Assembly (NCBI RefSeq): GCF_003946085.1
Contig: NZ_RHOB01000001.1
Coordinates: 1 to 64,000 of the forward strand
Direction of reading: 5' to 3'
DNA length: 64,000 bases
Source: Levilactobacillus angrenensis
Lineage (GTDB): Bacteria; Bacillota; Bacilli; Lactobacillales; Lactobacillaceae
A model generated the notes under the pieces. It saw nothing but the letters and a program-made list of their open reading frames with translations, was not told the DNA's origin and did not search any database. A program made the position numbers and the translations under genes. Positions 1-64,000 of the stretch are shown in pieces (positions within the stretch are counted from its first letter, which is position 1; every line of letters starts with the position of its first letter).

Positions 1-2
1 AG

Positions 3-89
3 TTTAATGCTTATAACGAGAAGTCTCTGAAGCGGATCCACCGAGGCTTTAAAGGACTCCAGGACACCTTGGAAGCATCATTTATTTGA
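3..89 (+). CDS. C-terminal end of an unidentified gene (cut by window edge)
   Basis: An open frame enters from the left edge and ends with TGA at 87-89. The 28 visible residues are basic and end in TLEASFI. The KSLKRIHRGF stretch is reminiscent of transposase tails, but too little is present to assign a family. It converges on the beta-helix gene at 144-2240. Confidence is low because no start and no domain can be seen. Confidence 0.3.
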   Translation, partial: FNAYNEKSLKRIHRGFKGLQDTLEASFI

Positions 90-143
90 GTTAGTTACAT
101 ATTATATGTACGAAGGCATTTCATTTACACAAGATTCTTGACG

Positions 144-2240
144 CTACCAGAATGTCTGACCATCTGGTTGTACACCATAGATAGATTGAGAATAAGAACC
201 ATGGGCACTTTCATTACCATTACCACCGTCAGGCATTGTAAAGCGTTGATTATTACTATTAGTCCAAGTGCTGCCAGCACCAACACCTTTAACCCGCATG
301 TTAGAACTGTCGTGAATGTCCTGTGCCTTTTCAGCGACAGTCTTTCCGTCTTGGTTAGCAGGGGTAAGCATTGATGAGTAGGTGTAAATAGTATTGTAAT
401 CAACGTGAATATTGCTCATCGTATGGTTCGAAGCAACATGGAACAGGACGTAAGAAGGTGCGTAGACTAATGCTTTTTCAGTATTTGAGTTTTGCGAAGC
501 GTCAACGTGAACCAATTGTGGATTCATATTAAAGATGGAATTGTTACTAATGTTGAATCCACTGTTGTTGCCCTTAGCACCTTTCTTATAGTTATAGAAC
601 ATAAAGACGTTAGGTGAAACTTGCGTTTTTCGACGCTCAATTTGATTACCAGTCATCGTAATATTTTCAGCAGATGGGAAATGGATAGGAGCGTAAAAAC
701 CATATCCGCCATAATTAGCCGGTTTAGGATCGAGTACTAAACAGTTGTTCATGTTGATATTATTAGGAACCTGAGATACAGCCGCACCTGTGACGTCCGT
801 CACGTGGGTACCCACAGGTTGAGGACCATATTTGGCTAAAGTAGATGCTGAACTATTGGTATAAAGTGGTAAAAACCGACAACTATCAATAAATACATCA
901 TGGGTTGCTACATGACTGTATGCGTGTCCATTGGACGGCTTGGCACTCACACCACCTTCATAGTCGTAATCAGTTTGAATGGCTTCTTTGTAAAAATTGT
1001 TACCTGACAGAGAAGTGGTACTCCCACCAACGCCAATGAAACTGGAATCTTTAACATAAATATGATCAGACCCACCGAGATCTAATGAGTGGCCACCATT
1101 CGCTTCGTTTTGGTCAAATGTACACTTAGTGAAGCTCACGTAATGGCTAGACAAGATGCTGTGAACTAACCGGTAAACATTGCCTCGATCGTCGTTGATG
1201 CCGCGAAAAACGATGTTAGTCCAAGATACATTAGAGACATCGGTGTATAAGAATGCGGCTCCTGAGTGGCCTAGTGTGTCTTCAGTTGATGATGTTGTCC
1301 CCATAAAGGTGGCACCATTGGCCCCAACAAAGGATACATTGGACGTAATGTTTGGCCGGTTAACCATGTAAACACCTGCCGGAACGTTGACAGTTACAAC
1401 GGATGAGTGAGCAAAAGTAAATAGTTTTTGGAATGCAGCATTGTTAGCCGCAATATTATCTTCAGATGTCCCGGAAATAGCACCTAAGTCCTTAACGAAA
1501 TCAATGACTGTCTGGCCGGGTGTTAAACCACCCGTAGATCCACCAGTAGTACCGCCTGTAGTACCACCGGTTGAACCGCCTTGCGAGTAAACCGGGTCAC
1601 CAGGCTTAGAATCAGTCCCATAATAGCGGAATGGGTCAATCGTTGCGTAGGGAACGTAGTAGGTAGCCCCACTGGTGTGAATGTAACGGAACCAGTAGTG
1701 ACCATCAGCCTTGATCTTACCGTTGTAGTAGACGGTTTCGCCAATAGCGAAGCTGTCTACTTTGTTGGCAGTCGTCATGTTCGTGGTATCCCGGCCACGA
1801 GCTGCCTCATCAAAAGTAAATGAGCCACTCTCAACAAGAAGGGTGCCATCAGGGGTTTGTGCAGCCACATTAGCACCTGCTTGGCCCGTCAAGGAGCCTA
1901 AAGACCCAGTCGTAGAACCTGTACCAGTTGAACCAGAGCCGCTAGTAGCGGCCTTAATGGGATCAACCGAATTGGAATCAGTCCCAAAGTATACGCCGGT
2001 GTCAGTATTAGCATAAGGAATGTAACGACGAGTGCCGCTAGCAGCAATATAGGATAACCATAAGTGATTGCCGTTTTTGAGCTTACTATCGTAACTGACG
2101 GACATCCCTACGGTGTACGTAGCGACACCAGAATCACTCATATCGGGTGTATTACGAACACGGCAGTTTGTATTAAAAGTAAAGCTCCCAGAAGCAGTAA
2201 TCTTGTACATGTCTGGGGTGTTGCTTACATCAATAGCCAT
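144..2240 (-). CDS. SH3b-repeat / right-handed beta-helix protein (pectate-lyase-like fold)
   Basis: A 698-residue protein. Two SH3_5-like repeats (about residues 10-90 and 135-215) each contain a SGSFTF strand, a Y..K....GH/NHLW..Y segment and a YIPY/YVPY end. They are separated by Gly/Ser/Thr-rich linkers, the second being a GGTTGG/GGSTGG repeat near residue 225. From about residue 245 onward the sequence has the character of a parallel beta-helix (pectate_lyase_3 type): a VPAGVYMV entry strand, then many short N/S/T-rich rungs such as KCTFDQN, DSSFIG, MNNCLVL and MTGNQIE. The start ATG follows GGAAG at good spacing. No signal peptide is visible, which is odd for an SH3b cell-wall-type protein. 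Known relatives of this architecture act on polysaccharide or sit in phage tail spikes. Here it lies beside a decayed gene and an IS, in an AT-richer stretch, which suggests the end of an acquired exopolysaccharide or prophage locus. The substrate is unknown. Confidence 0.75.
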   Translation of the reverse strand: MAIDVSNTPDMYKITASGSFTFNTNCRVRNTPDMSDSGVATYTVGMSVSYDSKLKNGNHLWLSYIAASGTRRYIPYANTDTGVYFGTDSNSVDPIKAATSGSGSTGTGSTTGSLGSLTGQAGANVAAQTPDGTLLVESGSFTFDEAARGRDTTNMTTANKVDSFAIGETVYYNGKIKADGHYWFRYIHTSGATYYVPYATIDPFRYYGTDSKPGDPVYSQGGSTGGTTGGTTGGSTGGLTPGQTVIDFVKDLGAISGTSEDNIAANNAAFQKLFTFAHSSVVTVNVPAGVYMVNRPNITSNVSFVGANGATFMGTTSSTEDTLGHSGAAFLYTDVSNVSWTNIVFRGINDDRGNVYRLVHSILSSHYVSFTKCTFDQNEANGGHSLDLGGSDHIYVKDSSFIGVGGSTTSLSGNNFYKEAIQTDYDYEGGVSAKPSNGHAYSHVATHDVFIDSCRFLPLYTNSSASTLAKYGPQPVGTHVTDVTGAAVSQVPNNINMNNCLVLDPKPANYGGYGFYAPIHFPSAENITMTGNQIERRKTQVSPNVFMFYNYKKGAKGNNSGFNISNNSIFNMNPQLVHVDASQNSNTEKALVYAPSYVLFHVASNHTMSNIHVDYNTIYTYSSMLTPANQDGKTVAEKAQDIHDSSNMRVKGVGAGSTWTNSNNQRFTMPDGGNGNESAHGSYSQSIYGVQPDGQTFW

Positions 2241-2277
2241 AATATAAAATCTTCCTTCATAATTTTTTGTATAAAAA

Positions 2278-2300
2278 AAGCCGTCTAGATAGACGACTGA
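2278..2300 (-). terminator. Rho-independent terminator
   Basis: A 7-bp stem with one G-T pair (arms at 2279-2285 and 2292-2298) is followed on the minus strand by a run of seven T. It sits about 40 bp upstream of the beta-helix gene, so it would terminate an upstream minus-strand unit that has since been eroded, or act as an attenuator for the beta-helix gene. Confidence 0.6.
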
Positions 2301-2461
2301 TTGTTAGTACCTAAAATTTAGAGAGACCAGATTTACCGCTAGCAAGTATAAGTAGCTCCCTTTGTTTTTTGGTACAATACCATAATATGATGGAATCAAA
2401 GGGTTTAACTGCAGGCAAACTGCAGGTTCACTGAAATATAGCAGCAAACTTACTGAAGAAA

Positions 2462-2505
2462 CAACAAAGCAGCTACTTGAGGGGCTTCAAGTAGCTGCTT
2501 TGTTG
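2462..2505 (-). terminator. Perfect 19-bp hairpin, probable terminator
   Basis: Arms 2462-2480 and 2487-2505 are perfect reverse complements with a 6-nt loop (GGGGCT read on the plus strand). On the minus strand the stem is followed by TTTCTTC. It lies just after the stop of the truncated reading frame at 2548, so termination of that gene is the simplest reading. The perfect 19-bp arm is longer than usual for a terminator. Confidence 0.6.
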
Positions 2506-2547
2506 AGTAACATGTAAAAATAAAGATCCATAATAAGGCATTGACGA

Positions 2548-2745
2548 TTACTTCTGTACCACCAAGTTTCGAGGACAAATAATAGCGAATTCCCAAAGTG
2601 CTTTTTTCAGATAATTAGCGTAGGTTTTCTCTGAAATAAAACCCCGATCGTACTTTTCTGCTAGTTCGCTGCAAGTCTTCTTAACGGTCCAGTTGTTTAT
2701 CCAACGGAAAAGTAAAAGATCTGAGAGTAGTGCAGATGGCGCAGC
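2548..2745 (-). pseudogene. 3' remnant of an unidentified gene, truncated by an IS end
   Basis: Reading the minus strand back from TAA at 2548-2550 gives about 64 open codons, ending in a TGA that lies inside the IS end. The peptide includes LLLFRWINNWTVKKT, the helix CSELAEKYDRGFISEKTY and a C-terminus AIICPRNLVVQK. No start exists. The frame stops exactly where the IS terminus begins (2746), so the 5' part was lost when the element inserted or recombined. Function is not recognisable. Position beside the beta-helix gene suggests a former shared locus. Confidence 0.5.
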
Positions 2746-3456
2746 TCCGTGTCAAGTAGACAATCAAATAATTAAAATTGTTTAGGCAATTTTCTTGAGG
2801 GCATGATTCCGGTATTCGACCGGAGTCATGCCCTTTAAGGTTGGCTGACGACGTGAATGGTTATACCAATCCATGAAATCGCTAACCATCATTGTGACTT
2901 CTTCCAACGATAACGGATTTTCAAAGTCAAAATATTCGGTCTTCATGTGGCTCCACAAACTTTCCGCCGGACTATTATCGCCTGGTGTTCCTGGGCGGGA
3001 CATGCTATGTCTCACTCCAGCCCCAGCTAAGACCGTGTTATATTTTCCAGACGTATAACTAGATTCTTGATCACTATGAAGAATCTTGGGCTTAACACCA
3101 TTATTAGCTAAGATTGCCTTATTGAAGGTGTCGGTCACTAAAGTTGCTGTTTCCGTTGGCTCAATTGACCACGCAATGACGCTGTGGTCATAGAGATCCT
3201 TAATGGCACTGACTCGAATCTTGCCGCCATGTTTAACACCATATTGAAGTTCACTACAGTCGGTCACCCAAACTTGATTAGGTCCTTCTGGATTAAAGTC
3301 ATGTTTCGCATCAGCTGTGAGTAATCTATTGCCAAGAATGTATTCTTTACGTTCCGCCTTACGGTCGTGCTTAGCGACTAGAATAGAAGCGACAATGTTA
3401 TTTTCACGCATCAAGCGTCGAATTCTACCATGATACGCTGTTTCATTGTTCACAAA
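2746..3456 (-). mobile_element. Truncated IS3-family insertion sequence
   Basis: The element runs from the 16-mer TCCGTGTCAAGTAGAC at 2746-2761 (3' side of the transposase) to about 3456, where it abuts the Shine-Dalgarno sequence of the WYL gene. OrfA, the N-terminal part of OrfB and the other terminal repeat are missing. The same 16-mer occurs in the same orientation at 5007-5022, so IS-mediated rearrangement probably shaped the region 2.7-5.0 kb. Confidence 0.7.
2782..3453 (-). pseudogene. IS3-family transposase OrfB, 5'-truncated
   Basis: 223 residues of the OrfB (InsK/IS150-like) protein. It begins at the ..YHGRIRRLMRENN segment that normally follows the HTH_21 region, so roughly the first 50-70 residues are gone. 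The DDE integrase core is intact: first Asp in VTDCSEL, second in LHSDQESSYTS, and Glu in GDNSPAESLWSHMK. The tail WYNHSRRQPTLKGMTPVEYR is typical of the family. The apparent GTG start at 3453 lies at the truncation junction and is probably fortuitous. The element is likely immobile on its own. Confidence 0.85.
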
Positions 3457-3467
3457 GGAGGGGTTCC

Positions 3468-4415
3468 ATGAACGCCGCTTACCGCCAACTCACGATTTTT
3501 CAATTACTGCTGACCGGTCATACCGTGGCTAAAGCCCAATTGGCTGAAAAATTTGGCGTCAGTTCCCGCATGATTCAGCGTGATCTCAGCCAGATTCGCC
3601 AGTTCATTGCCGACCAACAACTCTTCTATCAACTCCATTATCACCGCCAATCCGGCGGCTATCAGCTAGAGGCGACCCCGGCGCCCATTTCCAAGCAGGC
3701 CCTCCTGCTTCTGATCAAGATTGCTCTCGCCAGTCGCTCACTGACCAAGGCGGAAATGTCACGGACGATTGATGGTCTCCTCCAGCTGATTTCGCCGGCA
3801 GATCAAGCCGAGATTCGGCCCATCATCAAAAATGAGCGTTTCTATTATCAGCCAGTCCATCACGGCCAGCCGCTACTAAAGACCGTCTGGGAGCTCAGTC
3901 GCTTCATCAGCCAGCAACAGACCATCGTCATCACCTATCAGCGGCAACACCGTGAGATCGTGACGCGGACGATTTTGCCGGAAGCCATTATCTTTTCCGA
4001 ATACTACTTTTACGTCATCGCCTATAATGCGAAGTACCACAGCAATCTCTTCTACCGCGTCGACCGGATTCATCAGCTCCACACCACCAACCAGGCGCCC
4101 ATCACCCGCACGCGAGCCGAGCGCTTCGAGGACGGTGAGATGCGCCAACTGGTCCACTACATGCAGCCGGGCAAGAAGATCACCCTCCGTTTTAAATTCT
4201 GGGGCATCGTGGAGGCCGCCCTCGACCGCTTTCCAACGGCCACCGTCATCGACCGGTACCCCGACGAAGGCGCCGTCCTGATCGAAGCGACCGCCTTTGA
4301 CCGTGGCGCGCAGATGTGGCTATTGAGCCAGGGTGCACAGGTCCAGGTCCTGGCGCCGGCGGAATTCGTGACGCATCTACGAACCGAGCTACAGCGGATG
4401 CTGGCGCGTTATTAA
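3468..4415 (+). CDS. WYL-domain transcriptional regulator with DeoR-type HTH
   Basis: A 315-residue regulator. Residues about 1-60 form an HTH_11-type winged helix (AKAQLAEKFGVSSRMIQRDLSQIR). The central part, about 130-220, is a WYL-like ligand domain (VITYQRQHREIVTRTILPEAIIFSEYYFYVIAYN). The C-terminal part, about 230-310, matches the WCX extension (TLRFKFWGIVEAALDRFP). Such proteins sense nucleic acid or nucleotide ligands and regulate nearby stress or defence genes. Here no partner gene is adjacent: an IS remnant abuts the upstream side and a terminator follows. A strong AAAGGAGGGG precedes the ATG. Its native promoter and neighbour may have been removed by the IS. Confidence 0.8.
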   Translation: MNAAYRQLTIFQLLLTGHTVAKAQLAEKFGVSSRMIQRDLSQIRQFIADQQLFYQLHYHRQSGGYQLEATPAPISKQALLLLIKIALASRSLTKAEMSRTIDGLLQLISPADQAEIRPIIKNERFYYQPVHHGQPLLKTVWELSRFISQQQTIVITYQRQHREIVTRTILPEAIIFSEYYFYVIAYNAKYHSNLFYRVDRIHQLHTTNQAPITRTRAERFEDGEMRQLVHYMQPGKKITLRFKFWGIVEAALDRFPTATVIDRYPDEGAVLIEATAFDRGAQMWLLSQGAQVQVLAPAEFVTHLRTELQRMLARY

Positions 4416-4483
4416 TGCCGGTTTCGTTGCCAGTACCCCCTGCTTGAACGCCTGCGCGAGTCGGTGCTGGTCCCAAGTATGCT

Positions 4484-4531
4484 AAAAAACACCAGCCACA
4501 TTTCCCGTTAGAAATCTGACTGGTGTTTTTT
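4484..4531. terminator. Bidirectional rho-independent terminator
   Basis: ACACCAG and CTGGTGT arms are flanked by A6 on the left and T6 on the right, about 70 bp after the WYL stop. It can serve the WYL gene on plus and the Mor-type gene on minus. Confidence 0.75.
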
Positions 4532-4627
4532 CCTGTGCCTCTTCGACCAACGATTGTCGCTTGTCATCAGCGGCCATTTAAAAACCGGGTGACCAACTGC
4601 CTTGCCGGCAACCCGCTCTATGTATAG

Positions 4628-4900
4628 CTACTGCTTATCCGCCGTAGCTTCCCGATGGTTCTGAATAATCTGGCGGATCCAACGCTGAGAGTATTCGTAC
4701 TTTTTCGTCAGCTCTGCCAGGTTGTGGCCGTCGTATTCCTTGACGATTTGGGCTGCGACCTTATCACGATTGTATAGCCGCATGGGAAATGAAATCTGGC
4801 GACCGCGGTACATTTAATAGATTTCCTCAGTTAACTTCTCACCCACTAAATCGTAAAGTTGCGCGTATGATTCTTGCAGTAAATCCGTTCGCATTACCAT
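4628..4900 (-). pseudogene. Mor-type transcription activator, split by an in-frame stop
   Basis: Minus-strand reading from ATG 4898-4900 (preceded by AGGAG) gives a 28-residue N-terminal piece ending ..GEKLTEEIY, then TAA at 4814-4816. The ATG at 4811-4813 follows directly and continues in the same frame for 61 residues (MYRGRQISFPMRLYN...). Joined, the two halves make the about 90-residue protein typical of small Mor (phage Mu middle-operon regulator)-like activators of lactobacilli, with a C-terminal HTH (LAELTKKYEYSQRWIRQII). One substitution, for instance AAA to TAA, would explain the break. The TAAATG junction could still allow translational reinitiation, so a two-peptide product is possible. 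A nonsense-mutated gene is more likely. Confidence 0.65.
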
Positions 4901-5006
4901 GTCGCATTCTCCTAACCAAATGTTTTTCGCCTTTATAGCGTAATAAAGGTGTCCGGCCCGCAAAACTGCGTTAGACCTGACACCTATAAGGTATTCTTGG
5001 CGCGGT

Positions 5007-5022
5007 TCCGTGTCAAGTAGAC
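5007..5022. repeat. Solitary copy of the IS3-type terminus
   Basis: Exact repeat of the 16-mer at 2746-2761 (TCCGTGTCAAGTAGAC), without transposase nearby. It is flanked by an inverted pair ATTCTTGG (4993-5000) and CCAAGAAT (5050-5057). It looks like an IS scar upstream of the amidase gene. The interval 4901-5127 otherwise holds only the amidase upstream region. Confidence 0.55.
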
Positions 5023-5127
5023 TTCCTGGGACCTACAACGTAGACTACCAAGAATCAGCAACTTGGCGTATACTTAATTCTGTTAACCAGCTGGACTGGT
5101 AATTAATTTAATTAAGGAGAATGACAT

Positions 5128-5829
5128 ATGCGTAAATGGAAAATCGGTTTAGTGGCCGCCCTACTGTGCCTGCCGTTAGCGTTGGGCACCGTCTCAGCCT
5201 CAGCCAAGACCACGACGGCCAAAACGACCACTGTCAAAACGACTAAAGTCGCTAAGCAGACTAAAGCGGCCAAGAAGATGACTCCGAAGAAACACTACCT
5301 CATCGTCATGGGGCACGGTGCCGGCGATCCTGGTGCCCGGGGCAACGGCACGACCGAAGCCCACTTCTTGCGGCACTACATGTTACCGCAACTCCGCAAG
5401 TACGCCAAGAAGGTTACCAACGCCAAGATCACCTTCTACAATCCCAAGCGTAACCTGGTCAGCGATACCCTTTACCACCACAAGGGCTCTTACAAATTGA
5501 GCAAGAAGACCACGGTCATCATGTTCCATTTGGACGCCCCTGCCGGTCACGGTGGTCACGTCATCATTCATAAGAAGCACCCAACGGCTCGCGACAAGCG
5601 CCTGGCCAAGGTCATCAAGAAGTATGTGGGCTTGAACCGGGCTTACAACGGCTACAGCTTCCGGACCAACCTGCGGAACTGCAACGTGTTACGTCGCCGC
5701 GGCATCGACTACAGCCTAGTCGAATCCGGCTTCATCACCAACAAGACTGACGTCAAGCACCTGAAGAAGCACATGGCTAAAATTGCCAAGGCTGACATCG
5801 AAGCCATTACGAACGAACAGATCAAGTAA
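5128..5829 (+). CDS. Secreted N-acetylmuramoyl-L-alanine amidase (Amidase_3 fold)
   Basis: 233 residues with a signal peptide (MRKWK, a hydrophobic core, then SASAK at about residue 27) and a Lys/Thr-rich spacer to about residue 55. The catalytic domain starts at YLIVMGHGAGDPGARGNGTTEA, which has the Amidase_3 hallmarks: the first zinc His in GHG and Glu in TTEA. The next metal His is in VIMFHLDA, and the closing motif is LVESGFITNKTDVKHL. This family hydrolyses the amide bond between muramic acid and the stem peptide. The protein lacks a recognisable wall-binding domain, but the very basic composition (pI clearly above 10) could hold it to wall polymers. Start ATG follows AAGGAG. It is monocistronic. 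Confidence 0.88.
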   Translation: MRKWKIGLVAALLCLPLALGTVSASAKTTTAKTTTVKTTKVAKQTKAAKKMTPKKHYLIVMGHGAGDPGARGNGTTEAHFLRHYMLPQLRKYAKKVTNAKITFYNPKRNLVSDTLYHHKGSYKLSKKTTVIMFHLDAPAGHGGHVIIHKKHPTARDKRLAKVIKKYVGLNRAYNGYSFRTNLRNCNVLRRRGIDYSLVESGFITNKTDVKHLKKHMAKIAKADIEAITNEQIK

Positions 5830-5865
5830 TCATCAAACTGGTGGTTACTAACGACTAGGGGTTGC

Positions 5866-6092
5866 GCTGGCCGCCTACCGTTCGGCAAGGGGACTGGAGC
5901 GCGGTGGGCGGACCGCGCCTGAGAAGCGGTCTCGGCCGCGCTTTGAGCCGAAAGTCCCGCTCCTCAGGCTGGAGGTGTTCCCCAGAGCAGGCGGAACCCT
6001 GGCTGACGCAGGCCCGGTTTCACTAGTTCTGGTGGACAAAACGCTATCGCTCCGGGAGTCAAGGCATTAATTCAGCTTTCAACCTTTAGTAA
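5866..6092 (+). repeat. Dispersed intergenic repeat, family A (full-type copy)
   Basis: A non-coding stretch holding three recurring modules: GCTGGCCGCCTACC.. with GCGGTGGGCGGACCG; GAAGCGGTCTCGGCC..TTTGAGCC; and a block of about 125 bp from CCTCAGGCTGGAGGTGTTCC to CAGCTTTCAACCTTTAG. The last block is almost identical to 28183-28315. Related or partial copies lie at 6668-6760, 7676-7730, 15345-15485 (reverse), 25318-25512 and 54175-54287. No ORF is conserved between copies. The rest of the gap to 6262 shows nothing else recognisable. Confidence 0.75.
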
Positions 6093-6262
6093 CTTACTTA
6101 AATCATCTCAAGAAGTCTGGGCCACCCGTGCTCAGACTTTTTTCATTTAGCACGCTTTTGGGTTGGCCCCCTTACCAACCTATGCCTGGCCAACGCCGCT
6201 GACGCCCTAGCCTGCTAGACTATCCTTCAGGCAAGACTTTTTTACGCAAGGGGGCGTGGTTC

Positions 6263-6586
6263 ATGGCATACGTTTACTTGGGGACGGCCATTATTGGCGA
6301 ATTGATCGGCACCAATCTCTTGAAAGCTGCGGCGGGATTCACCCGTTTTTGGCCCGCGGTGGGAGCATTACTGGCGTACGGGCTGTGTTTTTTCTTTCTT
6401 TCGTTAGCCATGAAGCAAATCGACTTGAACGTGGCCTACGCCATCTGGGCCGGCATCGGCATCGTGGTCACCACAGTGCTGGCCGTCCTGTTGTGGCACG
6501 AGCCGCTGAACTTTGCCAGTTTACTAGGGACCGCGCTGGTCATCTTGGGCGTAGTCATTTTAAATTTGTACGGGCCCAGCCACTGA
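6263..6586 (+). CDS. Small multidrug resistance (SMR) family exporter
   Basis: 107 residues with four predicted membrane helices. The first helix carries the essential membrane Glu in AIIGELIGTNLLK (Glu at about residue 13). The second half has the family pattern DLNVAYAIWAGIGIV and a C-terminal GTALVILGVVILNL. SMR proteins work as antiparallel dimers that exchange protons for cationic drugs, quaternary ammonium compounds or guanidinium. Guanidinium (Gdx) exporters usually read G..E.......K, which is close to this sequence, so the substrate class is not certain. Start ATG follows AAGGGGG. No guanidine riboswitch is recognisable upstream. The gene stands alone between repeats. Confidence 0.88.
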   Translation: MAYVYLGTAIIGELIGTNLLKAAAGFTRFWPAVGALLAYGLCFFFLSLAMKQIDLNVAYAIWAGIGIVVTTVLAVLLWHEPLNFASLLGTALVILGVVILNLYGPSH

Positions 6587-6599
6587 AAAAGTGTGACGA

Positions 6600-6760
6600 C
6601 AAGCGGTTAACTGTTAAGCGGAACCAGTTGCCGGTTGGCGCACGTTTCAGCCATGAGGCCACTGTGAGACGTGTTTCTCAACTCAAAGCGAGGTGTCGAG
6701 ACCGCTCTTTAGCTCGCCCGTCACGACGAGTAGGAACCATTGGACGCCAGACACGTGAGC
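6600..6760 (-). repeat. Repeat family B (reverse) plus family A fragment
   Basis: Read on the minus strand, 6600-6655 contains GGCTGAAACGTGCGCCAAC and GGTTCCGCTTAA, the core of repeat family B found at 12546, 51266, 63618 and 7760. At 6680-6725 the block CTCAAAGCGAGGTGTCGAGACCG is the same as in the copy at 15345. It follows directly after the SMR gene and contains no gene. Confidence 0.6.
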
Positions 6761-6875
6761 GACTAGCCACCGAGTTTATTCGATGGTAATTGACTCGTTT
6801 CAGTACCGAATTTCTGACGATTTAATGGCCATCACTAACAAGGATGGTTAGCTGGCACGATGTAAATGACAAGTC

Positions 6876-6917
6876 AAAGAGACCAAGCCCCGTCGAAAAC
6901 GGTTGCTTGGTCTCTTT
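6876..6917. terminator. Strong 13-bp hairpin between SMR gene and ABC relic
   Basis: Arms AAAGAGACCAAGC (6876-6888) and GCTTGGTCTCTTT (6905-6917) are perfectly complementary. U-tracts are weak on both sides, so it may be a bidirectional terminator or a stable 3' end. Confidence 0.6.
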
Positions 6918-6956
6918 GTAGAGCTATTGCGTTCACGATAGCACCAATCCTAGCAA

Positions 6957-7403
6957 TTACAACTTAATGATAAAGTGAAGCTTGACTGCCCCAATACCAA
7001 CATTTGCACCGTTATAGATAGACTCGTAAGCTTGATCAATTATCATCTTTCCTTCAATAGAATCAATATTCTTCTGGGGCCAAGAAAAAATTATTTTTGA
7101 AAAAATGGGAACGTAGTCAAATCGAAAGTCAAAAGTCAGTTGGGCAATTTTACCCTGAAAATAAATTCCTATGATATGAGCCCCATAAATAAGCAAGCTT
7201 AAAATCGCTACTGTGGTTAAAACAATTACTATACTAGATTCTGGTTGAACAACAATCTTTGCAGCATACGCTGGTATTACTGTTATTCCAACTGTGTACA
7301 AAATGTCAGTAACCATCAATACCAGTAATAGCGAATAAAAGCTCCGAGAAAATTTCTTTAAAAATATTTTTAAAATGAATTTCCAATTATCTGTTTTCCT
7401 CAT
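6957..7403 (-). pseudogene. N-terminal membrane fragment of an ABC exporter
   Basis: 148 residues resembling the first part of an ABC_membrane exporter subunit. There is a basic N-terminus (MRKTDNWKFILKIFLKKF), two to three hydrophobic helices and the typical YFQGKIAQLTFDFRFDYVPIFSKII cytoplasmic segment. The normal protein continues through helices 3-6 and an ATPase of about 230 residues, but this frame ends after about residue 140 with a short unrelated tail, so the ATP-binding half is missing. It is AT-rich with codon use unlike the neighbours. Together with the two overlapping micro-ORFs just upstream it looks like the residue of a peptide or bacteriocin export operon. Confidence 0.6.
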
Positions 7404-7407
7404 GACA

Positions 7408-7542
7408 TCACCCTATTTGACAAGGAAGGTTTGGCGATACTGTTCTACTTTGCTTTTTTTGAAAATGAATAATATTCAGCCCTTTATCATACTTAATCAT
7501 TTCAACATTAAGTCCTGCGATAATTGAATCAGGGAATTTCAT
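7408..7542 (-). CDS. 44-residue micro-ORF in the AT-rich island
   Basis: ATG 7540-7542 to TGA 7408-7410, ending five bases before the ABC fragment starts. The peptide begins MKFPDSIIAGLNVEMIKYDKG and ends NLPCQIG. It has no obvious leader motif. The close spacing with both neighbours (its start overlaps the 3' end of the ORF at 7529-7660 in another frame) is typical of a compact operon. No family is recognised. It may be a fragment of a maturation protein. Confidence 0.3.
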   Translation of the reverse strand: MKFPDSIIAGLNVEMIKYDKGLNIIHFQKKQSRTVSPNLPCQIG

Positions 7543-7660
7543 TTAACGTCCCCGCCAATATAAAAAACTTGATAGTAAAATCCACCAATATCGCTCTAGA
7601 ATCTAATGGATATTCAATTATCAACGGGTAAAAAATATTGTTAACTAACACTGTCAGCAT
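7529..7660 (-). CDS. 43-residue micro-ORF in the AT-rich island
   Basis: ATG 7658-7660 to TGA 7529-7531, preceded by AGG only. Sequence begins MLTVLVNNIFYPLIIEYPLD and ends FFILAGTLNEIP. The frame stays open upstream until repeat family A begins at about 7676, so the ORF may be the tail of a larger gene cut by the repeat. It is partly hydrophobic. No function assigned. Confidence 0.28.
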   Translation of the reverse strand: MLTVLVNNIFYPLIIEYPLDSRAILVDFTIKFFILAGTLNEIP

Positions 7661-7675
7661 CCTAGTGAGAGACCA

Positions 7676-7830
7676 GCTGGTTTTATCAGGCTTCAAGGCA
7701 AACCGGAAGACCGCTTCTCAGGCTGGAGGCGCCTGGGACAAAACCTCCTAGGCGCGTTCGCTTCACCTTTACATAGCTGAAACCTGCGCTAAATGGCAAC
7801 TGGTTCCACTCTCTTTTCTTTCGTCGCCCA
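7676..7830 (+). repeat. Composite of repeat families A and B
   Basis: 7676-7730 carries the family A block (GGCTTCAAGGCAAACCGGAAG..CTCAGGCTGGAGG). 7734-7742 is TGGGACAAA, the left end of family B, followed by TAGCTGAAACCTGCGC and GGCAACTGGTTCC. The right end has decayed (CCACTCTCTTTT instead of TTTGTCCCACTC). There is no gene between 7661 and 8135. Confidence 0.6.
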
Positions 7831-7958
7831 CCAACACCAACGACTAATCTCAGCCATTGGGTGTTTATCCGACCAGTACGTTGTCAGGTATCCTTACAAA
7901 CTCGACGCCTACGCTCCCAAGCCATTTCAATCCGCCACTCTGTCAACGACTATTTTAT

Positions 7959-7976
7959 TTGTGAGAATGCTCACAT
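7959..7976. promoter_or_regulatory. Rex-like operator upstream of the aldehyde dehydrogenase
   Basis: TTGTGAGAATGCTCACAT has the 18-bp Rex pattern TTGTGA-n6-TCACA(A) with one mismatch at the last base. Rex senses NADH/NAD+ and represses NAD-linked fermentation genes, which fits the NAD-dependent dehydrogenase starting at 8136. No experimental support; a different repressor with the same dyad is possible. Confidence 0.45.
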
Positions 7977-8135
7977 AACAACGAATAAAAGCGGTATAAC
8001 AGAGTTGAGGAATCACCCACGAGATAATCGGTAGTGTCAGTATTTTGCCGGGAGAAAATATGCGGGCGCGTGACCTCATCATTTCTACGGATCAAGTTAG
8101 TCTGTTTCATTGATGTTGAAGGGAGTCTTATCGTT

Positions 8136-9611
8136 ATGTCCAAGAGTTCAGTTGCTTTAAAGCACTATCAAATGTATATCAATGGTGAGTTCAGAGATTC
8201 ATCATCCGGAAACCTGATTACCGTTTTGAACCCCGCTACCGGAGAACCTATTTCCACGGTACCTAGCGCTACGCTAGAAGAAACTCGTGAGGCCATCGAC
8301 GCCGCTTACACCGCCCAGAAGTCCTGGAAGAAGGTTCCCGCTGCCACCCGGGGCCAATATTTACACGACGTGGCCACGGAAATTCGCAAGGATTCTAAGC
8401 ACTTAATTGAAATGCTCCAAGAAGAACAAGGCAAGATCAAGTCCTTAGCCACCACGGAAATTCTCTTCTCCGCGGACTACTTCGACTACATGGCCAGCGC
8501 TTCTCGGACCTACGAAGGCGAAATCCTCCAATCCGACAATCCAAATGAAAATATCATGATTGCCAAGCAACCAATCGGCGTTGCCGCCGGCATTTTACCT
8601 TGGAACTTCCCATTCTTCCTGATTGCCCGGAAGATGGGGCCAGCTTTGGTTACCGGGAACACCATCGTCATGAAACCAAGTACCGATACGCCTAACCTGG
8701 GACTGGAATTTGCAAAGATCGTTGAAAAAGTTGGGATTCCTAAGGGTGTCGTCAACATCATCACCGGTCCTGGTTCCGTCATTGGTGACGAATTATCTCG
8801 CAACAAGAAGATTGGCATTATCAGCTTGACTGGTTCCGTCAACTCCGGGAAGCGGGTCATGGAAGCCGCTGCGACCCACATGGCCAAGGTCTCCTTGGAA
8901 TTAGGTGGGAAGGCCCCGGCCATCGTCTGCAAAGATGCCGACATCGACTTGGCCGTTCAATCCATCATTGATTCGCGGGTCGACAACAACGGGCAACTCT
9001 GCAACAACTGTGAACGGGTCTACGTCCAAGAAGATATCGCCGACGAATTTACTAAGAAATTGGCCGACAAGATGGCTGCCGTTACGGTCGGCGACCCGAT
9101 GAAGCACGAAGACATCGGTATGGGTCCACTGATCAACCAAGGCGCCTTGGACAAGGTTGCTGGCATGGTCGACCGCGCAGTCAAGGCTGGCGGTAAGTTA
9201 GCTACCGGTGGGCACACCATCAAGATTGCCAACGGCTTCTACTACGAACCAACCGTTATCACCAACGTCAAGCAAGATTCTGAAATCGTGCAAGACGAAA
9301 TCTTTGGCCCCGTTCTGCCAGTCTTGACCTTCAAGACTTTGGACGATGCCATCGACATGGCTAACGACAGTGACTTCGGCTTGACCTCTTCTATCTTTAC
9401 CGAAAACATTGAAAACGCCATGCGGGCTGCCAACGAACTTGAAGACGGCGAAACTTACATCAACCGCTTCAACTTCGAAGCCATGAACGGTTCTCACTCC
9501 GGCTGGAAGGAATCCGGTATCGGTGGCGATGATGGGAAGCACGGGATTGAAGAATTCCTCAACACCCACGTCATCTACTTGCAAGGCCACCCAGAGAAGA
9601 CCCAAGGTTAA
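8136..9611 (+). CDS. aldA: NAD-dependent lactaldehyde/aldehyde dehydrogenase (AldA-like)
   Basis: 491 residues. ATG 8136 is chosen because it has a GAAGGGAG Shine-Dalgarno, whereas the longer frame begins in non-conserved sequence. The ALDH features are present: ILPWNFPFFLIARKMGPAL, the general-base Glu in LELGGKAPAIV, the catalytic Cys in NNGQLCNNCERVYV, and EIFGPVLPV. The sequence is strikingly like E. coli AldA over its full length (EGEILQSDNPNENI, ETYINRFNFEAMNGSHSGW), so lactaldehyde or glycolaldehyde to the acid with NAD+ is the likely reaction. It stands alone, with a Rex-like site upstream and the alcohol dehydrogenase downstream. Together they could interconvert C2-C3 aldehydes and alcohols. 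Confidence 0.88.
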   Translation: MSKSSVALKHYQMYINGEFRDSSSGNLITVLNPATGEPISTVPSATLEETREAIDAAYTAQKSWKKVPAATRGQYLHDVATEIRKDSKHLIEMLQEEQGKIKSLATTEILFSADYFDYMASASRTYEGEILQSDNPNENIMIAKQPIGVAAGILPWNFPFFLIARKMGPALVTGNTIVMKPSTDTPNLGLEFAKIVEKVGIPKGVVNIITGPGSVIGDELSRNKKIGIISLTGSVNSGKRVMEAAATHMAKVSLELGGKAPAIVCKDADIDLAVQSIIDSRVDNNGQLCNNCERVYVQEDIADEFTKKLADKMAAVTVGDPMKHEDIGMGPLINQGALDKVAGMVDRAVKAGGKLATGGHTIKIANGFYYEPTVITNVKQDSEIVQDEIFGPVLPVLTFKTLDDAIDMANDSDFGLTSSIFTENIENAMRAANELEDGETYINRFNFEAMNGSHSGWKESGIGGDDGKHGIEEFLNTHVIYLQGHPEKTQG

Positions 9612-9914
9612 TCTTAAATTGATGTCGCCATCGCCTGCGGCTGCGGGCCTAGCAATTACGCGCGACTCCAGTCAGACTTCCCTGGTAGCGCAATTTTGGG
9701 CAAAGGCGAGCAGTCACACTGCTGCGATGTCAGTCATTTCAACGCGACGAATGAGGGGCAGTGGCGCTGGTCACGGTCCCTTGTTCTGTTAACCAAACGA
9801 TGTATGTGAAATAAAGCGTTACCAATTTTTAAATCTGGGGTCAGCGGTGGGCAATGACCGTCAGGACGGTAACGACAAGGATTTGTTAGGCTAGACCGAA
9901 ACAGGTTGTTTTCA
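9612..9914. other. Intergenic stretch without a recognisable gene
   Basis: About 300 bp between aldA and the cre site. No ORF with a Shine-Dalgarno or family similarity is seen. It contains a decayed cre-like AAAGCGTTACCA near 9812, and the inverted words GACCGTC and GACGGT at 9858-9872 could form a hairpin. Confidence 0.4.
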
Positions 9915-9928
9915 TGAAAGCGCTTGCT
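9915..9928. promoter_or_regulatory. cre-like CcpA site
   Basis: TGAAAGCGCTTGCT matches the cre consensus TGWNANCGNTNWCA at 12 of 14 positions and contains the central CG. It is 62 bp upstream of the alcohol dehydrogenase start, overlapping or preceding a plausible -35 (TTGCTT, 9924-9929), so carbon-catabolite control is likely. Confidence 0.55.
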
Positions 9929-9989
9929 TTTCTCTCTAGTTGTGTAATAATTATCAAGTGTAAATAACTTTTAAACCGAGGTGCCAATT

Positions 9990-11114
9990 ATGAAGATTCA
10001 AGCTGCAGTTGTTGATAAGCAAAATGCTGATTTTGAAATTCGTGATGACGTTGAACTGGCTGACATGGGTGCGGATGATATCCAAGTCCACATGGTTGCC
10101 AGTGGGATCTGTCACTCCGATGAAGCCCTGCGTTCCGGGGTTGCGACCATTGATTACCCTATCGTGTTAGGTCACGAAGGGTCTGGGATCGTCGAAAAGG
10201 TTGGACCAGAAGTTACCCAGTTCAAGCCCGGCGACCACGTTGTCTTGAGTTTCTACGGTTGTGGGAACTGCAAGAGCTGTCTGGCCGGCAAGCCAACGCA
10301 ATGTGAAAACTACGCGGCTAACAACCTCTCTGGCGTTCGTCCAGACGGGACCGCTCACTTCACTGAAGACGGCCACAAGGTTGCCGACATGTTCGACCAA
10401 AGTTCATTTACCACGACCACGGTCGTTCGTGAACGGAACGCCGTTAAGGTCGACAAGGACTTAGACTTACGGAAGCTCGGACCACTGGGCTGTGGCTACG
10501 TCACTGGTTCTGGGACCGTTTTGAACACCTTGAAGCCAAAGCCTGGTGACACCATCGCCGTCTTTGGGACTGGTGCCGTTGGGTTGGCTGCCATGATGGC
10601 CGGCCGGATCTCCGGGTGCACCAAGGTCATTGCCATTGACATCGTTGATTCTCGCTTAGCGTTAGCCAAGGAACTCGGCGCCACCGACGTCATCAACAGT
10701 AAGAAGGTCGACGACGTGGTCAAGGCCGTTCAAGACTTAACTGGCGGCTTCGGTGTCAACTACGCGGTTGATACCACCGGTGTTTCCAGCGTGATTGCCA
10801 ACTCCATTCAAGCCTTAGCACAAGGTGGGGTCTCCGCAGCCATCGCCGTTACCGACCAACACATTGACCTCGACACTTGGAATGACCTGTGTGTCAACGA
10901 CAAGAGTGTCATCGGGGTTAACATGGGCGACTCCGTTCCACAAATCGACATCCCTCGCTTGATTGAATTCTACAAGCTGGGCATGTTCGACTTCGACAAG
11001 ACTGAAAAGTTCTACAAGTTCAGTCAAATCAATGAAGCTAACGCCGACTCCGTTTCCGGGAAGACCATCAAGCCAGTTCTGGTCATTGATGACAGCTACA
11101 TTCCTGGCAAATAA
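9990..11114 (+). CDS. Zinc-dependent alcohol dehydrogenase (MDR superfamily, aryl-alcohol type)
   Basis: 374 residues. Start ATG 9990 has GAGGTG nine bases upstream; the GTG at 9981 lies inside this ribosome-binding site. Catalytic zinc ligands appear in SGICHSDEA and GHEGSGIVEKVG. The structural-zinc lobe GCGNCKSCLAGKPTQC has four Cys. A Rossmann motif AVFGTGAVGLAAMMAG is followed by an acidic IDIVDSR, which favours NAD. The overall layout (LGCGYVTGSGTVLN, GVNMGDSVPQIDIPRLIEFYKLG) is that of the aryl-alcohol/benzyl-alcohol type dehydrogenases. It likely reduces aldehydes for cofactor balance next to aldA. It is monocistronic with a clear terminator and an upstream cre. Confidence 0.9.
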   Translation: MKIQAAVVDKQNADFEIRDDVELADMGADDIQVHMVASGICHSDEALRSGVATIDYPIVLGHEGSGIVEKVGPEVTQFKPGDHVVLSFYGCGNCKSCLAGKPTQCENYAANNLSGVRPDGTAHFTEDGHKVADMFDQSSFTTTTVVRERNAVKVDKDLDLRKLGPLGCGYVTGSGTVLNTLKPKPGDTIAVFGTGAVGLAAMMAGRISGCTKVIAIDIVDSRLALAKELGATDVINSKKVDDVVKAVQDLTGGFGVNYAVDTTGVSSVIANSIQALAQGGVSAAIAVTDQHIDLDTWNDLCVNDKSVIGVNMGDSVPQIDIPRLIEFYKLGMFDFDKTEKFYKFSQINEANADSVSGKTIKPVLVIDDSYIPGK

Positions 11115-11131
11115 CTTAATTTGGGTGTAAC

Positions 11132-11170
11132 CAAAAAGCACGGTATCCTGTGAGGTATCGTGCTTTTTTT
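11132..11170 (+). terminator. Rho-independent terminator after the alcohol dehydrogenase
   Basis: AAAGCACG..TA / TA..CGTGCTTT stem followed by seven T, 20 bp after the stop codon. Confidence 0.8.
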
Positions 11171-11255
11171 GTGGCAAGATTTTCTGACGACCCGTCCCAC
11201 TGACCTTGACTAAGTAATCTCCCAACAAATTAATCGTTCAGGGGACTGGTGAAAG

Positions 11256-11274
11256 TGATATCATCGTGATATCA
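11256..11274. promoter_or_regulatory. Tandem TGATATCA operator
   Basis: Two perfect 8-bp palindromes TGATATCA at 11256-11263 and 11267-11274 lie with centres 11 bp apart, one helical turn, 30 bp before the ribbon-helix-helix gene. A third partial copy (CTATCATC) follows. Arc/CopG-type dimers bind exactly such phased short palindromes, so autoregulation is the likely meaning. Confidence 0.6.
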
Positions 11275-11303
11275 TTAAGCTATCATCAGGAAGGGGTGTT
11301 CGT

Positions 11304-11633
11304 ATGGCTAAGGAGCCACAGAAACGGTTTCTCTTACGCTTGGACCAGCGTTTATTTGACCGCATTGCCGCGGCAGCGGACGCTGATGGTCGGAGCATCA
11401 ACGCCTACATTGCTCAGGTTCTCTCGCGCGCGGCACCTGCTGGCAACTGGGAGCAGCGCCAATTGATTGGCCGCGCCATTTCGGGGAAGGAACTAGACGT
11501 GAAATCCGGTCTGGTCCTGGTTGCTGGCATTTACTACCGCTACCTGTTGGAGGCACCAGAAAAACCGGACGCAACCGCGACTTACACGGTCATCGAGAGT
11601 CATGGGAACATTTTGACATTGAAAAAGATCTAG
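11304..11633 (+). CDS. Ribbon-helix-helix (Arc/HicB-lineage) DNA-binding protein
   Basis: 109 residues. The N-terminus RFLLRLDQRLFDRIAAAADA followed by GRSINAYIAQVLSRA has the beta-strand, helix, helix pattern of Arc/HicB-type RHH repressors. The remaining 65 residues (..ELDVKSGLVLVAGIYYRYLLE..TYTVIESHGNILTLKKI) look like a small beta-rich domain of unknown role. ATG follows AAGGGG at good spacing. The stop TAG at 11631-11633 overlaps the Shine-Dalgarno of the SPFH gene, so the two are translationally coupled. The phased palindromes upstream suggest autorepression. HicA-like toxin features are absent, so it is not called an antitoxin. Confidence 0.6.
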   Translation: MAKEPQKRFLLRLDQRLFDRIAAAADADGRSINAYIAQVLSRAAPAGNWEQRQLIGRAISGKELDVKSGLVLVAGIYYRYLLEAPEKPDATATYTVIESHGNILTLKKI

Positions 11634-11644
11634 GGGGAATGGGT

Positions 11645-12493
11645 ATGTTTGGCATTAGAATTGTTCGGCAAAATAACGTCGGTTTGGTAGAAACACTGGG
11701 AAAATACAAACACTCTGTCTCATCCGGGATTCACTTTTACCTGCCCGGAATTCAAAAAATTCGGACCGTCAGCCTGGCCATGTCGCCACTGGCCCTGCCG
11801 AACTATTCGGTCATCACCAAGGATAACGCGGATGTCTCAGCGAGTCTGACGCTGAACTACCACGTGACCAACGCGGTGAAATATCAATACGAGAACACGG
11901 ACTCCGTGGAATCCATGGCGCAACTGGTGCGGGGCCACTTGCGCGATATCATCGGTCGGATGGACCTGAACCAAGCGCTGGGGTCCACGGCCAAAATCAA
12001 CTTGGAGCTGGCCACTGCGATTGGCGATTTGACCGACACCTATGGCATCAACGTTGACCGGACCAACATCGACGAACTGACGCCGTCTAAGGCCATTCAG
12101 TCCGCCATGGACAAGCAGTTGACGGCCGACCGGGAACGGATCGCTGCCATCGCCAAGGCTGAAGGGGAAGCCAAGTCCATCGAGCTGACCACCAAGGCCA
12201 AAAACGATGCGCTGATGGCCACCGCGACCGCCGAAGCCACGGCCACCCGGACGCGCGCCGACGCCGAAAAGTATCGGATCGACACGGTCAATTCCAGTCT
12301 GGAATCGGCCACCAAGGAATTCTTCGAGAACCAATCGATTTCAGCCTTCAGTGACCTGGCCAAATCACCGGCCAATGTGGTCGTCGTGCCTAACGATCAC
12401 GTGGCCGACTTGGGCCAGATTCCCGCGGTGGGCGCGGCTTTGAAGACGGGGTTGGCCACACCGGCGACTCCTCAAACACCAACGAGCAAGTAA
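11645..12493 (+). CDS. SPFH/Band-7 (prohibitin-like) membrane-associated protein
   Basis: 282 residues from ATG 11645 (AGGGGG seven bases upstream; the ATG at 11639 lies too near). Residues about 5-180 fit the SPFH fold: NNVGLVETLGKYKHSVSSGIHFYLPGIQ, LNYHVTN and VRGHLRDIIGRMDLNQAL. A long Ala/Glu-rich helix follows (AEGEAKSIELTTKAKNDALMA..), then a Pro/Thr tail. Unlike many Band-7 proteins it has no N-terminal membrane helix, so membrane contact would come from the domain surface and oligomerisation. SPFH proteins scaffold membrane microdomains and protease partners; no NfeD or FtsH partner is adjacent. It is coupled to the RHH gene. Confidence 0.82.
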   Translation: MFGIRIVRQNNVGLVETLGKYKHSVSSGIHFYLPGIQKIRTVSLAMSPLALPNYSVITKDNADVSASLTLNYHVTNAVKYQYENTDSVESMAQLVRGHLRDIIGRMDLNQALGSTAKINLELATAIGDLTDTYGINVDRTNIDELTPSKAIQSAMDKQLTADRERIAAIAKAEGEAKSIELTTKAKNDALMATATAEATATRTRADAEKYRIDTVNSSLESATKEFFENQSISAFSDLAKSPANVVVVPNDHVADLGQIPAVGAALKTGLATPATPQTPTSK

Positions 12494-12511
12494 CTTAACT
12501 TTGTATTTAAG

Positions 12512-12538
12512 GGCCGGGGACACGCATCCCCGGCCTTT
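12512..12538 (+). terminator. Rho-independent terminator after the SPFH gene
   Basis: GGCCGGGG (12512-12519) pairs perfectly with CCCCGGCC (12528-12535), followed by TTTGT. Confidence 0.75.
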
Positions 12539-12545
12539 GTGCGTC

Positions 12546-12598
12546 ACCGCTAAATAGCCGAAACGTGCGCCAACGGATAGCCACTTGGCCTGTTGACG
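12546..12598 (+). repeat. Repeat family B, partial copy
   Basis: AAATAGCCGAAACGTGCGCCAA at 12551-12572, followed by diverged sequence, matches the core of the copies at 63655 and 51310. The terminal TGGGACAAA/TTTGTCCCA repeats are missing. Confidence 0.5.
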
Positions 12599-12667
12599 CA
12601 CGCTGTTTATTTAGACAGTCACGCGTATACTGAAGGTACTCACTCGTTTTCAGAAAGGATGCTGATC

Positions 12668-13027
12668 ATGGTCACACGCAAAGATATTTTTACCTACACT
12701 GAAGATAATTACGGCGTCACTCCCGAGTACACCTTCAAGCAGTACCCCCACTACGCCGCCCTCAAGAACCGGCAAGGCAAATGGTTCGGGCTGGTCATGA
12801 ACGTTCCCCGCGAAAAGCTCGGCTTGACTGGTAAAGAAGAAGTCGATGTCTTAGACGTCAAGGTCGACCCAGAGCTGAGCGGTATTCTGCGCAGCAAGCC
12901 TGGTTATTTGCCCGGCTACCACATGAATAAGGAACACTGGCTGTCAATCGTGCTGGACCAGAACACGGACCGCGAGACGTTGTTCCAACTGCTTGATGGT
13001 AGTTATCAATCTGTTATTAAACACTAA
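12668..13027 (+). CDS. MmcQ/YjbR family protein
   Basis: 119 residues from ATG 12668 (AGAAAGGA at proper distance; the ATG at 12659 overlaps it). It has the YjbR pattern: N-terminal ..FTYTEDNYGVTPEYTFKQYPHYAALKNRQGKWFGLVMNV, then EEVDVLDVKVDPELSGILRSKPGYLPGYHMNKEHWLSIVLD. The family adopts a CyaY-like fold and is annotated as DNA-binding in some members, with no established enzymatic role. Length matches the family. It is monocistronic. Confidence 0.85.
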   Translation: MVTRKDIFTYTEDNYGVTPEYTFKQYPHYAALKNRQGKWFGLVMNVPREKLGLTGKEEVDVLDVKVDPELSGILRSKPGYLPGYHMNKEHWLSIVLDQNTDRETLFQLLDGSYQSVIKH

Positions 13028-13051
13028 CTATTAATGACTATTTAGTTACTA

Positions 13052-13258
13052 ATTTATTCTTCTCAATCTCACAGACGTCAAAAAAGCCTACCGCTGACAA
13101 CAGATGAATCAAATCTCTCCATCAACCTTAAGTCTGCTCACGCAATTATTCGGGCTTGTTATCAACTGGGGGCAGTTAACTGGGCAAACTCGTTAAACAA
13201 CTATTTGACAGATTGGATTAATCAAAATTTTCCAGACAGACAACAAAGTATTATCTAG
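13052..13258 (+). pseudogene. Gene remnant without start codon
   Basis: An open frame of about 65 codons runs between an in-frame TAG and TAG at 13256-13258, with no ATG, GTG or TTG near a Shine-Dalgarno. The end LNNYLTDWINQNFPDRQQSII is protein-like. It is AT-richer than its neighbours. It could be the 3' end of an acquired gene cut off before the T-box promoter; family unknown. Confidence 0.25.
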
Positions 13259-13278
13259 TTTAAATTTCAAATTCACCG

Positions 13279-13307
13279 TTGACACCCACCCTTTCCGGGG
13301 GTACACT
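13279..13307 (+). promoter_or_regulatory. Promoter of the T-box transcript
   Basis: TTGACA at 13279-13284 and TACACT at 13302-13307 with a 17-bp spacer, directly upstream of the T-box leader. Confidence 0.75.
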
Positions 13308-13314
13308 AGCCTCA

Positions 13315-13604
13315 ATTCAATAAATCGTCCGAAACAAACCATTGAGGTGGAGATCAAGATTATCGTGCACGTGCAGAGAGCCGTCGTTGCTGAGAGTACG
13401 GCCGAACGCAGGTAGTTAAATGGACCACCGAGGGCTTCCCCGAACCTTTTGCAGTACGGGAAGACGTGCGACATACGTCAGTTGTCAGGGAAATGTTAGT
13501 TTCCTGTGGAGAGGGGCGCGGTCTCTTTTGGGGACCCGTCTAATTAAGGTGGCACCGCGGTTAAAACCGTCCTTAACACATTGGCTGTTGAGGGCGGTTT
13601 TTTG
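13315..13604 (+). ncRNA. T-box leader (tRNA-sensing antitermination riboswitch)
   Basis: The leader contains the conserved T-box sequence AAGGTGGCACCGCG at 13546-13559, the site whose bulge pairs with the acceptor end of an uncharged tRNA. It is followed by an intrinsic terminator (arms at about 13565-13578 and 13585-13598, then TTTTTT). Stem I begins near the GTGCAGAGAGC segment and closes with GCACGT..ACGTGC pairing (about 13362-13472). The specifier codon cannot be read with confidence by eye. It controls the peptide-binding protein gene at 13703, so starvation for one amino acid would raise peptide uptake. Confidence 0.85.
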
Positions 13605-13702
13605 TCGACTTTTTTCCGAGGGGGACTCACTGATGATGATTCGATGGCAACGCTCATATCTATTTCTAGCCAACCAAGACCAATTAACTGGAGGAAATCA
13701 GT

Positions 13703-15343
13703 ATGAGCTTATTACAACACAAGAAAACACTCGCCCTTTGCGGCGGCATTATCCTAATCGGCGGCATCTTCGCCGTGACCGGCCATTCCCAAACGACTAA
13801 GCAGGCAGTGGCCCAGCACCTGAGTCTAGCCGAAACGGCGCCCATCACGAGCTTGGACGTCGCCAAGATTACCGACAGCGTGTCCAGCAACACGTTGAGC
13901 CAGGTTGGTGAAGGCCTGTATCGCCTGAACGCCGACAGTCAGGCGCAAAATGCCCTGGCCACCAAGACCACGGTCACGGACCACGGCCATCACTACACCA
14001 TCGACCTGCGCCACGACGCCAAATGGAGTAACGGCGCACCCGTGACGGCCCAGGACTTCGTTTACTCCTGGAAACGCACGCTCGACCCCAAGTCTAAATC
14101 GGAGTTCACGTACCAATTTGCCAATATCCAAAACGCCAGTGCTATCGCCGCGGGCAAAAAGTCCGTGGACACGCTGGGCGTGAAGGCCGTGGGCAAATAC
14201 CAACTCCAGCTCACATTGAGCCGCCCTGCGTCTTACTTCAAGCAAATGCTGGCCAGCACCACCTACTACCCGTTGAACCAGCGTGCCGTCGAGAAGTACG
14301 GCAAGCGCTACGGCTCATCGGCGGCCACGACCATTTATAACGGGCCGTTCGTCCTGAAGAACTGGAACGGCACCAATGATAGCTGGACGTTAAAGAAGAA
14401 CCCAACTTACGTTGCCGCCAAGACCGTCAAGCTCAGTAGCATCAAGTATCAGGTCATCAAGACCAGCTCGACAGCCTACAACTTGTACCAGTCTAAGCGA
14501 CTAGATGCTGTCACCCTGGATGGCGAACAAACCACGCAAAACCAGCACAACCCCAACTTGAAATCGTTGGCCGCTGGGCGCATCGGCTTCATCCAGTATA
14601 ACCAACAGAACAAGGTGGCTGCCAACCGGGACTTACGACTCGCCATTTCACTGGCCATCAACCGCCAACAATTAGCCGATAAGGTACTGAAAAACGGCTC
14701 CCGGCCGGCTCAGACCTTTGCCATTCACCACATGATGACCAATGCCAAGACCGGCAAGGATTTCACGACCGACGCCTACGTCAAGAACACCGCTAATGAT
14801 AACCCGACACTGGCCAAACGCTATTACCGCCAAGCCTTGAAGCAACTGGGCAAGTCCGCGCTTAGCGTGACCCTCACCTGTGGCGATGACGACACCACCA
14901 AGAACGTTGCCGAATTTATTCAGAGCACGGTCGGTAGCAAGTTAGGCCTCAAGATCCACGTTGCCGCCATGCCATTTCCTGCCATGCTCAGCAACGTTTC
15001 CAAGGGGAACTTCGAGTTGAACCTGACCGGCTGGAGCATGGACAACGCCGACCCGATCCAATCCCTACAGATTCTGGCGTCGACCAACAACTCGAACATG
15101 GGCCACTACGACAGCAAGACCTACGACCAGGCCATCACCCGCGCGGAAGGTGTCGATGCACTCAAGCCCACGGCGCGCTACCAGGACCTGTTGACGGCAG
15201 CCAAAACGGCCTTGACCGACCAAGCCGTTACCCCACTGTACGAGGCCCGGACCAACACGCTGGTCAATCCCCAGGTCAAGGGCGTTGTTTATAACAAATT
15301 CAATGGTAGTCCGGATTACCAGCACGCTTACGTGACGGATTAA
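13703..15343 (+). CDS. Oligopeptide ABC transporter substrate-binding protein (SBP_bac_5)
   Basis: 546 residues. A hydrophobic N-terminal segment (about 10-28) is followed by the family-5 binding-protein body: ITSLDVAKITDSVSSNTLSQVGEGLYRLN, YTIDLRHDAKWSNGAPVTAQDFVYSWKRTLDP (the typical OppA W..G.PVTA.DFVYSW motif) and, late, FELNLTGWSMDNADPIQSL. Similar length to OppA/DppE proteins. The usual lipobox [LVI][AS][GA]C is not evident; the only early Cys, in LALC, has Leu at -1, so the protein may be held by an uncleaved signal anchor or released. No permease or ATPase genes accompany it, so it is an orphan receptor that must feed an Opp complex encoded elsewhere. It is under T-box control. Confidence 0.87.
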   Translation: MSLLQHKKTLALCGGIILIGGIFAVTGHSQTTKQAVAQHLSLAETAPITSLDVAKITDSVSSNTLSQVGEGLYRLNADSQAQNALATKTTVTDHGHHYTIDLRHDAKWSNGAPVTAQDFVYSWKRTLDPKSKSEFTYQFANIQNASAIAAGKKSVDTLGVKAVGKYQLQLTLSRPASYFKQMLASTTYYPLNQRAVEKYGKRYGSSAATTIYNGPFVLKNWNGTNDSWTLKKNPTYVAAKTVKLSSIKYQVIKTSSTAYNLYQSKRLDAVTLDGEQTTQNQHNPNLKSLAAGRIGFIQYNQQNKVAANRDLRLAISLAINRQQLADKVLKNGSRPAQTFAIHHMMTNAKTGKDFTTDAYVKNTANDNPTLAKRYYRQALKQLGKSALSVTLTCGDDDTTKNVAEFIQSTVGSKLGLKIHVAAMPFPAMLSNVSKGNFELNLTGWSMDNADPIQSLQILASTNNSNMGHYDSKTYDQAITRAEGVDALKPTARYQDLLTAAKTALTDQAVTPLYEARTNTLVNPQVKGVVYNKFNGSPDYQHAYVTD

Positions 15344-15344
15344 A

Positions 15345-15485
15345 AAGCGAGGTGTCGAGACCGGCCTTTGGCTCGACCCGTCCGCCCCCGTGTTCCAACC
15401 CATACTTGGCGAACGGTAGGCGGCCAGTTCGCCTGATGACAATCGTTTCAGCTGATTTTCGTCTTTCAACCTTCAGTTAACCACT
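15345..15485 (-). repeat. Repeat family A, reverse-oriented copy
   Basis: CGAACGGTAGGCGGCCA at about 15410-15426 is the reverse complement of the opening module at 5870. AAAGCGAGGTGTCGAGACCG at 15345-15364 repeats 6683-6702. The copy ends with CTTTCAACCTTCAGTTA. It lies directly after the stop of the binding-protein gene, where a terminator is expected. Confidence 0.6.
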
Positions 15486-15643
15486 TTAATTTCCCAGGGT
15501 GTTCTCGTTGCAGTGCCGGCCAAAAACGGTATAATTAAGCTAGCACTACAATTACACGTTTTCATAACTCAGGTGGGACCCGGGGCGCTTTCACAGCGGT
15601 TTCACCCAGCTAAGTGAAACGTCACAGAAAGGTTCCGAATTTT

Positions 15644-16153
15644 ATGGAAAGTCAACCCTTACGTCACGATCACTACCCGGCTTCAAAAGAGGAGTACGAA
15701 GCGGAGTTAACCGAAACGGAAAACGAATACGCTGCGCAGTTACAGGAAGTCGAGGACAAGGTCCAAGGCCAAGCCGCGCGTTACTTACTGTTTGGGGCCA
15801 TCTCAGTGGTCATCAATATCACGTTGTTCTACCTGTTCTACCACACCTTTGGCATTGAATATCAACTGGCCAACTTCATTGACTGGGTCATCAGTGTGCA
15901 ATGTTCCTTCTGGCTCGACCGGACCTTCGTGTTCAAGCACAAGTCCGACAAGCCAATGCGTGAAATGGGCACGTTCTACATGACCCGAGTCGCTACGTTC
16001 TTGTTGGAAACGGTCATCTTGTTCTTGGGGATCTCTTGGCTCAACGCCAACGGGACCATGACCAAGGTCATCGGCCACGCTATCGCGCTGGTCTTGAACT
16101 TCTTCTTGTCCAAGAAGCTAGTCTTCAAGAACCAACCGGCTCCCGCTGATTAA
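15644..16153 (+). CDS. GtrA-family membrane protein
   Basis: 169 residues from ATG 15644 (AGAAAGG upstream). An acidic coiled N-terminus (..YEAELTETENEYAAQLQEVEDKVQ) precedes four predicted membrane helices beginning at YLLFGAISVVINITLFYLFY. GtrA signatures are WVISVQCSFWLDRTFVFKHK and the closing ALVLNFFLSKKLVFKN. GtrA proteins are thought to flip or present lipid-linked sugars for wall polysaccharide or teichoic-acid glycosylation. A GtrB-type glycosyltransferase partner is not adjacent. The substrate is unknown. Confidence 0.85.
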   Translation: MESQPLRHDHYPASKEEYEAELTETENEYAAQLQEVEDKVQGQAARYLLFGAISVVINITLFYLFYHTFGIEYQLANFIDWVISVQCSFWLDRTFVFKHKSDKPMREMGTFYMTRVATFLLETVILFLGISWLNANGTMTKVIGHAIALVLNFFLSKKLVFKNQPAPAD

Positions 16154-16173
16154 ATTTGTTTGGAAAATACTTT

Positions 16174-16210
16174 GAGCGCTTAACCCGTTGCGGTTAGGCG
16201 CTCATTTTTT
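16174..16210 (+). terminator. Rho-independent terminator after gtrA-like gene
   Basis: GAGCGC-TTAACC..GGTTA-GGCGCTC stem-loop followed by ATTTTTT, starting 20 bp after the stop codon. Confidence 0.8.
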
Positions 16211-16412
16211 AATTTGCTTTGACTGTCGTCTTGTCGTTATTCCGGGGTGCTGAACAACCCAACCACCAACGATGCTTGCACCCCTATTTTTTCAGCCGCT
16301 TATCATTTGCACAGCTAACTAACCGGCCGGCTTGTTAACTATTTTTCAAACAATTCGGTCCCGGGGGCCATTTTTCTTGTACAATGGAAGTAATCTTGCA
16401 GCACCAAGGAAG

Positions 16413-16994
16413 GTGAGTCGTACGCTATCCTTTATTTTGACCGCCGTGGGTATCTTCTTTGTCACCGACACCGACGACCTGGTCGTCTTACTCTTGCTTT
16501 GGTTAGCCGCGGCCACCCCGCTGCAACGGCGGCACGTCGTCGTGGGCCAGTACCTAGGTATTGCCACGTTGATTCTGGTCTCTTGGCTGGTCAGTCGTGG
16601 GATTCTACGCTACAACGTCGGTGGGCTGGTCCACTGGCTGGGGCTGGTACCACTATCGTTAGGCCTCATGGGGCTCACACGCTGGTGGCGAAATCGCGGC
16701 GTGGCCCAGCTGCCGCCAACGTTGACGCATCCGGTCAGCCTCCCCCTAGTTTGGTCACTCACAATTGGCAACGGGGGCGATAACCTCAGCATTTACATCC
16801 CCTACTTCACGCACCTCGACACGCCCGAATTCGCAGTCGTTCTGGTGGTCTTTCTCACGATGATTGGTTTGTGGCTAGTGCTCAGTCATCATTGGGCGCG
16901 CTCGACAGTAGCCAGTCACTTCTTCGCGCGGTTTGGCGCGTGGTTGTCCCCGCTACTGTTTATCGGCATCGGGTTAGTCATCGTACTTAAGTGA
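16413..16994 (+). CDS. CadD-family cation/cadmium resistance transporter
   Basis: About 193 residues from GTG 16413. The family opening ILTAVGIFFVTDTDDLVVLLLL is present, with paired Asp residues in TDTDD, then GQYLGIATLILVSW, HWLGLVPLSLGLMGL and the conserved SLTIGNGGDNLSIYIPYF near the middle. About five membrane helices. CadD proteins confer modest cadmium resistance and resemble LysE-type exporters. The start is uncertain: an extended -10 (TGTACAAT) ends at 16385, and AAGGAAGG lies only two bases before the GTG, while the longer frame to 16332 would start upstream of the promoter. Its stop overlaps the end of the convergent acetyltransferase gene by 8 bp. No CadC-like regulator is adjacent. 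Confidence 0.8.
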   Translation: MSRTLSFILTAVGIFFVTDTDDLVVLLLLWLAAATPLQRRHVVVGQYLGIATLILVSWLVSRGILRYNVGGLVHWLGLVPLSLGLMGLTRWWRNRGVAQLPPTLTHPVSLPLVWSLTIGNGGDNLSIYIPYFTHLDTPEFAVVLVVFLTMIGLWLVLSHHWARSTVASHFFARFGAWLSPLLFIGIGLVIVLK

Positions 16995-17583
16995 AATCGT
17001 GACCGACAAAGCCCGTCTTATCCGCCGCCGTGATGGGCCGCAACACCTGACACGGGTTCCCAGCCGCAATCACGTTGGCCGGGATATCGTGGGTCACCAC
17101 GCTACCGGCACCAATGATGGTGTTGTCCCCAATCGTCACGCCGGGGCACACGGACACGTTAGCGGCCAGCCAGCAGCGATTGCCAATCGTAATCGGCTTG
17201 GCGATACAGCCGCCCAGTTGGCGCTCAGTCGCGTCAAACAGGTGATTGCTGGTGTAAAGGCCCACCTTGGGCCCCAGCAAGACGTGGTCGCCAATCGTGA
17301 TTCGCGCGCCGTCTAACATCACGCAATCGTAGTTGGCATAGAAATTTTCGCCCACGTGAATGTTACGCCCAAACTCACAGCGAAAATGGGGTTCAACTTG
17401 TGGCTGACTGCCGGCACTGCCCACTAATGCCTGAAATAACCGGCCGCGATCGGCCATGGTCGGGGCAGCGTTGAGGGCGTTGGTCTTGGTCGTGGACTGA
17501 TCCCGCGCCGCTACCAACACTGGGTCGCTGTCGTCATAGGGTTTTCCCGTCGCCATGTAGGCAAATTTTTCATCAAGGTTCAT
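16987..17583 (-). CDS. Sugar O-acetyltransferase (maltose/galactoside acetyltransferase family)
   Basis: 198 residues. An N-terminal Mac-type helical part (MNLDEKFAYMATGKPYDDSDPVL) is followed by a left-handed beta-helix of hexapeptide repeats (IHVGENFYANYDCVMLDGARITIGDHVLLGPKVGLYT and ITIGNRCWLAANVSVCPGVTIGDNTIIGAGSVV). The catalytic His lies in TSNHLFD, and the GNPCQVLRPI end is typical. It transfers acetyl from acetyl-CoA to a sugar hydroxyl, probably as a trimer. TAGGAGTGATCAC precedes the ATG. It is monocistronic. Confidence 0.9.
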   Translation of the reverse strand: MNLDEKFAYMATGKPYDDSDPVLVAARDQSTTKTNALNAAPTMADRGRLFQALVGSAGSQPQVEPHFRCEFGRNIHVGENFYANYDCVMLDGARITIGDHVLLGPKVGLYTSNHLFDATERQLGGCIAKPITIGNRCWLAANVSVCPGVTIGDNTIIGAGSVVTHDIPANVIAAGNPCQVLRPITAADKTGFVGHDFT

Positions 17584-17624
17584 GTGATCACTCCTATCTA
17601 TCTCTATGATACTGTATTCCCGGA

Positions 17625-17640
17625 TGTTTCACATGGAACA
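17625..17640. promoter_or_regulatory. parS-like ParB-binding site
   Basis: TGTTTCACATGGAACA differs from the Firmicutes parS consensus TGTTnCACGTGAAACA at two positions and is identical to the site at 24686. It lies in the gap between the acetyltransferase start and the next gene. Confidence 0.6.
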
Positions 17641-17717
17641 ATTTTTATCACAAACGCTCAGCTCTTAAAAATTACGGTATAATGTAGGAACTAAATGCGT
17701 TTTCATAGGAGGAAAAT

Positions 17718-18428
17718 ATGGCAGATGATGGATTTGATGGGTTTCCCCTTTTCACGCTGGGCGTGGGTATCGACGGTGAACCCTGGGTCAAATCAACTAG
17801 CGCCGCAACCGTCATGAAGGACCCCGCCAAATATAGTCAGGTGCTGGGCCTATTGATTGGCGAGATGCGCGACAAATTACATTTGACAGACGAGCAAGCG
17901 TTCCAAGCCTTCTTACACCTGGCGCTACAGCAGGCCACCACGAACACCGCTACGGCGCCGCGGCCAACCACAGCCCAGCACGTCAAATTATCCGGTAAGA
18001 ATCTCCGGTCCGGGCGGCGGGAAATTCACCAAATCACGCTGAGCGACCTCACCGATGTGGCGGCCAACGAGGACGTGGTCTACCTCACTTTCAAGGACAC
18101 GATTCTGGGCATCATTATGAATGACGCTTACCAAGCGGCCAAATTGGCCATGGGCAAACGGGATTTTAAATACTTCCTCGATGAAGCCAACTTGAACTTT
18201 GCCTTGTACGCCTACCCGGCCGACCTCAAGGCCCTGCATACCATCTTCGCCTACGCGCGTGATCACCAGCTCTACACGGAACTGCATCCCGACGAGACCG
18301 TGGCGGCGGATGTCCCGGATACGCCAGCAGAATTTGATAAATTCATGCAATCCATGTTTGACGACATGGGCGGCGATACTCCCGATGAACCGGGGAACGT
18401 ACTGCCATTTCGGCCGAAAGATAAATAA
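17718..18428 (+). CDS. Conserved-type hypothetical cytoplasmic protein
   Basis: 236 residues, acidic overall. The beginning MADDGFDGFPLFTLGVGIDGEPWV and the middle LYAYPADLKALHTIFAYARDH are well-formed globular sequence. The end is acidic and then VLPFRPKDK, a tail also common in small Lactobacillales proteins. There is no signal peptide or membrane helix. AGGAGG seven bases before the ATG supports the start. It is monocistronic, with a terminator behind. I do not recognise the family, and no function is offered. Confidence 0.7.
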   Translation: MADDGFDGFPLFTLGVGIDGEPWVKSTSAATVMKDPAKYSQVLGLLIGEMRDKLHLTDEQAFQAFLHLALQQATTNTATAPRPTTAQHVKLSGKNLRSGRREIHQITLSDLTDVAANEDVVYLTFKDTILGIIMNDAYQAAKLAMGKRDFKYFLDEANLNFALYAYPADLKALHTIFAYARDHQLYTELHPDETVAADVPDTPAEFDKFMQSMFDDMGGDTPDEPGNVLPFRPKDK

Positions 18429-18436
18429 CTATTCAA

Positions 18437-18475
18437 AACCGCTACACCAGGTCAATCCCGGCGTAGCGGTTTTTT
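18437..18475. terminator. Terminator between convergent genes
   Basis: AAACCGCTAC / GTAGCGGTTT stem with T7 on the plus strand. It serves the hypothetical gene and may also protect the convergent ADP-ribosylglycohydrolase gene. Confidence 0.8.
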
Positions 18476-19407
18476 TAATCTCCAAATTTTTGGGCAAACG
18501 GCACCATCACGCGGTCCAGCAATGGCTGGTTCAACATGACTTGCCACCACTCTGTTGGGACAGTCTGCTCGGGATAGCTCAGCGCCAGCAGTGGCGCGGC
18601 CACCGTTGCAATCGTATCGACATCACCGCCGAGATTGACCGCCTGCAGAAGACCTGAACGCAAGTCGGTCGCGGTCAACGTCACCCAAACAGCCGCTTCC
18701 AACGTATCGACAACGTAAGGTGAGGTGCGGATGTCATCAAGCTGGCAGTTCTGGAAGTCTCCCGTGAACAACCGCTGATAGGCCGCTGTTTCCGCTGCGT
18801 ATGCGGAAGTCGGATTTAGCCCCGTCAAGGTCGTCTTCACGGCGGCCAATGCGGCGACCAGGTCATGGCCCGCCAGCAATTCATGCAGTAATTCCAGATA
18901 AACAAAGCTCCCCACGACTGACCGTGCATGGCCGTGCGTCAGTGTCGTGTAGGCCTTGGCAGTCGCAAAGCGTTCCGCGACCGGTTGGTTCACTAGCACG
19001 AAGGCCAGCGGGGCGATCCGCATCAGCGCACCATTGCCGTTGGCATTTTCGGCCGCATCCCCGCATTGCTGGGCGGGGACGTGGTTGATGGCATGTTGCC
19101 GGACCGCGTGCGCACAAGTCCGCCCCACATCAAAGGTGATCCCCCGCGGCGTCCAGTCACCAAACATCATGTAGTGCTCGAATTTATCCATGAGGTCATC
19201 ATCAGATCCTGCTTCCAAAATGTTTTGCAGTAAACATAACGTCATGGATGTGTCGTCGGACCAACTCCCGGCCGGCTGCGGCCAGCTACCGTAACCCGTC
19301 ATTTTGGTCAGGTGGTAGCTACCGCGAGCTTTCATTTCGGCTGGCACGCCCAAGGCATCCGCCACGGCAGCGGTGCGGAGGACATTTAAGATTTGTGCTG
19401 ATTTCAT
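18475..19407 (-). CDS. ADP-ribosylglycohydrolase family protein
   Basis: 310 residues with the DraG-type motifs. Near residue 48 GSWSDDTSMTLC supplies two metal-binding Asp. In the middle, ENANGNGALMRIAPLA and THGHARSVVGS follow. At the C-terminal side, AVNLGGDVDTIATVAAPLLAL corresponds to the classical GGDTDT metal motif, with Val replacing Thr at the fourth position. The family removes ADP-ribose from proteins or nucleic acids, or hydrolyses related N-glycosidic bonds, using two magnesium ions. The physiological target here is unknown. It is monocistronic; the start is preceded by AGGAGT. Confidence 0.85.
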   Translation of the reverse strand: MKSAQILNVLRTAAVADALGVPAEMKARGSYHLTKMTGYGSWPQPAGSWSDDTSMTLCLLQNILEAGSDDDLMDKFEHYMMFGDWTPRGITFDVGRTCAHAVRQHAINHVPAQQCGDAAENANGNGALMRIAPLAFVLVNQPVAERFATAKAYTTLTHGHARSVVGSFVYLELLHELLAGHDLVAALAAVKTTLTGLNPTSAYAAETAAYQRLFTGDFQNCQLDDIRTSPYVVDTLEAAVWVTLTATDLRSGLLQAVNLGGDVDTIATVAAPLLALSYPEQTVPTEWWQVMLNQPLLDRVMVPFAQKFGD

Positions 19408-19486
19408 GGGTAAGACTCCTTTCAGGCTTTGTCATCATCTTAGCAGTCTTTCTCGGGGTTAACAATCCGGCGAACCGCAAAATAAA

Positions 19487-19516
19487 AGAGCACGGCCATC
19501 TCAGTGGACGTGCTCC
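19487..19516 (-). terminator. Terminator of the LysE-type gene
   Basis: On the minus strand GAGCACG / CGTGCTC arms are followed by TTTTATTTT, 30 bp after the exporter stop codon. Confidence 0.75.
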
Positions 19517-19545
19517 CCATCTCCAAATTTTGTGATTTAATCCGT

Positions 19546-20163
19546 CTAAATCACCATCATGACCGCTTGGTACAACAGGTAGGCCCCGTACACCATGACG
19601 ATGCCCCCGGAAACGATGTTGACCCACATCAAGAACTTCTGCGGCAACCGTTCCTTGAGCAGGCCTAAGATCAGCGTGATGCCAAAGAACCAAATGGCCG
19701 TCGCGGTCACGACCCCGGTGATAAAAGGCGTGACTTCGCTATCCGCCAGTGACCCACGTAAGGCCCCAAACATTAGACTGGTGTCGATGATGGCCTGGGG
19801 ATTGGCCCAGGTCACGACCCAGGCGTTGACCAGCGACTTCTTCATCGTCAGTGGCGTGTTGGAACTTTCCAATTTAAAACTGGCCGCCGACCGCAAAATG
19901 CCAAACCCAATCCAGATGACCAGCAGGCCACCTAAGAACATAATGATCAGCTTGAACAGCTGATGGGAACTGATGATGGCCCCCATGCCGAAGAAGGCCG
20001 CCAACGTCAATGCCGTATCGGCGAACCACACCATGATGGTGACGGGCCAGGCCCGCTTCAATGGTTGGTTAATGGCGTTGTTGAAGACAAATAAATTTTG
20101 CATCCCAATCGAGGATACCAGAGCCAGACTCAGTAGCAGGCCCTTCAAGTACATTGCGGACAT
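19546..20163 (-). CDS. LysE/ArgO-family amino-acid exporter
   Basis: 205 residues with about six membrane helices. It opens with YLKGLLLSLALVSSIGMQNLFVFNNAI, close to the GPQNxFVL motif of LysE/ArgO. Later AWVVTWANPQAIIDTSLMFGAL corresponds to the family motif around helix 4. It probably exports basic amino acids such as arginine or lysine in exchange for protons; the substrate is inferred only from family. There is no LysG-type regulator next to it. Terminator follows at 19487-19516. Confidence 0.87.
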   Translation of the reverse strand: MSAMYLKGLLLSLALVSSIGMQNLFVFNNAINQPLKRAWPVTIMVWFADTALTLAAFFGMGAIISSHQLFKLIIMFLGGLLVIWIGFGILRSAASFKLESSNTPLTMKKSLVNAWVVTWANPQAIIDTSLMFGALRGSLADSEVTPFITGVVTATAIWFFGITLILGLLKERLPQKFLMWVNIVSGGIVMVYGAYLLYQAVMMVI

Positions 20164-20545
20164 GATAACTCACTTTCCCTCCAGGCCCACTCCGATAGCC
20201 GCCCGAGTTTTTTCAGTATCCGACTAGCATACCAAATATTCTGTGAAAATTAAAGGAAAACGAAAAGGAAACTATTCGGTCGTACTAATAGTGACTGGTC
20301 ACCACCATTTCAGGGCAACAACGCCGTAGCCACCTCGTGATCAATCTCTGGTACTAGTCTCGCCTCAACCGCTTGGATTTAGCTAACCACAGTTGTTTTT
20401 AATCAGGTTTTAATCTAAAGTTCACTTTAAGATGGATTTTCCATCCCCACACTAAAACGAAAGAACGCGATTCACGTGAAGAACCTCACCCAGAACACCC
20501 CATTACTGCGAAAGCCTAGCCAACCAAGATGGGAAGTCCCACGAT
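20164..20545. other. Intergenic region upstream of the ABC-F remnant
   Basis: About 380 bp. It contains an A-rich purine tract near 20250-20270, a possible leader peptide (ATG at about 20432 coding MDFPSPH and a stop), and the dyad-like AAGTTCACTTTAAG near 20420. Leader peptides are common upstream of antibiotic-resistance ABC-F genes, but the downstream gene is truncated. No other gene is seen. Confidence 0.3.
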
Positions 20546-20784
20546 ATGCCCAAAATTTCATTACACCAATTGACCTTCGGCTTTGCGTCGAACACCGACT
20601 TACTCTTTGATCACGTGGATCTAGACCTCGATACCCGTTGGAAACTCGGCTTGGTCGGCCGCAACGGGCGGGGCAAGACCACCCTGTTCAATCTCTTACA
20701 AGGGCGCTACCCCCACCAGGGTCACATCACCAGCACCACACCCTACACCTATTTCTCGATTTCTTCCAGTACACTGGATAAATT
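20546..20784 (+). pseudogene. ABC-F ATPase, truncated after the first Walker A region
   Basis: The frame opens with MPKISLHQLTFGFASNTDLLF, typical of Lsa/Vga/Msr-type ABC-F proteins. Walker A GLVGRNGRGKTTLFNLL is at about residues 35-51, then QGRYPHQGHI. Around residue 70 (TPYTYF) similarity ends and the frame runs into the antisense of the adjacent LysR gene. An intact ABC-F protein has about 500 residues and two ATPase cassettes, so more than 85 percent is missing. The original protein would have protected ribosomes or regulated translation. The deletion junction lies at about 20760-20785, right at the 3' end of mleR. Confidence 0.75.
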
Positions 20785-21672
20785 TCAGTCATCCCCCAGC
20801 GTCGCGCGCAAAACCGCGAGCACTTGCTTCTGCGTGGGCGTCAGAACGTGGGAGGTCCGGGTGACGATGCTGGAGATAAATTCTGGCTGCTCATCGTCCA
20901 ACAACTCCAGGCGCACCACGTCTTGGCGGTGCTGGTCGACGATGTCCGTGAGAAAGGTCACGCCGACATTGGCTGCGACCAGGTTCATGATGACGTGGGT
21001 GTCGTTGGCCCGAAAGACTACCTCCGGCCGGAAATGATTGCGGCGAGTCAACGTATTAAAGGCTGTATTGTGGACAAAGCTACTATTAAATAGGACAAAT
21101 TTCTCACCCTTCAATTCACTAAAGTAGATCCGTTTACGTTTAGCCAGTGGATGGGTCGCCGCAACGAAGACGTTAAAGGGTTGCCGGTCAAATTCCTCAG
21201 CCACCAAAGTCTTGTACGACAACGGTGCCGTCGACCCCAACAATGCCAGGTCCGCGCGCCCGTCCCGCAACGCATTGCGTAGCCACACCGATCCGCCCTC
21301 CAGCGTCTGAAGATTGGCCAACATGCCTTGGGCCTGCAGATGCGCCGCCACCCTGGGGAAATAGTAATTTTCAATGATTGGCGGCAAGCCCAACACGGTG
21401 CGGTCCTGCGTGAGGTGGGTAATCTCTTGTTGCGTCAGGGCCAACTCGCGCAAAATGTTCTGGGCGTGAATCGCCAACTGCTCACCGCTGGGGGTCACCA
21501 CCAGCTCATTGTGGATGCGGTCGCGTAAAACCAGTTTGGTTTGAAACTCAGCCTCCAGGCGCTTAATGGCCATGGTAATGGTCGGCTGGGTCACGCCGAA
21601 TTCCTGAGCAACTTTGGAAAAGTTTTTGACCTGAATTAATTGATTGAAATAAGCTAGGTCCTTGGTGTTCAT
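20785..21672 (-). CDS. mleR: LysR-type regulator of the malolactic locus
   Basis: 295 residues. The N-terminal winged HTH (LAYFNQLIQVKNFSKVAQEFGVTQPTITMAIKRLEAEF) is followed by a linker helix and a LysR substrate domain from about residue 90 (VLGLPPIIENYYFPRVAAHL..). It is divergent from mleS, the arrangement seen for MleR in Oenococcus and lactobacilli, where it responds to L-malate. The 137-bp divergent region holds an AT-rich dyad (TTATAAATTATTTTTATAA) with the LysR T-N11-A pattern. The product ends just at the truncated ABC-F remnant, so its terminator region was replaced. Confidence 0.88.
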   Translation of the reverse strand: MNTKDLAYFNQLIQVKNFSKVAQEFGVTQPTITMAIKRLEAEFQTKLVLRDRIHNELVVTPSGEQLAIHAQNILRELALTQQEITHLTQDRTVLGLPPIIENYYFPRVAAHLQAQGMLANLQTLEGGSVWLRNALRDGRADLALLGSTAPLSYKTLVAEEFDRQPFNVFVAATHPLAKRKRIYFSELKGEKFVLFNSSFVHNTAFNTLTRRNHFRPEVVFRANDTHVIMNLVAANVGVTFLTDIVDQHRQDVVRLELLDDEQPEFISSIVTRTSHVLTPTQKQVLAVLRATLGDD

Positions 21673-21707
21673 TTAAAATCCCCCTTATTACGCTATTTAT
21701 GTGACTA

Positions 21708-21768
21708 TTATAAATTATTTTTATAATAACTGCCATAGTTGACTATACGCCTGTGAGCCTTTTATACT
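21708..21768 (+). promoter_or_regulatory. mleS promoter with LysR-type box
   Basis: An AT-rich dyad TTATAAATTATTTTTATAA (about 21708-21726) precedes TTGACT (21739-21744) and TATACT (21763-21768), spacer 18 bp. MleR binding to the dyad next to the -35 would fit classical LysR activation by malate. Confidence 0.65.
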
Positions 21769-21809
21769 GTGTCTTGTAAAGTTAACGCAAACCAAATTGG
21801 AGGAATCTT

Positions 21810-23450
21810 ATGATGAAAACTGCAGATTCTATTTTAAATAATCCGTTCTTAAATAAAGGCACGGCCTTCACGACCGCCGAACGTCAAGCACTCGGCTTGG
21901 TCGGCACCTTACCTAGCCACGTTCAAACGCTGAACGAACAGGCCACGCAGGCTTACGCCCAATACCAAAGCAAGCCCAGCAACCTGGAAAAGCGGATTTT
22001 CTTGATGACGTTATTCAACGAGAACCGGACGCTGTTTTTCAAGCTGATGGACGAGCACGTGGTTGAGTTCATGCCCATCGTGTACGATCCCACGGTCGCT
22101 GATTCAATCGAAGAATACAGCCACCTGTTCACTGACCCCCAAAACGCGGCTTTCATTTCCGTCGATGACCCCGACAATATCGAAGCATCCCTGAAAAACG
22201 CCGCTAACGGCCGGGACATTCGCCTGGTCGTCGTCACCGATGCGGAAGGCATCTTGGGCATGGGCGACTGGGGCGTCAACGGGGTCGACATCGCCGTCGG
22301 TAAGTTAATGGTCTACACGGCCGCCGCCGGCATTGACCCCGCCCAAGTGCTGCCCGTCAGCATTGATGCCGGGACCAACAACCAAAAACTGCTGGATGAC
22401 CCGCTGTACCTGGGAAACCATCACCAACGGCTGGCTGGCGATGACTACCTGGCCGTGATTGATCAATTTGTCACCGCCGAACGCAAGTTGTTCCCTGAAT
22501 CCTTGCTGCACTGGGAAGACTTCGGTCGGGCCAACGCTCAGGTCATTCTCGACAAGTACAAGGACCAATTTACCACCTTTAATGACGATATCCAGGGAAC
22601 TGGGATGGTTGTGTTAGCGGGGATCCTGGGTGCTCTGAACATTTCTAAAGAGGACATCAAGGACCAAAAGTTCGTGACCTTTGGTGCCGGGACCGCTGGG
22701 ATGGGCATCGCCAACCAAATTTTAGACGAACTCCAACGCGCCGGTCTTTCTGAAGATGAAGCACGGCAACACTTCTACGCTGTCGATCGCCAAGGCTTAC
22801 TGTTTAACGACACGCCAGATTTGACCGCTGCACAGAAGCCATTCACTCGGGACCGGTCTGAATTTGCCAACGCCGACGAGCTGACGAACCTGGCCGCCGT
22901 GGTCAAGGCCGTTCACCCGACTGTTCTGATCGGGACCTCGACGCAACCCGGTACCTTTACCGAAGACATCGTTAAGGACATGGCGTCCCACACGCCCCGG
23001 CCAATCATCTTCCCGCTGTCGAACCCGACGAAATTAGCCGAAGCCACCGCCGCCGACCTCATCAAATGGACTGACGGCAAGGCGCTCATCGCTACTGGGA
23101 TTCCCGCTGGCGACGTGGACTACAACGGCACGACCTATCATATCGGCCAAGGCAACAACGCCTTGATGTACCCCGGCTTAGGCTTCGGTCTGATTGCGTC
23201 TACTGCAAAGGTCTTGAACGGCGAAACGCTCTCGGCTGCTTGCCACGCCTTAGGTGGTTTGGTCGACCCGACTCAACCAGGCGCCGCCGTTCTGCCACCC
23301 GTTTCCCAACTGACGTCCTTTTCCGAAAAGCTGGCAGAAATCGTGGCCCAAAGCGTCTTAGATCAAGGGTTGAACAAGGAACCCATCGCTGATGCCAAGC
23401 AAGCTGTCGCTGACATGAAGTGGACGCCGGCTTACCGTTCACTTGATTAA
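21810..23450 (+). CDS. mleS: Malolactic enzyme
   Basis: 546 residues (the in-frame ATG at 21813 is an equally possible start), matching the 540-545 residues usual for MleS/MleA. It decarboxylates L-malate directly to L-lactate and CO2 with NAD+ and Mn2+, consuming a proton and helping acid tolerance. Visible family features: [71 protein letters not shown] (metal-binding Asp pair) and the NAD-binding [16 protein letters not shown]. The C-terminal [15 protein letters not shown] is typical of malic-type enzymes. Together with mleP downstream and divergent mleR it forms a standard malolactic locus. Confidence 0.95.
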
Positions 23451-23542
23451 CTAGCGTGGATTAACGGCGCTAGACGATGCGCCCGCGACCCTACTAATAA
23501 TCATGATTCATTGGTCATGTGACAATTAAACAGATTCATTTT

Positions 23543-23584
23543 CGTGCCAGTAGAGATTGGCTCATCTCAATTTCTACTGGCACG
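23543..23584 (+). promoter_or_regulatory. 12-bp hairpin between mleS and mleP
   Basis: CGTGCCAGTAGA (23543-23554) pairs perfectly with TCTACTGGCACG (23573-23584), with further internal pairing of GATTG/CTCAATT. There is no T-run, so it is more likely an RNA-processing or stability element that adjusts mleS to mleP expression than a strict terminator. Confidence 0.55.
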
Positions 23585-23627
23585 CTATTATTCTCATGTC
23601 AAAATTTTAAGAAAGAAGGCCTCATTC

Positions 23628-24599
23628 GTGGCTGTATTGTGGAACTCCATCCAAAGTGTTCTCGTGGTTGTTTTGATTATGATTCTGGGCTTTGTCCTTC
23701 GGCGACAAGGCTGGTTCGATGATAAATTTGGTGGGACGATTTCCAAATTTATCAAAAATATTGCGCTACCGGCGTCCATCTTCGTATCGGTGTTGAGCCG
23801 TTTGACCCGGGGGCAACTGGTTTCCTTCTCCGGGTACCTGGGGTATGCGTTCTTAGCCGTCATCATCGGCTACCTGATTGCCTTCGCCTTAGTCCGGATC
23901 ATGCACGTGCGGCCGGGCCGGAAAGGTATCTTCGTCAATGCCATCGTCAACGCCAACACGATTTTTATCGGGTTGCCGTTGAACATCGCGCTGTTCGGTG
24001 ATCAGAGCATGACCTATTTTCTGGTCTACTACATCGTGAACACCGTCTCGACTTGGGCGTTCGGGGTCTTCCTGATTTCCAACGATGACCCGACGAAGCC
24101 CAAAGAAAAGCACCACAACCGCATCGACTGGAAAAAGGTCATCCCCATGCCGTTAGTCGGATTTCTAGTGGCGCTGGTCTTCTTACTGCTGAACATCCCT
24201 GTGCTCAAGGTCAGCTTTATCAATTCCACGTTGACCTACGTCGGCGACTTGGTTACGCCACTGTCGTTGGTCTACATCGGGATTGTCTTGGCCGATGCCG
24301 GCTTGAAGAGCATTCATTTTGACCGTGACACCATCGTGGCGCTGCTGGGGCGGTTCGTCTTGTCCCCTATCTTGATGGTAGCGGTGCTCCTAGCCGCCGG
24401 CCACTTCGGCGCCACTTTCCCAAGTATGGCTTCGCAAACGTTGATCGTGCAATCCGCGACACCAATGCTGGCAGTCCTGCCTATCTTGGCCAACGAAGCG
24501 CACGGCGACGTAGCCTACGCCACCAACGTGGTCACGACCAGTACGGTACTGTTCATCGTGGTGGTGCCGGTCTTGATGTCGTTGATTCAATTTATCTAA
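23628..24599 (+). CDS. mleP: Malate transporter, auxin efflux carrier (AEC) family
   Basis: 323 residues from GTG 23628, preceded by AAGAAGG at eight bases. The longer frame to 23544 would run through the hairpin. Ten predicted membrane helices in two bundles of five. AEC features are GFVLRRQGWFDD, ISKFIKNIALPASIF at about residue 35-50 and NANTIFIGLPLNIALFG at about 105-120, the unwound helix motif. In the C-terminal half, LVTPLSLVYIGIVLADAG. Malate uptake or malate/lactate exchange is inferred from position right behind mleS, as in other lactobacilli. Confidence 0.92.
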   Translation: MAVLWNSIQSVLVVVLIMILGFVLRRQGWFDDKFGGTISKFIKNIALPASIFVSVLSRLTRGQLVSFSGYLGYAFLAVIIGYLIAFALVRIMHVRPGRKGIFVNAIVNANTIFIGLPLNIALFGDQSMTYFLVYYIVNTVSTWAFGVFLISNDDPTKPKEKHHNRIDWKKVIPMPLVGFLVALVFLLLNIPVLKVSFINSTLTYVGDLVTPLSLVYIGIVLADAGLKSIHFDRDTIVALLGRFVLSPILMVAVLLAAGHFGATFPSMASQTLIVQSATPMLAVLPILANEAHGDVAYATNVVTTSTVLFIVVVPVLMSLIQFI

Positions 24600-24620
24600 T
24601 TTAACCGATTAAAATAAACT

Positions 24621-24667
24621 AGCGCAAACCCATCAGATAAAAATATCCGGTGAGTTTGCGCTATTTC
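24621..24667 (+). terminator. Terminator of the mle operon
   Basis: AGCGCAAAC / GTTTGCGCT arms with a long loop, followed by ATTTCTTT. Confidence 0.75.
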
Positions 24668-24685
24668 TTTACGTTAAATTCTGTA

Positions 24686-24701
24686 TGTTTCACATGGAAC
24701 A
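24686..24701. promoter_or_regulatory. parS-like ParB-binding site
   Basis: TGTTTCACATGGAACA, identical to 17625-17640 and two mismatches from the parS consensus. It lies between two convergent transcription units. Confidence 0.6.
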
Positions 24702-24708
24702 TTATGCT

Positions 24709-25071
24709 TTAATACGTCGTGACAACCGCGGACAAAATCTGCCACCGACCGGCAATCTGTGAAACCGTCAGGACCGTATGCAACGGCCACTCATGCCGGC
24801 CGCTGCCATGAATACTGGCAACGACCCGGTTTTGACCGGTCACCTGCCAACCTGATGCGGTCGCTCGCATCGCCACGTGATCTTCGACCGAGGAGAAATA
24901 CTGCATGGTCCCCTGTGCCAACTCGCCTAGCCATTCTGCGCGCGGTTGCACGTATCCCGTCATGTGAGTCAGTGTGAAATCCGGCCCTAACAAGCGATCC
25001 AAAGCCGCCGTATCATCGGCGGCCATGGCTGTGTTGTAGTCCCGGTAAAGCTGTAAAATTTCTGCGTTCAT
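24709..25071 (-). CDS. SnoaL/NTF2-like protein (DUF4440-type)
   Basis: 120 residues from ATG 25071 with GAGGAG upstream. The pattern ILQLYRDYNTAMAADDTAALDRLLGPDFTLTHMTGY..SRAEW resembles a single cone-shaped NTF2/SnoaL domain. Members include ketosteroid-isomerase-like and nuclear-transport-factor-like proteins without fixed function. The gene has its own MerR-type promoter (25103-25133), which places it in the same proposed regulon as the NAD(P)-binding proteins that follow. Confidence 0.75.
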   Translation of the reverse strand: MNAEILQLYRDYNTAMAADDTAALDRLLGPDFTLTHMTGYVQPRAEWLGELAQGTMQYFSSVEDHVAMRATASGWQVTGQNRVVASIHGSGRHEWPLHTVLTVSQIAGRWQILSAVVTTY

Positions 25072-25102
25072 TTTAAAAACTCCTCTCAATCCGAATGCCT
25101 TT

Positions 25103-25133
25103 GCTCTAGTCCCTTGCAGTCACCTCAAGGCAA
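25103..25133 (-). promoter_or_regulatory. MerR-type promoter P1 (SnoaL-like gene)
   Basis: On the minus strand TTGCCT (-35, 25128-25133) and TAGAGC (-10, 25103-25108) are 19 bp apart. The spacer holds a partial dyad CCTTGAGG..CAAGG. Spacing longer than 17 bp is the hallmark of MerR activation. Confidence 0.6.
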
Positions 25134-25317
25134 GGCTTTTTTCTAAATACTTGCGCAAAGTTGCTACTCACTTTACATGAGTTACTGGTGTGACCACCAC
25201 TTATAGCTAACTACGACAAAAACACTTAGTTCCCCACTGTCCGTAGAACCCAAGCTGTCGTATTCTCCACTTGGCACTAAAAAGTCCCACCAGTAGCGGA
25301 ATTTTTTGCTGTGCATC

Positions 25318-25512
25318 AAAAAGTTGAAAGTTAAAAATCAGCTAGAAACATTGTCACCACGCGACTTCTCACGTTAAAATTACTCGTTTACAGCCCCATA
25401 GCAGACGGAATTTCTGGCCGACGCCAGCTCCTAGTCTCACTAATTTTAGCGGACAGTACACTGTCGTTCCAGGAACTACCGCGTCAGTGTTACTTTCAAC
25501 CTTTAGTTATGA
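25318..25512 (+). repeat. Repeat family A, diverged copy
   Basis: From TTGAAAGTTAAAAATCAGCTAG through ..GTCTCACTAATTTTAGCGGACA to TTTCAACCTTTAGTTA. It shares its first half with 27685-27760 and its second half with 54190-54287. There is no gene in the interval 25134-25517. Confidence 0.6.
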
Positions 25513-25517
25513 AGCCA

Positions 25518-26120
25518 TTACTTCCGGTTAATGCCTAAGCTATCGCGCGCCCCCAACGTTTCATCGTGCGCCAATCGCATAACCAGGTCGGCAATACTCT
25601 GACGGGAAACGTCGTGGCCGCCAAAGGGTTCGCCCTTCTTGGTCACCTGGTAGTCGGTATCGTTGCCGTTGTCAAACCAACCGGGCCGAATGACCGTGTA
25701 GTTCAGGTCAGACGCCTCGATCACGTCGGCGGCGTTGCGGTACCCTTGGAGCATCGGGTTGGTGGCCAGATTGCCACTGGCACCCACACTAGCTGGAATT
25801 TCGTTGTAGATTCCCATTGAGGCGATGAATAAGAGGCGCTTGACGCCCGTCTCATCCATGGCGGCAACGAGACTTTTAGCCATCCCAGCGAGGTTGCCAC
25901 TCAGTGAAGCGAAGACCACGTCCTGGCCTTTGAGTGCGTCTTTCAACGTTGCCGTATCCGTGACGCTACCAGTGACAGCGCGTTCGCGGTCGGACAATTG
26001 TCCTAAGCGCCGGGTGTTACGCGCCATCAAGGTCAGTTGGTCAGCCGTGTGGTCCAAGAAATACTGGCGAGTAACGCTACCTACGGACCCCGTGGCCCCA
26101 ATAATTAAAACGTTTGTCAT
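25518..26120 (-). CDS. NAD(P)-binding atypical SDR (NmrA/YwnB-like), copy 1
   Basis: 200 residues from ATG 26120 (GGAGGAAATT upstream). Rossmann motif VLIIGATGSVGSVTRQYF at the N-terminus, then FASLSGN and the substrate-side LLFIASMGIY. The C-terminal half LNYTVIRPGWFDN followed by SRQSIADLVMRL..ARDSLGINR is shared with the proteins at 30174 and 31390. Family members are oxidoreductases or redox sensors without a defined substrate. Own MerR-type promoter P2 with ideal spacing. Confidence 0.85.
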   Translation of the reverse strand: MTNVLIIGATGSVGSVTRQYFLDHTADQLTLMARNTRRLGQLSDRERAVTGSVTDTATLKDALKGQDVVFASLSGNLAGMAKSLVAAMDETGVKRLLFIASMGIYNEIPASVGASGNLATNPMLQGYRNAADVIEASDLNYTVIRPGWFDNGNDTDYQVTKKGEPFGGHDVSRQSIADLVMRLAHDETLGARDSLGINRK

Positions 26121-26155
26121 GATTAATTTCCTCCAATTCATTGATTGATAAATTC

Positions 26156-26186
26156 AGTGTAGCCCCTTGCAGTTACTTCAAGGCAA
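26156..26186 (-). promoter_or_regulatory. MerR-type promoter P2 (SDR copy 1)
   Basis: TTGCCT (26181-26186) and TACACT (26156-26161) are separated by 19 bp. The dyad reads CCTTGCAGTTACTTCAAGG on the plus strand. Confidence 0.75.
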
Positions 26187-26200
26187 GGCCTTTTTTGACA

Positions 26201-27538
26201 TTATTTTTGCCGTTCTCCCGGAACAATCAAGCTGACTGCTGCCACTAAGGCCACGGCCAAGAGAATCGCACCTGTTAAGATTGCGTGTTGGAACCCGCCA
26301 ACTTGTCCACCGAAAAGATCCTGAACGGTTACCAAGATGGCCAGCCCAACGGACCCCCCGATTTGGTGCATGACGTTGACCACACCAGAAGCGGCCCCCG
26401 CGTCAGCGCCCTGTGTGTGGGCGACCCCGGCCGCCGTGAAGGGACTCAACGACAAGCCTTGTCCCAAACCAATCACGACCATCGGTGCCGCAATGCCCCA
26501 CCAGTAACCGATTGCTGGCGTAAAGAAGCTCAGCCATAGCATGCCCGCCGCGGTCAGTGCGATACCACCGACCAGCAAGCCGCCGTTACCCCATTTAGCC
26601 GTCAACCGGGCCACCTGTAAGGCGACGATGAAGTTGATGATGGTCAATGGAAAGAAGGCCACCCCAGCCATTAAAGCTGAAAAACCCAGTTGATGTTGCA
26701 TCAGCTGTGGCGTGATAAACCAGAAGCCCATCATCGCGCCCAGATATAGGAAGCGGCCCACGTAAGCCCCCACGCGTTCGCGGTCCTTAAATAGGCGTAG
26801 TGGCATAATCGGTTGGTGCGTCCGATGTTCTTGGAAAATGAAACCTGCCAAGAAGAGCACGGCAATGACCAAAGCCGGTAGCTGAGCCCAATCTCCAACG
26901 ATGCTGTAAACCAGCGCGCTCATCCCAATCAAGGAACTGAGAGTCCCCAGCCAATCCAATTTTCCCGGTTGTCCACTAGCTTTGGGCAGGCGTTTAACGG
27001 CCAAGTAAAACATCCAGATGCTGATTGGAACGTTGATGAAAAATCCAACACGCCACGTCAATAAGCTGGCGAAGACCCCGCCAATTACTAGGCTGACGCT
27101 GGCGCCAATACCAGCCATGGCACCGTAATACGCAATCGCCTTAGTTCGTTCGGCACCAGTGTAAGTGTCCATTAAAATAGCGAGCGTCGTGGGGGCCAAA
27201 ATGGCTGACCCAATGCCCTGAAAGGCCCGGGCCGCGATAATCATTGGCGCATTGCTTGCCAGCCCCACAATCAGTGATCCTAGCCCAAAGATAATCAGGC
27301 CCAATTGAAAGACCCGGCGCCGGCCAAATAAATCACCAGCGCGGCCTCCTAACAAGAGAAAGCCGCCGAACGTGAGCGAATAGGCACTGCTGACCCAAGA
27401 CAGCGTCGCCTGATTCAGGTGTAGGTCCTGGGCAATTTTGACCGTCCCCGTGAAGATGATTGAATTGTCCAAGAGAATCATGAAATAACTCATTAAGATG
27501 ACCAGTAAAATCCAGTCAAATCGTTTTTGCTTTGCCAT
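26201..27538 (-). CDS. MFS drug-exporter-type transporter (DHA2-like)
   Basis: 445 residues with about 12-14 membrane helices. Motif A-like GGRAGDLFGRRRVFQLGL between helices 2 and 3. Motif C-like GIGASVSLVIGGVFASLLTWRVGFFINVPISI at helix 5, typical of proton/drug antiporters. Near the end ASGVVNVMHQIGGSVGLAIL. It probably exports a hydrophobic toxicant, consistent with its place in a redox/stress regulon. It has its own MerR-type promoter P3. The SDR copy 1 gene follows on the same strand, but with its own promoter. Confidence 0.87.
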   Translation of the reverse strand: MAKQKRFDWILLVILMSYFMILLDNSIIFTGTVKIAQDLHLNQATLSWVSSAYSLTFGGFLLLGGRAGDLFGRRRVFQLGLIIFGLGSLIVGLASNAPMIIAARAFQGIGSAILAPTTLAILMDTYTGAERTKAIAYYGAMAGIGASVSLVIGGVFASLLTWRVGFFINVPISIWMFYLAVKRLPKASGQPGKLDWLGTLSSLIGMSALVYSIVGDWAQLPALVIAVLFLAGFIFQEHRTHQPIMPLRLFKDRERVGAYVGRFLYLGAMMGFWFITPQLMQHQLGFSALMAGVAFFPLTIINFIVALQVARLTAKWGNGGLLVGGIALTAAGMLWLSFFTPAIGYWWGIAAPMVVIGLGQGLSLSPFTAAGVAHTQGADAGAASGVVNVMHQIGGSVGLAILVTVQDLFGGQVGGFQHAILTGAILLAVALVAAVSLIVPGERQK

Positions 27539-27574
27539 GTGTATTTGCTCCTCGTCTTTAAGTGAATGATTAGG

Positions 27575-27605
27575 AGTTTAGACCTTCATCCGTGCTTCAA
27601 GGCAA
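27575..27605 (-). promoter_or_regulatory. MerR-type promoter P3 (MFS gene)
   Basis: TTGCCT (27600-27605) and TAAACT (27575-27580) with a 19-bp spacer. The dyad is imperfect (CCTTCATCCGTGCTTCAAGG on the plus strand). Confidence 0.65.
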
Positions 27606-27659
27606 GGAGAAATTTGAAATAAAATAAAAAACTTTCGGCAAATCCCGTATTTCACCCCA

Positions 27660-28325
27660 GTCAATCATTTTCAAAGGGACAAACTGAAGGTTGAAAGATG
27701 AAAATCAGCTAGACATATTGTCACTACGCGGCTCGTGACGTAAAAAATAGTCGTTTACAGCTTCGTAGTTTGAGCTGGCCGCCTACCAACTATGGGTTGG
27801 GACGCGGTGGGCGGACCGGATCGAGCCTGAGGGACGGTCTCGGCCTCGCTTTGAGCCGATGGCCCACGTCTCAAAGACGCCAATTGTCTAAGCGGCATGA
27901 ACCGCGCCGCTAAGGCAACTCCCACGGCTGAACCCATATTTGGCGGACTCTCGGCTACGAGCGTGTGTGCTAATGACAATTAGTTTAGCCCCAGGTAGCG
28001 GCTGTTTTGGCAACTAGTCTTTGACTAACACAGTATTGCTGATGATCGTCACTCTTCGCCGGAGGCAGTCAGGGTGGAGCCAGCTGTGACAACGGTGTTG
28101 GCTGAGGTTTTGTCTCAGCCTACAGCGTGGGACGACTTTGGAGACTTGCGGTTTTGGCAAGGCTTCAAAGCTAACCGGAAGCCCGTTCCTCAGGCTGGAG
28201 GTGTTCCCCATAGCAGGCGGAATCCCTGACTGACGCAGGCCCTGGTTTCACTAGTTCTGGTGGACAAAGCGCTGTCGCTCCGGGAATCAAAACATTAATT
28301 CAGCTTTCAACCTTTAGGGACAAAC
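27660..28325 (+). repeat. Repeat family A, long composite copy
   Basis: The 930-bp gap between the MFS start and the ADH terminator holds no gene. It contains the opening module GAGCTGGCCGCCTACC with GCGGTGGGCGGACCG (27772-27815), GACGGTCTCGGCCTCGCTTTGAGCC, a unique central part, GGCTTCAAAGCTAACCGGAAG and the 125-bp block 28183-28315, nearly identical to 5966-6090. The order of modules differs from the 5866 copy only by the insertion of the central part. Confidence 0.7.
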
Positions 28326-28417
28326 TTGTAAGAAATTCTTAAGCCTCGTCCTCAGGGGTCACAAATACCTCGCCAATTTCGTTAGTAGGAGTAGAGGGGG
28401 TGTTTGTCCCATTAAAA

Positions 28418-28446
28418 AAGGCCTGCAGCCACTGCTACACGCCTTT
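28418..28446 (-). terminator. Terminator of the flavodoxin-ADH operon
   Basis: On the minus strand AAAGGC..GTAGCAG / CTGCA..GGCCTTT stem-loop followed by TTTTTTAAT, downstream of the alcohol dehydrogenase stop. Confidence 0.7.
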
Positions 28447-28473
28447 GTTGTTATTAATAATTAGGTTTAATTA

Positions 28474-29517
28474 TTAGTCGTTAATAATTAATAATGATTT
28501 GATTGCTTTTCGCTTGTCCATGGCTTCATAGGCATCCTGGATGTGGTCCAGGTCAAACCGTTGCGTGAAGACCTTGCCCGGGTGAATTTCACCTTTCAAA
28601 ACGGCATCCAGTAGAATAGCCCGGTCGTAAGTCGTGACCGCAGCAATCCCACCGCGTAAGCCGATGTTCTTCCAGAATAGGTTGTTGGTGTTCATTTCAG
28701 CCTTTTGGGGCACACCCACGCGACCAACCACAGCGCCCGGACGACCGACTTTCACAGCCGTATCCACGGATTGTTCGGTCCCCACACACTCCAAGACCGC
28801 GTCAGCACCGGCACCAGCCGTCAGGTCCATGACGCGTTGGACGGCTTCATCGCCCCGTTCGGCAACGATGTCCGTGGCACCAAATTCCTTAGCCAACGCC
28901 TGGCGATCGGCGTGTCGGCTCATGGCAATGATGCGTTTGGCCCCACGTAACTTGGCGGCAATCACGCCACACAGACCAACGGCGCCGTCACCCATCACGA
29001 CCACCGTATCGCCATCCTTAACTTCGGCGGTCGCGGCGGCGTGATAACCGGTAGCCATCACATCGGCCAGCGTTAACAGGTCGTTCAATTGGGCGTCGGA
29101 GTAGTCACTCGGTTGACCAGGCACCTTGACCAAGGCCCAGTCGGCATTCTTGAACCGCAAGTATTCGCCTTGGTAACCCACGATTTCATCGTCGGTCCGG
29201 GCATTGACACAATCGCCGTCAAAACCGGCTAGGCACGCCGCACAGTGGCCACACCCGTGAGTGAACGGCGCAATGACAAAGTCCCCTGGCTTGACGTTGG
29301 TCACAGCAGCGCCGACGCTTTCGACGATTCCAATGGCTTCATGGCCGACCGGCGTGTTCTTTTGCCGGTCGTTGATGCCGCGATACCACCACAGGTCGGA
29401 CCCACAAACACAGGCGCGAACGATTTTTAACACCGCATCCGTGGGGTTCTTGACCGTGGGTTGGGGAAGTTCTTGGGCTTCAATTTTGCCCGGTTCTACA
29501 AAGACTGCTGTTTTCAT
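28474..29517 (-). CDS. Zinc-dependent alcohol dehydrogenase / MDR oxidoreductase
   Basis: 347 residues from ATG 29517 (TTAGGAGG upstream). Catalytic-zinc segment VRACVCGSDLWWYRG and GHEAIGIVESVG. Structural-zinc lobe GCGHCAACLAGFDGDC. Rossmann VVVMGDGAVGLCGVIAA followed by MSRHADR, where the basic residues suggest NADP. Closest in style to the glutathione-independent or threonine-type dehydrogenases seen in AdhR-controlled stress operons. It follows the flavodoxin gene by 48 bp without its own evident promoter, so the two form one unit behind P4. The substrate is unknown. Confidence 0.88.
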   Translation of the reverse strand: MKTAVFVEPGKIEAQELPQPTVKNPTDAVLKIVRACVCGSDLWWYRGINDRQKNTPVGHEAIGIVESVGAAVTNVKPGDFVIAPFTHGCGHCAACLAGFDGDCVNARTDDEIVGYQGEYLRFKNADWALVKVPGQPSDYSDAQLNDLLTLADVMATGYHAAATAEVKDGDTVVVMGDGAVGLCGVIAAKLRGAKRIIAMSRHADRQALAKEFGATDIVAERGDEAVQRVMDLTAGAGADAVLECVGTEQSVDTAVKVGRPGAVVGRVGVPQKAEMNTNNLFWKNIGLRGGIAAVTTYDRAILLDAVLKGEIHPGKVFTQRFDLDHIQDAYEAMDKRKAIKSLLIIND

Positions 29518-29565
29518 AAATTGGCCTCCTAAAGTCATCTTGTCTTAACTATACCAAGTTTGTGC

Positions 29566-30051
29566 CTATTTCGCGGCAACTAAGCCTTGCCACCAGGTCG
29601 TAACGGCGGATTTTGCGTGAGCCACCTCACTAGCGGTCAGGCCTAGCCCCGGTTTAACGGTCGCTTGGGGCACCAGGCTGGCAAAATCGGCTTCATAACC
29701 TCCCGGCGTACCGGCGTCCGTGTAAAATGGCGCCACGGTACCTTTGAAATCGACCAACTGCTGCAAGAACGACCGCACCGGCGTGGCAACTTGTCCCGAC
29801 CAAACGGGACCACCGACTAAAATCAAATCAACGTTGGCCAATGACGGCAAAGTCGCCGTGAGTGCCGGTAAGTGGCCGGTCGCCAGCTGCTGCTTGGCGA
29901 CGTCAGACGTGGCGTACATGTCCGTGGGAAAGGTGTCTGGTGCCACAGTCAGCTTCAGCCGCTCACCACCGGTCACCTGCTGAATCACTGTCGCCAGCTG
30001 GGCCGTTGTTTGGGACCAAGAATAGTCGACGATTAACACTTTTGGTGCCAT
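29566..30051 (-). CDS. Flavodoxin-like protein
   Basis: 161 residues. The N-terminus VLIVDYSWSQTTAQLATVIQQVTGG carries the FMN-phosphate loop of the short-chain Firmicutes flavodoxins (YSWSGNT-type). The middle VDLILVGGPVWSGQVATPVRSFLQQL and the FYTDAGTPGGYE segment complete the fold. It likely carries electrons or acts as an FMN-dependent reductase. First gene after promoter P4, followed by the alcohol dehydrogenase. AAGGAGATTGATAAG precedes the ATG. Confidence 0.85.
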   Translation of the reverse strand: MAPKVLIVDYSWSQTTAQLATVIQQVTGGERLKLTVAPDTFPTDMYATSDVAKQQLATGHLPALTATLPSLANVDLILVGGPVWSGQVATPVRSFLQQLVDFKGTVAPFYTDAGTPGGYEADFASLVPQATVKPGLGLTASEVAHAKSAVTTWWQGLVAAK

Positions 30052-30086
30052 CTTATCAATCTCCTTTAAACTTATCTAATGCATTC

Positions 30087-30117
30087 AGTGTACCCCTTAA
30101 AGTGAACTTTAAGGCAA
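30087..30117 (-). promoter_or_regulatory. MerR-type promoter P4 (flavodoxin-ADH)
   Basis: TTGCCT (30112-30117) and TACACT (30087-30092) with a 19-bp spacer. The dyad CCTTAAAGTGAACTTTAAGG has perfect 9-bp arms, the same word known for AdhR/NmlR-type MerR regulators. Confidence 0.8.
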
Positions 30118-30128
30118 GCCTGGCAGCA

Positions 30129-30165
30129 AAAAACACGCCCGACTGTCGTTGCCCAGCGGGCGTGA
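30129..30165 (-). terminator. Terminator of SDR copy 2
   Basis: On the minus strand CACGCCCG / CGGGCGTG arms followed by six T, just after the stop at 30174. Confidence 0.8.
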
Positions 30166-30173
30166 TGGGTAAC

Positions 30174-30809
30174 TTACCGATAAACCGGCGTATCGCCGTC
30201 CGTTCCAGGTTTGGCGATGCCCAAGCTACTGCGGCTGTGCAGCGTGGGGTCTTTGATAATTTTGACCAGTAAATCAGCAATACTGGCCCGTGAGATGGTG
30301 GTCCCTTTGAAGGTCTCTCCTTTCTCAGTCAGCTCATAATCGACTTCATCGTTGTTAGTCATATAACCCGCGCGGATGAGCGTGTAGTTCAGGTCGGACT
30401 CCTCAATCAGTCGCGCGGCCCGCCGCGTATCTTCCATAACGTCGTGGCCAATTGACTGTTCCAACCAGGCGTCAAACTTAGTGGGCAATTCGTGATACAA
30501 TCCCAGTCCGGCGATGTAGAGTAACCGATCCACTCCGGTCGCCGTCATCGCCCGGACGATGTTTTGGGCCAGGGGCTCGAACTTGCCCCCGAGGTCAGCC
30601 AAGACTAAATCTTGGCCGGCCATGGCGGTCTCAAGGGTGGCGTAGTCGTTCACGTCACCTTCAACGACCATTTCTCGCGTGGGATCAACGTCCTGTAGCC
30701 GGTTGGCCCGCCGTAAATAGAGGGTCAACTGCGCATCCGTTTCCGCCAATAACCGCTGCCGGACTAATCGGGCAATCTGACCGTACGCACCTAAAATTAA
30801 CACTTTCAT
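30174..30809 (-). CDS. NAD(P)-binding atypical SDR (NmrA/YwnB-like), copy 2
   Basis: 211 residues. Opens VLILGAYGQIARLVRQRLL (Rossmann) and has LLYIAGLGLYHELP in the middle. The C-terminal LNYTLIRAGYMTN and SRASIADLLVKIIKDPTLHSRSSLGI parallel copies 1 and 3. Probably a redox enzyme induced by electrophile or oxidative stress. Own promoter P5, with a perfect 18-bp dyad. Confidence 0.85.
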   Translation of the reverse strand: MKVLILGAYGQIARLVRQRLLAETDAQLTLYLRRANRLQDVDPTREMVVEGDVNDYATLETAMAGQDLVLADLGGKFEPLAQNIVRAMTATGVDRLLYIAGLGLYHELPTKFDAWLEQSIGHDVMEDTRRAARLIEESDLNYTLIRAGYMTNNDEVDYELTEKGETFKGTTISRASIADLLVKIIKDPTLHSRSSLGIAKPGTDGDTPVYR

Positions 30810-30835
30810 GTCATCGCTCCTTTTCTGATAGTGTT

Positions 30836-30866
30836 AGTCTAGCCCTTCGAGTCGACTCGAAGACAA
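30836..30866 (-). promoter_or_regulatory. MerR-type promoter P5 (SDR copy 2)
   Basis: TTGTCT (30861-30866) and TAGACT (30836-30841), 19-bp spacer, containing the perfect palindrome CTTCGAGTCGACTCGAAG. Confidence 0.8.
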
Positions 30867-30937
30867 ATTTTTCGTAAATAAAAAGCAATCCAGCTAAGCG
30901 CTAAACTGCTAATTAGATGGCTAATCATCTAAACTAT

Positions 30938-31375
30938 CTAAAATTCATCGTCATCTTCAGGAGTCTGTTTGGCGATCTTTTCGGCGTGTTGCTTCTCCAA
31001 CTGCCGAAGTTCGGCTTCTGTGGCTTCCATGTGGTCATAGAAGTGGTTGAGCTTGTAGTTCAAGTGGTCGATGGCCGCCTGCAAGTCGTCGCGCTTTTCT
31101 TCCATGACGGCCAGCTGCTCTTTCAAGAGCGCCTTTTGTTCCTTGGTGTTGTCCTCTTGGGCATCAAACAATTCAATATAACGTCGCAGATTTTCGATGC
31201 TCATCCCCGCCGCGCGCATTTGCGTGACGAAGCGAATCCGCCGAATGATGCGGTCGTCGATGTCGCGGTTTCCCACAGGGGTCCGGTCGATAGCGGGAAT
31301 CAAGGATTCTTTTTCATAGTACCGAATGGCCGCGGCGGAGACCCCCGTTTTTTCGCTAGCTTCTTTAATGTTCAT
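30938..31375 (-). CDS. MerR-family transcriptional regulator
   Basis: 145 residues. MerR winged HTH at the N-terminus (MNIKEASEKTGVSAAAIRYYEKESLIPAIDRTPVGNRDI), then RRIRFVTQMRAAGMSIENLRRYIELF and a long dimerisation coiled coil to about residue 125, with an acidic tail (PEDDDEF). It contains no cysteine, so unlike thiol-sensing AdhR/NmlR proteins it cannot sense through Cys modification, and it has no metal-binding Cys loop. It lies 14 bp behind SDR copy 3 in the P6 operon, so it probably controls its own synthesis and the five other 19-bp-spacer promoters of this island. Confidence 0.88.
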   Translation of the reverse strand: MNIKEASEKTGVSAAAIRYYEKESLIPAIDRTPVGNRDIDDRIIRRIRFVTQMRAAGMSIENLRRYIELFDAQEDNTKEQKALLKEQLAVMEEKRDDLQAAIDHLNYKLNHFYDHMEATEAELRQLEKQHAEKIAKQTPEDDDEF

Positions 31376-31389
31376 TTCACAACACTCCT

Positions 31390-32043
31390 TTAGTAAACTG
31401 GCCGGTCGTTGCCCGCCGTAGTGGGGTCGGCCATGCCAATGCTGTCGCGACTGTAGCGGGTCGGATCCGCGATGATCTGCAAGACCACGTCGGCAACACT
31501 GGCCCGCGAGCCCGAAACGCCGTCGTAGGGCTGGTCCTTGGTCGTTACCGTATAATTGATGTCGCGGTCATTCAACCATGGCAACCGCAACGTCGTGTAG
31601 TCCAGCCCTGAGTCGGCCAATAATTGGTCAGACCGTCGTGCTGGCGCCATTCCCGCGTCAATCATCTCAAGGTTCCAACGACCAAATTCGCCGGGAACTT
31701 CATCGTACAAGCCCAAAACGTTGGTGAACAAGACACGGTCAACGTGATTGGCTTGCATGCCAGCAATCACGTTCTTGGTCAACCGGTTTTGCTGGTCATG
31801 GTCGACCACCGCCACGAAGACCAGGTCTTGGCCGACCATCGCTGCTGAAACTGCGGCGGCGTCCGTGATGTCGCCGTCGATCAACGTGACGCGCGGATCA
31901 TCCTGCAAGGTGTTCAATCGACTGGCATTACGCAAGAATAGCGTTAACTCGACGTCTTGAAAGGCAGCCTCCGTTAGGATCCGGTGTTCCACGAGTCGCG
32001 CAATTTGACCGTTAGCGGCAAGAATCAATACATGTTTTGTCAT
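31390..32043 (-). CDS. NAD(P)-binding atypical SDR (NmrA/YwnB-like), copy 3
   Basis: 217 residues. ATG 32043 is preferred because the GAAAGGAA ribosome site touches the alternative ATG at 32052. Rossmann VLILAANGQIARLVEHRI, middle VLFTNVLGLYDEVP, C-terminal LDYTTLRLPWLND and SRASVADVVLQIIADPTRYSRDSIGM, matching copies 1 and 2. Leads the operon with the MerR gene, under promoter P6. The three copies appear to be old paralogues rather than recent duplicates. Confidence 0.85.
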   Translation of the reverse strand: MTKHVLILAANGQIARLVEHRILTEAAFQDVELTLFLRNASRLNTLQDDPRVTLIDGDITDAAAVSAAMVGQDLVFVAVVDHDQQNRLTKNVIAGMQANHVDRVLFTNVLGLYDEVPGEFGRWNLEMIDAGMAPARRSDQLLADSGLDYTTLRLPWLNDRDINYTVTTKDQPYDGVSGSRASVADVVLQIIADPTRYSRDSIGMADPTTAGNDRPVY

Positions 32044-32079
32044 TCGTGTCATTTCCTTTCATGTCACTTGAATGACCTT

Positions 32080-32110
32080 AGGATAGACCTTGATGTGTAC
32101 TTCAAGGCAA
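32080..32110 (-). promoter_or_regulatory. MerR-type promoter P6 (SDR copy 3 - merR)
   Basis: TTGCCT (32105-32110) and TATCCT (32080-32085), 19-bp spacer with CCTTGATGTGTACTTCAAGG on the plus strand. Being in front of the merR operon, it would give autoregulation. Confidence 0.75.
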
Positions 32111-32138
32111 GAGAAAAGTTTGCCAATTTCTCTTTTGC

Positions 32139-32783
32139 CTACAGAATCAGCGCATAGGTTTCCCGAAACTTCCGCAAAACTGCCGCTTCCAATCCCGCCA
32201 CCTGTTTGACGTCCAACCTCGCCTGGCTGTTGGCCGCTAACAGACTGACCAGTTGGAGGTGCAGAATCGCTTCCACATACCGTCCCGCCTGATCAACTGC
32301 CAACTGGCGGTGCTGCACCCGCGTCAAGATACCTTGGATCAGCGTTTGGGCTTGGAAAATCACGAAATCAGCGGGATAGACGTCCATCAGTACTTTTTGC
32401 GCCTGGCCCTGAGTGATGTAAGTCTCTAATTGGGCGAAGTAATCCTGCTGGGCTTCACTGACTGCCTGAAAGTGTTCCGGGTAGGCCCTCCGCAGATCGG
32501 TCATAAACTGCTCAGTGGTCGTTCCCATCAATTGGAGCGAGGCCAACCAAATCGGCAGGAAGGTCGCCGGTGAAAATTGCTGGGGTACGGGATGTTCCGC
32601 AATGAAGCCCAAATGGCGTTCGACCACAGCCTGAACGACCTCATCTTTATTTTTAAAATGCAGATACAGGCTCGCCCGGCTAATGCCGACTGCAGTGGCT
32701 AGTTTACTCATTGATGATTTTTGAAAGCCTTCAATTAAGACGACTTGGCTTAACTTGCGCATTAAGTCTTTTTGATTGATCAC
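32139..32783 (-). CDS. TetR-family repressor
   Basis: 214 residues. HTH in SSMSKLATAVGISRASLYLHFKNKDEVVQAVVERHL (about 20-55); the rest is an all-helical ligand and dimer domain. Divergent from the NADP-binding oxidoreductase at 32959, with an inverted repeat of perfect 10-bp arms between them (32821-32867), so it most likely represses that gene and itself. The ligand is unknown. Confidence 0.85.
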   Translation of the reverse strand: MINQKDLMRKLSQVVLIEGFQKSSMSKLATAVGISRASLYLHFKNKDEVVQAVVERHLGFIAEHPVPQQFSPATFLPIWLASLQLMGTTTEQFMTDLRRAYPEHFQAVSEAQQDYFAQLETYITQGQAQKVLMDVYPADFVIFQAQTLIQGILTRVQHRQLAVDQAGRYVEAILHLQLVSLLAANSQARLDVKQVAGLEAAVLRKFRETYALIL

Positions 32784-32820
32784 ATCTGTTCACTCCTCAC
32801 ATAACCAGCATAGCATTTAT

Positions 32821-32867
32821 TAACGTTTTAGACCATTTAAAATCTCACTTGTCTAATTAAAACGTTA
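32821..32867. promoter_or_regulatory. Putative TetR operator pair
   Basis: TAACGTTTTA (32821-32830) and TAAAACGTTA (32858-32867) are exact inverted copies, extended inside by AGAC/GTCT. It lies in the divergent region between the TetR gene and the oxidoreductase. Confidence 0.55.
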
Positions 32868-32958
32868 CTCATACTGTCTGAGCAAACAAATGATTTCGCT
32901 TTCCCCACTTATTCCCGTAGACTAGACCTAAGTCATTTTACTGAAAGGATGAATCATT

Positions 32959-33546
32959 ATGAAAATTGGCGTCGTCGGTTCTGGCACGGTCGGAACCATT
33001 TTAACGCAGACGTTTAGCCGTGGTGAAAATACAATTATCCTGAGCCATCAAGGTGGGGCCGCCAGTTTGGCCGCTCGGCGCGCAGAATTTGCGGCCAACG
33101 TGACCTTTGACGAGGTCGCCGTCGCCCTTCAGCAGCCCCTAGTCATCATCGCTGTCCCCTTCACCGTCGCCCCGGACGTCTTACGCCAGGTCGCCGACTA
33201 TCAGCAACGCATCGTGATCGACGTGACCAATCAGTTTACCGCTGATTTCAAGAAGATCGATACGCGGCCGTTAACGGGTAGTGAGGTGATTGCCCAAGCC
33301 GCCCACAACGCGCGCGTCATCAAGGCTTTCAACACCTTGCCTCACGAATTGATGACCGGTCGCGTCGACGGTCCCGGTCAACGGGTCTTGTTCTACGCTG
33401 GCGATGACCGCCCGGCTAAGAAACAATTCGCCGAACTGGTCAAGCCGCTGAACTTCCACCCAGTCAACCTCGGCAAGCTCCGCCATGGCGGCAGCGTCAT
33501 GCAGGTCGGTGGCGGCTTGGGCCATACGGCGTTTGTGCAGTTGTAG
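32959..33546 (+). CDS. NADP-binding oxidoreductase (F420-dependent NADP reductase-like fold)
   Basis: 195 residues. N-terminal Rossmann MKIGVVGSGTVGTILTQTFSRG, then LVIIAVPFTVAPDVL, VIDVTNQFT and RVIKAFNTLPHELM, the pattern of the NADP_oxidoreductase/F420 family (YP_ type short proteins of about 190-200 residues). F420 itself is not expected in lactobacilli, so the substrate is probably another small redox molecule. AAAGGATG before the ATG. Probably controlled by the divergent TetR. Confidence 0.82.
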   Translation: MKIGVVGSGTVGTILTQTFSRGENTIILSHQGGAASLAARRAEFAANVTFDEVAVALQQPLVIIAVPFTVAPDVLRQVADYQQRIVIDVTNQFTADFKKIDTRPLTGSEVIAQAAHNARVIKAFNTLPHELMTGRVDGPGQRVLFYAGDDRPAKKQFAELVKPLNFHPVNLGKLRHGGSVMQVGGGLGHTAFVQL

Positions 33547-33554
33547 TCGATCAA

Positions 33555-33592
33555 AAAATCCCGTACTGCCGAATAGCTGTACGAGATTTTTT
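33555..33592 (+). terminator. Terminator after the oxidoreductase
   Basis: AAAAAATC.CGTAC / GTACGAGATTTTTT stem-loop immediately behind the stop codon. Confidence 0.7.
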
Positions 33593-33608
33593 AATTACCG
33601 TTGATGCT

Positions 33609-33924
33609 TCATTTTCTGAGACGCTTTTCGTAATTTTGGCTGCGATGAAAGACCCGCACAATGATGACGTCATCTCCAGAAACACGCTACAACATTAAGT
33701 ACTGATTCACGAGAATTTTTCTGAGAATCGTGCCATCATTCAAAACCAACCATTTTGGTCCTTGTAGGGCATTTGACCGCAAGGCGAGCATCGCACTGAC
33801 AAAGCCATCCCGTTGCTTTTGGGCGGCGGTTGGGTTAGCCAGTTCCGTTCGAATATACGTTACGTGACAATTTGCATCATTTCTTTAACTGCCAGCTTGC
33901 TGTCACTTGGTAGTTACTTGCCAT
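33609..33924 (-). pseudogene. Decayed RelE/ParE-type toxin gene
   Basis: The minus strand from ATG 33924 begins MASNYQVT, then needs at least one frame change to reach YIRTELANPTAAQKQRDGF, which is the classical ParE/RelE N-terminal segment. It continues with ALQGPKWLVLNDGTILRKI and ..NQYLML, then TAG at 33687-33689, and resumes in frame with VIIVRVFHRSQNYEKRLRK to TGA 33609. The last part is the typical C-terminal strand of the toxin, ending in HxxQNY. With a frameshift and an internal stop it cannot make toxin. Confidence 0.7.
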
Positions 33925-34000
33925 CGGCGCCCTCCTGCAGCTACGTATCCAACAATGCCGCCACCTGATCGACCGTGTCGCCTGGCTCACTCCTTACCTA
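33925..34000 (-). pseudogene. Remnant of the cognate antitoxin
   Basis: Immediately upstream of the toxin remnant a frame reads PGDTVDQVAALLDT, stop, LQEGADGK, the C-terminal pattern of type II antitoxins paired with ParE/RelE. The HTH or RHH N-terminal part is not recognisable. The module has therefore been lost. Confidence 0.45.
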
Positions 34001-34088
34001 ATTGGTAGCTAAATCACACCATTTAGGTAGTTGATTGCAATAAAAAAGGACCGACCGGCTCAACACCAATCGGTTCTTAGACTAATTT

Positions 34089-36933
<2,845 letters not shown>

Positions 36934-36982
36934 TTAAAACGCTTACATTGGTTATTATACAACAGAATGGCTGAGATGCCAG
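36934..36982 (-). promoter_or_regulatory. lacLM promoter with cre
   Basis: On the minus strand CTGGCA (-35, 36977-36982), 17-bp spacer, TATAAT (-10, 36954-36959). The cre TGTAAGCGTTTTAA (36934-36947) lies right over the expected start site and matches the consensus with one mismatch, a position where CcpA blocks initiation. Confidence 0.8.
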
Positions 36983-37058
36983 CCAAGACGTTGTGAATTG
37001 TCACTCTGATATTGACAAATTAAAAACAGCCCCGCCCCCAAGGACAAGACTGCTTGTG

Positions 37059-37490
37059 TTAGCTAATTTTTTGATTGCGTTCTTGAATATCTTGAATCAT
37101 ATCGGCAACGGTCAACTGCCGCATTTCGGCCTCGGCAGCGCGCTGAATCCGGCTGTACGCAGCGTCCAAGGTTTGCTGGATGTGCGCACCGACCGGACAA
37201 TCTGCATTGGTCCGCGGATCCACGTGTAGCAACATCTGGCCCGGTTCCACCGCTTGCGAAACTTCCAACAACGTGATGTCGTGGGGATCACGTGCCAGCC
37301 GTGGTTCGGCGGCGCCCGCACGACTGATGATCAACCCCGTGTGCTTTAGCGTGGCCATCAAGCGGCGGACCACACTGGGATTGGCGCCAATGCTGGTAGC
37401 AATCGTTTGGCTATCCAACAAACCTTTAGGCGCGATGTAAATGTAGACCAAAATATGAACGGCATCACTTAATTTGTACGAGTATTTCAT
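37059..37490 (-). CDS. Rrf2-family transcriptional regulator
   Basis: 143 residues. Winged HTH SYKLSDAVHILVYIYIAPKGLLDSQTIATSIGANPSVVRRLMATLKHTGLI typical of Rrf2, then the effector region ..DITLLEVSQAVEPGQMLLHVDPRTNADCPVGAHIQ. Only one Cys (DCPVG) remains of the Fe-S ligands known from IscR/NsrR, so it resembles the YwnA-like members without cluster. Probably regulates the adjacent quinone reductase gene; a CTGTTGT..ACAACAG dyad lies upstream of that gene. It is transcribed behind it on the same strand. Confidence 0.85.
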   Translation of the reverse strand: MKYSYKLSDAVHILVYIYIAPKGLLDSQTIATSIGANPSVVRRLMATLKHTGLIISRAGAAEPRLARDPHDITLLEVSQAVEPGQMLLHVDPRTNADCPVGAHIQQTLDAAYSRIQRAAEAEMRQLTVADMIQDIQERNQKIS

Positions 37491-37535
37491 GGGTTTTCCT
37501 CCAAAATTTTGAGGCCATTCTACCGCGCCACCGGC

Positions 37536-38393
37536 CTAACGCTGCAGAATCTCGTGAATCGCATCGGGGAATGTCGCCAGCGGCCGACCCAAAACGTCAG
37601 GCAGGTCCGTACTGATAACTTCCAGTTCACCGCTGCGCATCATGGCTTGCATGCTGGCCAGCACATCCACGAGGCCGTGATCCAGTCCGGCGGCCACCAT
37701 GGCTTGCCGGTAAGCCGCGTCATCGACGGACTTAAAGGTAAACGACTTGCCCGTCACTTCACTGAGCGTCACGGCTAGATCGGCATAAGTCCGGGGTTCA
37801 CCACCGAATTCGTAGACTTCCTTGGGGTCGACCAACGTCATGACCCGTGCGGCTGCTTCGGCATATTCCCGTTCCAAGGCAAAGCTGATGCGCCCTTGCC
37901 CCGCAGCGTAGACGGCGTTCTGGCCGTTAGCCCCCGCCTGTAGATAACTGGTTTCGTTTTCCAAATACCAGGCGTTACGCAGGAAGCTGTGCCGCAGTCC
38001 GCTAGCCCGTAGCGCCTTTTCGGTCGCCACGTGGTCCACCGATAGCGGAGAGTGCGCCGTATCGGCGTGGGCGAAGCTGGTGTACGCAACGAAATCAACG
38101 CCAGCCGTCTGAGCCGCCTTGATCACGTTGGCATGTTGCTGCTGTCGAGAGACTTCCCCGCCCGGAACTGATGAAATGAAGAGTAGACGATCAATCCCCG
38201 CGAGGGCCTGGGTCAGCGCGGCCTCATCCGTGTAGTCGGCTTGACGAATGGTAATCCCGTCAGGCAAAACGGTGTGGCCCTTGGCTTCGTTGCGGACGAT
38301 GGCCACGATGTCATTGGCATCAACGACCTTGAGTAGATATGAGATGGCGAGCTGACCAAAGCGACCAGTCGCGGCAGAAATGGCATATTTCAT
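37536..38393 (-). CDS. NAD(P)H:quinone reductase-like atypical SDR (QorB/NmrA family)
   Basis: 285 residues. Rossmann ISAATGRFGQLAISYLL at the N-terminus, LLFISSVPGGE, FVAYTSFAHADTAHSPLSVDHVATEKALRASGL and HSFLRNAWYLEN follow the QorB pattern; the C-terminal part VDDAAYRQAMVAAGLDHGLVDVLASM is also usual. QorB-type enzymes reduce quinones with NADPH. It lies 45 bp upstream of the Rrf2 gene on the same strand, forming a small operon with its own regulator. Confidence 0.87.
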   Translation of the reverse strand: MKYAISAATGRFGQLAISYLLKVVDANDIVAIVRNEAKGHTVLPDGITIRQADYTDEAALTQALAGIDRLLFISSVPGGEVSRQQQHANVIKAAQTAGVDFVAYTSFAHADTAHSPLSVDHVATEKALRASGLRHSFLRNAWYLENETSYLQAGANGQNAVYAAGQGRISFALEREYAEAAARVMTLVDPKEVYEFGGEPRTYADLAVTLSEVTGKSFTFKSVDDAAYRQAMVAAGLDHGLVDVLASMQAMMRSGELEVISTDLPDVLGRPLATFPDAIHEILQR

Positions 38394-38418
38394 AATTAAC
38401 GTCTCCTTATTTTAACAT

Positions 38419-38439
38419 CTGTTGTTTTGAATACAACAG
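38419..38439. promoter_or_regulatory. Putative Rrf2 operator
   Basis: CTGTTGT-TTTGAAT-ACAACAG, an inverted repeat with 7-bp perfect arms, 26 bp upstream of the quinone reductase start. A second half-like TATTGTTGTTTTATAA follows at about 38456. Confidence 0.55.
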
Positions 38440-38547
38440 CGGGTTGAATCTAATCTATTGTTGTTTTATAAATCACAGGCAATCATAACTGGCTGTGCTT
38501 TTAAAGTCAACAGGTTTGTTATTTTTTTGCGAGCCTCCCGGGTGTGC

Positions 38548-38582
38548 AAAAGAGCTTGGCAGATTCTGGCCAAGCTCTTAAA
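38548..38582 (-). terminator. Terminator of the small secreted protein gene
   Basis: AAGAGCTTGGC / GCCAAGCTCTT with 11-bp perfect arms; T-tract on the minus strand, just behind the stop at 38597. Confidence 0.8.
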
Positions 38583-38596
38583 GTTAATCATCCAAA

Positions 38597-39001
38597 CTAT
38601 TTGTGGTACCAGCCCAAGTAGTCGTATTTGCTCGACCAGGCGTTTTTAAATTGTAGCTTGTGATTTTTCAAAACAATCTGCAGCCGGGCATCTTTATCCG
38701 TCAGCTCTGGACTCTTGAAAACACCTTTCAGTTTATACGTGTGTTTCCCTACCTTTTGGTATTTCAGTTGCGACCAAGTACTGGTCGTTGATTTCTTCCG
38801 GGTCAGGTGAATCGTCTTAGTGGTGACTTGAAAGTGCATCACAATCTTGGTGCCCTGATCTTTGTAGCTCCGTTGCCACTTACCGCGCAGTGCCTTGGGT
38901 GTCCCGTTATGCCAAGTAGCTGCGTCAGCCGTCGTTGCGGCGACACCGCCCACCATGATGGTCGTTAAAGCCACGACCATGGCTTGTCCCAACTTTTTCA
39001 T
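38597..39001 (-). CDS. Small secreted basic protein, unknown function
   Basis: 134 residues from ATG 39001 (GGAGGAAGC upstream). Signal peptide with core AMVVALTTIMVGGVAA and cleavage after ADA. The mature part is about 110 residues, rich in Lys and aromatic residues (WHNGTPKALRGKWQRSYKDQ..), and predicted beta-rich, lipocalin-like in feel. The arrangement TPKALRGKW followed by a short beta protein resembles the secreted protein at 49123 (LPKAVRSHTW), so the two may be distant paralogues. No domain is recognised. Confidence 0.7.
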   Translation of the reverse strand: MKKLGQAMVVALTTIMVGGVAATTADAATWHNGTPKALRGKWQRSYKDQGTKIVMHFQVTTKTIHLTRKKSTTSTWSQLKYQKVGKHTYKLKGVFKSPELTDKDARLQIVLKNHKLQFKNAWSSKYDYLGWYHK

Positions 39002-39120
39002 GCCTGCTTCCTCCAAGAAATTCGATTCAGCTTTTAACGACTTCCGTGACTGGTCACTACTCAGATTATACCCCCTGCCGTTAAAAATTGCCGCTATTGA
39101 CTATCGGAATAATTCAAGCT

Positions 39121-39151
39121 AAAAAAGGATTCGACTTGTAATCGAATCCTT
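39121..39151 (-). terminator. Hairpin/terminator upstream of the secreted protein gene
   Basis: AAGGATTCGA / TCGAATCCTT with 10-bp arms; six T follow on the minus strand. It precedes the minus-strand gene at 39001, so it either ends a short RNA from 39150-39230 or acts as an attenuator. Confidence 0.55.
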
Positions 39152-39237
39152 GGAGTATTAGTGATTGGTTGATTGATTTTGGAAACGACGGCTGTCGGCA
39201 TTGGACCGGCTGTAACTTGACCACAGTTAACTCAGAT

Positions 39238-39280
39238 TATAACCCGGGTTAACCTGACTATCACCTTAACCCGGGTTATA
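39238..39280. promoter_or_regulatory. Twin AACCCGGGTT palindromes
   Basis: TATAACCCGGGTTAA (39238-39252) and TTAACCCGGGTTATA (39266-39280) are each nearly symmetric and are inverted copies of each other, centres 27 bp apart. Unknown regulator; the CG centre suits a LacI/GalR-type dimer. They lie in the divergent region between the secreted protein gene and the membrane protein at 39377. Confidence 0.6.
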
Positions 39281-39376
39281 TTTTCCCAGTCTCCGCGAAC
39301 GCTAATTTGCCATGCATTTGCACCAGATTTCAGGTATACTAAGCCTATTGAAACTATCTGAAAGGAGTCGGTTCCC

Positions 39377-40279
39377 ATCTTTAAGCGCATCATTAAAGGG
39401 GGCCTAGGTGCCCTGGCAATTGGCTTAGTTGTCGGTGGCGGGTACCTTGCCGCGCAAGCGCAAACTGAAAAGCCCAGCGCCTTGGTGAAGGTCGGCAATT
39501 ATGCGGCCAGCACGGACTTTTTGAATTTGAGTGCCTATTACCAAACGACCCGCCCCGTGACGGTCAAAGTCGCTTATTTCCCTACGTATAAATCCGGCCA
39601 CGCCATTCGGCAAAAGCTCACGTTACCCACCGGTATCACGGTGGCGGGAAATCTGACGTCCACCAAATCCGGCAGCTATTTGGTGCCCAGCCTTCAGTTG
39701 TTCTTGGCCCGTCTGAGCTACCCTGCCCTAGCCAATAGCGCTAAGCCGGGCTATACGATTGACCCCGGCGCGAGTGCGTATGATCCGCAAGCGACCATCA
39801 CCGACACGACTAAGCTGAGTGCCTTCAAACGGGTTCCCGCTCCCGATTACATGCCGGGTTACAGCCACGGCGACCTCTACATTGGCGGTGCCAAAGCAGC
39901 AGTGAGTCCAGTTGAACCGCACACTAAGAGTATTCGGGTGACGCCAGATGGCTACTTGGAAGTGCTCAAGTACGATAGCCGTGCCAACGCCGGCTTGGGC
40001 TTTTACCAAAAACCTATCGGCATGGCCAAAATCGTGAAGACCGATTTCAAAGATCCTAACCGCACGCTGTACTTCAGCCATGACATCACCGGGGTAAAAA
40101 CCCAGCGCGTCATTCGACGTGGCCAAACGCTTTACCGCCTGACCCTAAAGAACCTTCATCAGCCCCAGCACATTGCGGGCGATTCCGAAACGGGAACTGC
40201 TGGGACGTTTGATAGCCTCTACCGAATCGGCGGTCACCTCTATTACACGTTTATCGGCTATGACGGTGTCAGTGATTAA
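39377..40279 (+). CDS. Membrane-anchored or secreted protein with apparent ATC start
   Basis: Reading from ATC 39377 gives 300 residues. (M)FKRIIKGGLGALAIGLVVGGGY forms a signal anchor or signal peptide, followed by an extracytoplasmic domain of unknown family (..TDFLNLSAYYQTTRPVTVKVAYF.., GYSHGDLYIGGAKA). AAAGGAG lies nine bases before the ATC, an ideal position. No ATG, GTG or TTG exists in frame until TTG 39482, which would delete the signal. Either the ATC is used inefficiently, or the gene lost its start by mutation. Promoter TATACT near 39332. It may be controlled through the twin palindromes. Confidence 0.55.
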   Translation: MFKRIIKGGLGALAIGLVVGGGYLAAQAQTEKPSALVKVGNYAASTDFLNLSAYYQTTRPVTVKVAYFPTYKSGHAIRQKLTLPTGITVAGNLTSTKSGSYLVPSLQLFLARLSYPALANSAKPGYTIDPGASAYDPQATITDTTKLSAFKRVPAPDYMPGYSHGDLYIGGAKAAVSPVEPHTKSIRVTPDGYLEVLKYDSRANAGLGFYQKPIGMAKIVKTDFKDPNRTLYFSHDITGVKTQRVIRRGQTLYRLTLKNLHQPQHIAGDSETGTAGTFDSLYRIGGHLYYTFIGYDGVSD

Positions 40280-40321
40280 TTTAACTCGTTCTCAAGGTTG
40301 TGGCCCCGTGCCACAGCCTTT

Positions 40322-40747
40322 TTAGTTCAGTAGCCGTTTAACGAAATACGTGGTCGTAACCCCCGCAAATGGTAAGTCCGGTAACGTCCCGTAAATCTGG
40401 TAACCACATTTTTCATAGAATCCCATCGCCTGATAGCTGCGCGTCGACAAGGTAATGTTGATGATGTGGCGGTCACGGGCAAACCGTTCTGCCGCGCGAA
40501 TCAGTTGGGTGCCGATACGCTGGCCCCGATAAGCGCGGTCAATGGCGAGCTTGGTAATAGCGAGATGGTCGTAGCGACGGCGCATCATGATACCGCCAAT
40601 TAGATGTTCTCCTTCATAGGCACCAATGGCGAGGACTTCTCCCACTTTATCCTCATAGACCAGGTGATTTTCAGTGAATTGCTGCGTAAAAATCGTGTTC
40701 AAATATAACTCGAGTTCTGTTGAATCTGCGCGTCTTAAATTTGCCAT
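40322..40747 (-). CDS. GNAT-family N-acetyltransferase
   Basis: 141 residues from ATG 40747 with GGAGGG upstream. Acetyl-CoA motif A: LAITKLAIDRAYRGQRIGTQLIRAAERFARD, with the R/QxxGxG/A pyrophosphate loop in RGQRIG. The C-terminal YQAMGFYEKCGYQIYG is the usual GFY motif. The target is unknown. It is monocistronic and convergent with the gene at 39377. Confidence 0.87.
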   Translation of the reverse strand: MANLRRADSTELELYLNTIFTQQFTENHLVYEDKVGEVLAIGAYEGEHLIGGIMMRRRYDHLAITKLAIDRAYRGQRIGTQLIRAAERFARDRHIINITLSTRSYQAMGFYEKCGYQIYGTLPDLPFAGVTTTYFVKRLLN

Positions 40748-40928
40748 ACCGTGACCCTCCTTAGCCAAAGCTCATCTTCATTTTAACGGATTGGGTCTTA
40801 CTTTTCGATAACTAATTTTGCCACAAGTTATCATGCCTGCCACTGGATTAACGGGTAAAACGACTCTTTCCCATCGCTCGTAAATCCATGGTACAATAAC
40901 GATAATCTTACCCGGGGAGGAATTGCAG

Positions 40929-41036
40929 ATGTTGATTAAAATCGTCTCGTCTTTTGCCGCTTTATTTATCACTGTCAGTTTGTTAACTCTAGGCAGTTGC
41001 CAACCACTACCCGCACATCGTCGTGAATCTAAATAA
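40929..41036 (+). CDS. 35-residue lipoprotein-type micropeptide
   Basis: ATG 40929 to TAA 41034-41036, with GGGGAGGA nine bases upstream and TACAAT as possible -10 near 40893. Sequence MLIKIVSSFAALFITVSLL then a clear lipobox LGSC (Cys at residue 24). After processing only about 12 residues (CQPLPAHRRESK) would remain on the lipid anchor. It is followed by a hairpin (AAGG..CCTT, 41035-41066) that also ends the Wadjet operon from the other side. Such tiny lipoproteins are overlooked in annotation. It could be a small envelope peptide or source of a signal-peptide pheromone; neither is shown. Confidence 0.55.
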   Translation: MLIKIVSSFAALFITVSLLTLGSCQPLPAHRRESK

Positions 41037-41066
41037 GGCCCCGTCCAGATTTGGGCGAGACCTTAT
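41032..41066. terminator. Shared hairpin between micropeptide and jetD
   Basis: ATAAGG.CCCGTCCAGATTTGGGCG..CCTTAT stem-loop between convergent genes. U-tracts are short. Confidence 0.5.
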
Positions 41067-41074
41067 CGCGTTTA

Positions 41075-41878
41075 TTAGGCGAGCCACTGCGTCACTAATG
41101 GCTCATACGTCGCAATCAATTGTTCCTGTTCGACGAACTTTCCCAAGAGATTGATTGAATTCAGTTCCTTTTGGAAAATCGGATTTTGAATCGCTAGCGT
41201 TCGCGACCGTTGGCGACTAGCCTTACCTTTCAGCGTTAGCCACTGCACCACGTTAACGGGCGACTGAATAGCTGTAAACGTGGCAATTGGCGTTTCACGC
41301 AATACGCTAAATAAATGGTCGGCCATCTGAATACCACGACTATCTAAGTCACCCAAGTAAGTGAGCTGAACTTGGCGCTGTTCCAGGGAATGGATCAAGG
41401 TCAGGTAGGTGGCATTAAAATCGTTGCCCGATTGATTAATCAGTGGCCAGTCCGGATGCAAACGATGGAGCCAGGCGAAGACCCCATTATTTTCCACAAT
41501 GATGGCGCGATTGCTTGCCAACGGAAAGGTCATCATCGCCGGTACCTGCCACGGGCTGAGCGTAATTGGCTGGGGCAGATCCGTTTGAAAAATATTGGCA
41601 CTTGTAAATACCCGACCAATTAAATTCGCGGTCAGCTCCTTGATTTGCTGCGGTTGAAAACAATTCGTTAAGACCCAATGATAATAATCGTAGACGGCGG
41701 GATTTTCCTGTGGGTCATTGAGACTGTGGGCGGTCAGACCCAAATCGACGGCTTGTTGACCCCGTGGTGGCAAAACATCCCCGGCCGTAATGCGGTCAAA
41801 CAACTTGGCTAATTGCGGGGCTTCATGCGGGGCCCGTTTACCCGTGGCCGTCTCATAAGCCTGTTGATACTCAGTCAT
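41075..41878 (-). CDS. jetD: Wadjet JetD-like nuclease subunit (Toprim)
   Basis: 267 residues. ATG 41878 overlaps the jetC stop by eight bases. The C-terminal half shows the topoisomerase VI A-type Toprim pattern: the Glu strand AIIVENNGVFAWL at about residue 126 and the acidic TYLGDLDSRGIQMADHLF at about residue 175. JetD cleaves circular DNA extruded by the JetABC motor. It is shorter than the about 390-residue JetD of type I systems, with a reduced N-terminal arm (DUF3322-like part not evident), so it belongs to a different Wadjet subtype; I cannot tell which by eye. Confidence 0.82.
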   Translation of the reverse strand: MTEYQQAYETATGKRAPHEAPQLAKLFDRITAGDVLPPRGQQAVDLGLTAHSLNDPQENPAVYDYYHWVLTNCFQPQQIKELTANLIGRVFTSANIFQTDLPQPITLSPWQVPAMMTFPLASNRAIIVENNGVFAWLHRLHPDWPLINQSGNDFNATYLTLIHSLEQRQVQLTYLGDLDSRGIQMADHLFSVLRETPIATFTAIQSPVNVVQWLTLKGKASRQRSRTLAIQNPIFQKELNSINLLGKFVEQEQLIATYEPLVTQWLA

Positions 41879-44800
41879 GGACATCCCCCCAAGTCAAGGC
41901 GGGCCGCACCACGTTTTCGTGGAACCGACCATCGTTTTGGTTGGCGGGGGCAATCACGTCATAGGCAATGTTGTCGACACCATCCGCCAAGATTTTATTT
42001 TGAGCGCCACTAGGCATGGTCGCAATGAAATTGAAACCAAAGCGGGCAATGGTCTTGGCAAACGACTTGGCCGTTTCCGGATCCAATTTATCCGCAAACT
42101 CATCGAACATGACCAGGTACGGTGCATCTGGCAACTTAGCTCGTTGCAAGACCATCTTCGGCACCAATAACAGTGGCAACACCATCGCCTGGGCCTTTTC
42201 CGCACCGGAACCACCGGATTGAACAAACTTATCGTCGACCTCTTCGTAGTGGTCTTCATCACTTTGACGCCGCTTGATCAGGACCTTAAATGCGGACCAC
42301 TGGCGCGTATCCAGCAGTCGTTGGGCGGCCGCCATGAACAACTCATCATCGTCAGCGACGGTCAGGTCATCGGCTAACTTTTCCAATCGATTTTGAATCT
42401 CTGCTAATAACGTTGGGCGCTCTTGAAGTTGCGGGTCACAAGCCTCTGCGATGACTTTTTCATCGACATCGACCGGTGTCAGGGTGATTTTTAATTTGAT
42501 ACTCTGTTCGCGACTGACCCCTTCCGTCAACATCTGGTTGTAATCGTCAATCAACCGATATTGCGATGTAATCCGTTGGACGGCCGCCGCCATGTAGGTA
42601 TCTTGGGCCACATTATTGCCGGTTGTGAGTTCCTGTAACGCCCGTTCCACGTGACTTTCATCAGTCGCCATCAGTAAGAGGGCCTTATTGATGTCAAACG
42701 CCACCACTGTCAAACCATTCCGATTGACGGAGCGCTGCTGACGCATGGCACTGGCAAAATCGTTATACCCGCGTTCTTCAAACAGCGTGTCTAAAGCGTT
42801 GCGGTCGATGCCATCACTATTATTCTTATGAATCAAGCGGCCGATACGGTCACTGATATCACCGTAATCATTGTTACGGACCTCGCTACGATGTTGCTGT
42901 ACGAAGTCCAAGGCTTCGAGAATCGTCGTCACCGTTTCTTCTGCCGGAACATAAGGTGCCAGCGTCTGCAAAATGGCCTGCCCATCCGTTTCCAACTGGT
43001 CCAGCCGATCCTTGAGGCCGACCATATCATCCTGGGCAGAACTGATTCGGCCTTCCGCATTGGCCTGCTGGTTGTTCAGTGTCGCGCGTTCTCTTTCAAA
43101 TTGATGTTGTTCATTTTCGGCTTGGGTAATCTTTTGGTCAATCTGCGTATCAATGACCAGTGCATCCCGTCGCTTTTGCGTATCCGCGATCGTGGTTTGC
43201 GCCTGTTGTACATCAAAGTCCGGATCCATTTGTGCACTTACGTCGGCGGCCTGCCGCTCATAAATCGTTTGCGTGTTGGTCAGACTCTCTAATTGCCGAG
43301 CTAAGTCGGCCAACGTCTTCACCATCTGAGTCAAGGCTTGCTGTTGCTTACCCAATTCCGGCAAGAAATCACTTTGGTCTAAAATGACTTTTAAATCGGG
43401 ATGAGCGGTCAAAGCGGCCTGCTGTTTCGTCAAAATTTCTTGGAACTGATCATTCATTTTGGCTGCGCCGGCCTCGTGAACTGCCACGTTATCCTGTTGC
43501 AGATCCTTGCGCACGCGACCCTGTAGTGGTCCCTGCAGTCGTTGGTCAATCCGGTCTGCTAAGGTATCGCGCATCTCGCCCACGATTTGGACATCGCGAC
43601 TAACACGTGCCTTGGCGCGTTCATCGGCTTGATATTGCGTCAACACCTTTTTCATCTGCCGAATGTACTCCAGCAAACGGTCATTGACCACTGTGGGTTC
43701 AACCTCGGTGACAACGTCCATCAATTCAGTCAGGCCAGTGGCTCGAGTGGCCAACTGCGTTAACAGCGGCCGTAATTGCTGAGTCTGTAGATCTGTTTGC
43801 TGATCTGTGAGCGTCGTTTGTTGTCGAGCTACCTCAGCCAAATGCCTTTGGACCTTTTGCAATTGCTTCTGTTGGGCCTGATAGGTGGCCAGTTGTTTGG
43901 TCAAGCTTTGAATCTGGGCTTGATACTGGTCACGTAAAACGACGATGCTCTGCTGCTCGGCTTTGGCTTGGCGCAGTTGGCGTAACTTTTCCGTCACTTG
44001 GTCCAAACTAGCCGTCACCAATTGTAGCTGTTCTTGTACCGTTGCGATCATTTGCCGTGCTTGATCGATGACTTCTTGTTTTTTCTCATAGTCTTGGCGA
44101 ACCCGACTGTATGGCAACAGCGTCGTCTCGCGAATGTGATTCAGGTTACGCCAGAAAATTTCTTTTTTCATCTTCTGTAACCGAATCTGGGCCTGTTTCA
44201 ACCGTTCCAAGACACCTTTAGTGCGGTTCACTTCCCGTTGACTATCAGCAACCTGTTGAATGATCTGCGGGTCGATTCCCTCTTGCGCATTTTTCAAAGC
44301 TTCTCGAATCGGCGTAAACCGGGCATTTCCCGCCGTTAAAATGGGTGAGGCCAATAGCCGATAAACCGCGGCCAGCTTGCCCAATGATTCACCACTGGTA
44401 AACCCATAGACCTGCGTCGCTGCGTATTCTCGATAATTGATTGCCTGATTAAAGATCCGTAATTGCTTGCCTAAGCCAGCGTTAGCCTCACGGAATTCAT
44501 TTTCATTGAGTCCGGTGCCATCGGTGCGTGTCGTGACTAAGCGTAGCTCGGCAGTTGGTTGATTACTGATGACTACAAACCACCAAGTCGGCTTGCGTGT
44601 TTCACCGACAGCACGGTGGGCGCCCAGGCCCAAGATGACCTGGCGTTTTTGTGAACGTAACCGCATGTAACTATAACCGGTGCGGACCTTCATGGCACCG
44701 CTGCCCCAGCCCAGCAACATACTTTCAAAATTACGTGATTCCCGGGCACTGTTCCGCGGATTACCGGTCTGGGTCAACTTGTCAGTCCCCTTAGCCGAAT

Positions 44801-44993
44801 TGAAAGACGGCGTCGCAATCGACCCATCGATCAGCATGGGGAAGAAACAGTTGGCCAGCGTCGTCTTCCCCGCCGCATTTTCCCCAATCAACGTTAAATT
44901 ACCGTTCTCTGCTGCTGGTAAGTCCAGCGCCCCGTACTTATTGAAGCTCCGCAAGTGAAAACTAACTGGTGTCAATTGTTCTTTAAGTTCCAT
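41871..44993 (-). CDS. jetC: Wadjet JetC-like SMC/MukB-type ATPase
   Basis: 1040 residues from ATG 44993. The N-terminal head has Walker A LTLIGENAAGKTTLANCFFPML (about 30-50). Two long coiled-coil arms (about 250-480 and 500-720) flank a hinge-like part. The C-terminal head has the signature FVQSGGSGAEKAQAMVLPLLL and Walker B APYLVMFDEFADKLDPET. This is the loop-extruding motor of the MukBEF-like JetABC complex. It starts four bases after the jetB stop, with GAGGGGG as ribosome site, so translation is coupled. Confidence 0.9.
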   Translation of the reverse strand: MELKEQLTPVSFHLRSFNKYGALDLPAAENGNLTLIGENAAGKTTLANCFFPMLIDGSIATPSFNSAKGTDKLTQTGNPRNSARESRNFESMLLGWGSGAMKVRTGYSYMRLRSQKRQVILGLGAHRAVGETRKPTWWFVVISNQPTAELRLVTTRTDGTGLNENEFREANAGLGKQLRIFNQAINYREYAATQVYGFTSGESLGKLAAVYRLLASPILTAGNARFTPIREALKNAQEGIDPQIIQQVADSQREVNRTKGVLERLKQAQIRLQKMKKEIFWRNLNHIRETTLLPYSRVRQDYEKKQEVIDQARQMIATVQEQLQLVTASLDQVTEKLRQLRQAKAEQQSIVVLRDQYQAQIQSLTKQLATYQAQQKQLQKVQRHLAEVARQQTTLTDQQTDLQTQQLRPLLTQLATRATGLTELMDVVTEVEPTVVNDRLLEYIRQMKKVLTQYQADERAKARVSRDVQIVGEMRDTLADRIDQRLQGPLQGRVRKDLQQDNVAVHEAGAAKMNDQFQEILTKQQAALTAHPDLKVILDQSDFLPELGKQQQALTQMVKTLADLARQLESLTNTQTIYERQAADVSAQMDPDFDVQQAQTTIADTQKRRDALVIDTQIDQKITQAENEQHQFERERATLNNQQANAEGRISSAQDDMVGLKDRLDQLETDGQAILQTLAPYVPAEETVTTILEALDFVQQHRSEVRNNDYGDISDRIGRLIHKNNSDGIDRNALDTLFEERGYNDFASAMRQQRSVNRNGLTVVAFDINKALLLMATDESHVERALQELTTGNNVAQDTYMAAAVQRITSQYRLIDDYNQMLTEGVSREQSIKLKITLTPVDVDEKVIAEACDPQLQERPTLLAEIQNRLEKLADDLTVADDDELFMAAAQRLLDTRQWSAFKVLIKRRQSDEDHYEEVDDKFVQSGGSGAEKAQAMVLPLLLVPKMVLQRAKLPDAPYLVMFDEFADKLDPETAKSFAKTIARFGFNFIATMPSGAQNKILADGVDNIAYDVIAPANQNDGRFHENVVRPALTWGDVHD

Positions 44994-44997
44994 CACG

Positions 44998-46023
44998 TTA
45001 TTTTTCCCCCTCATCTGGCGTCTGCGCATCTTGTTCTACCATCGTTCTCATCACAAAGCGGTTCACGATTGGCGTGGGACTGACGTAGTTATTTTCTACT
45101 TTGACCAACCCGTTGTCCGTCAAAGCCTGTTTAACTAAACCGACCGCAACGTCCGTATCCGGAAAAATCTGGCGGGTTAGCAAGTGAATGCGCGTGACCA
45201 ACATGTCATTGGGAATCCCCACACCTAGGGAATGGGCGACGGCAATGGCAACGACGAATGGCTTTGCCTTGCTGGGTTGCCGGGTATTATCGAGTAATAG
45301 GGCATAATCATCCCCGCACTCAAGATTGAAACGTTCCAACTGCGCCCACTGTTCCGCAATTTCTGCTTTATGCAGCAATAGATCCGGCCACAACTTGGAT
45401 GATCGACTCAAATACCGTTGCGTTAACAACGCCCGGTTCACCCGCTGGATTGGCGTCAACGGTTGCGTATCCGGTGCAGCCTGAAGGTGATTGACCAGGC
45501 ACTGAGCAAAGTAGTTAAAGTCCGGGCTCACATCCCAATAATCCTCTACCGTTTGGGTCTGCTCGCTAGGACCCAAGTCGGGCATGTCTGGCACAAACAA
45601 GGCGAAGCGGTCCACGAATAGCGCCGTAATCTGCCGACGAATCTCTTTTTCATTGAGGGTCACGACTTCGCTGTGGACCTGACGAATAATTGTCTGGGTC
45701 GCTACTACGCGGTCACTTTGAGTATTTTGCAATTCTGGTAAATTAATGACTGCTTTGATAGTCGCCAATAAAACGTGGACTGCCTCAGGTTCTAGTCGCT
45801 GGGTCCCGAATAAGAACAGCAAGTTTTCTTGATAATTATCGGGGACCACGCCGAGGAGATTTTTAAAATAACTGTTCAAGCGTTGCTGATTTGCCGGCTT
45901 TTTCAAGGCATTAATCGCATCTACCATCGGCCCCGTGGTTTTGGGCGTAATCGTCCGCGTAAAGACCCCGTTATTTAAAAGTTGATTGATGATCAGTCGA
46001 TCCGTTGCTCGTAAATTACTCAT
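44998..46023 (-). CDS. jetB: Wadjet JetB-like KITE subunit
   Basis: 341 residues. ATG 46023 lies within ATGAGTAA, overlapping the jetA stop by eight bases; AAGGGGG is ten bases upstream. It has no catalytic motif. An N-terminal helix region and a C-terminal winged-helix part (IPNDMLVTRIHLLTRQIFPDTDVAVGLVKQALTDNGLVKVEN) fit the MukE-like KITE protein that binds the kleisin JetA. Assignment rests mainly on gene order JetA-B-C-D and coupling with jetC. Acidic tail. Confidence 0.78.
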   Translation of the reverse strand: MSNLRATDRLIINQLLNNGVFTRTITPKTTGPMVDAINALKKPANQQRLNSYFKNLLGVVPDNYQENLLFLFGTQRLEPEAVHVLLATIKAVINLPELQNTQSDRVVATQTIIRQVHSEVVTLNEKEIRRQITALFVDRFALFVPDMPDLGPSEQTQTVEDYWDVSPDFNYFAQCLVNHLQAAPDTQPLTPIQRVNRALLTQRYLSRSSKLWPDLLLHKAEIAEQWAQLERFNLECGDDYALLLDNTRQPSKAKPFVVAIAVAHSLGVGIPNDMLVTRIHLLTRQIFPDTDVAVGLVKQALTDNGLVKVENNYVSPTPIVNRFVMRTMVEQDAQTPDEGEK

Positions 46024-47593
46024 GGTCTTCATCCCCCTTGGCAAACCACACCGCAAATGACCCCGGCAAGGTGACCGTATAACGTTCATCCGCACAGTGA
46101 ATCTGGATTGGCTCCGCTTTTAACAGCGCCACTTTAACGACTGGTCGGCCGAATGGCGCGAAACTATCATAATGCCGATATCCAGTGGCGCTATACAACC
46201 GCACGACTTCATCTCGCGCATGGCGAGATTGAAAGGTCAGGTCATGGTCAACAACGCCATAATCTGCGCTTTGCATCACTAACTTTTGAAATTCTACTAA
46301 GCCTTCTTGCGCGTCTGGCACCACCGGGTCATCCGTTGCAACGAGGGGATTATCCGCCTCGGTAGCGACCTTGGCCGTCTTAGTTTGGGCCGCATAAACG
46401 ACGGGGCCCATCGTCGTCGCGTTTAACAAATCTGTAGCATCATCCAGATCTTCACGGTCATTGGGCAAGTGGCGGGGAATTGGCTGGCGAACGATCAGAG
46501 ACTGATAATGCGTCAGTAACTGATCGATTTGCCCCGTTAGTGCCTTGATATCAACGGTCTGGCTTTGAATATGGTCATACTCTTGACTGAGCAAGCGAAT
46601 CGCACCCAGAATCGTTTGAAATAAGAGGTAGACCGTGTCCAAGCTATTGTCGATGGCCGTCGCACTGGGATCAAAGCTCCCGGCAAGGCGTTCTAACTGC
46701 CGTTGCGCATAGTCCTGGACATTTTGAAAACGTAACACCATCTTCGCCTGGTCACCGGTCGCATGGGCGGCATCCAAGTCATCACGCCCCTGTTGGCTAC
46801 GTGCGACCCGTTTACTAAAGCTGGTCGAATCCGCCAGCGCCTGAATCCGTGGTCCTTGGCTCAACAGTTGCTTAAAGGCCGGAATCGCCTTGTCCCGCAA
46901 CATTTGCTGTAACTGACTGGCCGCGATACCGCCGTGATTAAACGCCAAGTCATTGGCCAATTCACTGAGGTCTTCATCCAGCTTATGCATCCCCTTCATC
47001 ACATCCGCGTAAGCCGCCAGCATATTTTGAAAGTCGTTGAATAGCTGTGTATCTTCCGCCGATAATTCTGGATCAGCCAGCTTTGCCACTAGCGCACAGT
47101 ATTCCTGAATACGCGTGATGTTGGCGGTCACTGTGTTGTCAGCGTCAATGACCTTGGCCATCAGCGTCAAATACTCAATCCCACTACTCGTAATTTTATA
47201 GACGTAGGACTGGTGAATGTGATAGCCCCCGTTCATCATGCGTTTTCGAACCTTCTGGGGTGATACCTCGATCAGTCCGGCCTGATTGCCCAAGATATCT
47301 AAAATTCGCTTCAAGACTTCATCCGTAACGGGCTTTTCTTCCTCATCCAGGTACTCGTTATTGTATTTCTGAGACAGGTAATTCAAATCTGTGACCTCGC
47401 CACTGGCGGCACCGTCATGGTACAGAATCGTTAGCACGTTCCAGCCGGCCAGCCGGTGATCTCGGCTGAGTCCGAGGTTATTGGCCAGTAATAGGTCTCT
47501 TAATTTTGGATCAAGTGCGACTGCGATGGCGCTCCCCTCCTGACTACTTTTAATTGCGATATTCGCTAATCTCTTTAGTATACTGGCAACCAC
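46016..47593 (-). CDS. jetA: Wadjet JetA-like kleisin subunit
   Basis: 525 residues from GTG 47593, or 503 residues from an ATC at 47525-47527. N-terminal winged-helix features (LRDLLLANNLGLSRDHRLAGWNVLTIL, then EVLKRILDILGNQAGLIEV) are followed by a long helical middle (neck-binding and dimer part) and a C-terminal beta part (PVVKVALLKAEPIQIHCADERYTVTLPGSFAVWFAKG). This order fits MukF-like JetA. The GTG has no Shine-Dalgarno, while AGGAGGGG is placed eight bases before the ATC, so the true start is open. First gene of a promoter with LexA-like box. Confidence 0.82.
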   Translation of the reverse strand: MVASILKRLANIAIKSSQEGSAIAVALDPKLRDLLLANNLGLSRDHRLAGWNVLTILYHDGAASGEVTDLNYLSQKYNNEYLDEEEKPVTDEVLKRILDILGNQAGLIEVSPQKVRKRMMNGGYHIHQSYVYKITSSGIEYLTLMAKVIDADNTVTANITRIQEYCALVAKLADPELSAEDTQLFNDFQNMLAAYADVMKGMHKLDEDLSELANDLAFNHGGIAASQLQQMLRDKAIPAFKQLLSQGPRIQALADSTSFSKRVARSQQGRDDLDAAHATGDQAKMVLRFQNVQDYAQRQLERLAGSFDPSATAIDNSLDTVYLLFQTILGAIRLLSQEYDHIQSQTVDIKALTGQIDQLLTHYQSLIVRQPIPRHLPNDREDLDDATDLLNATTMGPVVYAAQTKTAKVATEADNPLVATDDPVVPDAQEGLVEFQKLVMQSADYGVVDHDLTFQSRHARDEVVRLYSATGYRHYDSFAPFGRPVVKVALLKAEPIQIHCADERYTVTLPGSFAVWFAKGDEDHE

Positions 47594-47698
47594 TGGATCA
47601 GGTCTAGTTCACTGGTAAAATTACGCTGTATTAATAATCTTATCTGCCTAAAATAAATATTTTAATTTTGGCATCTCGATTAATTATGCGTAGTGTTT

Positions 47699-47727
47699 AC
47701 TATACAGAACAGGTGTTCTGGTGTCAA
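47699..47727 (-). promoter_or_regulatory. Wadjet promoter with LexA-like box in the spacer
   Basis: On the minus strand consensus TTGACA (47722-47727) and TATAGT (47699-47704) are separated by exactly 17 bp. The spacer is filled by the dyad CAGAAC-n4-GTTCTG. Compared with the Firmicutes LexA box CGAACRNRYGTTYG, the 14-mer AGAACAGGTGTTCT (read on plus) matches 12 positions, all but the outermost pair. Repression by LexA and DNA-damage induction of the Wadjet operon are inferred. Confidence 0.7.
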
Positions 47728-47885
47728 TCTTTTTTAGCAACCTATCGTCCGTAAAATGGTTGGCTATTTATTCGTTCTCTGTTTGACTATTTTGCTGGTT
47801 AAAACGAACCTTTCCCGTCCACACTAAAATTGTGTTAAGGTAGGCGTACCTGTAAATTTCTGACACCAACAAGAAGGTCCTATTC

Positions 47886-48011
47886 ATAAAAAAATTACTT
47901 AAGTTCATCCTGGCAATCCTGCTCATCGGCGCCACGGCTAGTGTGCTACTCACACAGCGTGGCTCGACCGCCCGGGTAACGACCGCCATCACGACAACAA
48001 AAAACGGCTAG
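47886..48011 (+). CDS. 41-residue membrane micropeptide with apparent ATA start
   Basis: From ATA 47886 to TAG 48009-48011: (M)KKLLKFILAILLIGATASVLL, a textbook basic start and single membrane helix or signal peptide, then a Thr/Arg-rich tail. AAGAAGG lies eight bases before the ATA. No ATG, GTG or TTG is available in frame after the upstream TAA at 47853, so the peptide needs ATA (or nothing). It is divergent from the Wadjet operon. Its end adjoins a parS-like site. Confidence 0.4.
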   Translation: MKKLLKFILAILLIGATASVLLTQRGSTARVTTAITTTKNG

Positions 48012-48030
48012 CAGTGACTGCTACCCGCAT

Positions 48031-48046
48031 TGTTCCACATGAAACA
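48031..48046. promoter_or_regulatory. parS-like ParB-binding site
   Basis: TGTTCCACATGAAACA, one mismatch (CACATG for CACGTG) from the parS consensus, just behind the stop of the convergent DMT transporter gene. Confidence 0.7.
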
Positions 48047-48047
48047 T

Positions 48048-48938
48048 TCAATTGATTTGCCCCCGTCGTTGCATACTCCAGACGTTAGGCAAGATGACTG
48101 CACCAATAATGATCAGCACACCGATAATCTGTGACCAGTTGACTGTTTCACCCAAGATGGCAAACGCCACGATGATGGACGACGGCAGTTCCAACGATGA
48201 CAGAATTGGCCCGATACCTAGCTCCAAGTACGGCATGAAGATGGAATAAGCCACCAACGGAAAGACCATGGAAAATAAGGCAATCAACACGCCCCACTTG
48301 ATGGTGTTACCAGTCACCGGTGCCGTCACGATTTGCGGACCCCATACAATGGAGATCAACAAGAAGGCCCCAATACATAACAGCCATGTTTTACTTAATG
48401 CGTCCAAATTATTCCCCAAGCTGGCCGTAAATTGCATGGTACAAGCGTACGCGCAGGCTGCCAGAAAACTAAAGAACAAGCCCAACGGCGACAACGCCCG
48501 GGTGATGGGAAACAAGCCCGCAGCCAAGACCGTTCCGGCCAGAACCAACACGATACTTAAGACCTGCACCCGTGATGGCCACTGTCGATGGATGATTGAT
48601 CCCAGCAAAACCGACAACCAAACCGCCTGCATTAGCATGACCGCCGCGGCCGCCACCGGAATTAATTTCAGCGACTGGATGTAAAAGGTATTGGTAAACC
48701 CAGAAGCCGTCCCTGCCGCAATCACCAACAGAATCTGCTTCCAATTAGTATGTTGATACCGCAGCCATTGTCGTCGCGCAAAATGAATCACGCCGAGAAT
48801 AATCACAGCACTTAAAAACGACCAAAAAAGCAGTGGTCCGTTGACCACACCTTCGCGAGCCGCAATCTTAAATAATGTCGCGGGAATCCCAAAACTCACC
48901 GCGCCTAACCCTACGAATAAGGGTGCTAACTTTTTCAA
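48048..48938 (-). CDS. EamA/DMT-family transporter
   Basis: 296 residues with ten predicted membrane helices in two EamA repeats (about 5-140 and 155-285). It opens LFVGLGAVSFGIPATLFKIAAREGV. Second repeat has FMPYLELGIGPILSSLELPSSIIVAFAILGETVNWSQIIGVLIIIGAVIL, the characteristic end of DMT exporters. The substrate is unknown (amino acids or other metabolites in relatives). Monocistronic; TGAGGTGAG before the ATG. Confidence 0.87.
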   Translation of the reverse strand: MKKLAPLFVGLGAVSFGIPATLFKIAAREGVVNGPLLFWSFLSAVIILGVIHFARRQWLRYQHTNWKQILLVIAAGTASGFTNTFYIQSLKLIPVAAAAVMLMQAVWLSVLLGSIIHRQWPSRVQVLSIVLVLAGTVLAAGLFPITRALSPLGLFFSFLAACAYACTMQFTASLGNNLDALSKTWLLCIGAFLLISIVWGPQIVTAPVTGNTIKWGVLIALFSMVFPLVAYSIFMPYLELGIGPILSSLELPSSIIVAFAILGETVNWSQIIGVLIIIGAVILPNVWSMQRRGQIN

Positions 48939-49122
48939 AAACTCACCTCATCTAAAAAACTCACCTTTTCATTATACAACACTGTGTCGGTTAGTTAGAC
49001 CAGAAAAAAGTGTGCTTGCCAATTTAAAGCCGTATTGACAATACCCATCCCCTTGCAGATTTCACTTGAAACCGCCACTCATACTCGTATACTAAAGTTA
49101 TCATTGTGAAAGGGGATTCATC

Positions 49123-49548
49123 ATGAAAAAGATTGTTTATACGACCCTCGCTATTGGCTTGGCGTTGACTGGTCTCGGGGTTGCGAACCCCACCACTGCT
49201 AGTGCCAAGACGACCTACTTACCTAAAGCCGTTCGCAGCCACACGTGGTATCGCCTGACCGATGGTGCCCAAGGTGGCTTCCATGACAAAACGACTTTTA
49301 AAGGCAATCATTTCACAATTAAGGTCAAAGGAGCCAGTCTGCGTTATCACTGGCACTTTACCGGCCTCAAGAAACACACCAAGACCACCTATTACGGCCG
49401 CTTGCACTACTCCAAAAAGCGCTCCGAACTCGTTAAGGTCAAGGTCTTCAGTCATAAGCATTTCGATATTATTCCGAAACACGTCTTCCACCTGGCCGGC
49501 AACTACACCGGCAATGAAAGTTATGGCGCCATGATTTTCAAGCGCTAA
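49123..49548 (+). CDS. Small secreted basic protein, unknown function
   Basis: 141 residues, ATG after AAAGGGG. Signal peptide MKKIVYTTLAIGLALTGLG with cleavage after TASA. Mature part about 115 residues, Lys/His/Tyr-rich (LRYHWHFTGLKKHTKTTYYGRLHYSKKR), likely beta-sheet and cationic. The start of the mature part (TYLPKAVRSHTWYRL) recalls the protein at 38597. No domain is recognised. Possibly a wall-binding or matrix protein; this is only inferred from charge and secretion. Confidence 0.7.
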   Translation: MKKIVYTTLAIGLALTGLGVANPTTASAKTTYLPKAVRSHTWYRLTDGAQGGFHDKTTFKGNHFTIKVKGASLRYHWHFTGLKKHTKTTYYGRLHYSKKRSELVKVKVFSHKHFDIIPKHVFHLAGNYTGNESYGAMIFKR

Positions 49549-49686
49549 CCCCACCACGCGACCAGTCACCCGACTCGGCCGCGTTTTTTAATCCCCTCAA
49601 CTATGACAAAATTTATAAACGAACAGTGAAATTCCCCATGGCCAGCGACTTTATCCTCCGTTATATTAAAGGTAATTATTTAGTGA

Positions 49687-51252
<1,566 letters not shown>

Positions 51253-51257
51253 CCATT

Positions 51258-51372
51258 CAAGAGTTTGGGACAAACTGCCCAAACTCTTTTTTGTGCACCA
51301 ATTTTAACTAGCTGAAACCTGCGCCAAAAGACAGCCGGTTTCGCTTAAAACTGATAACCACCTTTTGTCCCA
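51258..51372 (+). repeat. Repeat family B, complete copy, doubling as abfA terminator
   Basis: From TGGGACAAA (51266-51274) to TTTGTCCCA (51364-51372), 107 bp with 9-bp inverted ends. The left part forms GAGTTTGGG / CCCAAACTC followed by T6, a regular terminator 10 bp after abfA. The core TAGCTGAAACCTGCGCCAAA and GGTTTCGCTTAAAACTGATAACC (split over 51310-51360) is shared with 63618-63778. The stretch 51373-51493 holds a further short TTTGGACCACTGCCCAAAC hairpin near 51440. Confidence 0.7.
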
Positions 51373-51493
51373 CTCTTTTTCGTCCCCTACTAATACAAAC
51401 GAAATCCAACCAGCATTTGTAACCCCCAACGCAAAAAAGTTTGGACCACTGCCCAAACTCCTTTCACCTGCTGCTCTTCAATTTACGTGTCAT

Positions 51494-52438
51494 TTACAAT
51501 CGCAACAGCGCCTTGGCCACCGCCTGATCCACGATTAACACGTTGGCGTGGTGGCCCAAGAGCGCCGCGTGAATCGGCTGCAGTTTAGCCTGACCACCCG
51601 CCACCAAAATAGCGTAGCGCTTCTTGGTCAACTGATCAAGGGGAATCGACACCGTACGCTGGTCTAATTTGGGTGCCGCTAAAGCCCCGGTCGCCGTGAT
51701 GTAATGGGACAGCACGTCACCCACCGCATCGGTCTGGAGCTGTTGGATCAGCTGGTCATCTAAGTAGCCCGACTGAAACAACATGGCCGTGGGCCGCGTC
51801 GTGCCGACCGTGTACAGCGCAATATCGGCCGCTGTCCCCTGCGCCACGACTTGCTTGATGAACTGATCGGTCATGGCTAGCTGCTTGATTCGCGCATCAC
51901 TGAAGACGATGGGCAGTGGCAACAGGCTGGCCTGCGTGTGAAAGGCCTGGTTAAATTTCTGGGTGATGTCCGCCGAGAAATTATCCTCGCTAGAATTGGT
52001 CACGCTCCCTTTGAGCTGGACCAACCGGACATTGCGGCTGTGGCTGGCGTGGAGGTGGTTGGCCACGGCTTCCATGGTCCGCCCCCAGTTGATGCCAATG
52101 GTCACGCCGTCGGTCACGATGCTATCGAGATAGTCCGCGGTGACGGCCCCCAACTGTTCCAAGATACCTTGCTCATCATAGTTAGCCTGCTCCGCAATCA
52201 CCACGTCTTTCAACTGATACTTGGTCCGCAACTGTTCACGCATGACGGCAGTATCTTCAAATGGATCGTGGATCGCGATGGTCACGATATGGTTGTCGCG
52301 CGCCAACTGGAGTGACTTGGACACCGTCGGCCGCGAGAGCGCCATCTTCTGAGCGATTTCCTGTTGACTCAAGTCATCTTGGTAGTAGTACCGACTGACA
52401 GCCAGAATCCGTTCAATCTGTTTTTTGGTCAATGCCAT
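51494..52438 (-). CDS. deoR: SorC/DeoR-family deoxyribonucleoside regulator
   Basis: 314 residues. N-terminal HTH (QIERILAVSRYYYQDDLSQQEIAQKMALSRPTVSKSLQLAR) followed by the SorC sugar-phosphate-binding domain (IGINWGRTMEAVANHL, VVAQGTAADIALYTVGTTRPTAMLFQSGYL, ILVAGGQAKLQPIHAALLG). It matches the Bacillus DeoR type that binds deoxyribose-5-phosphate and represses deoC. It is divergent from deoC with a palindromic operator between them, so it is most likely the repressor of deoC and itself. Confidence 0.88.
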   Translation of the reverse strand: MALTKKQIERILAVSRYYYQDDLSQQEIAQKMALSRPTVSKSLQLARDNHIVTIAIHDPFEDTAVMREQLRTKYQLKDVVIAEQANYDEQGILEQLGAVTADYLDSIVTDGVTIGINWGRTMEAVANHLHASHSRNVRLVQLKGSVTNSSEDNFSADITQKFNQAFHTQASLLPLPIVFSDARIKQLAMTDQFIKQVVAQGTAADIALYTVGTTRPTAMLFQSGYLDDQLIQQLQTDAVGDVLSHYITATGALAAPKLDQRTVSIPLDQLTKKRYAILVAGGQAKLQPIHAALLGHHANVLIVDQAVAKALLRL

Positions 52439-52489
52439 GGGTTACCCTCCTTCAGCGAAATAATTTTACCGTTAACCTATTTTACCACA

Positions 52490-52542
52490 CTTTACATTTG
52501 TTATTTTTATTACTTTACATATGTAAAGATACGTGTTAAATT
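52490..52542 (+). promoter_or_regulatory. deoC promoter and DeoR operator
   Basis: Perfect 16-bp palindrome CTTTACATATGTAAAG (52513-52528) with a further half CTTTACATTTG at 52490-52500. The palindrome covers the -35 TTTACA (52514-52519); -10 TAAATT (52537-52542) is 17 bp on. Binding would block deoC transcription until deoxyribose-5-phosphate accumulates. Confidence 0.7.
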
Positions 52543-52581
52543 AAGTGGGTAAATAACTTAACCTTGAAAAGAGGAACTCAC

Positions 52582-53235
52582 ATGACAGACTTAAACCGTA
52601 CCATCGACCATACCCTGCTGGCCCCAGAAGCCACTCAAGCCGACATTGACCGCATCATCCGCGAAGCTAAGGAACACCATTTCTGCTCCGTCATGATCAA
52701 TCCTTACTGGGTCGCTTACGCGCATCAACAGCTGGCCGAAACCGACGTCAACACTGACACGGTCATTGGCTTTCCTCTGGGGGCCAACACCACGGCCATC
52801 AAGGTGGCTGAAACCCAACAGGCCATTACCGACGGGGTCGACGAGATCGACGTGGTCATGAACATTGGGGAATTCAAGAGTGGCCATTTTGACGCCGTGA
52901 CTACTGATTTGAAAGCGGTTATCCAAACGGCCCATGACCACGATAAATTAGCCAAGGTCATTATTGAAACAGCCCTGTTGAGCGACGCCGAAATCACGCG
53001 GGCGTCTGAACTCGTGGCTGATGCCGGCGCCGAATTCGTCAAGACTTCCACCGGCTTCTCCACTCGTGGTGCCAGCGTTCATGACGTGACCTTGATGAAG
53101 CAAGCCGTCGGTGATCGGATTCAGGTCAAGGCATCCGGTGGCGTGCATTCCAAGGCAGAAGCCGAAGCCATGCTGGCCGCCGGGGCCACCCGGTTGGGCA
53201 CCAGTTCGGGCATCGCCGTTATGAGTGAAGCCTAG
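52582..53235 (+). CDS. deoC: Deoxyribose-phosphate aldolase
   Basis: 217 residues from ATG 52582 (AAAGAGGA upstream). Class I aldolase: NRTIDHTLLAPEAT at the start, VIGFPLGANTTAIKVAET, DEIDVVMNIGEFKSG, and the Schiff-base Lys in EFVKTSTGFSTRGAS (about residue 150). The second Lys is in IQVKASGGVHSKAEA. It splits 2-deoxyribose-5-phosphate into acetaldehyde and glyceraldehyde-3-phosphate. Other deo genes (deoD, deoB, nupC) are absent here, so only this step lies at the locus. Acetaldehyde formed could be handled by the aldehyde or alcohol dehydrogenases. Confidence 0.95.
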   Translation: MTDLNRTIDHTLLAPEATQADIDRIIREAKEHHFCSVMINPYWVAYAHQQLAETDVNTDTVIGFPLGANTTAIKVAETQQAITDGVDEIDVVMNIGEFKSGHFDAVTTDLKAVIQTAHDHDKLAKVIIETALLSDAEITRASELVADAGAEFVKTSTGFSTRGASVHDVTLMKQAVGDRIQVKASGGVHSKAEAEAMLAAGATRLGTSSGIAVMSEA

Positions 53236-53254
53236 TCCACCAACTTTAACTTGA

Positions 53255-53392
53255 CGCCACCGCCACCACGTGCGATACTACTCGTGGTGCCAAACCACGG
53301 TGGGGGTACGCGATCGGTGCGCAAGCATTCCGAAGGTCGCCGCACCTCACCACAGCAGTCTCGAGTAGAACGCGAGGCTGTTTTTATTTACC
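53255..53392 (+). ncRNA. Structured intergenic region with terminator (candidate small RNA or 3' UTR)
   Basis: Between deoC and yaaA lies GC-rich sequence with several hairpins: CACCACG..CGTGGTG, a long GGTGCGC.. / ..GCCGCACC stem with a GCAA tetraloop (GTGC-GCAA-GCAT), and a final CAGTCTCG / CGAGGCTG stem followed by T5. It has no ORF. It may be a structured 3' UTR with terminator or an independent RNA. I see no match to RNA families I know. Confidence 0.35.
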
Positions 53393-53421
53393 AATTTATA
53401 TTTTGAAAAGAAGGCCCCCTC

Positions 53422-54168
53422 GTGAAAATCATCATTGCCCCCGCCAAGAAAATGGTCGTCGATCCCGATACGTTTGGCATCGACGCGCTTCCCCAATACT
53501 TAGCACAAACGCAGCAGCTTCTCGCGGCCATGCGGCAACTGGATTATCCGGCGGCCAAAGCGTTATGGCACTGTAGCGACAACCTGGCCCGGCCCAACTT
53601 TGACTGGTTGCAGCAACTCGACTTGACCCACCAGCTGACTCCCGCGTTATTGGCCTTCTCTGGCATTCAGTACCAGTACATGGCCCCAGACCTGTTCACC
53701 GCGCCAGCCTTGGCTTACGTGCGCGCCAATTTACGCATTCTCTCGGGATTCTACGGCATCTTGCGGCCTTTTGACGGCGTCGTGCCCTACCGGTTGGAAA
53801 TGCAATCTAAGCTCAACGTGGCGGTAACTCACAGCTTATATGACTTCTGGGGCGACCGGTTGTATCGTGCGTTGACCCCTAAACCGGAACCCATCATTAA
53901 TCTGGCCTCGCAGGAATACGCCAAGGCCATCACACCCTATTTACAACCCAACCAACCGCTGATCACCGTGGTCTTCGGCAGTTTGGTCGCTGGCAAACTC
54001 AAGACCAAAGCCACCCTCGCCAAGATGGCCCGCGGCGAAATGGTCCGCTTCTTAGCCGAACACCAGGCCAACGACCCGGCAGCAATCAAAGCGTTTGACC
54101 ACCCCGACTGGGCGTTTGCACCGGAGCAATCGACCGCACAGAAATTGGTGTTTATTTATCAAAAATGA
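53422..54168 (+). CDS. yaaA: YaaA family peroxide-stress protein (UPF0246)
   Basis: 248 residues, GTG start with AAAAGAAGG upstream. The family pattern is clear: MKIIIAPAKKM at the start, ALLAFSGIQYQYMAPDLF, RILSGFYGILRPFDGVVPYRLEMQSKL, INLASQEYAKAI and VVFGSLVAGKLKTKATLAKMARGEMVRFLAEH. In E. coli YaaA lowers free iron during peroxide stress and binds DNA. It should play a similar stress role here. It is monocistronic. Confidence 0.92.
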   Translation: MKIIIAPAKKMVVDPDTFGIDALPQYLAQTQQLLAAMRQLDYPAAKALWHCSDNLARPNFDWLQQLDLTHQLTPALLAFSGIQYQYMAPDLFTAPALAYVRANLRILSGFYGILRPFDGVVPYRLEMQSKLNVAVTHSLYDFWGDRLYRALTPKPEPIINLASQEYAKAITPYLQPNQPLITVVFGSLVAGKLKTKATLAKMARGEMVRFLAEHQANDPAAIKAFDHPDWAFAPEQSTAQKLVFIYQK

Positions 54169-54174
54169 CAATCT

Positions 54175-54287
54175 GCCGGCTCCACCTCTGGGTGACGCAG
54201 GCTCCTGGTTCCACTAATTTTAGTGGATAAAACACTGTCGTTCCGGTAATCGCCGCGTTAGTGTTACTTTCAACTTTCAGATGACAA
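54175..54287 (+). repeat. Repeat family A, diverged copy
   Basis: CTCTGGGTGACGCAGGCTCCTGG, CCACTAATTTTAGTGGATAA.. and CGTTAGTGTTACTTTCAAC match the copy ending at 25512 and, more distantly, the 125-bp block at 5966 and 28183. It follows yaaA directly. Confidence 0.6.
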
Positions 54288-54290
54288 TCA

Positions 54291-54335
54291 AAAAACTCAC
54301 TAGCCCCCTCCACCGAGGGTCGCTAGTGAGTTTTA
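54291..54335. terminator. Bidirectional terminator between yaaA and the TetR gene
   Basis: AAAACTCACTAGC / GCTAGTGAGTTTT, 13-bp perfect arms. It overlaps the last codons of the TetR gene by three bases. Confidence 0.75.
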
Positions 54336-54914
54336 CTTTTGCTTCGTTAACGCCAAGAATCCCTGCATCCCCGACAAATTCAACGCCACTAAGCGTTGGC
54401 GCAGAGCTGGCTTTGTCAGGTCGATCTGTTTCGTCACGTACAGGCGAAATAACGTCAGGGTGCTGTCGATCAGAAAGTTCACGCCAATTTTAGCGTCGGT
54501 CGCACTGAGATGATAATCGCGCTGGAAATCTGCGGCCATCCCCGCGGCCACCAGATTTTTGACTCGTCGCGATAGGAAGCTGTAGTCGTCTGACGTCAGG
54601 ATGAACGTGTAGAAGGCCGGCGCTTCTTCAAAGAACTCGCCTAACCGTTGCGCCCAGATGCCGGGATGTTCGAGCGGTTCACGGTCAGCCGGCGCCTTTA
54701 GCAACAACCCCAAAATTTGGTCCGCAATTTCTGTGGTAAAACTCTCTGCCAGGTCATCGATCGAGTCGAAATGTAAGTAAAATGTCTTGCGATTGATATT
54801 GGCTTCATCAGTCAGCTGTTGGACCGTAATTTCATGATACCGATACTGCTGGGCCAACTTTCTGAAGGCTGCTCGTAGTGCCTGGTTGGTTCGTACAACT
54901 CGTCTATCCGTCAT
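54333..54914 (-). CDS. TetR-family regulator
   Basis: 193 residues from ATG 54914 with GGGAGGG upstream. HTH YHEITVQQLTDEANINRKTFYLHFDSIDDLAESF (about 25-58); C-terminal TetR_C_8-like part with the AFYTFILTSDDYSFLSRRV motif. This subtype often accompanies YhgE/Pip-type membrane proteins, as here: it is divergent from the YhgE gene, with an inverted repeat TGTGAG-n11-CTCACA in the intervening region. Confidence 0.87.
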   Translation of the reverse strand: MTDRRVVRTNQALRAAFRKLAQQYRYHEITVQQLTDEANINRKTFYLHFDSIDDLAESFTTEIADQILGLLLKAPADREPLEHPGIWAQRLGEFFEEAPAFYTFILTSDDYSFLSRRVKNLVAAGMAADFQRDYHLSATDAKIGVNFLIDSTLTLFRLYVTKQIDLTKPALRQRLVALNLSGMQGFLALTKQK

Positions 54915-55022
54915 CCAATCCCTCCCGTTAGACCCCAGATGTGGCAAAAGTGAGGCTTACTCCCCAAAGTCGCGGCATCTGTTGTGGACGGTCCGCTTGT
55001 CCTTGCGTATGCTGTAGCCACA

Positions 55023-55045
55023 TGTGAGGTCACTATTTACTCACA
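55023..55045. promoter_or_regulatory. Putative TetR operator
   Basis: TGTGAG (55023-55028) and CTCACA (55040-55045), 11-bp spacer, 28 bp before the YhgE start. Confidence 0.5.
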
Positions 55046-55072
55046 GGATACCACAGATAGGGGGCGTCGCCG

Positions 55073-57826
55073 ATGATTCAAGCGGAATGGCGATATTTAT
55101 TTAAGCACAAGTTACTATTGGTCGTATTGGTGGTCATCATGTTGATCCCCTCAATTTACGCCGTGACCTTTTTGAAATCAATGTGGGACCCGTACGGCAA
55201 GCTGGCCGACCTCCCCGTGGCGGTCGTTAATCAAGATCAGCCCGTGACCTACCAGGGCCACCACCTGGCTGCCGGGCGCGACCTCACCCACAACCTGACC
55301 CAGTCCCACGCAATGCATTTCATAACGACTGACTCGGCGGCCGCTCACCACGGCCTGACCACCGGTAAATACTACATGGTCGTCACGATTCCACACAACT
55401 TTTCGCACAACGCCACGACCCTCATGGCCAAAACGCCGCAGCAGATGGTCCTTCATTACCAGACCAGCGCCGGCCACAATTTCACAGCGGCGAAGATGAC
55501 GGCTACAGCGGCCCAAAATGCGGCCCAAGCCGTGGGCGACCAAGTGACGCAAACGTATGCCCGGACCCTCTTCACGACGGTCAAACAATTAGGCAACGGC
55601 TTCACTGCCGCAGGTCACGGTAGTCAAGCCCTCGCCACGGGGAGTCAGCAACTGACGGTCGCCGACCACAAAATCGCCCACGGCCTGACCGCTTTGGCCA
55701 CGAGTTCCGTGAAGCTGACCAACGGCGAACACACGCTGACCAATAAGCTCGACCAATACGTCAGCGGGGTCCAACAGGCCCAGGCCGGTAGCCGCCAATT
55801 AACGACCGGTCTCGATCAGCTACTCAGCCGCTCACAACAGCTCAACGGCGGAGTTCAGCGTTTAGCCACGGGGAGTCAGCAATTGGCCACCGGGGTCACC
55901 GCTTATACGACGGGAACGGGCAAGCTCACGACCGCTGCCGGGCAACTCACCCAGGGCAGTCAACGGGTGAATACGAGTACCCAACGCTACGTTCAGGGCA
56001 TAGCTAAGAGCCATCAAGGGGCCCAACAGCTGGCGAGCCAATTGGCGAACTTAGACGCAGGCACGCAACGGCTTAGCGGTAGCGTGTCCCAGCTAGCCAC
56101 CGGCAGTCACACGCTCAGTCAAAATTTCTCCCGACTGACAACTGGCAGTACCGCCCTCACTGCTGGTCTCCACAAACTCCAGACCGGCCTCCAAACCTCG
56201 CAAAGCCAACAAGCCACCTTAAAAAAGGCCGTTAGTCAGTTAGCTGCCAGCGCCACCAGCACCGCAGCCCTCAAGCAAGACGCCGCCACTTTACAAACGG
56301 CACTAAAGGCTAGCACGACCAACACAGCGACCTTACAAAAACAAGTCAGCGCCGCGGCTGACGCTCAGGGATTGACCGCAAGTCAAAAGGCCGCCATGCT
56401 TAAAGCCGTTACGCCTAGCGATACTAGTACGACCACGGCGGTGCAGGCCGCGGCTAAACGCTTGACCAGCGACTTGAGTAGCTTACAGACTAACGCCGCG
56501 GCCGTCAATGATCTGCAAACCAGCCTGACCCAAGCAGCGACGGCTCAAGCACAATTGACCAACGGCATCACGACTCTTCAGAAGAATTCCCAGAGTCTCA
56601 CTACGGGGCTGCAACAGGCCAATCAAGCCCTGACCACCCTCAATTCCGGCCTCCAAGCCTTACAAGCACAGACGCCCACGCTCACTACTGGCGTTGCTCA
56701 GTTGACCCACGGTGCCCAGGCACTAACTAGTGGCACGCAACGTTTAGCCACCACGGGCCAACAACTCACGACGGGGACCGGGCAACTGGCTACCGGCGCA
56801 GACCAACTCCAAACCGGGGCCCAGCAATTGACGGGTAAGAATGCGTCGATGACCAGCGGGGCCCAGACCCTGGCCACGGGTTTGACCACCTTAACCCAAT
56901 CGACGCCAGCCCTCACGCAAGGCGTCGGCAAGTTAGCGAATGGCGCTCACACCCTCAACACGGGACTGACGACCTTGGCAACGGCTGGCCCACAGCTCGC
57001 CACGGCCACTGGTAGCGCGGCGAACGGTGCCCAGCAACTGACTACTGGCGCCAAACAACTGGCTGCCGGTGCGCAGAAAGCGGGAACTGGTGCTAACGCC
57101 GTGCAGACGGGGACCACCCGGCTAGCTCACACTTTAACTCAAGCGGGACAACACGCGACCGTTCACCCTTCTCAGCTGACTTACCGGCAATTTGCCCAGC
57201 CAACGACGACCACCCACACCGATCATGATGATGCTCCGGACAACGGGACGGGGATGGCCCCGTACATGATGTCGGTATCGCTCTTCGTGGGGGCGCTGGC
57301 GTTCAATCTGATGTTTGACATGTACACACCGCGCAAATATCCGCGTAGTGGTTGGCGTTGGTGGTTAGGTAAAGCTTCCATCATGGGCGCCTTCGTTTTG
57401 GGCGAAGCGCTATTTATGACCGGCCTCTTAGCCCTGATTGACGGCCTGGCACCCATTCATCCAGGAGCCACCTTCCTGACGCTGCTGGTCACTGGTGCGG
57501 CATTTATGAGCATCGTCTACTGGCTAAATCTCTGCCTCGGTCGGCCGGGGGCGTTCTTCAGCATGGTGCTGCTAGTCCTGCAACTGGGCGGCTCGGCCGG
57601 AACCTACCCCTTACAAATGACCAACGGCTTCTTCCAGGCCCTGCATCCTTGGTTGCCAATGAGTTACTCGGTCGCTGCTCTGCGAGAAACCCTAATGATT
57701 GGCAATTCCGCCTTACCAGAAATCGGCGTGCTCTGCGGCATTGCCGCGGTCTTCTCCCTACTGAGCATGCTCTTCTACGCGCGGCGACACGGTCGGCTAA
57801 CGGAAATGGACGTTCAAGCACCTTAG
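55073..57826 (+). CDS. YhgE/Pip-type large membrane protein with repeat ectodomain
   Basis: 917 residues. First membrane helix at about 12-32 (LLLVVLVVIMLIPSIYAVTFL), then the conserved YhgE_N domain with WDPYGKLADLPVAVVNQDQPV. Residues about 170-690 are a long extracellular part made of recurring Q/T/G motifs such as QLATGSQQLATG, LTTGLDQL and GAQQLTTG, roughly 11-residue units with one interrupting Ala/Thr coiled region (about 380-480). Five membrane helices follow from about 720 (ABC-2-type permease-like) with MMSVSLFVGALAFNLMFDMY. Relatives include phage-infection protein Pip and ESX/type VII-associated EsaA. No ATPase gene is adjacent. Possible phage receptor or secretion component. Confidence 0.88.
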   Translation: MIQAEWRYLFKHKLLLVVLVVIMLIPSIYAVTFLKSMWDPYGKLADLPVAVVNQDQPVTYQGHHLAAGRDLTHNLTQSHAMHFITTDSAAAHHGLTTGKYYMVVTIPHNFSHNATTLMAKTPQQMVLHYQTSAGHNFTAAKMTATAAQNAAQAVGDQVTQTYARTLFTTVKQLGNGFTAAGHGSQALATGSQQLTVADHKIAHGLTALATSSVKLTNGEHTLTNKLDQYVSGVQQAQAGSRQLTTGLDQLLSRSQQLNGGVQRLATGSQQLATGVTAYTTGTGKLTTAAGQLTQGSQRVNTSTQRYVQGIAKSHQGAQQLASQLANLDAGTQRLSGSVSQLATGSHTLSQNFSRLTTGSTALTAGLHKLQTGLQTSQSQQATLKKAVSQLAASATSTAALKQDAATLQTALKASTTNTATLQKQVSAAADAQGLTASQKAAMLKAVTPSDTSTTTAVQAAAKRLTSDLSSLQTNAAAVNDLQTSLTQAATAQAQLTNGITTLQKNSQSLTTGLQQANQALTTLNSGLQALQAQTPTLTTGVAQLTHGAQALTSGTQRLATTGQQLTTGTGQLATGADQLQTGAQQLTGKNASMTSGAQTLATGLTTLTQSTPALTQGVGKLANGAHTLNTGLTTLATAGPQLATATGSAANGAQQLTTGAKQLAAGAQKAGTGANAVQTGTTRLAHTLTQAGQHATVHPSQLTYRQFAQPTTTTHTDHDDAPDNGTGMAPYMMSVSLFVGALAFNLMFDMYTPRKYPRSGWRWWLGKASIMGAFVLGEALFMTGLLALIDGLAPIHPGATFLTLLVTGAAFMSIVYWLNLCLGRPGAFFSMVLLVLQLGGSAGTYPLQMTNGFFQALHPWLPMSYSVAALRETLMIGNSALPEIGVLCGIAAVFSLLSMLFYARRHGRLTEMDVQAP

Positions 57827-57837
57827 TATCACCAAAT

Positions 57838-57870
57838 TCCGCTCTCACTTCTCTGAGGGCGGATTTTTTT
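57838..57870 (+). terminator. Terminator after the YhgE gene
   Basis: CCGCTCTCA / TGAGGGCGG stem followed by ATTTTTTT. Confidence 0.75.
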
Positions 57871-58057
57871 GTCACGGCGCAAATTATTTTAGCCGCCAGT
57901 CAAAATAGCCACTAACGCCGCCAAATCAACGAATCGACGGCTGATTTGGGGGATTGATTGTCCCCATAACCAGGAAAATTCACAGTTTCTTAACACTTAG
58001 CCGGCTAATCACTGGTACAATCTTTCTTATCACTGTTAAAAGGTAGGTTCCAAAACA

Positions 58058-58804
58058 ATGTCGACTCTGCATCAACTCATTCATTTCAATTATCGGCTTA
58101 ACCGCCACTTGCTCCTGGGGATGGCCACTGTGGTCGCCCTCGGCACTTTATTGTTCCTCTCGTCTTGGACCACCAAGACCACGGCCAAGGCGGAAACGCT
58201 GACCATCGCCAACACGCCCACCGAACTGGCCACTGATCAGCCCAAACGCGTGTACCAATACTTCCATGTGGAAAAGGCGACGCCAACCAAGCCCAAGCTG
58301 ACACGCCTGGCAACGACGTCCACTAAGACTGAAAAATCAACGCCAGAGTGGGGCTGGCCCTACACCGGCGGCCGCTACGTGACGTCAACCTTTGGTAAAC
58401 GGGACCTAGCGGACTCTCCCTGGCACGACGGCGTCGATTTCAATGCGGGCGTTGGCAGTAAGATTCACGCCATCCACGCCGGTAAGGTCATCTTCGTGGG
58501 TAACCCCATGAAACGTGGCGTGACCGACGCCTATCCCCTGGGACTAGGTAAGGACGTTGTCGTCACGGAGACTGACGCGGGCGACCAGATCGTCTATCAG
58601 GAATTTGCGATGGGCAAGCAGACCCATACCGTTCACGTCGGCGACACCGTCAAGACTGGCCAGGTCATTGCGACCCAAGCCAGCGGTCATCTGCATTTGG
58701 GGATCACCAACCATAAAAGTTGGGTGACTGCCCAAAATGACTGGCAAAATCCGGCAGCCCATTCGTGGCAGAACCCGTTGAAGCTGCTGCGAAGTGCAGA
58801 CTAG
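58058..58804 (+). CDS. M23-family peptidase, membrane-anchored or secreted
   Basis: 248 residues. A hydrophobic segment at about 22-40 serves as signal anchor, followed by a Thr/Lys-rich spacer. The peptidase domain starts at about residue 105: YVTSTFGKRDLADSPWHDGVDFNAGVGSKIHAIHAGKVIFVG. Zinc ligands His and Asp in WHDGVDF and the second His in HLHLGITN are present, but the usual YxH strand reads YQEFAMG, so one active-site His is missing or displaced. It may cleave peptidoglycan cross-links or be a non-catalytic M23 protein. It is monocistronic with a terminator. Confidence 0.85.
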   Translation: MSTLHQLIHFNYRLNRHLLLGMATVVALGTLLFLSSWTTKTTAKAETLTIANTPTELATDQPKRVYQYFHVEKATPTKPKLTRLATTSTKTEKSTPEWGWPYTGGRYVTSTFGKRDLADSPWHDGVDFNAGVGSKIHAIHAGKVIFVGNPMKRGVTDAYPLGLGKDVVVTETDAGDQIVYQEFAMGKQTHTVHVGDTVKTGQVIATQASGHLHLGITNHKSWVTAQNDWQNPAAHSWQNPLKLLRSAD

Positions 58805-58817
58805 CGCAAAATACCAT

Positions 58818-58858
58818 AAAGGAGTTGATTCAGCCATTGGCCAAATCAACTCCTTTTT
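58818..58858 (+). terminator. Terminator after the M23 gene
   Basis: AAAGGAGTTGATT / AATCAACTCCTTT stem with TTTT on plus; A-rich on the other side. Confidence 0.8.
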
Positions 58859-58871
58859 TGGACGACCATTT

Positions 58872-58887
58872 TGTTCCACGTGAAACA
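58872..58887. promoter_or_regulatory. parS site (perfect consensus)
   Basis: TGTTCCACGTGAAACA matches the Spo0J/ParB consensus TGTTnCACGTGAAACA at every position. It directly abuts the stop codon of pyrE. Confidence 0.88.
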
Positions 58888-59523
58888 CTATCCCCGTGGC
58901 CAGTGCCAAGGGTCCGCTCGCCACTGTTGTAACGACGCAAATTCCGCGGCAGACATGTCCCCTTCGGCCCGGGCGACGGCAATCAAGGCACTGTACGTGG
59001 TCAGTGGGGTCAAGGGTAGGCCGGCCTGTTCAAAATTAACCACACTGTCGGGCAATTCGTACGAAAAGATGGCCACGACGCCTAACACGGTCGCCCCTGC
59101 CGCCTGAACGGCCCGGGCGGCGGCCAACACACTGCCACCGGTTGAAATCAGATCATCGATCAATACTACTTGGTCAGTTGGCGCCAACTGGCCTTCGATC
59201 TGTTTGCCCTGACCGTGGTCTTTGGACTTTGACCGCACATAATTCATGGGCAGGTCTAGCCGGTCGGCCACCAGCGCAGCGTGGGGAATTCCCGCTGTTG
59301 CGACGCCGCCAATGGCGGTCGCCGTGGGATATTTTTCTTGAATCAACGCTGCCAAGCCATCCGCAATCGTGGCCCGCACCTGCGGATAGGCAATCGTTTG
59401 CCGATTATCCGTGTAAATGGGGGCTCGCATACCACTGGCCCACAAGAAAGGTTGTTGGGGCGCCAAGGTGACCGCGCCGATGTGTAACAGGTCTGCCGCA
59501 ATTTTATCCGTCATCGTCATCAT
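58888..59523 (-). CDS. pyrE: Orotate phosphoribosyltransferase
   Basis: 211 residues; ATG 59523 overlaps the pyrF stop (ATGA), with GGAGGCAGG upstream; ATG 59520 or 59514 are alternatives. PRPP loop VVLIDDLISTGGSVLAAARAV and the N-terminal PFLWASGMRAPIYTDNR are characteristic, and NYVRSKSKDHGQGKQIEG is the catalytic flexible loop. It makes orotidine-5'-phosphate from orotate and PRPP. Second gene of the pyrFE unit. Confidence 0.95.
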   Translation of the reverse strand: MMTMTDKIAADLLHIGAVTLAPQQPFLWASGMRAPIYTDNRQTIAYPQVRATIADGLAALIQEKYPTATAIGGVATAGIPHAALVADRLDLPMNYVRSKSKDHGQGKQIEGQLAPTDQVVLIDDLISTGGSVLAAARAVQAAGATVLGVVAIFSYELPDSVVNFEQAGLPLTPLTTYSALIAVARAEGDMSAAEFASLQQWRADPWHWPRG

Positions 59524-60236
59524 TTTCCTGCCTCCCACTCTGCTAATACCTGATGATACGCCGCAACCGGATCGGCGGCCTGCGTAATCGACCGGCCGAC
59601 CACGATGCCATCACTGCCAAGATGGGCGGCCTGAGCGGGCGTCACCACCCGTTGCTGATCATCGGCCGCATCCGTGGCCAGCCGAATGCCAGGATTGATA
59701 CACAGAAATTCCGGGGCAATCGCCGCGTGAATGGTCGGGTCTTCCAATGCCGAAGCCACGACGCCATCCGCACCGTTGGCTTGAGCCAAGCGCGCCAAAT
59801 GCGTCACCGTTGTAGGTAAATCTGCACTGACCAATTGTTCAGCCTGCATCTGCGCCTCTGACGTTGACGTCAGTTGGGTGATCGCCAGTAATTTCGCCGG
59901 CGCCACCCCCGCCTCACGACTCCCCTGGTCTAATCCGCGGCGGGCCGCCGCAATCATGGCCGCGCCACCAGCGGCATGTACCGTCACCAACGCGACCCCT
60001 TGGCGTCCCAATTGGCGCATGGCCCGCTCCACGGTGTGGGGAATATCGTACAGTTTTAAATCCAGGAAGACCCGCAGTCCCCGTTCCTGTAATGTTCGTA
60101 AAATACTAGGTCCAGCCAAATAGAACAGTTCCATCCCCACCTTGACCATCGGCTGGTCCGTCGGGGGAAATTGCGCTAAAAAGTCGGTGACAATCTGTTG
60201 ATTTTCAAAGTCTAGGGCGATGATTACTGGGCGCAT
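59520..60236 (-). CDS. pyrF: Orotidine-5'-phosphate decarboxylase
   Basis: 238 residues. VIIALDFENQQ at the start, the catalytic Lys-Asp array in VFLDLKLYDIPHTVERAM (DxKxxD), and phosphate-binding FLCINPGIRLATDAADDQQRV near the end. It decarboxylates OMP to UMP. It leads the pyrFE operon under a PyrR-type leader. Genes pyrB, C, AA, AB, D are not in the window. Confidence 0.95.
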   Translation of the reverse strand: MRPVIIALDFENQQIVTDFLAQFPPTDQPMVKVGMELFYLAGPSILRTLQERGLRVFLDLKLYDIPHTVERAMRQLGRQGVALVTVHAAGGAAMIAAARRGLDQGSREAGVAPAKLLAITQLTSTSEAQMQAEQLVSADLPTTVTHLARLAQANGADGVVASALEDPTIHAAIAPEFLCINPGIRLATDAADDQQRVVTPAQAAHLGSDGIVVGRSITQAADPVAAYHQVLAEWEAGK

Positions 60237-60405
60237 AAGCAGATCCTTTCTCTAAAAAAATCCGGCTAGCACCTGCGATGGGCTAGCCGGATTTTTGCCC
60301 ACAAATTGGTCTACTGTGGGTTTTACCGTCCAACTTTTTAGTCTCACAGGGCTAAGTTAAAGTTTATTTGTTATTGAGTTTAGCGAAAATCCCAGGTCGC
60401 GTCAA
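60237..60405 (-). promoter_or_regulatory. pyr promoter and PyrR-type attenuator leader
   Basis: On the minus strand TTGACG (60400-60405), 17-bp spacer, TAAACT (60377-60382). Then the loop AGCCCTGTGAGACT (60340-60353), which matches the PyrR anti-antiterminator consensus ARUCCNGNGAGGYU at 12 of 14 positions. Last, a strong terminator AAATCCGGCTAGC / GCTAGCCGGATTT plus T7 (60252-60294) just before pyrF. UMP-bound PyrR would favour termination. Confidence 0.8.
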
Positions 60406-60637
60406 CCCCAAATTCCAGGTTAGACGATTTACCTAGAAAAATAAAGGTCACCCGGATTTTTACCGCAAAATAGTTAAATTACCGAATAATTGACAAATCC
60501 AAGAAACCGTATAATTAATTTAATATCAGGATTAATGGTTGCTTTTCATTGGTCAGCATGGCATAATATTGCCAACGTCCGGTTAGCCGGCAAAAATAAC
60601 GAATGTCTGTGAACATTCATTTTGGAGGAACTGAATA

Positions 60638-61870
60638 ATGGAAACCACCACGCAAGACCACGCGCTTAACTCGCACCAGAAGTGGACGATTGCTTCGACC
60701 TCGGCAGGATTTGCCTTAGAGAATATGGACGTCATGTTCTTATCATTCGCCCTCTCCTCGATTATCGCCGACCTGCACATCAGCGGGGCTCAGGCTGGGT
60801 TGATCTCTTCGATCACCAACCTAGGCATGCTCGTGGGCGGCATTTTATTTGGCATCTTGGCCGACCGCTTCGGCCGCGTCCGGACCTTCTCACACACCAT
60901 TTTCATCTTTGCGTTTGCGACCGCGGCCATGGGATTCGCCAGCAACATCACCTGGATCTACGTCTTTCGCTTCCTGGCCGGCGTCGGTGCCGGTGGAGAA
61001 TACGGCGTGGGTATCACGCTGATTGCCGAGAGCTTCTCACGAGATAAGATTGGGAAAATGACCTCGGTGGCCGCTATCGGCGGACAGGTCGGCGCCATTC
61101 TCGCTGCTGTTGCCGCGGCCTTCATCATCCCCACGATGGGGTGGAAAGCCCTCTTCGTCTTAGGCCTGGTCCCAGTGGCCCTGACCTACTTCGTTCGGCG
61201 CCATCTGCGAGAAAGCGACGAATTCTTGGCTGCTAAACAAGCGCCCCGTGACCAGCAACAACCGGTACAAATTCGCGCCTTGTTCAAGACCCCTAAGCTG
61301 GCCTACCAAACGGTGGCACTGATGATCATGGTTATCGTGCAAATCGCCGGTTACTTCGGGTTGATGAACTGGTTGCCAGCCATCATGCAACAAAAGTTGG
61401 GCCTCACGGTTTCCGGGTCATCGGTCTGGATGATTGCGACGATTGTTGGCATGAGTATTGGCATGATGACCTTTGGGAGTATCCTGGATTACTTCGGACC
61501 GCGGCGTGCATTTGGTATCTTCTTGATTGCCTCGGCCATTGCCGTCTTCAGCATTACCTTAGCCTTCAATCAACTGACTTTAGTTCTCGCCGGGGCCATC
61601 ATCGGCTTCTTCTCTAACGGCATGTTCGGCGGCTACGGCGCGGTCATCAGCCGCCTCTACCCGACCGAGATCCGGTCCACGGCCAACAACGTCATCGTCA
61701 ATGTCGGTCGGGCCATCGGCGGGTTCTCCTCCGTGGCGATTGGCTTCTTGATGGACCACTACACCCTGACCGTAGTCATGGGCTTCCTGTCCGTGCTCTA
61801 CATCATCAGCTTCACGGTCATGCTCACGATTCCTAGCCTGCGCAAAATGGGTGTGGTCAACGAAGATTAA
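60638..61870 (+). CDS. MFS transporter (aromatic-acid/sugar-acid symporter-like)
   Basis: 410 residues with 12 membrane helices. DVMFLSFALSSIIADLHIS in helix 1 carries the acidic residue usual for AAHS/sialate symporters. Motif A GILADRFGRVRTF between helices 2 and 3; RFLAGVGAGGEYGVGITLIAE in helix 4 is the GGE-type signature. Repeats of motif A in the second half (GSILDYFGPRRAF). It probably imports an organic anion with protons; the substrate is not known. GGAGG before the ATG; a GAATGT/ACATTC hairpin lies just upstream (60600-60618). Confidence 0.85.
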   Translation: METTTQDHALNSHQKWTIASTSAGFALENMDVMFLSFALSSIIADLHISGAQAGLISSITNLGMLVGGILFGILADRFGRVRTFSHTIFIFAFATAAMGFASNITWIYVFRFLAGVGAGGEYGVGITLIAESFSRDKIGKMTSVAAIGGQVGAILAAVAAAFIIPTMGWKALFVLGLVPVALTYFVRRHLRESDEFLAAKQAPRDQQQPVQIRALFKTPKLAYQTVALMIMVIVQIAGYFGLMNWLPAIMQQKLGLTVSGSSVWMIATIVGMSIGMMTFGSILDYFGPRRAFGIFLIASAIAVFSITLAFNQLTLVLAGAIIGFFSNGMFGGYGAVISRLYPTEIRSTANNVIVNVGRAIGGFSSVAIGFLMDHYTLTVVMGFLSVLYIISFTVMLTIPSLRKMGVVNED

Positions 61871-61880
61871 TCTAACGCAA

Positions 61881-61923
61881 AAATGGTCCCTGGCAACGTC
61901 ATCTAGACGTGTCGGGGACCTTT
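61881..61923. terminator. Terminator between convergent MFS gene and pepI
   Basis: GGTCCC..GACG-like arms (AATGGTCCC..ACGTC / GACGT..GGGGACCTTTT), right after the MFS stop. Confidence 0.75.
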
Positions 61924-61931
61924 TAATTTGT

Positions 61932-62816
61932 TTAATCTTGCGCCGCCAGCCACGATGTCAACCGTGCCAAATACGCGGCAGTTTCGTCAATAAACGCCAT
62001 GTGGCGACTGTGGGCAAACAGCGTCCAGGTCGCGTGAGGCAAGGCATCCACCATGGTCTTGGCGACTAGTGGCGTGCACAAGTCATTGGTGCCGCTGGTC
62101 ACCAGTGTGGGCGTTGTGACCCCGGTCAATTTGGCCGTGTAATCATAGTCGCTGAGCGTGCCCGTGGGAAAATACTCGTTAGGACCCCACGCCACATTGT
62201 ACGCGGTCGTGCCCGCCTGCTTGGTTCGCCGTAAAAATTCGGGTGAGTCCGCCGTGACCGGTCCCGCCGCGTGCGCCAGCATGTAGCGGTCGTTGGCTGC
62301 CAAGTAAGCCGGCGTGGTAAAATCGCCACTAGCTTCGGCCTGGGCGATGGCGGCTTGATCGGCCGGAGCCATGAATTTGATCAGCCGGTGTTGTTCCTGC
62401 CGCCACAGGGCCGCCGACGATAACGTACTGGCCAAGATCAGGCTCTGAATTCCCGCTGGTTGCTGGTCACACAGGTAAATGATGGCCAGCATGCCACCCC
62501 AGGACTGACCTAACAAATGGACCCGCTTCAAGCTCAAGTATTGGCGTAACGCTGTCAGTTCCGCCACCCAGGTCTCTGCGCGCCACAAGCTAGGGTCGTC
62601 GGGCATGCTCGAGCGGCCACAGCCCAACTGATCATACATCACAACTGGCCGACCCGTTTGTGCCACCAGTTGGTCAAATCCTTCGAAATAGTTATGCGTC
62701 GACCCCGGTCCCCCATGTAACAGGAGTAAGGGCGTCGGCCCGGCCGTCAAATCTCCAACGACGCGGTAGTACGTTTGATACTGCCGAAACGGCATAAACC
62801 CTTCGTGAACTTGCAT
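61932..62816 (-). CDS. pepI: Proline iminopeptidase (alpha/beta hydrolase)
   Basis: 294 residues, the PepI length. Oxyanion motif LLLLHGGPGSTHNYFEGF, strand VVMYDQLGCGRSSMPDDPSLW, nucleophile Ser in HLLGQSWGGMLAIIYL, Asp in SGTNDLCTP and His in HSRHMAFID. It releases N-terminal proline from small peptides and completes casein- or gluten-derived peptide breakdown in lactobacilli. One base pair before its ATG lies the stop of the MarR gene, so it is the second gene of a marR-pepI operon. Confidence 0.92.
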   Translation of the reverse strand: MQVHEGFMPFRQYQTYYRVVGDLTAGPTPLLLLHGGPGSTHNYFEGFDQLVAQTGRPVVMYDQLGCGRSSMPDDPSLWRAETWVAELTALRQYLSLKRVHLLGQSWGGMLAIIYLCDQQPAGIQSLILASTLSSAALWRQEQHRLIKFMAPADQAAIAQAEASGDFTTPAYLAANDRYMLAHAAGPVTADSPEFLRRTKQAGTTAYNVAWGPNEYFPTGTLSDYDYTAKLTGVTTPTLVTSGTNDLCTPLVAKTMVDALPHATWTLFAHSRHMAFIDETAAYLARLTSWLAAQD

Positions 62817-62817
62817 G

Positions 62818-63249
62818 TTAACCCCCCAATCCGCGTTGCGCTGTCGTCAGCAGTGTTAGTAACTCGCGTTGCTGAGCGGTGTTCAGCTCCACGGTCAGCT
62901 GCTGGTAAACATCGGCGCGTGCCCGGTCGAAGGCGGCAACGACGCGTTGGCCGCTCACGGTCAAATACAGTTGTTTGTTACGGGTGTTGTCGGTAGGGAC
63001 CCGGCGAACGATGTATCCCGCCATTTCTAGCTTTTTTAAAAAGGCCGAGACCGTGGCCGCTCGCCGTTGCATAACGTCCACAATATCGCGTTGAATCAAC
63101 CCTGGTCGCTCATCGATCAATTGTAAAACGACCGCCTGTTGCGGCGTCACTGCCGCGTCATCGGCCAACTCGGCCGCAATTTGCCGTTGTTCGGCGAGAA
63201 AAATCTCCCGAATCCGTGTGCTAATCGCCTGACTGCTTTCCGTTGCCAT
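62818..63249 (-). CDS. MarR-family regulator
   Basis: 143 residues from ATG 63249 (GAGGTGATCCC upstream). The winged helix reads AVVLQLIDERPGLIQRDIVDVMQRRAATVSAFLKKLEMAGYIVRRVPTDNTRNKQLYLTVSG, the full MarR core with the wing DNTRNKQ. It ends two bases before pepI, so both are co-transcribed. It may regulate pepI or itself; the effector is unknown. Confidence 0.88.
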   Translation of the reverse strand: MATESSQAISTRIREIFLAEQRQIAAELADDAAVTPQQAVVLQLIDERPGLIQRDIVDVMQRRAATVSAFLKKLEMAGYIVRRVPTDNTRNKQLYLTVSGQRVVAAFDRARADVYQQLTVELNTAQQRELLTLLTTAQRGLGG

Positions 63250-63258
63250 TGGGATCAC

Positions 63259-63617
63259 CTCGCCTTTAGTTTACCAAAGTATTTGGTGGAAATACAATTA
63301 GCTGAACTAATTGATTAGCAGCTGATAAAATCAGCTATAGCTAGGCTAACTGTTAGATTAACTAACTATATAAAAAGGGAGGTGCTTGACAGCCAACAAC
63401 TCACTGACTTAATCTCCAAGTAAAAAAAATTCGAGACTGATCCGACGCTACCTATACCCAGCAGAACCAAACGGTCGTCCTGGCCAAAACTGTTTAATTA
63501 TCGTTTGAACGCCACGTAATGACTGTGTCCAGTTCTTTTCGCAAGTCTGCTTCGAGTCCACCAAATCGCATTTTAGCATTCGTAAGTAGGTTGGGAACAA
63601 AATTAAAAACTAGGGTC
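63259..63617. other. Intergenic region with a decayed ORF
   Basis: About 360 bp. It contains AAAAAGGGAGG at 63371-63381 followed by a GTG-started frame (GTG CTT GAC..) giving only LDSQQLTDLISK and a stop at 63421. The other frame continues KKFETDPTLPIPSRTK, so a small gene was probably lost by frameshift. Otherwise AT-rich promoter-like sequence upstream of the MarR gene, with TCAGCTGATAAAATCAGCTA-like short dyads. Confidence 0.3.
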
Positions 63618-63780
63618 TGGGACAAAACATCCCAGCCCCATTTTGCGCCAACTTTAAATGGCCGAAACGTGCGCCAAAAGGCAGCCGGTTCCGCTTAAAA
63701 CTGATAACCAAACAATCCAAACCCGAGATTATTCGGTTATCAGCCTTAATGCTCGCCGGCTAACCGCCATTTGTCCCACT
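63611..63780 (+). repeat. Repeat family B, longest copy
   Basis: 161 bp from TGGGACAAA (63618-63626) to TTTGTCCCA (63770-63778), exact 9-bp inverted ends. The left part GGTCTGGGACAAAACATCCCAGCCCC folds on itself. The core (about 63665-63710) equals the copy at 51310-51360. An extra inner hairpin (GGTTATCAG..) distinguishes it. Confidence 0.7.
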
Positions 63781-63811
63781 CTTTAGTTCTATGCCATCTT
63801 GCTGTAGCAAC

Positions 63812-64000
63812 CTATTTTCGTTGCCTGGCCATTAGGTACCAATCACCAAGTATATTTACCGCAACTAAGAGCGTTACGGCTTGCCAGGTAATCTTAACCT
63901 GGGTGAGTAAAATGATGCTCGTGTAGAGAAAAATCATCGTCGCATTTAACCAAACACTAGTAAATAGATTGAGGTGAGACTGGTAAAAGGCGTTAATTCT
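63812..64000 (-). CDS. C-terminal part of a membrane protein (cut by window edge)
   Basis: A minus-strand frame enters at 64000 and stays open for 62 codons to TAG 63812-63814. It shows two hydrophobic segments (LFTSVWLNATMIFLYTSIILL and TWQAVTLLVAVNILGDWYLMA) with a basic end RQRK. Likely a small polytopic membrane protein. The family cannot be told from this fragment. Confidence 0.5.
   Translation of the reverse strand, partial: RINAFYQSHLNLFTSVWLNATMIFLYTSIILLTQVKITWQAVTLLVAVNILGDWYLMARQRK

Follow-up and report, generated by a model that had tools for sequence, protein, structure and literature searches.

A divergent Wadjet operon in Levilactobacillus angrenensis with a candidate LexA box and a probable AUC start codon

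How does a bacterium keep a plasmid defence that cuts DNA from harming the cell that carries it? To our knowledge, the ways in which hosts stop such self-harm have been little studied. The question is raised by a locus of Levilactobacillus angrenensis, located in a 64,000-nucleotide stretch of DNA (hereafter the window), in which four coupled minus-strand genes, spanning positions 41075-47593 in the open reading frame list, represent jetABCD (Table 1). The genes, taken for a complete Wadjet locus in a first-pass annotation, are real, and PADLOC, DUF2399, and structural matches agree with that assignment. A terminator-like hairpin sets the upstream EamA gene apart from the operon; the open reading frame list contains no regulator gene coupled to it, and no structured RNA in the window matches Rfam at gathering scores. 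On balance, the locus is somewhat likely to be a divergent Wadjet operon whose output is held down both at transcription, by LexA acting on the distal promoter P1, and at translation, by an AUC start codon of jetA.

Table 1. Features of the jet locus (positions in the window).
Feature	Position	Strand	Basis
jetA (kleisin-like subunit, 503 aa)	46016..47527	(-)	ORF; start from Shine-Dalgarno sequence and comparison; fold
jetB (KITE/MukE-like subunit, 344 aa), ATG start overlaps jetA end	44998..46032	(-)	
jetC (SMC ATPase, 1040 aa from ATG 44993; frame open from 45029)	41871..44993	(-)	
jetD (Toprim nuclease, 269 aa), 14-nt overlap with jetC	41075..41884	(-)	
P1 (distal promoter) -35 TTGACA	47722..47727	(-)	
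LexA-like box CAGAACACCTGTTCTG within P1 spacer	47705..47720	(-)	
P1 -10 TATAGT	47699..47704	(-)	
P2 (proximal promoter, conserved in relatives) -35 TAGACC	47601..47606	(-)	
P2 -10 TATACT, spacer 18 nt	47577..47582	(-)	
jetA Shine-Dalgarno AGGAGG, 8 nt 5' of ATC	47536..47541	(-)	
jetA non-canonical start codon ATC (AUC), most likely start	47525..47527	(-)	
Terminator-like hairpin 3' of upstream EamA gene	48009..48023	(-)	

The operon is a divergent, compact Wadjet system that is nearest to type II. Named loci with extrapolated frames numbered 47 for jetA, 48 for jetB, 48 for jetC, and 49 for jetD; frames with an internal stop, which are either true breaks or wrong extrapolations, were left out (6, 16, 9, and 1, respectively), and of the remaining 41, 32, 39, and 48 frames, 33, 25, 24, and 33 were aligned together with the window. 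JetC and JetD are recognizable by sequence: JetC matches PADLOC JetC2 (1.1e-19), a JetC profile matches the JetC chain 9qe0_A of the PDB (4.7e-18), and JetD matches both PADLOC JetD2 (1.8e-13) and, above the cut-off, DUF2399. In particular, the GENxxGKTT, SGGSGAEKAQ, and MFDEFADKLD regions of JetC, which provide Walker A, signature, and Walker B motifs, are conserved across 25 rows, and Toprim residue E131 and the GDLD motif of JetD, the acidic residues required of the nuclease, are invariant in 34/34 rows.

JetA and JetB of the window have no meaningful family match in PADLOC, Pfam, or NCBIfam, profile sets that thus miss these two subunits, and sequence searches of the PDB with JetA, JetB, and JetD returned nothing relevant. 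Among the aligned rows, one JetA sequence of 34 touches JetA3 (E 0.023), while the JetB1 and JetB2 models are matched by 5/26 and 4/26 JetB rows. The best Foldseek matches of both proteins lie in a single PDB entry, 9qe0, above many unrelated helical proteins in each list. JetA, whose model is modest (pTM 0.50), pairs with 9qe0_E (E 4.2e-6, prob 1.00, TM only 0.24) and then with MukF chains, as expected of a kleisin; JetB pairs with 9qe0_D (E 4.5e-8, TM 0.56) and, lower down, with MukE and PA14 JetABC chains, as expected of a KITE protein. Because the curated type II cut-offs are missed (TIGR02680, 64.4 vs 462.85 bits; TIGR02679, 34.2 vs 196 bits), the system is filed as a Wadjet nearest to type II and not as a type II member. 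Within Lactobacillaceae, the JetA profile matched 57/397 genomes, weak and partial matches included. Two wider distributions were considered and rejected: among 398 genomes of the class, searched for the family outside Lactobacillaceae, only the window's own genome matched the JetA profile, and a plasmid collection searched with JetC for plasmid-borne Wadjet yielded one weak Streptomyces match.

For comparison of promoters and starts, loci sharing identical promoter stretches were merged, which reduced 85 loci with jetA to 57 unique ones (78 to 56 in an earlier merge, before later loci were added); L044, L047, and L110, which have no usable jetA, are outside this count, and the early-ending jetA frame of L020 was used as found. 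The comparison suggests that jetA most likely starts not at GTG 47593 but at ATC 47527-47525. No credible ATG, GTG, or TTG start is present: GTG 47593 falls between the -35 and -10 elements of P2 and is not preceded by a Shine-Dalgarno sequence, and the first canonical codon after the ATC comes 30 codons into jetA, behind residues that are invariant (L18, G19, H24, G28, and W29 among them). The ATC is found in 12/17 Levilactobacillus loci and in a few other genera, and in others ATG takes its place in the alignment, at an unchanged distance from the Shine-Dalgarno sequence. In total, a Shine-Dalgarno-backed ATC or ATT with no comparable canonical start occurs in 18 of the 57 unique loci, window included; one of these, L104, has a single weak TTG 21 codons upstream. 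When the same start test was applied across genes, it identified jetA in 13/47 cases and none of jetB (0/48), jetC (0/49), jetD (0/49), recA (0/30), or lexA (0/30). The ATC start had been overlooked in the first-pass annotation; as a sign of throttled expression, it is commoner than the LexA-like box described below.

Near-cognate starts of this type are known from infC, which begins with AUU, AUC, or AUA and is under autocontrol by IF3, a factor that represses starts of the AUC kind. The infC gene of the genus reads TGGAGGTGGATTACCATA in 20/20 loci read (35 genomes), so ATC/ATT-type starts do exist in Levilactobacillus. It is nevertheless quite possible that the AUC of jetA is a tolerated relic, a weak start that drifts and has no regulatory meaning. 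The start state changes at least seven times on the JetA tree (49 classed rows; 8/57 loci were too ambiguous for a start class), and a neighbouring secreted-protein gene begins with ATC or ATT in four species and with ATG, GTG, or TTG in others. Such drift is harder to reconcile with the core clade of Levilactobacillus, in which 12/13 jetA loci (all but L106, which has ATG) keep ATC even where JetA identity drops to 61 percent, though a single base change would give ATG, and in which the strong Shine-Dalgarno sequence is kept as well.

The second putative element of control is found upstream. As the first-pass annotation had described, TTGACA and TATAGT are separated by 17 nt (47727-47699; 11/12 consensus matches), and CAGAACACCTGTTCTG, which consists of two perfect 7-bp arms flanking CC, fills the spacer; it is the sole exact copy of CAGAACN4GTTCTG in the window. 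The annotation's count of 12 of 14 LexA-box positions stands if four unconstrained positions are included, whereas the specified positions of CGAACN4GTTCG give 8/10. The genus itself offers a standard for comparison: where the genes were read (30 of 35 genomes for each), the recA box is [CG]GAACnnnnGTTCT in 30/30 and the lexA box CGAACnnCnGTTTG in 30/30. Scored with a matrix of the LexA boxes of the genus, from which the jetA box was left out and in which the lexA box was retained, the jetA box reaches 15.5 bits and ranks second, behind lexA, among 371 sampled upstream regions (464 kb of the genome); the value falls to 13.7 bits once the Y-polymerase box is omitted from the matrix. Moreover, the Y-polymerase promoter of this genome, TTGCAA-17-TATAAT, likewise holds its box in the spacer. 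A LexA-type box thus stands at an operator position of the jet operon, and, measured against the genus, CAGAACACCTGTTCTG makes a good candidate for a LexA box, as the annotation had proposed. Among the papers searched, none joined Wadjet with the SOS response and LexA.

Conservation of the box was the annotation's own test of its proposal, and here the box is mostly absent: it occurs in 5/57 unique jet loci, or 5/17 within Levilactobacillus, and an exact GAACN4GTTC lies within 400 bp in 4/48 loci. The idea of a family-wide conserved element was therefore rejected. The boxes occupy two places: in the window and in its sister species (L023, which keeps the box as GGAACACCTGTTCT) the distal P1, and in another subclade a site against the -35 element of P2. 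In the latter, the L079 box is 13/14 identical to the lexA box; the boxes of L020 (10.9) and L107 (8.9), whose scores alone are not outstanding and lie below that of an unrelated Companilactobacillus locus (L042, 11.6), were counted because they are placed where the L079 box sits. Most orthologues, L017 and L103/L016 included, lack a box. The two positions suggest two origins, as judged from the sequences.

A palindrome that arose in the spacer by chance, with jet expression independent of SOS, is a rather unlikely reading of the box. Such a reading would fit the 12/17 jet loci of the genus that lack the box, the retention of P1 with an unrelated spacer in L016/L103 (TTGACG-17-TATAGT), and the genome-wide frequency of GAACN4GTTC, which is not enriched (21 sites vs 34 for the reversed control pattern) and was rejected as proof of a LexA box. 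The argument against chance comes instead from the exact operator position and the rank of 2/371, together with the persistence of the box in the sister species and the analogous box in a second subclade; over the 57 loci, about 0.4 boxes of at least 14 bits would be expected by chance vs three seen (two if the sister species is counted once).

It is likewise unlikely that the palindrome is the operator of another regulator, such as a phage-type or MarR/GntR-like repressor. Its outer bases depart from CGAAC/GTTCG, its centre, ACCT, is unique among the GAACN4GTTC sites of the genome, and the operon has no coupled regulator gene that would name the binder; yet the recA box of the genus is also T-ended, the dnaE and Y-polymerase boxes also start with CAGAAC, the lexA box has the centre ATCT, and a box with the same core recurs at the second place in another subclade. 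Least probable is that an ordinary jetA start was misassigned, for although gene finders would pick GTG 47593, 9 of the 18 ATC/ATT loci contain some canonical codon further upstream in the same frame, and several have TTG or ATG 4 codons downstream, the upstream frames differ between the window and L023, the other 9 loci have no canonical codon between the in-frame stop and ATC/ATT, and GTG 47593 and the aligned ATG of relatives behave as described above.

What LexA could control is bounded by P2 (TAGACC-18-TATACT), which lies between P1 and jetA, has no box in the window, and is, rather than P1, the conserved jet promoter among relatives. As P2 is conserved and box-free in the window, LexA on P1 alone cannot keep the system off, and it would modulate rather than gate jet expression. 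The annotation's view that the defence is kept low and induced by DNA damage accordingly finds partial support, in the LexA-box candidate, against which stand the box-free P2 and the mostly unconserved box.

In the favoured model of dual restraint, the weak P2 would supply basal jet mRNA, while LexA probably sits on the spacer box of the stronger upstream P1 and covers this promoter until the SOS response, triggered by entering single-stranded plasmid DNA or by DNA damage, opens it. The AUC of jetA, following a strong Shine-Dalgarno sequence, would be a start of the type repressed by IF3, and scarcity of JetA may make the whole complex scarce through the coupling of the four overlapping or abutting genes. 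From family knowledge, the JetABC SMC motor and the Toprim protein JetD would extrude and then cut incoming circular DNA. A more tentative proposal extends this to the genus: Levilactobacillus Wadjet may stand behind two locks, an older AUC/IF3 ceiling and a younger set of LexA operators, acquired on two or more occasions at different promoters, that would raise the level of the anti-plasmid machine when DNA is damaged or single-stranded plasmid DNA comes in. SOS induction by conjugation has been reported (PMC2958807); if the proposal is true, a LexA-controlled Wadjet would therefore be a plasmid-entry alarm wired to an anti-plasmid weapon. If conserved, the AUC of this defence operon would join infC, Streptomyces sigR, and two Staphylococcus aureus genes as an example of expression set by the choice of start codon, and starts of this sort are misplaced by start prediction limited to ATG, GTG, and TTG.

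The locus resembles known systems in three respects. Like Wadjet type II, represented by Neobacillus vireti JetABC (PDB 9qe0), it is a four-gene operon with an SMC ATPase recognizable by sequence and a Toprim JetD, and 9qe0 supplies the best structural matches of JetA and JetB; unlike it, the operon encodes a JetC of 1040 aa (1371 in 9qe0_A) and a JetD of 269 aa (382 positions in the TIGR02679 model). Like the LexA/SOS promoters of the genus (recA, lexA, dnaE, parE, and Y-family polymerase), the jet promoter has a GAACN4GTTC-type box at or in it, with a P1 spacer geometry nearly that of the Y-polymerase promoter; in contrast to them, the jet box is confined to 5/17 species and two positions. 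Finally, jetA shares a near-cognate start after a strong Shine-Dalgarno sequence with infC, with Streptomyces sigR, reported to start with GTC (PMC5472188), and with Staphylococcus aureus cvfC1 and ccpN, for which AUU and AUA starts are reported (PMC13009471); unlike these genes, jetA heads a defence operon.

The jet genes form a Wadjet-type operon, which is the ordinary part of the locus (see the table for coordinates). PADLOC assigned the SMC ATPase JetC to JetC2 and the Toprim nuclease JetD to JetD2; JetD also matches DUF2399, and TIGR02680 and TIGR02679 are matched by JetC and JetD, respectively, at scores far below cut-off. The window's kleisin-like JetA and KITE/MukE-like JetB gave no match in Pfam or PADLOC and no meaningful match in NCBIfam. 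A PDB search with a JetC profile returned a single sequence, JetC of 9qe0 (4.7e-18), the Wadjet-II JetABC of Neobacillus vireti, and the same entry provided the top Foldseek matches for the AlphaFold models of JetA (pLDDT 75.8, pTM 0.50; chain E) and JetB (pLDDT 83.4, pTM 0.76; chain D), the two chains being assigned as JetA and JetB from their length and the entry title. The superposition of JetA on chain E is poor overall (TM 0.24), as expected of a flexible multi-domain protein. In JetD, E131 and the GDLD motif are kept in 34/34 alignment rows. Together, the sequence and structure matches point to a divergent, compact Wadjet that is nearest to type II.

This Wadjet family was seen in 57 of 397 Lactobacillaceae genomes; a sample of 398 genomes across the class yielded it in the window's own genome and in no other. 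The genome is Levilactobacillus-like: among named jet loci, L. suantsaiihabitans (L023) has the nearest, with JetC at 90 percent and JetA at 92-93 percent. Upstream of the operon is an EamA gene, which has a hairpin resembling a terminator. Among 49 named relatives, 8 Levilactobacillus loci likewise have EamA ahead of jet (none was seen in L023) and the downstream secreted-protein gene is present in 10, which indicates that the jet region is one inherited locus within part of the genus. Some relatives look broken: the L020 jetA frame ends early, and the jetC matches of L042 and L049 are split over two frames. The secreted protein has no Pfam match.

Coordinates of the jet locus and of further sites
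Feature	Locus	Position	Strand	Remark
jetABCD	window	41075-47593	-	four genes, overlapping or abutting (ORF reading)
P1, distal promoter	window	47727-47699	-	TTGACA-17-TATAGT; CAGAACACCTGTTCTG fills the spacer
P2, proximal promoter	window	47606-47577	-	18-nt spacer, no box
CACTACGCATAATTAAT	window	47665-47700		17 nt directly behind the P1 -10; same in L023 and L016/L103, flanks differ
Secreted 300-aa protein gene	window	39377-40276	+	downstream of jetD; ATC start behind AAAGGAG
LexA-like GCGAACAAGTGTTCAC	L007	1501		~100 bp ahead of what we take, from sequence, to be an mraZ-type gene heading a division cluster
Box CAAACGTATGTTCT	L173	near 3430		14.8 bits; further SOS candidate between divergent genes (lipoprotein-like protein; membrane-anchored small protein)
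Regulator gene	L176	6538-7456	-	presumably RpiR-like, by its N-terminus; ATC behind AAAGGGGG, without an equally good canonical start

The promoter with a palindrome-filled spacer described in the first-pass annotation is the distal promoter, P1. The standard for LexA boxes was drawn from the genus itself (30 of 35 genomes read per gene), in which the recA box is [CG]GAACnnnnGTTCT and the lexA box is CGAACnnCnGTTTG, each in 30/30 genomes. In this genome, exact GAACN4GTTC occurs ahead of recA, dnaE, parE, a Y-family polymerase gene and a MarR-type gene, and many further exact sites fall within genes. By a matrix built from the recA, lexA, dnaE, parE and polymerase boxes, the jetA box scores 15.5 bits (13.7-15.3 when single box classes are omitted); among 371 upstream regions sampled from 464 kb of the genome, only lexA, itself part of the matrix, scores higher, and 4 reach at least 14 bits. 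In the polymerase promoter (TTGCAA-17-TATAAT), the box likewise lies in the spacer, shifted by one base relative to the jetA register. This is good evidence, at the sequence level, for a candidate LexA box.

Across 57 unique jetA loci, boxes occur in few loci and at two sites. Boxes of at least 14 bits were found in the window, L023 and L079, compared with ~0.4 expected by chance over 57 regions (0.0067 each). The box lies in P1 in the window and L023. In L079 it adjoins the proximal promoter at its -35, TAGACG, and L020 (10.9 bits) and L107 (8.9 bits) have a weaker box at that same place; elsewhere in the family, L042 reaches 11.6 bits. On the JetA tree, the two types of carrier are placed apart within the core clade, L022, L017 and L103, close to box carriers, have no box, and P1 of L016/L103 is present with another spacer. 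We read this pattern as two gains, which argues for use of the box, but against a family-wide rule and against the general claim of the first-pass annotation. The proximal promoter, TAGACS-17/18-TATACT, is found 34-57 nt ahead of the start codon in 11/13 core-clade loci and 14/57 loci overall (1.0 expected in shuffled sequence). Since box-free P2 would serve as a basal promoter, LexA acting on P1 would add an inducible layer over the basal level, a mechanism for jet operon control that we propose with moderate confidence. What appears uncommon is that one of the two jet promoters has a credible LexA operator, apparently gained separately in another subclade.

The second uncommon feature is a phylogenetically kept, predicted AUC start of jetA, the first gene. 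Tblastn alignments of relatives begin at residue 23 of the window's GTG-started frame, where the window has ATC, 8 nt after AGGAGG, and relatives have ATG, GTG, TTG or likewise ATC. Scoring based on the Shine-Dalgarno (SD) sequence in the 57 unique loci left ATC/ATT as the only well-supported start in 18 (17 ATC, 1 ATT), with 8 ambiguous and 31 canonical; one of the 18, L104, has a weak TTG 21 codons upstream. For 9 of the 18 (L017, L037, L051, L105, L020, L079, L107, L101 and L031), the stretch from the in-frame stop to ATC/ATT contains no ATG, GTG or TTG. In the window, the next canonical downstream codon is number 30, past residues invariant in 34/34 rows; several relatives have, 4 codons downstream of ATC/ATT, a TTG or ATG that would be compatible with conservation as a start but lies ~20 nt from the SD. 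Non-canonical-only starts were found in 13/47 jetA genes and in none of the jetB (0/48), jetC (0/49), jetD (0/49), recA (0/30) or lexA (0/30) genes. A screen of 371 ORFs in this genome gave 4 with solely a non-canonical SD-supported codon, including the secreted-protein gene; jetA was classed there as having both, since its open frame contains, 74 codons in, a TTG with a weak score. Across 15 genus loci, 8 of 168 ORFs have such starts: 3 jetA, 4 secreted-protein genes and 1 other, in which ATG is the next codon. Orthologues of the secreted-protein gene start with ATT (L023, L016), ATC (L017) or, in others, ATG, GTG or TTG.

A literature search joining Wadjet with SOS and LexA found no paper, LexA, SOS and "regulat" are absent from the main text of the C. 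cellulovorans Wadjet paper, and no title seen for Wadjet and "start codon" concerns such starts. SOS induction by conjugation has been reported (PMC2958807), as has repression by IF3 of sigR, which has a GTC start (PMC5472188). AUU and AUA starts accompanied by extended SD sequences have been described in S. aureus, where they are conserved and lower the yield (PMC13009471). The genus infC is alike to the AUA case: it seems to start with ATA (TGGAGGTGGATTACCATA) in 20/20 Levilactobacillus loci read (L190-L209), which indicates that IF3-type starts exist in the genus.
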